The notes under the pieces were generated by a model. The model saw only the letters and a list, made by a program, of their open reading frames with translations, did no database searches and had not been told where the DNA came from. Shown here one piece after another: positions 1 through 34,532 of a DNA stretch of 34,532 nucleotides (positions within the stretch are counted from its first letter, which is position 1; each line of letters begins with the position of its first letter). The stretch is from a bacterium HR24. Its GTDB lineage: Bacteria > Chloroflexota > Dehalococcoidia > SM23-28-2 > HRBIN24. Position numbers and translations under genes: made by a program. The stretch is from contig BEIA01000010.1 of NCBI GenBank assembly GCA_002898715.1, forward strand, positions 1 through 34,532, given 5' to 3'.

Positions 1-361
1 GCTGCCGGTGCTGGGCATCTGCCTGGGGCACCAGGTCGTCGCGCGCGCCTTCGGGGCGCGCACCTTCAAGCTCAAGTTCGGGCACCGGGGGGCCAACCAC
101 CCCGTGAAGGACCTGCACACGGGGCGGGTCTTCATCACCTCGCAGAACCACGGTTACGCCGTCGACCCCGATGGCCTGCACGGGGGCATCCAGGTCTCCC
201 AGGTGCACCTGAACGACGGCACGGTGGAGGGCCTCTGGCACCAGGAACTGCCGGTGCTGACCATCCAGTACCACTCGGAGGCGTCGCCGGGGCCGCTGGA
301 CAATGTCTACATCTTCGACCGCTTCTTGGAGATGGTGAAGGCGCACAGGGAGGCGAGATGA
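1..361 (+). CDS. carA: Carbamoyl-phosphate synthase small subunit, C-terminal part (truncated by window start)
   Basis: This is the C-terminal glutamine amidotransferase (class I) domain that hydrolyses glutamine and passes ammonia to CarB, for pyrimidine and arginine synthesis. The frame is open from base 2. The nucleophile elbow GICLGHQ supplies the catalytic Cys, [10 protein letters not shown] follows, and YHSEASPGP supplies the catalytic His and Glu. The residue between them is Ser, where Pro is common, but the triad residues are kept. The N-terminal domain lies upstream of the window. Its TGA stop overlaps the ATG of the next gene (ATGA), and carB follows, so the identity is firm. Confidence 0.93.
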
Positions 362-813
362 GCATTCAGTTGCTGCGGGCCGGCCGACGTCACGCTGCGG
401 CCATCGCTCGGGTGGGGCAGGAGATCCTAGCCGAGATGGGTGCCCAGGCCGCCGCCTTGGCACTGCCCATGACCGCCGAAGGAGTGGCCCAACGCATAAC
501 TGCCTACCGCGGGCGCGGGGCCATGTTTCTGGCCCGGGACGGGCGCCGTCCTGTCGCCTTTGCCGCCCTGGAGCCCGATGCCAGCGACCCGGAGACCTGC
601 GTGCTGGGCGTGTGGGTGCTCAGGGACTACCGCCGCCGGGGCATCGGGCGGGAACTGGCGCTGATGGCGCTGGAAGTAGCCAGGGGCAAGGGGTATCGCC
701 GCTTGCGGGGCACCATACCGGAGGGGAACGAGGCGGCCCTGAGCTTCTTCGGTGAGCTGGGCTCGCTGGCCCAGGCCGTGGGCGGCGGCATGCAGTACGA
801 GCTGCCGCTGTGA
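358..813 (+). CDS. GNAT-family N-acetyltransferase
   Basis: A 151-residue single-domain GNAT acetyltransferase. Motif A, the acetyl-CoA pyrophosphate-binding loop, is visible as [12 protein letters not shown] around residues 90-100, preceded by the beta-4 strand [10 protein letters not shown] and followed by a GNEAALSFF segment typical of motif B. The start overlaps the carA stop by 4 bases and carB begins 36 bp downstream, so it is probably cotranscribed with the pyrimidine genes. The acceptor substrate (small molecule, peptide or protein N-terminus) cannot be told from the sequence. Insertion of a GNAT gene between carA and carB is unusual but leaves both intact. Confidence 0.85.
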
Positions 814-849
814 AGAGATCTGTGAACGAGGGACAGGGAGCTGCAACGT

Positions 850-3800
850 ATGGATAGTCCGCGGAAGGTCCTAATCATAGGCTCGGGACCCATCGTTATC
901 GGGCAGGCGGCCGAGTTCGATTACTCCGGCTCCCAGGCCTGTCGCTCCCTCCGCGAGGAGGGCATCCAAACCGTCCTCGTCAACCCCAACCCGGCCACCA
1001 TCATGACCGACGAGGACATCGCCGACACCGTGTACATCGAGCCCCTCACGGTGGAGGTGTTGGCACGAATCATCGATAGGGAGCGGCCCGACGGCCTCCT
1101 GGCCACCCTGGGCGGCCAGACCGGCCTCAACCTCGCCGTGGCCCTGGCCGATGCCGGTGTCCTCGATGAGTACGGTGTAAAGGTCTTGGGCACCCCTATC
1201 GAGTCCATCCGCAAGGCCGAGGACCGGGAGCTCTTCAAGCGCCTGCTGGACGAGATCGGCGAGCCGCGGCCCGAAAGCGAGACGGTCACCACCCTGGAGG
1301 ACGCCCGGCGGGTGGCCAGGGAGCTGGGCTTCCCGATAGTGGTGCGCCCCGCCTACACCCTGGGCGGCACCGGCGGCGGCATCGCCCACGACATGGAAGA
1401 GCTGGAGCATATCGTCTCCATCGGTCTGAAGGCATCGCCCATCCACCAGGTACTGCTGGAGCGCTGCCTGCTCGGCTGGAAGGAGCTCGAGTACGAGGTA
1501 ATGCGCGACAGCGCCGACAACTGCATCACCGTGTGCAACATGGAGAACCTCGACCCCATGGGCGTCCACACGGGCGACAGTATAGTGGTGGCCCCGAGCC
1601 AGACGCTCACCGACAAAGAGTACCATATGCTGCGCTCGGCCGCCCTCAAGATCATCCGTGCCCTGCGCATCGAGGGCGGGTGCAATATCCAGTTCGCCCT
1701 GGCGCCGCGCCGGGAGATAGCCTCCTGGGCCCTCTCGCCCGAGGGCCGGCCGCCGTACTACGTCATCGAGGTCAACCCCCGGGTCTCTCGCAGCTCTGCC
1801 CTGGCGTCCAAAGCCACTGGCTACCCCATCGCCCGGGTGGCGGCCAAGATCGCCGTGGGCAAGAGGCTGGACGAGATCGCCAACCGGGTGACGGGCAAGA
1901 CAACGGCGGCCTTCGAGCCGGCTCTGGACTACGTGGTAGTCAAGATCCCCCGCTGGCCCTTCGACAAGTTCCCCCTGGGCGAGCGGCGTATCGGCACACA
2001 GATGAAGGCCACCGGCGAAGTGATGGCCGTCGCGCGCACCTTCGAGGAGGCATTGCAGAAGGCGGTTCGCTGCCTCGAGTTCGGCGGTCGCACGCTGTTG
2101 TGGGAAGACCCTTCCTGGACGGAGGAGCAGGTCCGGCAGCTCATTGCCGAGCCCAACGACCAGCGTCTGTGGGCCATCATGGCCGCGCTGCGCCGGGGCA
2201 TGGAGCCCATGCAGGTCTCGCTGCTGTCCGGCATCGACCCCTGGTTCGTGGAGAAGCTCGCCGGGCTGGTGGCGCTGGAGTGGAGGCTGCTGTCCGAGCC
2301 ACTGACGCCAGAGCTCCTGCGCTCGGCCAAGCGCAAGGGCTTCCCCGACCGCGACATCGCCACCCTGGCTGACATGCTGCCCGAACAGGTGCGCGAGCTG
2401 CGCCAGAAGTGGGGCATCCGCCCCGTCTACAAGATGGTAGATACGTGCGCGGCCGAGTTTGAGGCCGAGACGCCCTATTTCTACAGCACGTACGAGGACG
2501 ACCCCGAGGCGGAGAACGAGGCCAGCGCCCTGGCGGGGCCTAAGGCGCTGGTCATCGGCTCCGGCCCCATACGCATCGGCCAGGGCATCGAGTTCGACTA
2601 TTGCTCGGTACACGCCGTTTGGGCGCTGGAGGAGGAGGGCTACCGGGCCATCATCGCCAACTGCAACCCCGAGACGGTCTCCACCGACTTCGACACCAGC
2701 GACCGGCTCTACTTCGAACCTCTGGACGAGGAAGGGGTGCGCGACATCCTAGAGAACGAGGCGGGCGACGGCGCGCCGCCGGCCAGCATCGTGCAGTTCG
2801 GCGGCCAGACCGCCATCAACCTGGCCGTGCCCCTGGACAGGGCCAACCTGCCCATCCTGGGCTCCAGCGCGGAGACCATCGACATCGCCGAAGACCGGGC
2901 CCGCTTCGAGGCCCTGCTGGAAGACCTGGGCATACCCCGCCCGCCCGGCGCAGCGGTGGAGAGCCTGGAGGAAGCGCTGGAGACGGCTGGCCGCATCGGA
3001 TACCCCGTGCTGGTGCGCCCCAGCTACGTGCTGGGAGGCCGCGCCATGGAGATCGTCCAGGGGCCGCGGGAACTGATACGTTATGTCGAGGAAGCCGCCC
3101 AGGTGGGGCAGGGCCGCGCCATCCTCATCGACAAGTACCTGGAGGGCATCGAGGCCGAAGTGGATGCCATCTGCGACGGCCACGATATCCTCATCCCCGG
3201 CATTATGCAGCACATCGAGCGGGCGGGCGTCCACTCCGGCGACTCCATGGCCGTCTACCCCGCCATCGGCCTCACAGCCGAAGAGGTGGAGACCATCGTC
3301 GACTACACGCGCCGCATCGCCCTGGAGCTGGGCGTGCGGGGACTCATGAACGTGCAGTTCGTTATCATGCGCGAGGGCGGCCGCTCCGCCGTTTATGTGC
3401 TGGAAGTGAACCCGCGTTCCAGCCGCACCGTGCCCTTCATCTCCAAGGCTACGGGCGTCCCCATGGTGCGCCTGGCGGTGAAGGCCATGCTGGGCAAGCG
3501 GCTGCCCGAACTCGGCTACCCCTATGGCCTGTGGCCCAAGCAGGGGTTGGTGGCGGTGAAGGCCCCCGTGTTCTCCATGTCCAAGCTGGCCGGCGTGGAC
3601 ACCCACCTGGGGCCCGAAATGAAGTCTACAGGCGAAGTGATGGGCATCGACCGCGACTTCCGCTCCGCGCTGGCCAAGGCGCTGCAGGCAGCCGACCTGG
3701 CGCTGAAGCCCGGCGGCGTCGTCCTGCTCTCCCTGGCCGATCGCACCAAACCGGAGGCGATCCCCATCATCCGCCGACTGGCCCAGGCGGGCTGCCGGCT

Positions 3801-4125
3801 GTATGCCACCGAGGGCACGGCGGCCCTGATCCGGGCCCTTGGGCTGGAGGTAGCCGAGGTCACCAAGCGGCTGGACCAGGGGCATCCCAACGTTATCGAT
3901 GTCATCGACCAGGGGCTCGTAGATGTGGTCATCAACACGCCCGAGGGCTCGCAGACAGCCACCCTGCGCGATGGCTTCTACATCCGGCGCGCGGCGGTGG
4001 AAAAGCGCGTCCCCTGCTTCACCTCGCTAGACACGGCCCGGGCAGCGGTGGAGGCCATGCTGGTAGACCCGGGCCACTACTCGGTCCTGCCCCTGCCCGA
4101 GTACCGCAACGGCGCCCGCCCATGA
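850..4125 (+). CDS. carB: Carbamoyl-phosphate synthase large subunit
   Basis: This enzyme makes carbamoyl phosphate from bicarbonate, ammonia delivered by CarA, and two ATP. The 1091-residue length is normal for CarB. The two homologous halves each open with a pre-ATP-grasp motif: [18 protein letters not shown] near residue 10 and [18 protein letters not shown] near residue 570. Each is followed by an ATP-grasp domain with the VRPAYTLGG or VRPSYVLGG loop and the metal-binding EVNPR motif. The C-terminal ~140 residues form an MGS-like allosteric domain ([15 protein letters not shown]). An SD-like AGGGAG lies about 8 nt before the ATG. The stop overlaps the pyrK start as ATGA, indicating translational coupling. 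The long ORFs on the opposite strand are shadows of its high-GC codons. Confidence 0.98.
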
Positions 4126-4910
4126 CAGCAGAGCGGCTCCAGCTACAGCGGGCGGTGGTGCTCTCGCAGGAGGAGGTGTGCCGCGACACGTTCCTGATGT
4201 GGCTATCCTGCCCCGCCCTCGTGCGGGGGGCCGCCCCCGGGCGCTTCCTGATGCTGCGCTGTAGCGACGGCCTCGACCCCCTGTTGCCCCGCCCCATGAG
4301 CTACCACCGCTTCCGCGACCGCGACGGCGAGCGGCAGTTCGCCATTCTCTACGATGTGCGGGGCCGCGGCACCCTCTGGCTCTCCCGCCGCCGCCCGGGC
4401 GACGAGGTGCTGGCCTTCGGACCGCTGGGCAGGGGGCTACAGGTCCGCCCTGATGCCCGCAACCTGCTGCTGGTGGCAGGCGGCCTGGGCATCGCCGGTC
4501 TGGTGGCCCTGGCCGACGAAGCGGTCGCCCAGGGACGCTCGGTGACCCTCCTGGCCGGCGCCCGCACCGCCGTCCGCCTGCTTCCTCCGTCGTTCCTGCC
4601 CCCCGAGGTGGAGGTGGTGTACGCCACCGACGACGGCTCGCGGGGCCATCACGGCCCGGTAACAGCGCTGTTGCCGGAGTACCTGGACTGGGCCGATCAG
4701 GTCTTCGCCTGCGGCCCAGCGGCGATGTTCGCCGCCATGGCCGAGACCCTGAGAGCGCGAGCGTCGCGGCGGCCGGTACAGGTGCTGATGGAGGAGCGCA
4801 TGGGCTGCGGCACCGGCATCTGCTATGGCTGCGCCGTCTTTCCGCGTCGGGGCGGGGTGCGACTGGTCTGCAAGGATGGCCCCCGCTTCGACCTGCGCGA
4901 CCTGTTCTAG
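4122..4910 (+). CDS. pyrK: Dihydroorotate dehydrogenase electron-transfer subunit (PyrK)
   Basis: A 262-residue ferredoxin-reductase-like protein that passes electrons from the FMN of class 1B PyrD through FAD and a [2Fe-2S] cluster to NAD. The N-terminal beta-barrel has a flavin-binding RPMSYHRF segment, followed by a nucleotide-binding domain ([20 protein letters not shown]). The C-terminal cluster ligands are visible in [14 protein letters not shown] plus a later LVCKDGP. The ORF track places the start far upstream inside carB; the ATG at 4122, overlapping the carB stop, is the natural start. A class 1B pyrD is present at 9855, separated from its partner by about 5 kb. Confidence 0.93.
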
Positions 4911-4915
4911 CGAAA

Positions 4916-4944
4916 CTGTGAGCGCTCCGTCACGTTAGTATAAT
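4916..4944 (+). promoter_or_regulatory. Putative sigma70 promoter (CTGTGA-N17-TATAAT)
   Basis: A perfect -10 hexamer TATAAT (4939-4944) lies 29 bp after the pyrK stop, with a weak -35 (3/6) at 17-bp spacing. The predicted transcript starts near 4951. The TTG at 4944 used by the ORF track therefore cannot be the start of the following gene. Confidence 0.5.
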
Positions 4945-4967
4945 TGGGTAGGGCGCCAGCGGACCGT

Positions 4968-6374
4968 GTGCCCCTAGCGGGCGCAGACGCACGAGTAAGG
5001 TGCGGTGATCAGTGGCAAGCCCTACCGCCATGCCCGGAGGGCGCGCCTTTTCCCCTCCCGCCTCTGGCCTGCATCGCCCTGGCGGCTGCGGTGCTCCTGA
5101 TCAGCTGCGCCGCCAGCGACGCGACACTCCCGCAGCAGACGCCCACGCCGGCCGCCGCGACTCGTACACCCGAGGCCGGCGAGGCTGCGCAGCGCATTGC
5201 CGTGGAGCCCTACAGTGGCGACCTGCCCTCAGCCGCTGGCGGACGTCAGATCATAGACATCGTCAGCGGCTCTGTCAGGCCGCTCTCCTGTGTCGAGCAG
5301 GTGCGGGCGCAGCAAGCCGACCGGTCTACCTTTGGCTTCGTTAGCGGGAGCGGTCCGGAGTGGCTCATCGCCGGACAGGCCCGCGTCGTAGGCGACCGGG
5401 TGGAGGTGACGCAGGCGTTCCGCTTACGGGCGTTCGGCAGCGACGCCGACCAAGGCCGCTGGCTCGTTCAGGGAGCCGGATGGCCACCCGATTCCAGGCA
5501 GTTCGCGCTATGGACGGAGCCTTTCTCCTCGGCAGCGTCTTTCGGGAAGGACGATGCCTCCGAGCTTTACGTGTTCGACAGCGAGACTGGCAGCTTGCTC
5601 AGGCTGTTCGGCACCACCGGCCTGATCGGGGACGCGGAGTGGTCGCCGCAGGGAGACCGCCTCGCTGTCATGTATCGGGCACCGGGCCTGCGGGTCGCCA
5701 TTGTATCGGCGGCGGGGGGCCCGCCGGTAGAGGTGCAGGCGCCGGCGGGCATGGAGCTCGTCCTGGCATCCCGCTGTCGCGACCTCTTTCGGGCGTCCTG
5801 CTGGTCGCCCGACGGGTCGCTCGTAGCATTGGAAAGAGCGGGCGCCAACTGGCCTGAAGGCATCTACGTTGCCACGGCGGACGGCAGCAGGCTTCAGGCG
5901 GTGGTCGAGGGGCCGGCGAGCTTCGTGCAATGGGGTCCTGACAGCAGGTCGCTTCTGGCACTCGTCGGGCAGGAGGGCGCTGCCTGGGAATTGCAGGTGC
6001 GTTACCTGGACGGACGCCAGCCGGTGCGCATCGGCGAGGCCTGGTTTGCCGGGTGGTCTCCCGACGGCCGCCTGATCGCCTACACTCGAGGCGAGTGCGC
6101 CGCGCAGGAACTGGTGCTGACCGACCCATCGGGGGCTACATCGCGGGTGCTCGCGACTGGGCTGGGCGCAGTGCTGGGATTCGTGTGGTCGCCTCGCGGC
6201 GATTTCCTGGCCCTCTCCAGCCTCGGGCGGCCCACCGACAATGCGGGGCTGCTGCTGGTCGAGCCCTCGACGCGGGCCGCGCACCGGCTCAGCAACGACC
6301 CGATGCTGGTCTCGTGGGCCCCGACAGGCGGACAGCTCATCGCTGCCCCCTTCGTGGGCGACCGGTGCACGTAG
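4968..6374 (+). CDS. Putative lipoprotein with TolB/PD40-type beta-propeller (N-terminus uncertain)
   Basis: This is probably a secreted lipid-anchored beta-propeller. A hydrophobic stretch IALAAAVLLISC ends in a lipobox-like LISC. A low-complexity Thr/Pro/Ala linker follows, then at least six propeller motifs of the WSPDG type: EWSPQGDRLA, CWSPDGSLVA, QWGPDSRSLL, GWSPDGRLIA, VWSPRGDFLA and SWAPTGGQLI. Such propellers usually mediate binding, and no catalytic site is apparent. The start is unclear. The first in-frame candidate after the promoter is GTG 4968, which has no good SD. A better SD (AAGGTG) precedes GTG 5012 in another frame, which would need a one-base shift in the C/T run around 5047-5060. 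The body of the gene is secure. Confidence 0.7.
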   Translation: MPLAGADARVRCGDQWQALPPCPEGAPFPLPPLACIALAAAVLLISCAASDATLPQQTPTPAAATRTPEAGEAAQRIAVEPYSGDLPSAAGGRQIIDIVSGSVRPLSCVEQVRAQQADRSTFGFVSGSGPEWLIAGQARVVGDRVEVTQAFRLRAFGSDADQGRWLVQGAGWPPDSRQFALWTEPFSSAASFGKDDASELYVFDSETGSLLRLFGTTGLIGDAEWSPQGDRLAVMYRAPGLRVAIVSAAGGPPVEVQAPAGMELVLASRCRDLFRASCWSPDGSLVALERAGANWPEGIYVATADGSRLQAVVEGPASFVQWGPDSRSLLALVGQEGAAWELQVRYLDGRQPVRIGEAWFAGWSPDGRLIAYTRGECAAQELVLTDPSGATSRVLATGLGAVLGFVWSPRGDFLALSSLGRPTDNAGLLLVEPSTRAAHRLSNDPMLVSWAPTGGQLIAAPFVGDRCT

Positions 6375-6398
6375 TGGTCGAAACAGGGCGGGCCAGGC

Positions 6399-6404
6399 TA
6401 TACT
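6399..6404 (+). promoter_or_regulatory. Putative -10 box (TATACT) for the MBL-fold gene
   Basis: TATACT lies 34 bp before the start codon of the hydrolase, with no convincing -35 at 16-18 bp upstream. This is a weak call based on the single element. Confidence 0.3.
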
Positions 6405-6438
6405 CTTGCCAGCGATAACCCGAGGCAGGAGGTGTGCC

Positions 6439-7284
6439 ATGTCCGGCCACGTGTTGCGCGTGGGCAACATCGAGGTCATCGAGCTACTGGACACGCCCAT
6501 GGCCTTCCCCTTCGAGGCCTTCTTCCCCCAACAGGGGCCGCAGCCGTTCGAGGCCTACCGCCAGCTCTACCCGGGCGCCTACTCGCCCGATGGCCGCTTC
6601 CAGACCTATGCCCAGGCGTACGTGGTGCGGGCCGGCGGTCGCACCATCCTCGTCGATACCGGCGTGGGCCCCGGACCCCATGACTGGCTGGGCGGCGCCC
6701 GCGGCCGTCTCGTGGACGACATGCAGGAGAAGGGAGTACGCCCGGAGGACATCGATATCGTCGTCTTCACCCACCTGCATGGCGACCACGTGGGCTGGAC
6801 CCTGCAATACGAGGCCGGCTCTCCCCGGCCCACCTTCCCTCGCGCCCGCTACTACGTGCCCCAGGCCGACTGGGACTTCTTTACCGACCCCTCCCGAGTC
6901 GGCCAGTGGGGCACCGACAGGACCATCGTGCCCCTTAAGGACCTGGGGGCGCTGGAGCTGTTCAGCGGCGAGGTGACCCTGGCCGATGGGGTGACCACCA
7001 TGCCCACGCCGGGTCACACCCCTGGCCACACCAGCATCCTGCTTGCCTCGCTGGGGGAGCGGGCGCTCATCTGCGGCGACCTGGCCCACCACCCCGCCCA
7101 GGTGGACCAGCCCTCCTGGGTGCCCGCTTTCGACACCGACGGCGCACAGGCAGCGCAGACCCGCAGCCGGGTCCTGGACATGCTGGAGTCGGAGGGGCTC
7201 GTGGCGGTCTTCTGCCACTTCCCTGTGCCCGGTTTCGGCCGTGTAGTCAGGCTGGAGGGGCGTCGCGTCTTCCGCGCCCTGTGA
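6439..7284 (+). CDS. MBL-fold metallo-hydrolase
   Basis: A 281-residue metallo-beta-lactamase-fold hydrolase. The dinuclear metal site is visible: THLHGDHVGW (HxHxDH, about residue 113), the third His in PTPGHTPGH, the bridging Asp in ICGDLAHHP and a C-terminal His in FCHFPVPG. The layout resembles the lactonase/organophosphatase-like branch rather than beta-lactamases or RNase J, but the substrate is not determinable. The ORF track begins at 6241; the ATG at 6439, preceded by AGGCAGGAGG at good spacing, is the clear start. It is a single gene ending at a strong palindromic terminator shared with the convergent mrp gene. Confidence 0.88.
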   Translation: MSGHVLRVGNIEVIELLDTPMAFPFEAFFPQQGPQPFEAYRQLYPGAYSPDGRFQTYAQAYVVRAGGRTILVDTGVGPGPHDWLGGARGRLVDDMQEKGVRPEDIDIVVFTHLHGDHVGWTLQYEAGSPRPTFPRARYYVPQADWDFFTDPSRVGQWGTDRTIVPLKDLGALELFSGEVTLADGVTTMPTPGHTPGHTSILLASLGERALICGDLAHHPAQVDQPSWVPAFDTDGAQAAQTRSRVLDMLESEGLVAVFCHFPVPGFGRVVRLEGRRVFRAL

Positions 7285-7298
7285 GAGAGCGCAGCGAC

Positions 7299-7334
7299 AG
7301 CATGCCCCGGGCCCCATGGGGCCCGGGGCATGCT
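7299..7334. terminator. 36-bp perfect palindrome between convergent genes
   Basis: The 36 bases form an uninterrupted perfect palindrome whose left half is AGCATGCCCCGGGCCCCA. It lies 14 bp after the MBL-fold stop and 71 bp beyond the end of the minus-strand mrp gene, so it probably acts as a bidirectional terminator. No U-tract follows on either strand. Confidence 0.65.
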
Positions 7335-7405
7335 AACAGACGCGCAGGCCCATCGGTCGCGCTCGTGCCCGGCCGACGGCTGGACGTCCGCGCAGACTAC
7401 GGTCG

Positions 7406-8506
7406 CTAGCCGCTAGCGGTCGATTGCAGGGCGAAGTGCTGCACGCTCGCCTTGGCCGCCACCCTCTGGGCGATATCCATGATGGCACGCGCCACCGGCG
7501 AGTCGGGGTCGGCCTCCACGATAGGCAGGCCACGGTCGGCCCCCTCTCTCACCGTCGGGTCCAGGGGCACCTCGCCCAGAAAGTCCAGCCCCAGGCGGGA
7601 CGCCACCTCCCGGACGAGTCCGTGGCCGAAGATGTCCACCCTGCCCTGGCAGTGAGGGCAGACGAAGTAGCTCATGTTCTCCACCACGCCGAAGACGGGC
7701 ACGTTCAGCCGCTCGAACATGCTCACCGCCTTCAGCGAGTCCTCCACGGATACGGAGTTCGGGGTGGTAACGATGACAACGCCGGTGACCGAGGCCTCCT
7801 GGGCCAGGCTCATAGAGGCGTCACTGGTGCCCGGCGGCAGGTCCACCACCAGGTAGTCCAGCTCCCCCTCCTCACTCCAGGGCACATCGTGCAGCAACTG
7901 GCGCACGCCCGTGCCGATCATGGGCCCCCGCCAGATGACAGCGGTGCCCGGCTTGAGCAGGAAGCCTAGAGAGACCACCTTCAGACCGTACCGCTCGACG
8001 ATGGAGAGGCCCCGCTCGGCCTGGAATCCGGCCGGCAGGCCCAGCATGGTAGGGATATTGGGGCCCGTCAGGTCGGCGTCCAGCAGCCCCACGCGGGCAC
8101 CGAAGCGGCGCAGGGCGAGGGCCAGGTTGACAGCGATGGTGGACTTGCCGACGCCTCCCTTGTTGGAGGCCACGGCGATGATGTTGCGCACGCCCTCTAC
8201 CGGCCGGGGACCGCGCTGCCGGGTGGCCCGCACCTCGGCCTGCATCTCCACCTCGGCATGCTCCACTCCGGGCAGGGCCAGCAGCAGTTCCTCAGCCTGA
8301 CGCTTCATCTGCTCGCGCACGGGACAGGCAGGCGTTGTCAGGGTGATGGTCACCTTCACGTTGCCGCCACAGATGGCCACGTCTTCGTCTTTAACGAAGC
8401 CGAGGCTGACGATGTCCCGGTGCAGGTCCGGGTCCTGGATGCGACTCAGGGCAGCCAGGACAGCTTCCCGGCTGACCTGACCGTCCTCAGGCCTCTTCTC
8501 GGCCAT
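7406..8506 (-). CDS. mrp: Mrp/ApbC-type Fe-S carrier P-loop ATPase
   Basis: A 366-residue Mrp/NBP35-family scaffold thought to bind and transfer [4Fe-4S] clusters to apo-enzymes. The N-terminal ~90 residues are a MIP18/DUF59 domain (ALSRIQDPDLHRDIVSLGF). The deviant Walker A motif SNKGGVGKST lies at about residues 114-123, with the switch and Walker B segments LLDADLTGPN and VVDLPPGTSD. The cluster-binding CxxC is seen in YFVCPHCQGR. The start codon lies inside the end of the SufR-like gene (20-bp overlap), so the two form one operon. Pairing with an Fe-S-sensing regulator supports a role in cluster homeostasis. Confidence 0.93.
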   Translation of the reverse strand: MAEKRPEDGQVSREAVLAALSRIQDPDLHRDIVSLGFVKDEDVAICGGNVKVTITLTTPACPVREQMKRQAEELLLALPGVEHAEVEMQAEVRATRQRGPRPVEGVRNIIAVASNKGGVGKSTIAVNLALALRRFGARVGLLDADLTGPNIPTMLGLPAGFQAERGLSIVERYGLKVVSLGFLLKPGTAVIWRGPMIGTGVRQLLHDVPWSEEGELDYLVVDLPPGTSDASMSLAQEASVTGVVIVTTPNSVSVEDSLKAVSMFERLNVPVFGVVENMSYFVCPHCQGRVDIFGHGLVREVASRLGLDFLGEVPLDPTVREGADRGLPIVEADPDSPVARAIMDIAQRVAAKASVQHFALQSTASG

Positions 8507-9176
8507 ATGCTGGACCTCCTGTCGGTGCCTCTTCTTCGATGTCCGATGTCTCCACCACGAAACGGCAGCACTCGGCCCCCCGCGCCATGAACTGCTCGCA
8601 GCGCACTGGGCGGCCGAGCAGCCGGCCGAGGAGGGCCATGTGCCACTGGCACACCTCCTCGTAGGACTGCGCTACCCGATAGTAAAGGCAGTTGTAGTCC
8701 AGTATCTCGAAGCCCTTTTCGGTGCGGCGCCACTCGGCCAAAGCCCCCTCTTCGGTCATCAGGCGGGCAAGCACCTGCACCCGTTGGGAAAGAGGCCTGC
8801 CTTCCACCAGGGGCAAATACTGGGCTGCAGCCTTCTCCAGCGCCCTCGCCAGAAGCCGTCGCCGCCTTTCGGAGGCGGAGACGTTGCTCGCTTCGGCTTC
8901 CTCCATATGCCCCACTTCCTCCAGGAGGAGCAGGGCCAGCCGGTCGTAGCGCTTGGGGTAGCAGTCGTGGCCGGCGGGGGTGAGGGCGTAGAGGTGATGG
9001 GGGCGGCCGCTGCTGCGACGCACCTCTCGGGAGGTGACCAGCCGGTCGCGCTCCAGGGCCATGAGGTGCTGGCGCACGGTAATGCGGGCGAGCCCCAACG
9101 CCCTGGCCAGGTCGTCGATAGTGGCATCGCCGTAACGCTTGAGGTGGTCGAGTATCTGTCTCTTAGTGGGGTGCAT
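8487..9176 (-). CDS. SufR-like HTH transcriptional regulator, possible Fe-S sensor
   Basis: A 229-residue regulator. The N-terminal winged HTH (TKRQILDHLKRYGDATIDDLA, then LGLARITVRQHLMALERD) is of the ArsR/DeoR-like type found in SufR. The C-terminal half carries a cysteine-rich region: YNCLYYRVAQSYEEVC has two Cys 12 residues apart, the same first spacing reported for SufR, followed by VRCEQF and a CC pair. These could bind an Fe-S cluster. The gene overlaps mrp by 20 bp and is first in the operon, so it probably autoregulates. The Cys spacing beyond the first pair differs from classical SufR, so the name is given only by resemblance. Confidence 0.8.
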   Translation of the reverse strand: MHPTKRQILDHLKRYGDATIDDLARALGLARITVRQHLMALERDRLVTSREVRRSSGRPHHLYALTPAGHDCYPKRYDRLALLLLEEVGHMEEAEASNVSASERRRRLLARALEKAAAQYLPLVEGRPLSQRVQVLARLMTEEGALAEWRRTEKGFEILDYNCLYYRVAQSYEEVCQWHMALLGRLLGRPVRCEQFMARGAECCRFVVETSDIEEEAPTGGPAYGREEA

Positions 9177-9249
9177 GACGGCCCTTGGCGGCGGTGGTTG
9201 ACCCGCTCCCTAACATCCCGACTGTTACCCGATTTTAATCCGGGGCGGC

Positions 9250-9264
9250 TACCGTGTTGCGGTA
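9250..9264. promoter_or_regulatory. Candidate operator, TACCG-N5-CGGTA inverted repeat
   Basis: A perfect 5-bp inverted repeat with 5-nt centre lies between the start of the SufR-like gene and its predicted -10 box, a position suited to autoregulation. A short repeat like this can occur by chance. Confidence 0.25.
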
Positions 9265-9280
9265 AGCACCGTCCACTAGC

Positions 9281-9289
9281 AGTATACCA
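9281..9289 (-). promoter_or_regulatory. Putative extended -10 promoter (TGGTATACT) for the regulator-mrp operon
   Basis: On the minus strand the sequence reads TGGTATACT, a TG-extended -10 box with 5 of 6 consensus bases. No good -35 is found upstream, as is usual for extended -10 promoters. The resulting leader would be about 100 nt. Confidence 0.45.
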
Positions 9290-9355
9290 TGGGGCGAGGA
9301 TGGAGGCACTGTTGGAAGGATTGATAAAGTGGAAACTGTAAATACCACCGATAGC

Positions 9356-9384
9356 TTGACAGCCGGCGGGCGCCTTGCTATACT
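9356..9384 (+). promoter_or_regulatory. Near-consensus sigma70 promoter (TTGACA-N17-TATACT)
   Basis: A consensus -35 TTGACA (9356-9361) is followed after exactly 17 bp by TATACT (9379-9384). It is one of the two best promoters in the window and drives the small zinc-binding protein. The ~85-nt leader contains a small hairpin, GTCCCCTTGGGGAC (9412-9425), before the SD. The rest of the 299-bp gap from 9177 to 9475 holds only this promoter and the divergent one. Confidence 0.8.
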
Positions 9385-9475
9385 GGCGGCGCTGGTGAAG
9401 ATTGTAACAAAGTCCCCTTGGGGACGCAACAAAATCGGCTGCGGCAACGTTAAACATTTTGAGGAGGTGAACGAA

Positions 9476-9739
9476 GTGAGCGAGGCGGCTGTGGAGGAGC
9501 GGGAGACTCAGGTGATAGAGTGCCGCCACCACTGGGTCATCGAGACGCCCAGCGGGAGCCTCAGCGTGGGCCGCTGCCGCCGCTGCGGCGCGGTGCGGGA
9601 GTTCCGCAACTCCATGCCCGACACCTACTGGGACGAGGAGTCCTCCGTGGGCGCCTGGGGCAAGAGGTCTTCGGCGGCGTCGGCCGGAGAGAAGGCCCAG
9701 GCAGGCGAGGCCGACAGCGAGCCGGCGCTAGCGCTCTAG
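9476..9739 (+). CDS. Small zinc-finger-like protein
   Basis: An 87-residue protein with a likely zinc site: ECRHHW near the N-terminus and CRRCG about 20 residues later, followed by a conserved-looking REFRNSMPDTYW stretch and a low-complexity Ala/Glu/Ser tail. The ORF track starts it at 9329, but that start lies upstream of the -10 box. GTG 9476 is preceded by GAGGAGG with 8-nt spacing and is the better start. It stands alone between a strong promoter and a strong terminator, which suggests abundant expression. The function is unknown; a nucleic-acid-binding or adaptor role is only a guess. Confidence 0.75.
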   Translation: MSEAAVEERETQVIECRHHWVIETPSGSLSVGRCRRCGAVREFRNSMPDTYWDEESSVGAWGKRSSAASAGEKAQAGEADSEPALAL

Positions 9740-9761
9740 CACCTTCCTCGCGACGTGCGGA

Positions 9762-9790
9762 GGGGCCCCGCCGCGGCGGGGCCCTCTTTT
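9762..9790 (+). terminator. Rho-independent terminator
   Basis: A perfect GC-only hairpin with arms GGGCCCCGCC and GGCGGGGCCC is followed by TCTCTTTT-like sequence, 23 bp after the small protein's stop. It is a classic intrinsic terminator. Confidence 0.85.
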
Positions 9791-9839
9791 CCCGCCCCCC
9801 GCTGGCGCGTTCCAGACCGCCTTGTCCCGCGCCGCCCCT

Positions 9840-9845
9840 TATAAT
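9840..9845 (+). promoter_or_regulatory. Perfect -10 box TATAAT just upstream of pyrD
   Basis: TATAAT ends 9 nt before the pyrD ATG, so the transcript would start at or within a few bases of the start codon. No SD is present, implying a leaderless mRNA. No good -35 is seen. Confidence 0.6.
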
Positions 9846-9854
9846 GGCCTCGAG

Positions 9855-10814
9855 ATGGACCTGCGAGTGCACATCGGTGGCGGCAAACGGGGGCTGGTGC
9901 TGGCCAACCCCGTCCTCACCGCCTCCGGGTGCTTCGGCAACGGCATCGAGTTCCTGCGCGTCTTCGACATCCAGCGCCTGGGCGGCATCGTCAGCAAGGG
10001 CATAACCTTGCGCCCGCGCCTCGGCAACCCCCAGCCGCGCATCGTGGAGACGCCGGCCGGCATGATCAACTCTATCGGCCTGCAGAACGTGGGCGTGGAC
10101 GCGGTGCTCCGGGAGCTGGCGCCTATCTGGGCCACCTGGAGCGTGCCCGTCATCGCCAACATCGCTGCCGAGCGCGTGGAGGACTATGCCGAGCTGGCCC
10201 GCCGCCTGGACGAGGCGCCTGGCGTCTCGGCCCTGGAGCTGAATATCTCCTGTCCCAACGTGGAGAACGGGCTCGAGTTCGGCTCCAGGCCCGAGCCGGC
10301 AGCAGCTGTTGTGCAGGCGGTGCGGCAGGCCACGGGCCTGCCCGTCATCGTCAAGCTGACGCCCACCGCCGGCGACGTGGTGGCCGTGGCCGCCGCCGTC
10401 GTGGAGGCAGGGGCCGATGCCCTGACCATCGCCAACACCTTCCCTGCCCTGAGCATCGATATCCAGCGCCGTCGGCCCGCGCTGGGATGGGGCTCTGGCG
10501 GCCTTTCTGGCCCGGCCATCCGCCCCATCGTCCTGAAGATGGTGTACGACGTTGCTCGCGCCGGCCTGGGCGTTCCCATCATAGGCTGTGGGGGCATCGC
10601 CACCTGGCAGGACGCGGTGGAGTACCTCATGGCCGGGGCCAGCGCCGTGCAGGTCGGTACGGCCACCTTCTTCAACCCGCGCGCCCCCCTGGAGGTGCTG
10701 GAGGGCTTGCAGGAGTTCCTGCGCCAGGAGGGCATCGAAGAGCTGCGTGAACTGGTAGGAGCGGCCGTTAGCGCGGGGCAGGCGAAAAAGGTGTATTCTG
10801 GGGCCGAGGGCTAG
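9855..10814 (+). CDS. pyrD: Dihydroorotate dehydrogenase, class 1B catalytic subunit
   Basis: This FMN enzyme oxidises dihydroorotate to orotate in pyrimidine synthesis. At 319 residues it has the TIM-barrel motifs of class 1B: NPVLTASGCFGNG near the start, NSIGLQNVG, the active-site loop LNISCPNVENG with the catalytic Cys, VKLTPTAGDV, and the FMN-phosphate segment GCGGIATWQDAVEYLMAGASAVQVGTA. It pairs with PyrK (4122-4910). The ORF track starts at TTG 9822, but that lies upstream of the -10 box; ATG 9855 matches the family N-terminus. The mRNA appears leaderless. Confidence 0.95.
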   Translation: MDLRVHIGGGKRGLVLANPVLTASGCFGNGIEFLRVFDIQRLGGIVSKGITLRPRLGNPQPRIVETPAGMINSIGLQNVGVDAVLRELAPIWATWSVPVIANIAAERVEDYAELARRLDEAPGVSALELNISCPNVENGLEFGSRPEPAAAVVQAVRQATGLPVIVKLTPTAGDVVAVAAAVVEAGADALTIANTFPALSIDIQRRRPALGWGSGGLSGPAIRPIVLKMVYDVARAGLGVPIIGCGGIATWQDAVEYLMAGASAVQVGTATFFNPRAPLEVLEGLQEFLRQEGIEELRELVGAAVSAGQAKKVYSGAEG

Positions 10815-10877
10815 CCAGTAAGACCCCGTTCCTGGTATGAAAATGGGGGAGGGCTAGTCTGGACACGGCTGACGGCG

Positions 10878-10896
10878 GCCGGCCACCGGGGCCGGC
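10878..10896 (+). other. GC-rich hairpin in pyrD downstream region
   Basis: Arms GCCGGCC and GGCCGGC with a 5-nt loop form a small hairpin between pyrD and the membrane-protein gene. It has no U-tract, so it may be a weak terminator or a structure near the downstream ribosome-binding site. Confidence 0.3.
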
Positions 10897-10906
10897 GGAG
10901 GTGCTC

Positions 10907-10954
10907 ATGGCAGGAGAGGGCGAGGGAGGAAGGAGATGGGGTCTCCGCCATTAG
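10907..10954 (+). other. Possible 15-codon upstream ORF overlapping the membrane-protein start
   Basis: ATG 10907 has a strong SD (GGAGG, 5-nt spacing) and encodes MAGEGEGGRRWGLRH before stopping at 10954, inside the start of the next gene in another frame. It could couple or tune translation of that gene. Confidence 0.25.
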
Positions 10955-12612
10955 CAGTCGAGTCCGCCCGGCCGACAGGCCGGCGCTGGGGCGGCCTTCC
11001 GCCCTGGACATGGGAGCTGGCCTTGGCCAGCCTGCCTGTCCTCCTGGGGCTGGCGGTGCGGCTGGTCCACGTCCTGCCGGCGGGATTCCCCCTGAACGAC
11101 GGCGGCATGTTCTACGTCATGGCGCTGGATATCCAGCGCCACGGCTTCGGCCTGCCTGACTTCACGTCGTACAACGGCTTGCGCATACCTTTCGCCTACC
11201 CGCCTCTGGCCTTCTACCTGGCCGCTGCTCTGGACAAGGTCGGGCCCTGGTCCCTGGCCGATGTGATGCGTTTCCTCCCCCTGTCGGCCAGTGTGCTGAG
11301 CATCGGCGCCCTGTATCTGCTAGCGCGGACGGTGATGGGCCGCGGGCTGGTGCCGCTGGTGGCGGCCGTCGCCTTCGCCCTGGCGCCACGTAGCTTCATC
11401 TGGCAGATCGTCGGCGGAGGCCTGACCCGGGCGTTGGGGCAGCTACTGGCGATCCTTGCCTTGTGGCAGGGCTACCTGATGTTCAGGGAGGGCAAGGGGC
11501 CGCGCCCGCTGGCCATCGTCCTCGCCTCCCTGGCTGTCCTCACCCACCCAGAAATGGGCTGGCTGGTAGCCTTCAGCTACGCCTTCTTCTTCGTCACCAT
11601 GGGCCGAAGCCGGACAGGCGTGGTGAGCGCGGCGGTGACCGCATCGGCCGTGGCCGCGCTGACCACGCCTTGGTGGCTGACGGTGCTGCTGCGTCACGGC
11701 ATCGAGCCGCTGCTGGCGGCCGCCCAGACGGGCAAGACCGACTGGCTGTCGTGGAAGTTCATCAACATGATCCAGCCGTACTTCACCGAGGAGCCCTTCT
11801 TCCCGCTGCTGGCGCTGCTCATGTATGCCGGCGGCGTCATCTCTGCCTTCAAGGGCGAACTGTTCGTGCCGGCCTGGTTCCTGCTCATCCTGTACATAGA
11901 CCCGCGCGTGGCCTACACCAGTGCCATGGTGCCCGGCTCCCTGCTGGCAGGTGTGGCGGTGTCCACGCTGCTGGACGTGGCCCAGCGAGAAGGCAGGGCC
12001 CTGCGGCTCCCACGCTGGCTGTTGGAGGCGCGGGCGCGCTGGCGGCGGTGGGCGCTCCTCGCTGCACGGCCCTGGCCGGTGGTGGGGCTGCTGCTGCTAG
12101 CAACCTACGGCACCTACTCTTCGGTGAAGGCGGACCGAGCGCCGGAATCGCCCCTGCTCTACGTGCCCGACGACGCCCGGGCGGCCATGTCGTGGATAGC
12201 CAGCAGCACGCCGGGAACGGCCAAGTTCGTCATCGTCGAGGGGCGCTACAACCCGTGGATCGATGCTATCTCGGAGTGGTTCCCGGCCCTGACGGGCCGC
12301 GTGAGCATCGCCACCATCCAGGGCTTCGAGTGGCTGGGGCTGCGGCGGTACGAAAGCCAGCATTTCTTGTACTGGGCATTCCAGGACTGCGCCTATCAGC
12401 AGGCATCGTGCCTTGATCAGCGGGCCATCATCTACAACACGGCCTTCACGCACGTCTTCTTGCCGAAGGTGGGTAATCAGGACTGCTGCATAACCCTGCG
12501 CACCTCGTTGCGGTACGACGCCAACTATCGTGTCATTTACGACGGGCCGGGCGGCACCATCTTCGAACGCGACCGGCCCGACAGGATCACCTACAACCTC
12601 CCTGTGAGCTGA
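10936..12612 (+). CDS. Polytopic membrane protein, GT-C glycosyltransferase-like
   Basis: A 558-residue protein with about 9-11 predicted membrane segments across residues 25-400 and a C-terminal extracytoplasmic domain of about 150 residues. The first loop, after transmembrane segment 1, contains FPLNDGGMFYVMALDIQRHG. An acidic residue here is typical of GT-C fold lipid-phosphate-sugar glycosyltransferases, and the AYPPLAFYLAAAL segment also fits. Substrate and donor are unknown. ATG 10936 is preceded by GGAGGAAGGAG. It starts 121 bp after pyrD and may have its own weak extended -10 (TGGTATGAA near 10837). The C-terminal domain holds several Cys (DCAYQQASC, DCC) that could form disulfides outside the membrane. 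Confidence 0.7.
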   Translation: MGSPPLAVESARPTGRRWGGLPPWTWELALASLPVLLGLAVRLVHVLPAGFPLNDGGMFYVMALDIQRHGFGLPDFTSYNGLRIPFAYPPLAFYLAAALDKVGPWSLADVMRFLPLSASVLSIGALYLLARTVMGRGLVPLVAAVAFALAPRSFIWQIVGGGLTRALGQLLAILALWQGYLMFREGKGPRPLAIVLASLAVLTHPEMGWLVAFSYAFFFVTMGRSRTGVVSAAVTASAVAALTTPWWLTVLLRHGIEPLLAAAQTGKTDWLSWKFINMIQPYFTEEPFFPLLALLMYAGGVISAFKGELFVPAWFLLILYIDPRVAYTSAMVPGSLLAGVAVSTLLDVAQREGRALRLPRWLLEARARWRRWALLAARPWPVVGLLLLATYGTYSSVKADRAPESPLLYVPDDARAAMSWIASSTPGTAKFVIVEGRYNPWIDAISEWFPALTGRVSIATIQGFEWLGLRRYESQHFLYWAFQDCAYQQASCLDQRAIIYNTAFTHVFLPKVGNQDCCITLRTSLRYDANYRVIYDGPGGTIFERDRPDRITYNLPVS

Positions 12613-12626
12613 GGTGCGCAGGGGCC

Positions 12627-12869
12627 ATGGGCCCTCCCAACGAGAAGCCCCCTCCCTGGTGGCAGGAGACGTGGGTGCTGACCAGGGCTATTTTCGGCAT
12701 CCTTTTGTGGCCGCTGCTGGCCCTGGTAGCGGTAGTAGTGGCGATAGCCGGCCTGGTGGTGGCCTTCGGCACTGGCTGGCCCTGGGGCCTGATGGCCCTG
12801 GCCATTATCGCCCTGGCGGTAGCGGCCTTCGCCTGGTGGGACAGGCGACGCACGCCCCCTCAGGACTGA
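12627..12869 (+). CDS. Small two-TM membrane protein
   Basis: An 80-residue protein with a proline/tryptophan-rich N-terminus (PPPWWQETW) and two hydrophobic helices (ILLWPLLALVAVVVAIAGLVVAF and WGLMALAIIALAVAAFAWW) joined by a Gly-Trp-Pro turn, ending in a charged WDRRRTPPQD tail. It begins 15 bp after the GT-C-like protein and is probably cotranscribed. Its last 10 bases overlap the end of the convergent gene. No family is recognised. Confidence 0.6.
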   Translation: MGPPNEKPPPWWQETWVLTRAIFGILLWPLLALVAVVVAIAGLVVAFGTGWPWGLMALAIIALAVAAFAWWDRRRTPPQD

Positions 12870-13195
12870 CCGCCGCCTGCCTCGACGACCTCGAAGGTGT
12901 ATCGGTACCAGGTCCCGTCGGGATAGGGCGCCGTGGGCAGGGCCTGGTCCTCGAACGCCGCCACCGTCGCCGCGCCCCCCTCGCGCACGTACCGCTGGCA
13001 GTCCTCCAGGGTCTGCCAGCGCGTTATCTGGCCCATCTGCCCGTCGCCGTGTACGCCCCACAGGTACTGGATTGAGACGAAGCCGGGCTGCCGCTGCAGC
13101 ACCGACAGGACGCGAGGCATAGCCTGCTCGAGCCGGGCCTGCCACTCCTGACGGTCGCGAATGCGCGTCTTGCGGACGACGATGGAGACCACCAT
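12860..13195 (-). CDS. ABM-like dimeric alpha+beta barrel protein
   Basis: A 111-residue protein resembling antibiotic biosynthesis monooxygenase (ABM)/YgiN-like ferredoxin-fold proteins: an initial strand (MVVSIVVRKTRIRD), a helix with QARLEQAMPRVLSVLQRQPGFVSIQYLWG, and a second repeat-like WQTLEDCQRYVREGG segment, ending in a TWYRYTFEVVE strand. Some members are cofactor-free oxygenases and others bind heme; no specific heme ligand is evident. ATG 13195 has AGGAGG 6 nt upstream and is preferred over the GTG two codons before. It is divergent from yggS and convergent with the small membrane protein. Confidence 0.65.
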   Translation of the reverse strand: MVVSIVVRKTRIRDRQEWQARLEQAMPRVLSVLQRQPGFVSIQYLWGVHGDGQMGQITRWQTLEDCQRYVREGGAATVAAFEDQALPTAPYPDGTWYRYTFEVVEAGGGQS

Positions 13196-13230
13196 GGCCA
13201 CCTCCTGGCGCGCCAGTCTCTGTGCCCTGT

Positions 13231-13236
13231 TATACT
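13231..13236 (+). promoter_or_regulatory. -10 box TATACT immediately upstream of yggS
   Basis: TATACT ends exactly 9 nt before GTG 13246, the same geometry as the pyrD box. There is no SD before the GTG, so the mRNA is probably leaderless. Confidence 0.55.
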
Positions 13237-13245
13237 GGATACGCC

Positions 13246-13920
13246 GTGCGAGCGCTAACCGTCGAGGCCCGCATACACGACGTGATGCAGCGGATCGAGA
13301 CGGCCTGCCATAGGGCCGGCCGCTCTCCCGACGAGGTGACCGTCATCGCCATCGCCAAGGGCTTCCCGGCCGAGGCGGTGCTGGAGGCCTACGCCGCTGG
13401 CCTGCGCCATTTCGGCGAGAACCGCGTACAGGAAGCGGCAGCCAAGCGTCCGCGCCTGGCCCATCTGGACGTTACCTGGCACATGGTGGGACACCTGCAG
13501 ACCAACAAGGTCAGCAGGGCGCTGGAGCTGTTCGACGTCGTCCACAGCGTGGACTCGCTGCGGCTGGCGCAGGAGCTGAGCCGGCGCTCGAGGCGGCGGC
13601 TCCCCGTGCTCGTGGAGGTCAACGTGGCCGGAGAGGCCACCAAGTTCGGCTTCCCGCCCGAGGAGGCGGCGGCCGCGGCCGAGGCCATCGCCCGCCTGCC
13701 CAACCTCGACGTCATCGGCCTCATGACGGTAGCACCGCTAGCCGACGACCCCGAGGAGGTGCGGCCTGTCTTCCGCCGCCTGCGCGATCTGGCCCGCTCC
13801 CTGGGCGTTCCCCACCTTTCCATGGGCATGAGCGACGACTTCGAGGTGGCCATCGAGGAAGGGGCCACCATGGTGCGCCTGGGCCGAGCCATTTTCGGCC
13901 CCAGGCCCGGGCCGGCGTGA
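13246..13920 (+). CDS. yggS: PLP homeostasis protein (YggS/PROSC family)
   Basis: A 224-residue single-domain TIM-barrel protein that binds pyridoxal 5'-phosphate and helps keep PLP and amino-acid pools balanced; no catalytic activity is firmly known. The PLP lysine lies in VTVIAIAKGFPAEAV. Other hallmarks are FGENRVQEAAAK, WHMVGHLQTNKV, LVEVNVAGEATKFGF, GLMTVAPLADDPEEVRPVF and the phosphate-binding SMGMSDDFEVAIEEGATMVRLG. The ORF track begins at GTG 13222, but that precedes the -10 box; GTG 13246 gives the normal N-terminus. The order yggS-proC-yggT is widely conserved. Confidence 0.93.
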   Translation: MRALTVEARIHDVMQRIETACHRAGRSPDEVTVIAIAKGFPAEAVLEAYAAGLRHFGENRVQEAAAKRPRLAHLDVTWHMVGHLQTNKVSRALELFDVVHSVDSLRLAQELSRRSRRRLPVLVEVNVAGEATKFGFPPEEAAAAAEAIARLPNLDVIGLMTVAPLADDPEEVRPVFRRLRDLARSLGVPHLSMGMSDDFEVAIEEGATMVRLGRAIFGPRPGPA

Positions 13921-13945
13921 CACACATGGGGCAGGTGCTACCGGC

Positions 13946-14746
13946 ATGAGAATTGCCATCATCGGCGGTGGCGTCATGGGCGAGGCCATAGTCAGCGCCC
14001 TGCTCCGGCGGGGCGTGGCGGCCGCCGACGACATCGCCGTGTGCGAGGTGCTGGACGACCGCCGCCGCTACCTGTCCGAGAAGCATGGTGTAGCCACCTT
14101 CGCCGACGCCGCCCGGGCTGTGGATGGCGCCGGCCTGGTAGTGTTCGCCGTGAAGCCCCAGGAGTTCCCGGCAGCGGCAGCCCCCCTGGCCGGGCGCCTG
14201 GGCGAGCGCTCCGTGCTCTCCATCATGGCAGGGGTACGGCTGGCGAGCATCGTCGCCGCCCTCGGCAGCGACCGGGTGGCGCGGGCCATGCCCAACACGC
14301 CTGCCCAGATCGGCGAGGGCATCACCGTATGGACGGCGGCGCCAGGCCTGGACAGCGAGGCGCTGGAGGACATCCGCTGCCTGCTGGGCGCCCTCGGACA
14401 AGAGGTCTACGTGGACGACGAGAAGTACGTGGAGATGGCCACCGCCGTCAGCGGCAGCGGGCCAGGCTTCGTCTTCCTGCTGCTGGAGGCGCTGATAGAT
14501 GGCGCCGTTCATATCGGCCTGAGACGCGAGGTGGCCACCCGCCTGGTATACCAGACGGTGCTGGGCTCCGTGCGATACGCCGAGGTAACGGGCCGGCACC
14601 CTGCCGAGCTGAGGGCGCAGGTGGTATCTCCGGGCGGCACCACTGCCGCCGGCCTGCTCGCTCTGGAGAGAGCGGGTGTGAGGGCAGCCATCGTCGAGGC
14701 CATCGAAGCCGCCTATCGCCGGGCGCTGGAGCTGGGAGGCAAGTAG
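13946..14746 (+). CDS. proC: Pyrroline-5-carboxylate reductase
   Basis: This enzyme catalyses the last step of proline synthesis, reducing 1-pyrroline-5-carboxylate with NAD(P)H. It has 266 residues. The Rossmann motif IIGGGVMGEAIVSALL opens the protein, FAVKPQEF and MPNTPAQIGEGI follow, and the C-terminal helical dimerisation domain carries the signature AVSGSGPGFVFLLLEALIDG and VVSPGGTTAAGLLALE. It starts 25 bp after yggS, and its GGGAGG near the 3' end appears to serve as the SD of yggT. Confidence 0.96.
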   Translation: MRIAIIGGGVMGEAIVSALLRRGVAAADDIAVCEVLDDRRRYLSEKHGVATFADAARAVDGAGLVVFAVKPQEFPAAAAPLAGRLGERSVLSIMAGVRLASIVAALGSDRVARAMPNTPAQIGEGITVWTAAPGLDSEALEDIRCLLGALGQEVYVDDEKYVEMATAVSGSGPGFVFLLLEALIDGAVHIGLRREVATRLVYQTVLGSVRYAEVTGRHPAELRAQVVSPGGTTAAGLLALERAGVRAAIVEAIEAAYRRALELGGK

Positions 14747-14748
14747 CC

Positions 14749-15006
14749 ATCGATACCCTCGCCTATCTCATCCAGATCGTGGCCTATGTGCTCACCCTGG
14801 CCATCTTTGCGCGGGCCATCCTCTCCTGGTTCCCCATCGACCCGCGCAACCCGGTGGTGTCGTTCTTGCACGAGATCACGGAGCCAATCCTCGCCCCGCT
14901 GCGTCAGGTACTGCCGCGCATAGGCTTCCTCGACCTGTCGCCCCTGGTGGCCATTATCCTCCTGCAGGTAGTGGCGCGCCTGGCTGCCGATGCCCTCACC
15001 GGCTAG
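14749..15006 (+). CDS. yggT: YggT-family membrane protein with apparent ATC start codon
   Basis: An 85-residue YggT protein with two hydrophobic helices (LAYLIQIVAYVLTLAIFARAIL and LDLSPLVAIILLQVVARLAADAL) flanking the family motif SWFPIDPRNPVVSFLHEITEPILAPLRQ. YggT proteins are linked to cell-envelope and division functions in several bacteria. The frame has no ATG, GTG or TTG before residue 11. ATC at 14749 lies 9 nt after GGAGG (14735-14739) and gives the normal family N-terminus, whereas GTG 14779 would cut the first membrane helix and lacks an SD. The gene is absent as a separate entry in the ORF track. Confidence 0.85.
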   Translation: MDTLAYLIQIVAYVLTLAIFARAILSWFPIDPRNPVVSFLHEITEPILAPLRQVLPRIGFLDLSPLVAIILLQVVARLAADALTG

Positions 15007-15010
15007 CGCC

Positions 15011-15039
15011 TTGCCGCCCTGGGCCCTGCATGGTATGAT
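15011..15039 (+). promoter_or_regulatory. recA promoter (TTGCCG-N17-TGG-TATGAT, extended -10)
   Basis: A TG-extended -10 box TATGAT (15034-15039) is paired at 17 bp with TTGCCG (4/6). The leader to the recA ATG is about 40 nt. No clear GAAC-N4-GTTC type LexA box is seen; only a CGAAC half-site lies near 15053. Confidence 0.65.
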
Positions 15040-15084
15040 GACCACGCGCAGGCGAACAAATAAGCTAAAAAGGTGCGTGAGCGG

Positions 15085-16146
15085 ATGAACCAAGAAAACG
15101 AGGGCAAGTCCGACCGCCTCCGGGCCCTGGAGATGGCCATCAGCCAGATAGAGAAGGAGTTCGGACGTGGCGCCATCATGCGCCTGGGAGAGGCCAGCCA
15201 GCGGCTGCAGGTAGAAGCCATCCCTACCGGCTCCCTGGCCCTGGACCTGGCCCTGGGCGTGGGCGGCATCCCCCGCGGACGAGTGACGGAGATCTTCGGG
15301 CCGGAGATGGCCGGCAAGTCGACCCTGGCCATGAGCATCATTGCCCAGGCCCAGAAGATGGGTGGGGTGGCGGCTTACATCGACGTGGAGCATGCCCTGG
15401 ACCCCACCTTCGCCGCGGCCATGGGCATCGACGTGGGCGACCTTTTGGTCTCCCAGCCCGACACGGGCGAGCAGGCGCTGGAGATTGCGGAGGCGCTGGT
15501 GCGCAGCAACGCTGTGGACGTGGTGGTCATCGACTCGGTGGCAGCCCTGGTGCCACGGGCAGAGCTGGAAGGGGACATGGGCGAGTCGTTGCCCGGGATG
15601 CAGGCGCGTCTCATGTCCCAGGCCCTGCGCAAGCTGACCGCCACCATCTCGCGCACCCGCACCGCCGTGGTATTCATTAACCAGCTCCGGGAGAAGATCG
15701 GCATCGTCTTCGGCAGTCCGGAGGTGACGCCCGGGGGGCGCGCCCTCAAGTTCTACTCCTCGGTGCGCATCGACCTGCGGCGCGTAGAGGCCATCAAGTC
15801 CGGCAGCCAGATCATCGGCAACCGGGTGAGGGCCAAGATCGTCAAGAACAAGGTGGCGCCGCCCTTCCGCACCGCCGAGTTCGAGATTATCTTCCACGGC
15901 CCCAACGTGGGCATCGGCCGCGAGGGCGACATCCTTGACCTCGGCTCGGCCCTGGGCATCGTGCGCAAGCAGGGAGCTTTCTACTCCTACGGCGAGACTC
16001 GGCTGGGCCAGGGGCGCGAGCAGGCCAAGGAGTTCCTGCGTCAGCACCCGGCCCTGGCCGACGAGCTGGAACGGCTGATCCGCGCCAAGGCCGACGAGGC
16101 CGCACCGGCCGCCGCCTTCGCCCCTGCCGAGGCCGAGCCAGCCTAA
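15085..16146 (+). CDS. recA: DNA recombinase RecA
   Basis: This ATP-dependent strand-exchange protein of homologous recombination also serves as the SOS coprotease. At 353 residues it is full length. Walker A is [10 protein letters not shown] (residues ~71-80, with MA in place of the usual SS), followed by [11 protein letters not shown], Walker [11 protein letters not shown], loop L1 [16 protein letters not shown] and loop L2/[20 protein letters not shown], then [14 protein letters not shown]. The C-terminus is short and Ala/Glu-rich. ATG 15085 lies about 11 nt after AAGG; the alternative GTG 15073 has no SD. The 234 bases after it contain only the elements listed separately. Confidence 0.97.
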
Positions 16147-16282
16147 GCATAACGCAAGACACGCCTGGCCCTCGCTACCCGCTGGCGCCTCGTGGCCGGT
16201 TCCGGCACGCGTTACCGTCCCGCCCAAGTCCGGGCTCGTGTCGGTCGACCGCTTGCCGCTAGTCGGGCAGCGGCATGGCCCG

Positions 16283-16360
16283 TATACTTGGGGCGCGGTG
16301 GCCCCTGTGGCCCCGACCACCATACCTGCCACTATTGGCTTCGGGCTGCCCGCAGTTTAG
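16283..16360 (+). other. Possible -10 box and leaderless 20-residue ORF upstream of the ferritin-VIT gene
   Basis: TATACT (16283-16288) lies exactly 9 nt before GTG 16298, which opens a 20-codon ORF (VAPVAPTTIPATIGFGLPAV) ending 20 bp before the next gene. The geometry copies that of pyrD and yggS, but the peptide has no known counterpart. Confidence 0.2.
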
Positions 16361-16363
16361 ACT
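16335..16363 (+). promoter_or_regulatory. Putative promoter (TTGGCT-N17-TAGACT)
   Basis: Both hexamers match consensus at 4 of 6 positions with ideal 17-bp spacing, just upstream of the SD of the ferritin-VIT fusion. Only a short leader of about 10 nt would result. Confidence 0.35.
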
Positions 16364-16380
16364 GTTTCCAAGGTGGGAAT

Positions 16381-17550
16381 ATGGAACGAACACGTCGCAA
16401 CCTGTGGATCGCTTTTCTAGGAGAGGCGAAGGCCAACCGTATGTACATGGCCTACGCCCTGAAGGCGATGGAGGAGGGCCATCCAGAGGTGGCCCAGGTA
16501 TTCATGGAGGCGGCCGGGGCCGAGACCGTCCATGCCCTGAGCCACCTCAAGGCCCTGGGCGAGGTCCGCTCCACCCTCGAAAACCTGGTGGCCGTCACCG
16601 AGGGCGAGGCCTACGAGTTCGAGACCATGTACCCCCGTTTCATTCGCGAGGCCGAGGACGAGGGGCACCATCAGGCTGCCGAGAGCTTCCGCCTCGCTCT
16701 GGCCGGCGAGAAGGAGCACCTGCGGCGCTTCCTCGACGCCCTGCATCACCTGGAGCGGAAGACGGGGCAGAAGGCCCGGTCAGCCCCTGCGCCCGGGCGC
16801 GCCGTTGCCCCCCCGGAGCCCCTGCCCGAGGAAGCGGTGGCGGTTCCCGATGCAGCCCGCGAGATCGTCACCGAGAAGCAGCGCATCGCCCGCCTGGCGC
16901 GCATACGCGAGGTCATCTTCGGCATGCAGGACGGCCTGGTCACCGCCGCCACCGTGGGGCCGGCGGTGGCAGGGGCCACCGCCACCGGCTCCACAGTGCT
17001 GGTGGCGGGGCTGGCAGCCATCCTGGGAGGCACCCTGTCCATGTCGGCGGGCAGCTTCCTGGGCTCCCGCGCGGAGCGCCAGGTACAAGAGGCTGAGCTA
17101 GCCCGCGAGCGGTGGGAGATCGAACAGCGGCCAGAGGAAGAGCTCGCTGAGCTCATCGAGATGTACCGCCTGGAGGGCTTCACTTACGAGCAGGCGCGGG
17201 AGATGGCCGAACGGGTAGCGGCGGACAAGGAGCTCTGGCTGAAGACCATGGCCGAGAAGGAGCTGGGCCTGAGCCCCGAAGTGCTGCCGGAGCCCTCCAA
17301 GGATGCCCTGGCCATGGGTGTCTCCTACCTGGGGGCAGGTATCCTGCCCCTCATTCCCTATTTCTTCGCCGCCGGCCCGGCAGCGGTGGCAGCGTCCATT
17401 GCCATCGCCGTAGTGGCCCTGTTCGCCATCGGCGCCATCAAGGGCTGGCTGGTCCGGCGCAACCCCCTCCTTTCCGGCGCCGAGGTCACGGCCATCGGCG
17501 GCATGGTGGCGGTGGCGGCCTACTTCCTCGGCCGCGTGGCGCCGGTATGA
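16381..17550 (+). CDS. Ferritin-like/VIT1 fusion, MbfA-type iron exporter
   Basis: A 389-residue fusion of an N-terminal rubrerythrin-like diiron domain and a C-terminal CCC1/VIT1 membrane transporter, the architecture of MbfA (membrane-bound ferritin A), which exports iron. Diiron-type ligands are visible at E15 (GEAKA), E48-x2-H51 (AETVH), the EGEAYEFE segment (~74-81) and E110-x2-H113 (EKEH). A Pro/Ala linker spans ~122-150. The VIT1 half has REVIFGMQDGLVTAATVG, the signature LSMSAGSFLGSRAE, a cytoplasmic Glu-rich helical region and three more membrane helices. ATG 16381 follows AGGTGGG. A role in iron or manganese detoxification is inferred from the family. Confidence 0.88.
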   Translation: MERTRRNLWIAFLGEAKANRMYMAYALKAMEEGHPEVAQVFMEAAGAETVHALSHLKALGEVRSTLENLVAVTEGEAYEFETMYPRFIREAEDEGHHQAAESFRLALAGEKEHLRRFLDALHHLERKTGQKARSAPAPGRAVAPPEPLPEEAVAVPDAAREIVTEKQRIARLARIREVIFGMQDGLVTAATVGPAVAGATATGSTVLVAGLAAILGGTLSMSAGSFLGSRAERQVQEAELARERWEIEQRPEEELAELIEMYRLEGFTYEQAREMAERVAADKELWLKTMAEKELGLSPEVLPEPSKDALAMGVSYLGAGILPLIPYFFAAGPAAVAASIAIAVVALFAIGAIKGWLVRRNPLLSGAEVTAIGGMVAVAAYFLGRVAPV

Positions 17551-17601
17551 GGAAGTGCATAGACCGCCCCTATCCTCGGCATAACTAACCATTTAGCCAC
17601 C

Positions 17602-17631
17602 TTGACTGGGGCCTTTAATAGGGCCTATGAT
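17602..17631 (+). promoter_or_regulatory. rny promoter (TTGACT-N18-TATGAT)
   Basis: A -35 with 5/6 matches and a -10 with 5/6 matches at 18-bp spacing precede a ~60-nt leader that includes a small CTGAC-N4-GTCAG hairpin (17666-17679) and an SD before ATG 17699. Confidence 0.65.
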
Positions 17632-17698
17632 GATGCTGAAGGTCGAACTTTAACAAGCCAGAACGCTGACGCTTGTCAGTTAAGGAAGTGAGGTCGCT

Positions 17699-19234
17699 AT
17701 GCCGGAAGGCATACTATTCGCTATCATTTTCGGCCTTCTCGGCGCGGCGGCAGGGGTCATCGGCGGCGCTGCATTGCAGCAGAGACTCACCCATTCCCGT
17801 ATCGCCGCCGCGGAGCGAAACGCCGCCCGCATACTGAACGAGGCCGAACGACGTCACAAGGAGCTGTTGATCGAGGCCCGTGAAGAGGCCCTGCGCGTCA
17901 AGAACCAGGTCGAAGCGGAACTCAAGGAGCGACGCAACGAGCTACAGCGGCTGGAGAGACGTCTCCTTCAGAAGGAAGAAAGCCTAGAACGAAAACAGGA
18001 GAGCCTGGAGCGCCGGGAACGCGGCCTCGCCGAGCGCGAGGCCCAGCTGGAAGAGCTGCGCGCCCAGCTCCAGCGCCTCGAACAGGAGCAGCGCCAGGAG
18101 CTGGAGCGCGTGGCCGGCCTGAGCGTCCAGGAAGCCCGCGACATCCTCCTGGCCGAGGTGGAGCGGGAGGTCCGCGACGAGGCCGCTCGCCGCGTCCGCG
18201 AGATCGAGCAGCAGCTCCGCCAGGAGGCCGAAGAGCGCGCCCGCAAGATCCTGGTCACCGCCATGCAGCGGCTGACCAGCGAGGTCGTATCCGAGGCCAC
18301 GGTGTCGGTGGTGCCTCTGCCCTCCGAGGACATGAAGGGGCGCATCATCGGGCGCGAGGGACGTAACATCCGCACCCTGGAGCACCTCACCGGCGTAGAC
18401 GTCATCATCGACGATACGCCCGATGCCGTCACCCTCTCCTCCTTCGACCCGGTGCGTAGGGAGATCGCCCGCGTCGCCCTGACCAGGCTCATCAGCGACG
18501 GACGCATCCACCCCGCCCGCATCGAGGAGATGGTGGAGAAGGCCAAGCGGGAGGTGGAGCAGGCCATCCAGGAGGCCGGCGAGCAGGCTGCCCTGGAGGC
18601 CGGCTGCCCCGGCCTGCACCCCGAGATCCTCAAGTACCTGGGGCGGCTCAAGTTCCGCTACTCCTACGGCCAGAACCAGCTCAAACACGCCGTGGAGACG
18701 GCCCGCCTCGCCGCCCTCATCGCTCATGAGCTGGGGGCCGACGTGGAGGTCGCCCGCCGCGGCGGGCTCCTGCACGACCTGGGCAAGGCCGTCGACCACG
18801 AGGTGGAGGGCACCCACGCCAAGATCGGCGCCGACCTGGCCCGCCGCTACGGCGTGCCGGCACCGATAGTGCACTGCATCGAGGCCCACCACGAGGAGAT
18901 CGAGCCTCAGTCGGTAGAGGCGGTGGTGGTCATCGTGGCCGACGCCCTCAGCGGCAGTCGGCCCGGCGCCCGCCGCGAGTCGCTGGAGCAGTACCTCAAG
19001 CGGCTGGAGGCCCTCGAGGGCGTGGCCTACTCCTTCCCGGGCGTGGAGAAGGCCTTCGCCATCCAGGCCGGGCGCGAGATCCGCGTCATCGTCAGGCCCG
19101 ACGAGATCGACGACCTGGGCGCCTTCCGCCTGGCGCGGGACCTGAGCCGCAAGATCCAGGAGAGCCTGGAGTACCCGGGCCAGATCAAGGTCACTGTCAT
19201 TCGCGAGAAGAGGGCGGTGGAGTACGCCCGCTGA
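17699..19234 (+). CDS. rny: Ribonuclease Y
   Basis: A membrane-anchored endoribonuclease that starts mRNA decay. At 511 residues it has the usual four-part layout: an N-terminal transmembrane helix ([22 protein letters not shown]), a long charged coiled coil to about residue 190, a KH domain with [21 protein letters not shown], and an HD domain with [14 protein letters not shown] plus IEAHHEE. The GREGRN loop is the RNA-binding GxxG. ymdB follows 30 bp downstream, a very conserved neighbour. An SD (GTGAGG) precedes the ATG. Confidence 0.97.
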
Positions 19235-19264
19235 GCCGGGCATCCAGCGTCCCGGGAGTCGGCC

Positions 19265-20038
19265 ATGCGCGTTTTGATGATAGGGGACGTGGTGGGCAAG
19301 CTGGGACGGCACGTGCTGTCCCAGCTCGTGCCCGAACTGCGTCGCCAGTACGGCCTGGACCTGGTCATCGCCAACGGCGAGAACGCCGCCAGCGGCAAAG
19401 GGCTAACGCCCGAGACGGCGCAGGAGATGCTCTCCGCCGGCGTCGACGTCATCACCTCCGGCAACCATATCTGGCAGTACCGCGAGGTGTACCCGCTCCT
19501 GGACGGCGACTGGCCCATCCTCCGCCCGCTCAACTATCCCGAAGGGGCGCCGGGCAAGGGCGTGTGGGCCCGCGACGGGGTTGCGGTCATCAACCTCCAG
19601 GGACGCGTCTTCATGCCCCACCACATCGACTGCCCCTTCCGCGCCGCCGACAGGGCCCTGGCCCATGTCCAGGGCTCGGCCCGCATCGTCATCGTCGATA
19701 TCCACGCCGAGGCCACTAGTGAGAAAGTGGCCCTGGGCTGGTACCTGGACGGGCGCGCCAGCGCCGTCGTCGGCACCCATACCCACGTCCCCACCGCCGA
19801 CGCGCGGGTGCTGCCCGGCGGCACGGCCTACGTCAGCGACGTGGGCATGACCGGCGCCCGCGACAGCGTCATCGGCGTGGACGTGGGGCCCGTGATCCAG
19901 CACTTCCTGTACCAGGTGCCCTCGCGACTGCCCCCCGTGGAGAAGGGGCCCGCGGTGCTGAACTCCGTGCTCATAGAGATAGACCCCGCCACGGGCCGCG
20001 CCCTGTCGATCCAGAGAGTCGACTGCGAGGTAGCATGA
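19265..20038 (+). CDS. ymdB: YmdB-type metallophosphoesterase
   Basis: A 257-residue calcineurin-like phosphoesterase of the YmdB family; in Bacillus YmdB hydrolyses cyclic nucleotides and affects biofilm and motility decisions. Metal-binding motifs are GDVVGKLGR (with Asp 8), NGENAASGKG, TSGNHIW, the VDIHAEATSEK segment and GTHTHVPTADARVLPGG. It lies directly after rny and its stop is separated by a single base from the PHP gene start, so the three are probably cotranscribed. Confidence 0.93.
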   Translation: MRVLMIGDVVGKLGRHVLSQLVPELRRQYGLDLVIANGENAASGKGLTPETAQEMLSAGVDVITSGNHIWQYREVYPLLDGDWPILRPLNYPEGAPGKGVWARDGVAVINLQGRVFMPHHIDCPFRAADRALAHVQGSARIVIVDIHAEATSEKVALGWYLDGRASAVVGTHTHVPTADARVLPGGTAYVSDVGMTGARDSVIGVDVGPVIQHFLYQVPSRLPPVEKGPAVLNSVLIEIDPATGRALSIQRVDCEVA

Positions 20039-20039
20039 T

Positions 20040-20885
20040 ATGCCGAGCCGCGCCGACCTGCACACCCACAGCACCTACTCGGATGGCGTCCTGACGCCCA
20101 GGCAATTGGTGGACTACGCCTATTCGCGGGGCGTGCGCATCCTCGCCCTCACCGACCACGATATAACCGACGGCATACCCGAGGCGCTGGAGGCGGCCCG
20201 GGCCTACCCCGATCTCCTCCTCATCCCGGGCATCGAGATGAGCACCGACGTCCCCGGCAATGAGGTGCACATCCTGGGCTACTTCATCGACTGGCAGGAC
20301 GCCGGTTTCCAGGAGGTTCTCGCCCGCCTGCGCGACTCGCGGGTGGACCGCGCCCGCCGCATGGTGGAAAAGCTGGCCCGGTTGGGGGCGCCGGTCTCCT
20401 GGGAGCGGGTGCTGGAGCTGGCCGGCGAGGGGGCGGTGGGCAGGCCCCACATCGCCCAGGCGCTGGTGGAGGCCGGACACGTGGCCAGCGTCAACGAGGC
20501 CTTCGAGCGCTACCTGGGCCGCAATGCCCCTGCTTATGTCGAGCGAGAGAAGATGACCCTACCGGAAGTGGTGGAGCTGCTGGGCCGCGTCGGCGGCCTG
20601 GCGGTCCTGGCCCACCCCCGCGAGCTGGAGCCCGACCTGGACCGCCTGCTGCCGGAGCTCAGGGCCGCCGGGCTCGTGGGCATGGAGGTCTACTATCAGG
20701 ACTACGCGCCCGAAGAGATAGAGCGCCTGCTGGGTTGGGCGCGACGCTTCGACCTGCTGCCCCTGGGCGGCAGCGACTACCACGGCCTGGGCGGCCCCCA
20801 CCAGCGGGAGCCCGGCGACATCCCCCTCCCCGACGAGCCGGTGCAGCGCCTCTTGGAGCTGGCCGCCGTGCGGGGCCGCGTCTAG
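20040..20885 (+). CDS. PHP-domain phosphoesterase (YciV/RNase AM-like)
   Basis: A 281-residue stand-alone PHP phosphoesterase. The metal-site motifs appear in order: ADLHTHSTYSDG, ALTDHDITDG, GIEMSTDVPGNEVHILGYF, a His in VGRPHIAQALVEAGH, LAHPREL and GGSDYHG. The length and a middle region with FERYLGRNAPAYV match the YciV/TrpH family, whose members remove 3'-phosphates from 3',5'-bisphosphonucleotides or degrade short RNAs from the 5' end. Its place after rny and ymdB fits a role in RNA turnover, which is an inference. The stop codon lies inside the first unit of a tandem repeat. Confidence 0.88.
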   Translation: MPSRADLHTHSTYSDGVLTPRQLVDYAYSRGVRILALTDHDITDGIPEALEAARAYPDLLLIPGIEMSTDVPGNEVHILGYFIDWQDAGFQEVLARLRDSRVDRARRMVEKLARLGAPVSWERVLELAGEGAVGRPHIAQALVEAGHVASVNEAFERYLGRNAPAYVEREKMTLPEVVELLGRVGGLAVLAHPRELEPDLDRLLPELRAAGLVGMEVYYQDYAPEEIERLLGWARRFDLLPLGGSDYHGLGGPHQREPGDIPLPDEPVQRLLELAAVRGRV

Positions 20886-20947
20886 CCGGCCCGTCAGCGC
20901 AGGGATAGCGGGGCCGCGTTTAGCCGCCGCGTCAGCGCAGGACCAGC
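20872..20947. repeat. Imperfect 38-bp tandem duplication at a convergent gene junction
   Basis: Two adjacent 38-bp units (20872-20909 and 20910-20947) begin GGGGCCGCGT and share the block CGTCAGCGCAGG; by eye 32 of 38 bases agree. The first covers the stop of the PHP gene, the second the C-terminus and stop of the convergent small gene. Confidence 0.8.
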
Positions 20948-21162
20948 CGCGCCACCGCCAGCCCCACCAGGATGACCCCCGTGGCCAGGCCCACCCGCCA
21001 CAGGTCGGCGAGCACGTAGCGGTGGTCGCGCAGCAGCCGGCGAGGACGGCGCTCGGGCGTTGTCGGTGGCGCCTCCTCCGGCTGAACGGCGGCCGCGGCC
21101 GGCGGAGGCCCCGCCGGGACGTGGGCGGGGCGATAGGGCGGGCGGCGACGTCGGCGGGCCAT
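20932..21162 (-). CDS. Small single-TM protein with basic, proline-rich N-terminus
   Basis: A 76-residue protein that starts MARRRRRPPYRP, continues through an Ala/Pro-rich disordered stretch and a second basic patch (RRPRRLLRDHRYV), and ends in one hydrophobic helix (VGLATGVILVGLAVARLVL). ATG 21162 has GGAAGGAGG 4 nt upstream and is much better than the 21303 start of the ORF track, which would overlap the tRNA gene. It is a probable tail-anchored membrane protein of unknown function. The strongly positive cytoplasmic part might touch nucleic acid or lipid headgroups, which is speculation. Confidence 0.6.
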   Translation of the reverse strand: MARRRRRPPYRPAHVPAGPPPAAAAVQPEEAPPTTPERRPRRLLRDHRYVLADLWRVGLATGVILVGLAVARLVLR

Positions 21163-21183
21163 GGCCTCCTTCCTACAGCCCGC

Positions 21184-21189
21184 ATTATA
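21184..21189 (-). promoter_or_regulatory. -10 box TATAAT for the small TM protein gene
   Basis: A perfect TATAAT on the minus strand lies 21 bp upstream of the ATG, leaving a short leader with a good SD. The -35 is poor. Confidence 0.45.
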
Positions 21190-21236
21190 GACCAGCCGCC
21201 GCCTACGGCCTACGGGTCCCTCTGGCCCTGGGCCTA

Positions 21237-21265
21237 TTGACGCCGGGCGCCGCGGTGTCCAAAAT
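21237..21265 (+). promoter_or_regulatory. tRNA-Asp promoter (TTGACG-N17-CAAAAT)
   Basis: A 5/6 -35 and a 4/6 -10 at 17-bp spacing place the transcription start near 21272, a few bases before the mature tRNA. Confidence 0.55.
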
Positions 21266-21278
21266 GGGGGTGGAAGGC

Positions 21279-21354
21279 GGCCCCGTGGTGTAGCGGCCAA
21301 CATGCCTCCTTGTCAAGGAGGAGAGCGCGGGTTCGAGTCCCGTCGGGGCCGCCA
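21279..21354 (+). tRNA. tRNA-Asp (anticodon GTC)
   Basis: The 76-nt cloverleaf has acceptor arms GGCCCCG and CGGGGCC, a D-arm beginning GTGTAGCGG, anticodon stem CCTCC/GGAGG around loop TTGTCAA with anticodon GTC at 21312-21314, and a T-arm GCGGG-TTCGAGT-CCCGT. The discriminator G and an encoded CCA end the gene. A prophage integrase gene starts 130 bp downstream, so its 3' end is the likely attachment site. Confidence 0.96.
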
Positions 21355-21363
21355 ATTCATTTG

Positions 21364-21470
21364 CCCAACTTGACATCCTCCGCAGTCCCCCGCTCGCTGC
21401 GCACGCCGGTCGCAGCCAACTTGACACCCTTGACCAACTGTTGGCTTCGCCATTGACACGAAATGTTGGC
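21364..21470. repeat. Clustered CCAAC and CTTGAC repeats, likely integrase arm sites (attL)
   Basis: The 11-mer CCAACTTGACA occurs at 21365-21375 and 21416-21426. CTTGACC recurs 9 bp after the second copy, the palindrome CCAACTGTTGG lies at 21434-21444, and TGTTGGC lies at 21464-21470. The segment between tRNA and int is also less GC-rich than its surroundings. Such short repeated and inverted sites beside an integrase gene are typical arm-type or excisionase binding sites. TTGACA motifs here lack matching -10 boxes. Confidence 0.5.
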
Positions 21471-21484
21471 TAAGGGGGGATACC

Positions 21485-22402
21485 ATGCTGCAGAGGACCG
21501 ATGCCGGCACCACTACGGGCCTGGGCTGGGCGGAGTATCTGCGCCAGTGGGAGGTCCACCTGCGGGCGCGGGGGCTCGCCACCAGCACCATCGCCTGGTA
21601 CCTGGGCCTCATGCGGGAGGCAGCCGCGAGGCTGTCGGCCCTAGGCCTGCCCGAGGCCCCCGCCGCCATCACCCGGGAGCACATCGAGGAGGTCCTGGCG
21701 TCCCTCAGGGAGGGGCGCGCGCCCGAGACGCTGCGGGCCTACTACAAGGCGCTGCGGGCCTTCTACCGCTGGCTGCTGGACGAGGGGGAGGTGGCCCGCC
21801 ACCCCATGGAGCGGCTGCCCTGGCCCAAGGTGCCCCCCAGGGCGCCGCGGGGGGTGACGGCCGATGAGGTGCGGGCCATGGTGCGGGCCTGCGGGCAGGA
21901 CGTGCTGGGCCGCAGGGATGCTGCGCTGGTCGCCTTCCTGTTCGATACGGGCTGGCGGGCCTCGGAGGCCCTCCAGGCGACGGTGGCGATGGCCAGGGAG
22001 GGGACCTACCGCGCCTTGGCCAAAGGGGGGCGCGAGGTGGTGGCGACCCTCTCGCCCCGCGTCCAGGAGCTGGTCAACCGCTGGCTGCGGGCCCGGGCCC
22101 AGCTGCCGGGCGCCGGCCTTACGTCTGCCCTGTGGCTGGGGCGCAACGGCGAGCCCCTCACCCGCCACGGCCTTTACGAGATAGTCGCCGCCGCCGGCAA
22201 GCGGGTGGGGCTAGCCGTCCACCCCCACATGCTGCGCCACGGTCACGCCTATGCCTGGCTGGAGGCGGGGGGCGACGTCATGGACTTAAAGGAAAATCTG
22301 GGCCACTCGTCGGTGGCCGTGACCGAGACCTACCTGCGCTGGCAGGCGCGCGAGCGGGCACTGCGCGCCAGAGAGAGGCACGCGCCAGGGCTGGGCCTGT
22401 AG
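21485..22402 (+). CDS. int: Phage integrase, tyrosine recombinase
   Basis: A 305-residue tyrosine recombinase. The N-terminal ~115 residues are a SAM-like core-binding domain (YLRQWEVHLRARGLATSTIAWYLG, then LRAYYKALRAFYRWLL). The catalytic domain has R158 (GWRASEAL), K180 (LAKGGRE), H248-x2-R251 (HPHMLRHGHAYAWLE), H274 (LGHSSVAVT) and the nucleophile Y283 (ETYLRW), so the full set is present. GGGGGGA precedes the ATG. Position right after tRNA-Asp shows that it integrates the element there. It lacks an obvious N-terminal arm-binding domain before residue 15, so arm binding may be by the N-terminal domain or an accessory protein. Confidence 0.93.
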   Translation: MLQRTDAGTTTGLGWAEYLRQWEVHLRARGLATSTIAWYLGLMREAAARLSALGLPEAPAAITREHIEEVLASLREGRAPETLRAYYKALRAFYRWLLDEGEVARHPMERLPWPKVPPRAPRGVTADEVRAMVRACGQDVLGRRDAALVAFLFDTGWRASEALQATVAMAREGTYRALAKGGREVVATLSPRVQELVNRWLRARAQLPGAGLTSALWLGRNGEPLTRHGLYEIVAAAGKRVGLAVHPHMLRHGHAYAWLEAGGDVMDLKENLGHSSVAVTETYLRWQARERALRARERHAPGLGL

Positions 22403-22450
22403 CGTAGTCCCTGTTCGAAAAGTCTTCACAAAAATTGGCCCGCCAAGGGG

Positions 22451-22478
22451 TTGACAGCCCTCGTTGTAAGGTTACAAT
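22451..22478 (+). promoter_or_regulatory. Phage early promoter (TTGACA-N16-TACAAT) with overlapping operator-like inverted repeat
   Basis: A consensus -35 and a 5/6 -10 at 16-bp spacing precede the small early genes. The inverted repeat TTGTAA-GG-TTACAA (22464-22477) covers the spacer end and the -10 box, and a further CTGTAAGG half-site lies at 22484-22491. A repressor bound here would block the promoter directly. Confidence 0.7.
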
Positions 22479-22512
22479 GTGTGCTGTAAGGCCGACGAGG
22501 AGGTGCAGGGCG

Positions 22513-22749
22513 ATGACCAGGAAGATAACCGTCAACGACGTCAGGTACCTGGGGGGCGTCACGCTCCCGGGGCAGCGTGCCAGGTTCGCGGGGGCGTTCA
22601 GGGTTCCCCCGGGGTGTCTCGAGGTCTACGGCCTGGTGCGGCCCCGGGCCGGGACCCCATACATCCACTGGCGGCTGGGGCCGGCGACGCCCCAGGCGCT
22701 GGCTCTGGCACGGGAGCTGGCCCGCGCCCAGGCCGAAACGGGGGACTAG
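22513..22749 (+). CDS. Small phage protein, unknown function
   Basis: A 78-residue protein (MTRKITVNDVRYLGGVTLPGQ...) without recognised family. It looks like a compact alpha/beta fold: two or three short strands, a PRAGTPYIHWRLG segment and a C-terminal helix rich in Ala (ALALARELARAQAE). The ORF track starts at 22435, upstream of the promoter; ATG 22513 with GAGGAGGTG upstream is correct. It is the first gene of the rightward early operon, directly under the operator-like palindrome, so it may be involved in lysogeny control or early takeover, but nothing in the protein proves this. Confidence 0.6.
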   Translation: MTRKITVNDVRYLGGVTLPGQRARFAGAFRVPPGCLEVYGLVRPRAGTPYIHWRLGPATPQALALARELARAQAETGD

Positions 22750-22825
22750 CGCCCCCGTCGCCCCGCAAATTCCTGCCGCCACCGCGGGGCCTGATGAGGC
22801 AGGGCGGCGGAGAAAGGAGGAGGCC

Positions 22826-23335
22826 ATGCTAATGTATGACTACAGCGACTACCCGCCGCTGGTGGCCTCCCGCCGCTGTCACGAGTGCGGACAGAGGCGC
22901 GAGGTGACCGTGCGCGGTGACGGCACGTTCTACGGGGCGTGCCGGCACCTGGCCGGGAAGCTGCGGGCCGCCATCCGCCGCCACCCGGAGCCGGTCGAGC
23001 TCTGGGGCGGGAGGCCTGGCTACGCGGTCGCCCCGGCGGGGGCGCTGAATGTGTTCCCCCGCCTTCCCTACACGAATATCGCCCCCTTCAACCCGTCCCG
23101 CCAGGTCCACATCCTGGGGCGGGCGGGGGGCGTGACGGTGGGGCTATGGCTGGATGAGGGCGAGTATGTAGCCCTCACCAGCCCCGAGCATTACCCGTGC
23201 GGGGAGGAGCCGCCCCGGGTCACCCTGGGGTGGCTGCGGGAGCGCCTGCTGGTGGCCGAGGACCAGTGGTCTCCGGCCACCGGCGACACCAAAATCTTCC
23301 TGCCTCTGGACGACGAGGGAGGGGAGGACGAATGA
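22826..23335 (+). CDS. Phage protein with N-terminal zinc-finger motif, unknown function
   Basis: A 169-residue protein. Near the N-terminus RRCHECGQRREV followed by FYGACRHLAG gives Cys/His residues able to bind zinc. The middle is proline-rich and aromatic, and the C-terminus is acidic (PLDDEGGEDE). AAAGGAGGAGG precedes ATG 22826; the longer ORF-track version is a frame extension over the previous gene. The stop overlaps the next start (ATGA), so it is coupled to the HTH gene. No known family is recognised. Confidence 0.6.
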   Translation: MLMYDYSDYPPLVASRRCHECGQRREVTVRGDGTFYGACRHLAGKLRAAIRRHPEPVELWGGRPGYAVAPAGALNVFPRLPYTNIAPFNPSRQVHILGRAGGVTVGLWLDEGEYVALTSPEHYPCGEEPPRVTLGWLRERLLVAEDQWSPATGDTKIFLPLDDEGGEDE

Positions 23336-23937
23336 GCCTCCCCTCCCTTTTTTCGTCCCTGCTACCATTTCCCATCGATATCCCTACTGTCGATGTCGCC
23401 TCCCCCGCCGACCTCTCCGACCCCGCCATCGCCGAGGCCATCGCCGAGGCCGTGGCCAGGGAGGCCATGGCCCAGGGCGCATCCCCCCGCTGGGCCTGGG
23501 CCTATGGGGTGCTCGTGGCTGAGGTGGTCACGGGCTGGGCCGTCGGGCCCGGCGTCGAGCGGGAGGCTGCGGAGCTAGAGCGGGCCGCCGCCCGACTCAC
23601 CTCCCCCACTGGCCTGGAGGTGCCCCGCCTCTATGTGGCCCCCTCCTGGGAGGCGCTCCAGGCCCAGGCCGAGGACATCGCCCACTGGCTGGAGGCGGCC
23701 TGGCTGGAGGCACGGCGGCGGTCGCAGGAGGAGGGGGTGCGGTGGCTAACGGTCCGTGAGGCTGCCGCCGCCCTGGGGGTGCACCCCGAACACCTGCGGC
23801 GGCTGGTGCGGGAGGGGGTGTTCCCCGCCGCCGGCGTGCGCCGCATCGGCCAGGGGCGGGGGATGCTGCTCCTGCGGGAGGACATGGTGCTGGCGAGGGC
23901 GGCGAGGGGCGGGCACCGGCCGGGGCTGGGCCTGTAG
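23332..23937 (+). CDS. Phage protein with C-terminal excisionase/MerR-like HTH
   Basis: A 201-residue protein. Residues ~20-130 are helical and Ala/Glu-rich, and the C-terminal ~60 residues form an excisionase-type winged HTH: WLTVREAAAALGVHPEHLRRLVREGVFPAAGVRRIGQGRGMLLLREDMVLA. Proteins of this kind act as recombination directionality factors or regulators. Its position as last gene of the int-proximal operon fits a directionality factor for the integrase, but it is longer than typical Xis. The C-terminus RPGLGL and the last 16 bases of the gene match those of int. Its start is coupled to the preceding gene. Confidence 0.65.
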   Translation: MSLPSLFSSLLPFPIDIPTVDVASPADLSDPAIAEAIAEAVAREAMAQGASPRWAWAYGVLVAEVVTGWAVGPGVEREAAELERAAARLTSPTGLEVPRLYVAPSWEALQAQAEDIAHWLEAAWLEARRRSQEEGVRWLTVREAAAALGVHPEHLRRLVREGVFPAAGVRRIGQGRGMLLLREDMVLARAARGGHRPGLGL

Positions 23938-23958
23938 CTCCGGGGAGGGGGACTTTGC

Positions 23959-24558
23959 TCAGGGGGGCGTCAAGGGCTGCCCCCGCCATAGCTCCTCCCT
24001 CCTCCCGAGCGCCCATTCCAGCTCGTCGTCGCTCAGCTGGTGCCGCCGGGCCCGCTCCGAGAGGGCGCGCGCGATCTTCTCTCGCCTCTCCAGGTACCAC
24101 TCCAGCACCTCCTGCGGTGCCCACAGCACCGCCACCACCTCCCAGCCGCGGGCCATCCAGTCGTAGAGCGTCTCCTCGCTGATGCCTGCCGCCTCGGCGT
24201 ACCACGCCACCACCTCGGGGTCGTGCCACCCCTGCCGCCCCCTGCGCCCGGGCCTGCGCGGGGGCGCTGCGGCGAGGCATACCTGCCAGATGACGTCCCC
24301 CTCCCGCGGGTAGCGGTCGGATATCGCCTCCACCGCCCGCGCCAACAAGTCAATGCGCCGCAGGCGCTCCTCCTGGCGCGCCATCTGCCTGATCATCAGC
24401 TCCGTCTCGGCGGCGCGCCCGCCCGGGGCGCCTGAGGCGTGGGCGATGGAGGTGGTGAGGGGGCCTGGCAGGTCGTCGCGGGAGAGGGTGGCGGGCGTAT
24501 GCATCAGGTCGTGGGCCGCCCTATGCGCCCATTGGCCCAGCGTCAACGCTACTTGCAT
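23959..24558 (-). CDS. Phage protein of unknown function, helical
   Basis: A 199-residue, mostly helical charged protein. A central HTH-like stretch is visible (VVAWYAEAAGISEETLYDWMARGWEVV), followed by a long helix (EVLEWYLERREKIARALSERARRHQLSDDELEWALGRREELW). It could be a DNA-binding regulator, but no family is recognised. It is the last gene of the leftward operon, 37 bp after the second recombinase, and meets the early operon tail-to-tail with only 21 bp between stops. No terminator is obvious in that gap. Confidence 0.55.
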   Translation of the reverse strand: MQVALTLGQWAHRAAHDLMHTPATLSRDDLPGPLTTSIAHASGAPGGRAAETELMIRQMARQEERLRRIDLLARAVEAISDRYPREGDVIWQVCLAAAPPRRPGRRGRQGWHDPEVVAWYAEAAGISEETLYDWMARGWEVVAVLWAPQEVLEWYLERREKIARALSERARRHQLSDDELEWALGRREELWRGQPLTPP

Positions 24559-24595
24559 TCGGTTCTAGTTTAATTCTATACGTGGCCGCTAGCAA

Positions 24596-25159
24596 CTAGA
24601 GGCGGGAGACGATGCCGGTCAGGTCGTCCAGGACCAGGTGGGTGTAGACGGTGGTGGTCTGGATGCTCGAGTGGCCCAGGAGGCGCCGGACGGCCTCCAG
24701 GTTGCCCGAGCGGCGCAGGGCGGTGGTGGCGAACCAGTGGCGGAGGGCGTGGGGGTGCAGGAGGCGCCTGGGGACGCCTGCCTCCCTGCCCAGGCGCTCC
24801 ACCAGGTACTGGAGGGCGCGGGTGGTGATGGGGCGTCTGGGGTCCTGGGGCGATGGGAAGACGTAGGCGCTTCGCAAAAGTGACATTTTGCGAAGCGCCA
24901 GGAGCGCCTCCGCCACCCGAGGGTGGGCGGGCACGAGTCTGTCCTTGCGCCCCTTGCCCATCCTCACCCTGATGACCCCTCCCTCCACGTCGTCCCAGCG
25001 CAGCTTGGCCACCTCCGACACCCGCAGCCCGGCGTAGGCCATGAGGAGCACCGCCGCCAGGTCGCGGGGGCCCGAGGCCTCGGCCCGGGCGATGATGGCC
25101 TGGACCTGGGCGTCATCGGGCGCCTCGGGCAGGCGGCGGGGGGCGCGTCTCCTGGCCAT
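24596..25159 (-). CDS. Catalytic-domain-only tyrosine recombinase (XerC/D-like)
   Basis: A 187-residue recombinase consisting almost wholly of the catalytic domain. R46 (YAGLRVSEV), K69/K72 (GKGRKDR), H137-x2-R140 (HPHALRHWFATT), H163 (LLGHSSIQTT) and Y172 (VYTHL) are all present, so it should be active, but the ~100-residue N-terminal core-binding domain is missing: only MARRRAPRRLPEAPDDAQ precedes the first catalytic helix. A perfect 14-6-14 bp inverted repeat lies within its codons ~87-98. The start overlaps the upstream zinc-ribbon gene by 47 bp and has an SD-like GGGGGAG. It could resolve phage multimers, cut a dedicated site, or be a captured Xer fragment. Confidence 0.85.
   Translation of the reverse strand: MARRRAPRRLPEAPDDAQVQAIIARAEASGPRDLAAVLLMAYAGLRVSEVAKLRWDDVEGGVIRVRMGKGRKDRLVPAHPRVAEALLALRKMSLLRSAYVFPSPQDPRRPITTRALQYLVERLGREAGVPRRLLHPHALRHWFATTALRRSGNLEAVRRLLGHSSIQTTTVYTHLVLDDLTGIVSRL
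24866..24899. repeat. Perfect 14-6-14 inverted repeat, candidate recombination core site
   Basis: The arms GGCGCTTCGCAAAA and TTTTGCGAAGCGCC are exact reverse complements separated by GTGACA. The layout (two inverted binding arms around a 6-bp centre, AT-rich at the inner ends) is that of dif- or lox-type tyrosine-recombinase sites. It has no U-tract and lies inside a recombinase gene, so it is unlikely to be a terminator. I see no second copy in the window. Confidence 0.6.
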
Positions 25160-25325
25160 GGGGCACTAGCTCCCCCAGGTGCCCCACGTCGTAGCGGCGG
25201 GCGCAGGCGAGGCAGTAAAGGTCGGCCATGTCGTCGGGCGCCAGGTAGCCGCCGCAGCGGGGGCAGGGGGGCCTAGGGTGTGGCAGCGTCCTGCGTCCAC
25301 GGGACCGCCCACAGCCAGGGCGCAT
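25113..25325 (-). CDS. Small zinc-ribbon protein
   Basis: A ~70-residue protein with a four-Cys zinc ribbon: CPRCGGYL, then 13 residues further on CLACARRYD. The rest is Pro/Arg-rich. The start is uncertain; ATG 25325 is the first in-frame ATG upstream of the ribbon inside the preceding gene, and no strong SD decides it. It overlaps the upstream gene by ~50 bp and the recombinase by 47 bp, so the frame is constrained by neighbours and could be partly a shadow. The regular CxxC pairs argue that it is real. Zinc-ribbon proteins of this size are common in phages and are usually of unknown role. Confidence 0.5.
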   Translation of the reverse strand: MRPGCGRSRGRRTLPHPRPPCPRCGGYLAPDDMADLYCLACARRYDVGHLGELVPHGQETRPPPPARGAR

Positions 25326-25605
25326 GGCAGTCGTGGCAGATGGCAGTGTTGTCCCTGGTGATGTAGGCGACGGCGCCATGGCGCGACTGGCAGGCGAGGA
25401 TGCGTGCGCCCAGCTGGGCGCCCTGGGGCGTCTGGGCGAGGGGCAGCAGCTGTGGGGCCGGCTCCTGGCCGCGCAGCAGGAGCGCCCGGCCCGACCCCCG
25501 CTGCCAGGCCCAGGCGGTGGCGCCCGGGCGTGGCCAGGACTCGATGTACAGGTCCAGGCCCTGGGGCAGGGCCCGGGCCTCGTCCAGCAGGAGGTAGCCG
25601 GTCAT
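25273..25605 (-). CDS. Phage protein with C-terminal CxxC, unknown function
   Basis: A 110-residue protein (MTGYLLLDEARALPQGLDLYIESW...) with a C-terminal CHDCHAPWLW motif and an upstream Cys (ILACQSRHG) that could together bind a metal. No family is recognised. ATG 25605 overlaps the stop of the upstream gene as ATGA, which supports this start over the 25740 start of the ORF track. Confidence 0.5.
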   Translation of the reverse strand: MTGYLLLDEARALPQGLDLYIESWPRPGATAWAWQRGSGRALLLRGQEPAPQLLPLAQTPQGAQLGARILACQSRHGAVAYITRDNTAICHDCHAPWLWAVPWTQDAATP

Positions 25606-25922
25606 GGCCGTCGTCGAGGGTGACGGAGCAGGAGCGCCAGGGCCAGGAGCGCCTGGGGCAGGTGGGTGACGATGCCTGCCCAGAAGGACCGGCGCGGCGG
25701 CACCCTGCCGAAAGCCCTGACGATGCCCTGCCACGTCCACTCCTCGGCCGCGTCCTCTACGTGCTCGTAGAGGGCGATGGCGATGCCGCCCACGCCCGGC
25801 GCTGCCAGGCAGGCGACCGAGGGGACGTAGGCCCAGTCATGCCCGGCGGCGTAGAGGGCGGCGAAGGCGAGGCCGGCCCCCGTCAGGGCGGCAGTGGGGG
25901 TGAGAATCGGCCTGGCAGTCAT
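25602..25922 (-). CDS. Small membrane protein in the lysis region
   Basis: A 106-residue protein with two or three hydrophobic segments (LTGAGLAFAALYAAG, YVPSVACLAAPGVGGIAIALYEH and AGIVTHLPQALLALALLLRH) and a basic C-terminus HPRRRP. GAGGTGA precedes ATG 25922. Its place after the coiled-coil/TM and holin-like genes suggests a further lysis or membrane function, perhaps an additional holin or antiholin, without sequence proof. Confidence 0.55.
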   Translation of the reverse strand: MTARPILTPTAALTGAGLAFAALYAAGHDWAYVPSVACLAAPGVGGIAIALYEHVEDAAEEWTWQGIVRAFGRVPPRRSFWAGIVTHLPQALLALALLLRHPRRRP

Positions 25923-25928
25923 CGGCGG

Positions 25929-26213
25929 TCACCTCAATAGCCGGTCGAGCAGCAGGGCCGCGAGGGAGATGGCGATGGGGATGCCCCAGCGCAGGAGTGA
26001 TAGCCCTCCCTCGAGCCGGTCCATCTTCGCCTCCAGCGCCTCCAGGCGTCCTGCCGCCTCCTGCCCTGCCTCCTGCAGCGCCTCGAGGCGCTCCTGCAGG
26101 ACGGCGGCCTCTTTGTCGTGGAAGGAGAGGTGGTTGTGCAGGTCGCGCTTGATGGCGGCGAGCTCGGCGAGGATGGTGGCGTAGGGGCCCTGCTTCTTCT
26201 TGGGCTTGGGCAT
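25929..26213 (-). CDS. Coiled-coil protein with C-terminal TM helix (XhlA-like lysis protein)
   Basis: A 94-residue protein: a basic N-terminus (PKPKKKQGP), a long heptad-rich coiled coil (AAVLQERLEALQEAGQEAAGRLEALEAKMDRLEGG) and one C-terminal membrane helix (WGIPIAISLAALLLDRLL). This is the layout of XhlA/hemolysin-like phage lysis proteins, which help holins and endolysins. The start overlaps the holin-like gene stop as TGATG; a GTG just before the ATG is an alternative. It lies directly after the amidase and holin genes. Confidence 0.65.
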   Translation of the reverse strand: MPKPKKKQGPYATILAELAAIKRDLHNHLSFHDKEAAVLQERLEALQEAGQEAAGRLEALEAKMDRLEGGLSLLRWGIPIAISLAALLLDRLLR

Positions 26214-26410
26214 CACTTACCGCGGGCGGCGATGGCGTCCCGCAGCCCCTCCACGACCATGTAGATGCCCACGCCCACCATCTCGGCCACCTGGGCCTCC
26301 TTGCTGACGTCGATGACGCCCGTGGCCGAGAGGATGAAGGCGACGAAGGCACCCACGGCCAGCCAGAACTTGCGGCTGGCGAGCTTCTGGGCCAGGTACT
26401 GTCTGTCCAT
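26213..26410 (-). CDS. Holin-like small membrane protein
   Basis: A 65-residue protein with two hydrophobic helices (FWLAVGAFVAFILSATGVI and EMVGVGIYMVVEGLRDAI) and a KLASRKFW N-terminal segment typical of phage holins of the phi-LC3/small-holin type. Holins open the membrane so that the endolysin reaches the wall. ATG 26410 has GGAGG 9 nt upstream and is preferred to GTG 26416. It lies directly downstream of the amidase gene, forming a lysis cassette. Confidence 0.75.
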   Translation of the reverse strand: MDRQYLAQKLASRKFWLAVGAFVAFILSATGVIDVSKEAQVAEMVGVGIYMVVEGLRDAIAARGK

Positions 26411-26416
26411 CGTCAC

Positions 26417-27211
26417 TCACCTCCCCCCGTGTGCCTCTCTGTCGAACACATGCGCGATCAGGTTGGCGATGTGCCTGCGCACCGTCTGCTGCTGCTCTGG
26501 CGGCTCGCCAAGGATGCTCGTGGGCGTGTCCAGCGCCGCCTCCACCGCGCCCTGGAAGACGACGCCCGTGGGCAGGATGACGTAGCCGTTGGCCAGGTCG
26601 CGCAGGAAGTCCGCTAGCGTCCCCTCCCGCTCCACGACGTTCAGAGCGGGGCCTATTACTCGGTAGCGCACCTTCTCGTCCAACCGCGGGTCCGGCATGC
26701 TCTCGCCCCCTCCCTTGCTCTGTAGCCTTGCCACTGCCGTCAGCACCTCCGGCCACGGGATGCGGCCCGAGGGGCAGGCAGTTGGGGCGCTGCCGAAGCG
26801 CGTCATCTCCCTGTGTTCCCAGAGGGTCACCTGGCGCTCGATGGTTTTCCACCCATAGACATCGGCGCACCAAGCTATCACCCTTGCCAGAGCTTCCACC
26901 TGCTGCGGCGTGAGCCTCTCGCCCGCCCACCCCTCGTGCTCCACCGCCACGAAGCGCCGGTTGGCCTCAAGGGAGCCTGAGGCCCACACCACCAGGTCGG
27001 TGTCATAGTGCTGGTATATCTCGCCGCCGCGGGCGACGGAGAAGTGCCAGCTCGCCTGCCTCTCAGGGCGGTCTAGCTCAGCGAGGGCAGCAGCAAGTGG
27101 CCCTTCCATGCTGTGGGCCACTAAGCCCTCCTTCCTGCTCCTCGTGAGGGCGCCGTAGCCCACCTTATGGGCAGGCCCGGGCCGGTAGATGGCGAAGGGA
27201 GCGATGGGCAC
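26417..27211 (-). CDS. N-acetylmuramoyl-L-alanine amidase endolysin
   Basis: A 264-residue Amidase_2 (T7 lysozyme-like) zinc amidase that cuts the bond between muramic acid and L-alanine in peptidoglycan. The first zinc His lies in LVAHSMEGPL, followed by WHFSVARGGEIYQHYD, FVAVEHEGWAGERLTPQQVEALARVI, and a C-terminal WEHREMTRFG...TACPSGRIPWPEV with His and Cys ligands as in the T7 enzyme. Residues ~175-264 form an extra domain (YRVIGPALNVVEREGTLADFL) that may bind the wall. GTG 27211 overlaps the upstream stop as TAGTG. Confidence 0.85.
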   Translation of the reverse strand: MPIAPFAIYRPGPAHKVGYGALTRSRKEGLVAHSMEGPLAAALAELDRPERQASWHFSVARGGEIYQHYDTDLVVWASGSLEANRRFVAVEHEGWAGERLTPQQVEALARVIAWCADVYGWKTIERQVTLWEHREMTRFGSAPTACPSGRIPWPEVLTAVARLQSKGGGESMPDPRLDEKVRYRVIGPALNVVEREGTLADFLRDLANGYVILPTGVVFQGAVEAALDTPTSILGEPPEQQQTVRRHIANLIAHVFDREAHGGR

Positions 27212-27405
27212 TATCCCAGCCTCCGCTCGATGGCGTCCAGGCGGTCGAGGATGGACTGGAGCGCCTGCTTGATGTCGGCGTTGGCGAGGGTAGCCTTGGC
27301 TAGTAGCTGCCTCGCCTGCCGCATCGCCTCCTGCCTGGCCACCTCCTCAGGGCCGGGCTCAATGCGAATGCCTGTCTCCGGGTGTATCGTCACCTTGACC
27401 TTCAT
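27211..27405 (-). CDS. Small coiled-coil phage protein
   Basis: A 64-residue protein: a short strand-rich start (MKVKVTIHPETGIRIEPGP) followed by one long amphipathic helix (EEVARQEAMRQARQLLAKATLANADIKQALQSILDRLDAIERRL) that could oligomerise. Its start overlaps the upstream stop by 4 bases and its stop overlaps the amidase start, so it is translated within the lysis/tail chain. No function is known. Confidence 0.6.
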   Translation of the reverse strand: MKVKVTIHPETGIRIEPGPEEVARQEAMRQARQLLAKATLANADIKQALQSILDRLDAIERRLG

Positions 27406-27866
27406 GTGACCGTCACCACCGCCGCCGCCAGGACGACGCCTAGCTCCGGCTCCACCACCTGCAGCGTGTAGGTGCCGGGAACTGTGGCCGTGAAGGGCAC
27501 CTGGACGCTCCCGTCAGGCCCAGGGGTGTATGTATGCTGCTGCCCCAGGACGTCCAGGGTGATGGGCGCTCGGTAGGCGGCAGGCTCGCCCGTCTCGGCC
27601 ACGGCCCAGCGCAGGGTGACCGTTCCCTGCTGGCCCACCGCGAGCTGGGCGGGGGCCGCGATGCTCGGCCGCAGGTAGCGTGTGCCGTCCCACCTGTCGC
27701 CGGGCTGAATGGGCAGCCAGGTGCCGTCGGGCCTCTGGGCGGTGCGCAGCTCGTAGCCCTGCGGCACCACGTAGGGCGCGGCCCACGGCTCCGTGGGCAG
27801 CGCGAACTCTATCTCGATGAGGTTGGCCACGAGGCCGTCGCTCGTCCTGACTAGTGCCGCCCTCAT
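27402..27866 (-). CDS. Tail-tip accessory protein with Ig-like C-terminal domain
   Basis: A 154-residue protein. Residues ~1-60 (MRAALVRTSDGLVANLIEIE...WLPIQPGDRWDG) resemble small phage tail-fibre accessory domains, and residues ~70-154 are a beta-sandwich of Ig/BIG-like type (QGTVTLRWAVAETGEPAAYRAPITL, then TYTLQVVEPELGVVLAAAVVTV). It is start-stop coupled (ATGA) to the glycine-rich adhesin upstream, suggesting that both act in the same tail-tip complex. The ORF track shows it as the end of a longer frame that is otherwise a shadow of the glycine-rich gene. Confidence 0.6.
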   Translation of the reverse strand: MRAALVRTSDGLVANLIEIEFALPTEPWAAPYVVPQGYELRTAQRPDGTWLPIQPGDRWDGTRYLRPSIAAPAQLAVGQQGTVTLRWAVAETGEPAAYRAPITLDVLGQQHTYTPGPDGSVQVPFTATVPGTYTLQVVEPELGVVLAAAVVTVT

Positions 27867-28564
27867 GAGACCGGCTCCACCCACTCGATGATGACGATGC
27901 CCGCAGCGCCATTGCCGCCGTTGGTGGTGCCGCTGCCACCGCTCCCACCGCCCCCGCCCGGGCCCTGGCCATTCTGGCCATTGCCTGTGCTGGCGCCGTT
28001 CCCTCCGGGGCCGAAGCCGCCGCCGCCGCCGCCGGGGCTGCTGCCGCCGGTGCTGAAACCGCTGCCGCCGCCGCCGCTGCTGCCGCTGCCGCCGCCGCCG
28101 CCGACTAGGACCGCCTCGCCCAGAACCACCGGGGTGGAGGTGCCACCGGGGGAGCCGCCGCTGCCGCCGCTCGATACACGGCCTGCATTTACTGGGCCGG
28201 CGATGGCGCTGCCGCCGCTGTTGGTGCCGGCGCTGCCGCCACCCAAGGCTTGGACGAGCGTTACGCCGCCCATGCTGACGCTGCTGTTTCCACCTGCTGA
28301 CCCGTTCCCACCGGCCGTCCCGCCTGCCCCCCCTGCGCCGACGGTGATGGACAGGTCGCCCGTGACGCGTATGGGGAAGCGGTAGACGGTGCCGCCGCCC
28401 CCACCGCCGCCGTTGGCACCGCCGTTGCCGCCCCCACCACCACCCGCGACGGTGACCCACACCAGCTCCACCCCGGCCGGCCGCACCCAGGTGCCGGAGG
28501 CGGTGAAGAGCTGCTGGCGCAGGCGACCACCGGCCGCTGCAGCCGGGTAGGTAAAGATGCCCAT
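27863..28564 (-). CDS. Glycine-rich tail protein, probable receptor-binding adhesin
   Basis: A 233-residue protein. The N-terminal ~35 residues (LFTASGTWVRPAGVELVWVTVAG) match the entry motif of phage glycine-rich tail domains. It then contains many runs of glycine (GGGGGGNGGANGGGGGGG and GGGGGGFGPGGNGASTGNG) with Ser/Asn interruptions, ending in a strand AAGIVIIEWVEPVS. Polyglycine-rich domains of this kind fold as packed polyglycine II helices in adhesins such as gp38 of T-even-like phages, with loops that bind receptors. It is flanked by tail-fibre and Ig-like genes. The exact fold is inferred, and the repeats make it prone to length change. Confidence 0.7.
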   Translation of the reverse strand: MGIFTYPAAAAGGRLRQQLFTASGTWVRPAGVELVWVTVAGGGGGGNGGANGGGGGGGTVYRFPIRVTGDLSITVGAGGAGGTAGGNGSAGGNSSVSMGGVTLVQALGGGSAGTNSGGSAIAGPVNAGRVSSGGSGGSPGGTSTPVVLGEAVLVGGGGGSGSSGGGGSGFSTGGSSPGGGGGGFGPGGNGASTGNGQNGQGPGGGGGSGGSGTTNGGNGAAGIVIIEWVEPVS

Positions 28565-28565
28565 G

Positions 28566-28916
28566 CTACGTCACCACCGCCCCTGAGATGTTGAGGTGGA
28601 TAGCGCCCGCCGTGCCCTGGCTCGCCTGCAGCTTGTCGCCAGGCTCCATGACGATGTCGAGGCCGTCCATCTTCAGCGTTTGACGGGGCTCTACCGAAGC
28701 AGTGCTCAAAAGGTGGTGCACATTTGTGCCGTCCACGTGGGCGAGCGTGATGGTGGCAGGGTTCGCGGTCGTGTTGCAGGCGATGATGCTGTTGATGATG
28801 ACCTTCGTGTTGGCGGGCACCGTCGCTGCCCCGAAGCGCCGCAGCGTCAGGTCAGCGAGCGTGGTGCCAGGCACTCCCTTGTAGAGGTTCGCTGGCTCGT
28901 AGTTGACCCACGGCAT
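28566..28916 (-). CDS. Phage tail structural protein, beta-sandwich
   Basis: A 116-residue protein starting MPWVNYEPANLYKG. Its alternating strands (NTKVIINSIIACNTTANPATITLAH, TLKMDGLDIVMEPGDKLQASQGT, AIHLNISGAVV) resemble small beta-sandwich tail or fibre-associated proteins found in many siphoviruses. It sits one base after the fibre gene and one base before the adhesin gene. It may serve as a connector or decoration protein. No catalytic motif is seen. Confidence 0.6.
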   Translation of the reverse strand: MPWVNYEPANLYKGVPGTTLADLTLRRFGAATVPANTKVIINSIIACNTTANPATITLAHVDGTNVHHLLSTASVEPRQTLKMDGLDIVMEPGDKLQASQGTAGAIHLNISGAVVT

Positions 28917-28917
28917 G

Positions 28918-29787
28918 CTACATCCCCGCCCAGGCCAGGTATTGGGTAGAGGCCGTCTCCATCTCCAGCACGTCGCCGTTGCTGCGGCCGAGCTTGAGGC
29001 GGCCGTCGGAGCTGCTCACGTAGAGGTTGACGCCGCTTGCGGGCGCAGGCGGTGCTGCTACCGGCAGCAGGTTCTGCGCCACCTGCACGGCGTAGTAGCG
29101 GGCCTGGCCGGTAACGGCATAGGCCCAGGGCAGCAAGTCGGTGTTGTAGCGGGTCGTGACCAGCGCCTCGTTGCCGGTGGCGCTGAGCGCCGTCACCTCA
29201 CTCAGCCGCTGTGCCAGCACCACCACGAAGTATGGCCTGGCCACCGTGTCTGCCGTCTGCCGCTGGATGCGCAGCTTGACGCGGTTCAGGTTCGTGGCAT
29301 CGTAGCCGACGTTGATTTGCAGGAGCGCCTTGAGGGTGGTGGCGTGCCGCCACACCGGGGGCAGCAGGCGCCAGGCGCCGGCGGTAGCGTTGTATGCGCT
29401 GTGCCAGACGTAGACGCTGGCGTTGTCGGTGCCGTCGGCGCTCACGAGCCAGGCCTGGAGCAGGTGGTGGCTGTCCCAGACGAAGCTCACCAGCTCCGTC
29501 CAGTCGCCCACGGTGGCGCCGAGGGTGCCGGATGCCTCCACCACCGTCAGGTAGGTCGTCCAGGCGAGGCCGGTAGCGGCGGCTGGCGAGCTGACCAGGG
29601 TGCGCCCTGCCTGGATGGGGGCGGCGAGGCGAGCGATGGCGTTGGGGCCCGTCCCCACCATCAGGTCGCCCTTGGCCTGTGTCTTGGCCGGCGCTGTCTC
29701 GTTCAGGTTGTCGCGTAGATGGGTGTTGAGGTCGGCAGCGGTGACGATCTCGCCCGTCTGCCACGTCTTTGGAGTGGTCCACGGCAT
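28918..29787 (-). CDS. Phage tail fibre protein
   Basis: A 289-residue protein. The N-terminus MPWTTPKTWQTGEIVTAADLNTHLRDNLN is a common phage tail-fibre attachment motif. The middle is rich in beta strands and aromatic residues, and the C-terminal ~40 residues (LYVSSSDGRLKLGRSNGDVLEME) resemble a fibre tip. GGAGG, overlapping the upstream stop, lies 8 nt before ATG 29787. It lies between the baseplate hub and the adhesin genes, consistent with attachment to the tail tip. Confidence 0.72.
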   Translation of the reverse strand: MPWTTPKTWQTGEIVTAADLNTHLRDNLNETAPAKTQAKGDLMVGTGPNAIARLAAPIQAGRTLVSSPAAATGLAWTTYLTVVEASGTLGATVGDWTELVSFVWDSHHLLQAWLVSADGTDNASVYVWHSAYNATAGAWRLLPPVWRHATTLKALLQINVGYDATNLNRVKLRIQRQTADTVARPYFVVVLAQRLSEVTALSATGNEALVTTRYNTDLLPWAYAVTGQARYYAVQVAQNLLPVAAPPAPASGVNLYVSSSDGRLKLGRSNGDVLEMETASTQYLAWAGM

Positions 29788-29799
29788 GACTCTCGCCTC

Positions 29800-31275
29800 C
29801 TATACCGCGAGCTTCGTCGTCTGCCCGAGGGCCGAGGAGCCCAGCACCCACCAGCCCGACTCGGCGGCAGCATCGGACAGGCGCCAGAGGGTCTCGTGGC
29901 GCCGGCCTGGGCCGATGCGGTGCTCGATGGCCTCGATCCAGAAATCGCCGCTTATGCCCATCTGCGTGCCCACCCCCGTCGCCACTACGGTGATGCGGTC
30001 GGAGATGCGGCGCTGGAGCGCCTGCGAGAGCAGCGCGTCCGAGGCGGAAGCGGGGAGCGTCATCACCAGGAGCGGTATGGGGTCGCGGTATTTCGCGACG
30101 ATGTACCGGGCCAGGTCCTGGGCTAGATTGCGGTCCCCGTAGAAGTCTCCCTCGAACGTCCACCTGCGGCGGCCGTAGCGCCCCTCGCTGGCAGCATCTG
30201 TATGCCGCACCACCGTCGGGTCGCCCGGCACCATGGCTGTGCCCCGGGCCCGCGCCTGGTCGATGCTCGCCACCTGGCGTGTGTTGTTGTTGTGCACGAC
30301 TATCTTCATGGCGTCGGCGAACTTGCTGGTGGTGATGGTGATATCGCCGCTGGGGACGCCGCTCACGACGATGTCGGAGCCCAGCACCGGGTCGGCCCAG
30401 GCAGCTACGAAGCCCTCGCCCTGATAGGTGGCCCAGAGCTCCACGGACGCCTGGGGCTGGACGGAGATGGGGACGGCGCTCGCCTGCCACAGCACCGCCT
30501 CGGGCTGCTGCGTGTAGGTGACGACATCCAGGGTGGCGCTGTTGTAGATGTCCCGTAGGGGGTCGAGCTCTTGGATGGAGCTGTAGCATAGGGGAGCGCC
30601 CGGGTCGTCGCTGAAGGTGGCCTGGCTCGTGAGGTGGTCGGCCTTCAGCCGGTGGTGCCGGTCCTCGAAGACGATGCTCCCGTCCTCCCCCTCGTAGAGG
30701 AAGCCCATCTCCTGGTCCTCCAGCTTCCTGAGGGCGGCGAGGGCCGATGCCCCCTTCCCGGGCCACCACACGGTGAGGACGGTCTTGCCGGGGTCGACCT
30801 GACGCAGGGTGGCCGGCCACCCCACCGCGTCCAGCACGGCATTGACGGCCGTGCCGGTGGCAACGTTCTGCTGCGGGGCGAGGCTTATGTCCGTTGCTGC
30901 CAGCCGGCTGAAGGGCCCCAGGGCTGTGAGTATGGCGGTGGGCACCTCGCCTGCGCGCCGCACGCCGGGCTCGATGGTGTCGAGGTAGCCCGTCCAGATG
31001 GTGACGGCCACCGGCGCCGTGGCGCGCAGCCGCACTAGCCGGCCAGGCAGCATCCTGCCATACAGGGGCGACGCCGTGTTGAAGGGGCTGTAGGTGCCGT
31101 CGTCGTTGAGGAGGGTGGCCCTGAGCCTCCCTGCCGAGGCCCGGCCTGCCAGCTGCGAGGCGTGGTCGCGGCCACGGGAGCACTCGATGGAGATGACGTC
31201 CTGCGTCACATCGTCACCTGGCCCGAAGGCGCCGTCGCCGTCCCAGTCCACCTCCAGCACGTAGCTGCCCGGCAC
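29800..31275 (-). CDS. Phage baseplate hub / tail-associated protein
   Basis: A 491-residue protein directly after the tape measure gene, the usual position of the hub (distal tail/Tal-like) protein. The N-terminal ~110 residues (YVLEVDWDGDGAFGPGDDVTQDVISIECSRGRD...) form a beta-rich domain seen in phage hub proteins, followed by YSPFNTASPLYGRMLPGRLVRLRA and WTGYLDTIEPG, typical of gp27-like tail tip proteins. A C-terminal domain (GISGDFWIEAIEHRIGPGRRHETLWRLSDA) is also common to these. It starts with GTG after GGGAGGTGA, 4 bp from the tape measure stop. Confidence 0.75.
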   Translation of the reverse strand: MPGSYVLEVDWDGDGAFGPGDDVTQDVISIECSRGRDHASQLAGRASAGRLRATLLNDDGTYSPFNTASPLYGRMLPGRLVRLRATAPVAVTIWTGYLDTIEPGVRRAGEVPTAILTALGPFSRLAATDISLAPQQNVATGTAVNAVLDAVGWPATLRQVDPGKTVLTVWWPGKGASALAALRKLEDQEMGFLYEGEDGSIVFEDRHHRLKADHLTSQATFSDDPGAPLCYSSIQELDPLRDIYNSATLDVVTYTQQPEAVLWQASAVPISVQPQASVELWATYQGEGFVAAWADPVLGSDIVVSGVPSGDITITTSKFADAMKIVVHNNNTRQVASIDQARARGTAMVPGDPTVVRHTDAASEGRYGRRRWTFEGDFYGDRNLAQDLARYIVAKYRDPIPLLVMTLPASASDALLSQALQRRISDRITVVATGVGTQMGISGDFWIEAIEHRIGPGRRHETLWRLSDAAAESGWWVLGSSALGQTTKLAV

Positions 31276-31279
31276 CGCC

Positions 31280-33580
31280 TCACCTCCCTAGTAGGCCGTG
31301 GAAGGCCCCGCGCCGCAGCGCGTCGCGCACGATGGCCGTTATACGCTCCTCGAACCCCAGCTCGCCGTATACCGGCCCGTGCACGGCAACGTTGACGACG
31401 ATACCCCCACCCACCACAGCGGGGGTAGGCGCAGCAGTGGGGGCCGGCATCCCGGCCACTAGGCCCGTAACGTCCCCCATCAGGCCCTTCAGGTCGGGCA
31501 GGCCCGACTCGATGCCGGCCATGAGCCCCTCCATGATGGCCCGCCCGTGGGGCACCAGGAGCCGCACGTCGTCGGTAAGGGGGCCCTTCCAGGAGGTGAT
31601 CTTGTCCTTCAAGTCCCCGAGGACGCCCTTGAGCTCCCCTGCCATGGACTTGATGCCGTCTATGAGCCCCCGGATAAGGGCACGCCCGGCGCCCCACAGC
31701 AGGCTGCCCAGGTCGCCGAGGGCGTCTAGGATTTGGCCTGGTATGCCTCTAACCGTCTCCAGCAACCCCCACAGCGCCATTCCTACCCCGTCTTTCATCC
31801 TGTTGAAGGCCCCCACCACCAGGTCACGGGCTGCATCTGCTGCCCCCGCCACCAGGTCACGGGCGTTGCCCATGATGCCCGCGGCCAGATCACGCAGCGC
31901 GGACACGGCCCCGACCACACTATCCTTCATGGCCTCGAAAGCACCCACTACCAGGTCACGGGCCGAATCGGCGATGCCAGACAGGGCGTCCCTCAAGGCG
32001 CCGAAGGTGGCCTCGCCCGCTTCCTTGAGGCCGTTCCAGATGCCCTCGAGGGCCTCCTTGGCACCGTTCCAGATGCCCTCTAGCTGGGCCTTTAGCTGCT
32101 CGAATGCCTCCCGCACCTTGTCGCGGATGCCGAAGGCGTTGGTGGTGAAGAGGACCACCAGCCCCGCCGGCCCCAGCAGTATCAAGGAAGCGATGGAGAC
32201 GATCTCCTGCCAGTTGCGCGCCAGGAAGTCCTTGACCTCGCCCCAGATCCTGACGATGTGGTCACGCACGAAGTCGAAGGCCTGCATTATCTGGTCGCGG
32301 AAGATGAAGGCAGCCACGCCTGCCCCGATGAGGCCCACGGCGATGAGGCCCGCCGGCCCCAGCACGGGCAGGAGCCCCATGATGGAGGACATGAGGGGGC
32401 CGGCGATGGCCGATGCCAGGCCCGACAGAGCGCCCGTGACGCTGCCGATGACGGGGGCGAGGGGCCCGGCCAGGGCGGCCACGATCTGGAAGGCCGGCCC
32501 CAGCTGCTGCGTGAGCTCCGAGGCCCGCCCCAGGATCTCGTGCCCCAGGATCCTGAGCTTGGCAGTGATGGTGGAGTCGATCTGGTCGGCGGCCTGGGCC
32601 GTTGCGCCCTGGACGCTTTGTAGGTCTACCTGGAACTGGGCCAGGGAGCCGCCCGACTGGGCCAGAGCGTTGGCGAGGGCAGGGCCGGCGCGGGTGCCGA
32701 AGAGGTCGATGGCCAGCTGCGCCCTCATGGCCGGGTCCTCCATGGACATGAGGGCCTGGGTGAGCACCTGGAACTTCTCGGCCGGCGAGAGGGCGAGGAA
32801 CTGCTGGAGGGCATCGCCCGAGAGGCCGATCTGCATGCCCAGCTGGGCGAGCTTCTGCTGGCCCGTCTCGCTGGTGTCGGTGAGGACGTTCAGGGCCTGG
32901 TTGAACGCCCGCGCCGTCCCCTCGGCGTTCACGCCGGCGGTGGCGAAGAGGTTGATGTAGCCCAGGGCGTCGTTCACCGAGAGCCCCAGGGCCGAGAAGC
33001 TGGGCGCCATGCGGTTGAGGACGTCCAGCGCCCCCTGGACGTCGGTGCCGAAGCGCCGGTGGGACTCCACCAGGGCGTCCATGATGCCGGTGGCGTCCTC
33101 GGCCGTGAGGCCCCAGGCGTCCAGCACGTCGTCGAAGAGGGCCACGGCCTGCGCCGCGTCCACACCCGTCACCTTGCTGAAGTCCAGGTAGGCCTGTGCC
33201 AACTGCCGCATCTGGACAGCATTGGACGTGCTGACGCCCTGCAGGGTGGCGAGACCCTCCATGACGGCGGCGATGGCCTCGCGGCCCTGGGTGTTGGAGC
33301 GGAAGAGGTCGTTCAGGACGCCCGTCATGGCCCGCACGTCCGCCGCCGAGGCCCCGGTGACGGCCCCGAAGCGGGCCATGAGCTCGCTTGTCTGCAGCAC
33401 GTCCTGCGCCAGGGCCTGGAAGGCCTCCCCCACGCCGAGGCCGGCCAGGGCACCCAGGGCCGTCCGCACGAGGCCCGACACGTTGCCGAGCCCGCCCAGC
33501 CGCTCCTGGACGCCGGCGAGGGCCGCCGAGGCCTCGTCCCTGGCCCGCAGCAGCAGCTCCAGCGTGGCGCTAGCGGCCAT
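31280..33580 (-). CDS. Phage tail tape measure protein
   Basis: A 766-residue tape measure protein that sets tail length and helps DNA entry. The N-terminal half is a TP901-type core (AAVMEGLATLQGVSTSNAVQMRQLAQAYLDFSKVTG, then DALGYINLFATAGVNAEGTARAFNQAL), followed by a hydrophobic membrane-active stretch around residues 370-440 and a repeat-rich helical section with three copies of ARDLV-GA type motifs and two LEGIWNG units. The C-terminus has the GLIDGIKSMAGELK element. At ~1.5 A per residue the tail would be about 115 nm, an inference. It overlaps the chaperone extension by 11 bp. Confidence 0.92.
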   Translation of the reverse strand: MAASATLELLLRARDEASAALAGVQERLGGLGNVSGLVRTALGALAGLGVGEAFQALAQDVLQTSELMARFGAVTGASAADVRAMTGVLNDLFRSNTQGREAIAAVMEGLATLQGVSTSNAVQMRQLAQAYLDFSKVTGVDAAQAVALFDDVLDAWGLTAEDATGIMDALVESHRRFGTDVQGALDVLNRMAPSFSALGLSVNDALGYINLFATAGVNAEGTARAFNQALNVLTDTSETGQQKLAQLGMQIGLSGDALQQFLALSPAEKFQVLTQALMSMEDPAMRAQLAIDLFGTRAGPALANALAQSGGSLAQFQVDLQSVQGATAQAADQIDSTITAKLRILGHEILGRASELTQQLGPAFQIVAALAGPLAPVIGSVTGALSGLASAIAGPLMSSIMGLLPVLGPAGLIAVGLIGAGVAAFIFRDQIMQAFDFVRDHIVRIWGEVKDFLARNWQEIVSIASLILLGPAGLVVLFTTNAFGIRDKVREAFEQLKAQLEGIWNGAKEALEGIWNGLKEAGEATFGALRDALSGIADSARDLVVGAFEAMKDSVVGAVSALRDLAAGIMGNARDLVAGAADAARDLVVGAFNRMKDGVGMALWGLLETVRGIPGQILDALGDLGSLLWGAGRALIRGLIDGIKSMAGELKGVLGDLKDKITSWKGPLTDDVRLLVPHGRAIMEGLMAGIESGLPDLKGLMGDVTGLVAGMPAPTAAPTPAVVGGGIVVNVAVHGPVYGELGFEERITAIVRDALRRGAFHGLLGR
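31818..31963. repeat. Three 14-bp direct repeats inside the tape measure gene
   Basis: ACCAGGTCACGGGC occurs at 31818-31831, 31851-31864 and 31950-31963, encoding the repeated ARDLV motif. The spacings are multiples of 33 bp (33 and 99), that is 11 residues, matching an 11-residue helical repeat. Confidence 0.7.
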
Positions 33581-33779
33581 GGCGCCTGAGCCTCCTCACC
33601 TCCAGCTCCTCCAGCTCCCGCCGTGCCCGCAGGATGAGCAGGGCCCCTTCTACCCAGCGCAGGGGCAGGCGCGCAAGGTCAAAGGGCGAGCAGTTGAACT
33701 CGCGGCAGAGGGCCATGACGGCGGCCACGTCAGCCAGCTCCTTCGGCACCTTCCCTGAAAGCAGCTCCAGCCGGGCGAT
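33570..33779 (-). CDS. Tail assembly chaperone frameshift extension (gpT-like)
   Basis: A 69-residue segment with no start of its own nearby, in the +1 frame relative to the upstream chaperone. It reads IARLELLSGKVPKELADVAAVMALCREFNCSPFDLARLPLRWVEGALLIL and ends RRLRRHGR. It is placed as the gpT extension of lambda-type tail chaperones: between the G-like gene and the tape measure, overlapping the latter's start. Translation through CC-AAAAA-T with a +1 shift would join it to residue 136 of the upstream protein, giving a ~205-residue fusion. A one-base sequencing error in the A5 run is the alternative. Confidence 0.7.
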   Translation of the reverse strand: MARLELLSGKVPKELADVAAVMALCREFNCSPFDLARLPLRWVEGALLILRARRELEELEVRRLRRHGR

Positions 33780-34188
33780 TTTTGGCGTCCAGGCGGCGGG
33801 AGGCGTAGTAGGAGTCCACGGCGTCCATGAGGGCCCGCACCAGCCAGTCGGGCAGCCGCTCGATGGCCCGCCTCCTCTCCTCCACCGTCCCCACGGGCAC
33901 CTTCCGCCCGTCCTTGTCGGCGAGGCTCCAGTCCAGGATGGCGTGGACCAGGAGGGCACGGCGGGCGGCCAAAAGGTCCAGCTCCAAGGGGATCTCCGCC
34001 CCCCTGGCATCGGAGGAGGAGAGGAGCATGCGGGCCCGCAGCCCCTCCCGCTCCACCGCCACCGCCACGCCGTAGGGCAGCTCGGCGTAGACCTCCACCC
34101 AGTCCTCGGAGCCCTCGAGGCGGGGGACGGGCAGGTCGCGCAGGTAGATGCGGTGCCGGGCCTCGGGGTCGATGAACAGGCTCTCCAT
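33730..34188 (-). CDS. Tail assembly chaperone (gpG-like)
   Basis: A 152-residue protein (MESLFIDPEARHRIYLRDLPVPRLEGSEDWVEVYAELP...) in the position of the lambda gpG chaperone, between the tail tube and tape measure genes. It is helical and charged (EERRRAIERLPDWLVRALMDAVDSYYASR). After residue ~138 the frame drifts into a low-complexity Ala/Gly end (RPAGAAFREGAEGAG), while the +1 frame continues with a normal-looking protein, which is typical of a frameshift pair. No similarity to gpG is visible by eye, so the name rests on position, size and frameshift arrangement. Confidence 0.72.
   Translation of the reverse strand: MESLFIDPEARHRIYLRDLPVPRLEGSEDWVEVYAELPYGVAVAVEREGLRARMLLSSSDARGAEIPLELDLLAARRALLVHAILDWSLADKDGRKVPVGTVEERRRAIERLPDWLVRALMDAVDSYYASRRLDAKNRPAGAAFREGAEGAG
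33777..33786 (-). other. Candidate ribosomal frameshift site (GCC AAA AAT C)
   Basis: On the minus strand the chaperone reads GAC GCC AAA AAT CGC in frame 0, and ACG CCA AAA ATC GCC in the frame of the extension. Slippage of tRNA-Lys from AAA to the next AAA by one base forward gives ...D-A-K-I-A-R. Classical X-XXY-YYZ -1 slippage would not give the right frame. Confidence 0.55.
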
Positions 34189-34198
34189 GGCGGGCCTC

Positions 34199-34532
34199 CT
34201 AGGGCAGGCTGGCGACGTCGTTCTGGACGCGGACGACGAAGTCGGCAGCGAGCGCCGGGTCGTACTCGCTCTGGAACTCGAGCTCCATCACCGTCATGCC
34301 GTCCTCCTCCTCGGGCGGGAGCGCCCCCACCTCCCGCCACCGCCCGTAGGCGTCGATCTGGACGAAGCGCCGGTAGGTGCCGGAGATCACGGGGCCCTCG
34401 ATGTGCAGCCGCAGCTTGCGGGGGGAGGCGGCGGCGAACTGGGCCCACTCGGCAGCCCAGGTGCTGTTGAAGACCCCCCGCAGGGTGATGCTCAGCTCCC
34501 GCCGCTGCTCGGAGTGGAGGCTGAAGACGTCT
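34199..34532 (-). CDS. Probable tail tube protein, C-terminal part (truncated by window end)
   Basis: The frame is open to the right edge and ends 10 bp before the chaperone start. The visible 110 residues are (D)VFSLHSEQRRELSITLRG...NSTWAAEWAQFAAASPRKLRLHIEGPVISGTYRRFVQIDAYGRWREVG...MTVMELEFQSEYDPALAADFVVRVQND. Alternating strands and the position directly upstream of the chaperone pair and tape measure identify it as the major tail (tube) protein by genome order; by eye the sequence itself gives no clear family match. The GTG at 34390 of the ORF track is internal. Confidence 0.65.
   Translation of the reverse strand, partial: DVFSLHSEQRRELSITLRGVFNSTWAAEWAQFAAASPRKLRLHIEGPVISGTYRRFVQIDAYGRWREVGALPPEEEDGMTVMELEFQSEYDPALAADFVVRVQNDVASLP

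Follow-up and report, generated by a model that had tools for sequence, protein, structure and literature searches.

The window, i.e. the whole 34,532-nt stretch of bacterium HR24 DNA that was analysed, contains, within a siphovirus-like prophage, what is probably a tail assembly chaperone gene of the lambda G/GT type; both a short protein (G) and an extended protein (GT) are predicted to be made from it. Judging from the sequences compared, it is likewise probable that GT would arise through a +1 programmed frameshift at an AAA-A sequence near the end of G. The computed support for this reading consists of an offset and a site kept in an independent viral contig, the confinement of the frame switch in that contig, a codon-rarity signature at the site, constraint on the T frame, the order of the genes and a chaperone-like fold of G. 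The contig used for comparison, L010 (IMGVR_UViG_3300005858_000007), comes from a different dataset and is about 20% divergent from the window.

Layout of the chaperone locus

The features of the locus, all on the minus strand, are the following.

34188-33730, minus strand: ORF of the likely G-type tail assembly chaperone, 152 aa, with ATG start and TGA stop (ORF listing); 80% identity to the equally long G of L010, and an AlphaFold model similar to viral models named tail assembly chaperone
33777-33786, minus strand: proposed +1 slippery site GCC AAA AAT C, with P-site AAA at 33783-33781, 0-frame A-site AAT at 33780-33778 and +1 A-site ATC at 33779-33777
33570-33782, minus strand: extension of T type in the +1 frame, comprising 70 codons counted from AAA ATC and a stop; 73% identity to the T of L010, substitutions rich in third positions, profile similarity to the T of a more distant relative (L005)
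31280-33580, minus strand: tape measure protein, 766 aa (phrog_58, E 5.4e-57; PF10145, E 1.1e-20)
34199-34531, minus strand: C-terminal portion of a tail protein encoded upstream, likely the tail tube/major tail protein; equivalent to the end of L010 ORF 3062-4060, which matches phrog_290 (tail)
33726-33743, minus strand: AAGGAG-N9-GTG adjoining the G stop, a possible start of a separate T (sequence reading); a similar GGAG-N9-GTG is found in L010

Profile matches in both the window and L010 give the gene order tail protein, G/T, tape measure, and the layout is that of the lambda G/GT type, with a short ORF and an overlapping extension in another frame lying between a tail protein and the tape measure. 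The upstream tail protein gene is incomplete because the window stops at the contig edge (34532). The A5 run occupies 33783-33779, where the G frame reads GCC AAA AAT CGC and the T frame (+1, equal to -2) reads AAA ATC GCC. From the A5 run the T frame is open to its stop at 33570 and overlaps the tape measure ORF by 11 nt, which confirms both the offset of the extension and its overlap with the tape measure start as claimed in the earlier note. The description of T as lacking a start holds near the A5 run but not elsewhere, as a GTG (33728) and, further downstream, an ATG lie inside T. Similarly, the end of G, previously described as low-complexity sequence, is composition-biased (Ala/Gly/Glu-rich), though not truly of low complexity. 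An A5 run on one strand of 619 nt is expected by chance in approximately 0.25% of cases (1 of 400 simulations under a Markov-1 model of the prophage), and given this simulation and the recurrence of the run in L010, its presence at the G/T junction is more than chance. Annotation pipelines would otherwise miss the T domain at this locus.

The identity of G was approached through both sequence and structure. Searches of sequence libraries with G returned only a sub-threshold PHROG match (phrog_3096, E 0.26) and no Pfam match. An AlphaFold model built from six related G proteins, of moderate confidence (pLDDT 72), gave no match in a fold search against the PDB, while in the fold search against BFVD the matches at ranks 3, 7, 13, 17, 20 and others carry the name tail assembly chaperone, with E values from 1.7e-3 to 2e-2; the viral models matched include proteins of Bacillus phage Gemini, Gordonia phage Teatealatte and Xanthomonas phage Suba. 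Owing to these fold matches, which rest on a predicted model, together with the gene order, G is likely a tail assembly chaperone.

Conservation of the frames and the site

Across the 619 nt of the locus, the window and L010 differ at 137 positions, and the tape measure proteins share 59% identity in the best segment. Despite this divergence, the A5 run, the TCG, the +1 offset and the protein lengths are all kept; AAAAATCG is shared by both sequences at an equal offset (405), and the first indel occurs only in the last few codons of T. The +1 site is carried by these two sequences, so its conservation is that of one pair. On the length of the A run and the frames, which the earlier note had singled out for comparison with relatives, L010 also has five A bases, and both parts were found in one frame in none of the relatives examined. 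The T frame of L010 runs TTG ATG TGA AAA ATC and has a TGA stop directly 5' of AAA ATC. A single continuous frame upstream of the site is thereby ruled out in L010, and the frame switch is confined to the AAA or later.

The positions of the substitutions between the window and L010 indicate which frame is constrained in each part of the locus. Upstream of the A5 run, the substitutions on positions 1/2/3 of the G frame number 25/15/38, and past the G stop those on the T frame number 11/6/22. In the region where G and T overlap, the 11 changes are distributed 4/2/5 over the T positions, a pattern with a likelihood ratio of 7.6 favouring T-like over G-like evolution. BLOSUM scoring of the overlap in the same pair did not separate the two frames, for which reason only the substitution positions were used. 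The overlap test thus modestly supports constraint on the T frame, but with 11 changes and no separation by BLOSUM it is not decisive. The T frame 5' of the GTG at 33728 is also kept between the two sequences (KI.R..LLSGK.P.ELAD).

Codon context and proposed mechanism

Codon usage was derived from genes inside the window (ten host genes and eight phage ORFs), and all sites with an in-frame homopolymer codon followed by the same base (NNN-N) were ranked by the ratio of the frequencies of the +1 and 0-frame A-site codons. The chaperone site ranked first among the 88 such sites in the 18 host and phage genes, with a ratio of 27.8 compared to 5.6 for the next, and no other site examined has a codon context as favourable to a +1 shift. 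The 0-frame A-site codon AAT occurs 1.6 times per 1000 codons in the ten host genes and the +1 codon ATC 48.8 times, while the lysine codons AAA and AAG occur 2.3 and 22.8 times, respectively. As a codon pair, AAA AAT occurs nowhere else in the 18 genes, and the other in-frame NNN-N sites within the G gene, at codons 22 and 63, both lie far upstream. The host tRNA genes found include tRNA-Lys with UUU and CUU anticodons and one tRNA-Asn (GUU), and on AAAA the P-site tRNA-Lys can move with perfect re-pairing from one AAA to the next, which overlaps it in the +1 frame.

From these data we infer the making of the fusion, the exact P-site step, the efficiency of the shift and the function in the tail, as follows. 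The majority of ribosomes would translate G and terminate at 33730, while a minority would slip +1 at GCC AAA AAT C. At that moment the P site would contain AAA and the A site the rare AAT; tRNA-Lys(UUU) would re-pair onto the +1 AAA that overlaps the first, and decoding would resume with the common codon ATC. Appending T in this way (...DAK-IAR...) would produce a GT fusion of 205 aa. As in lambda, the tape measure protein may be bound by both G and GT, and the tail tube protein may be recruited by GT. Forward slippage of a P-site tRNA-Lys on AAAAA, as proposed in the earlier note, is the best-supported reading, in view of the T-frame stop in L010 and the top-ranked codon context.

A Shine-Dalgarno-like stimulator was not found just upstream of the site in the window sequence. 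A hairpin 3' of the site does not stand out in the window (z -0.26), and the corresponding part of L010 is more structured, giving no convincing shared stimulatory structure. Since the downstream RNA folding in the window is not exceptional, no stimulator is claimed.

Alternative explanations

The main rival is that T is a separate protein, re-initiated by translational coupling at the GTG at 33728, one base past the G stop, with no frameshift involved. The AAGGAG located 9 nt 5' of this GTG fits such a start, as does the GGAG-N9-GTG at the corresponding place in L010, and possible internal T starts also occur in some of the relatives with a -1 T frame. Re-initiation would, however, give no reason for the T frame 5' of the GTG to be kept in L010 with its substitutions on T-frame third positions, and it leaves unexplained both the rare AAA AAT pair and the opening of the L010 T frame exactly at the A5 run. 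In the more distant relatives, moreover, the equivalent position is occupied by -1 slippery sequences, and we regard re-initiation as unlikely. A -2 shift, of the kind known for phage Mu, would yield the identical frame, with tRNA-Asn on AAT slipping two bases back onto AAA to give DAKN-IAR. Here tRNA-Asn(GUU) would be mismatched on AAA, in contrast to the perfect +1 re-pairing of tRNA-Lys, and the combination of a rare A-site codon and a common +1 codon is a +1 signature, which makes the backward slip very improbable.

The nature of the site itself could suggest slippage of the RNA polymerase, as it is an A run and the loss of one A in some transcripts would join the two frames. Yet five A bases are a short run for slippage, transcriptional slippage being cited for runs longer than 7 A (PMC3711429), and the rarity of AAT would be left unexplained; we give this possibility still less credence. 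Least probable of all, to a degree that makes it hardly credible, is that the true sequence is a single ORF, split here by gene decay or by a mistake in sequencing or assembly. The window belongs to an assembly fragmented into 159 contigs, of which it is C10, and the frameshift site is approximately 750 bases from the contig end, which would be compatible with an error. This explanation is rejected because L010 shows the identical A5 run and frames, and two frames are also kept in the distant relatives. A +1 shift of the RF2 (prfB) type, taking place at the G stop, was considered and discarded, as constraint on the T frame appears to act already ahead of that stop and tRNA-Gly on GGC would mismatch GCT, and a canonical -1 site of the XXXYYYZ heptamer type was ruled out by the position of T in the +1 frame.

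Comparison with known frameshifts

The +1 shift at AAA-A can be placed among several known systems. Chaperone shifts in long-tailed phages are usually -1, with +1 listed for HSTV-2 in a review (PMC5009743). The locus resembles lambda G/GT in its position before the tape measure and in its frameshifted T extension (PMC5009743), but lambda shifts -1 and the window +1, and no sequence match was found in the library. The tail chaperone counterpart of the haloarchaeal virus HSTV-2, on the other hand, shifts in the same +1 direction as the window (PMC5009743). In Listeria phage PSA, +1 shifts occur in the capsid and tail shaft genes (PMC5009743), i.e. in structural genes as in the window, but there the slip takes place on a proline codon, with a stop or a pseudoknot beside it (PMC5009743).

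The closest parallel in codon context is found in the mycobacteriophages, where +1 shifts in chaperone genes have been reported for cluster F1 members (PMC10793310, PMC11256854) and the chaperone record of Fruitloop is annotated '+1 programmed frameshift'. In all nine mycobacteriophage records compared (Fruitloop, Che8, UncleRicky, Mantra, Sarma624, Doomphist, Charlie, Saroj and Familton), T at +1 and the sequence AAA AGT GAT are invariant, the point of the shift being placed from the frames. As in the window, an A comes after AAA; in Fruitloop genes the A-site codon AGT is the rarer one (3.3 per 1000), and the +1 codon GTG is common (32.5 per 1000). The two differ in their sequences (AAA-AGT-G in the mycobacteriophages and AAA-AAT-C in the window) and in their hosts, and no sequence relation between them was detected. 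The window site also fits one of the two forward motifs of PRFect, motif 'four', defined as NNN-N in which the A-site codon is more frequent in the +1 frame than in the 0 frame (PMC10274946), which is a prediction rule and not an experiment. As the mycobacteriophage AAA-A sites and the PRFect motif precede it, the window site is a new example of a known +1 type rather than a new type. The expectation in the earlier note that the slippery sequence would be unusual thus holds only in part, as AAA-A combined with an A-site codon that is disfavoured is known from mycobacteriophage +1 chaperones. The locus lengthens the short list of +1 tail-chaperone shifts by a clear, conserved case whose host lineage is remote from mycobacteria, and it suggests a searchable rule for GC-rich phages, namely AAA-A followed by a rare A-site codon. 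As a separate observation, AAA AGT GAT is located near the end of G throughout L062-L070, mycobacteriophages of several genera, despite differing flanks, and may be a common forward-shift site.

Relatives and the direction of the shift

More distant loci have a related G, the same gene order and a T extension placed as in the window, but differ in that T lies in the -1 frame. L005 and L018 both have C CCA AAC at an equal offset, L006 and L017 have GGGGGGC and GGGGGCC, respectively, at the end of G, and L075 has the slippery sequence A AAA AAC. In L076-L079 and L081/L082, the latter being two loci of one genome that are identical over the examined part, a T-like open frame is likewise found in -1, with the slippery sequence worked out for some of them. 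Profile comparison relates the T of the window to that of L005 (prob 85.6), for which BLASTP gave no match, but it does not support a relation to the T of L075 (prob 7), where BLASTP likewise gave none. Both L006 and L075 are located in one genome (G147), whose related chaperone loci have unlike apparent -1 slippery sequences (GGGGGGC and AAAAAAC).

Deleting one base of the A run from the -1 site makes the T offset +1, which makes a one-base switch a reasonable proposition. It is conceivable, and we put it forward tentatively, as somewhat less probable than its converse, that the direction of the shift changed from -1 to +1 within one chaperone family by the loss of one base in the A run (from the A AAA AAC type to the AAA AAT C type), the rare AAT then being recruited to drive forward slippage. 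If true, this would provide a traceable one-base route between two recoding modes. Given the -1 T in the more distant relatives, the locus offers a route to studying how the direction of a shift can change with the balance of G to GT kept.

Scans of genome contigs with the tape measure and G revealed no relatives, and a search of annotated phages with G gave no match. Among the viral contigs, L002, picked up by the G protein search, was a false lead, and L012 and L013 are too distant to bear on the site.

Other features of the prophage

A tRNA-Asp gene (21279-21354) is located approximately 130 nt before an ORF resembling tyrosine integrases (21485-22402), which suggests a prophage attachment site; the other end of the prophage lies past the contig edge. 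A second, short ORF resembling tyrosine recombinases (24596-25159, minus strand, 187 aa) is found within the prophage region. Finally, a glycine-rich, repeat-bearing ORF (27863-28564, minus strand), accompanied by long open frames on the opposite strand and in other frames, possibly encodes a tail-fibre or adhesin-like protein.
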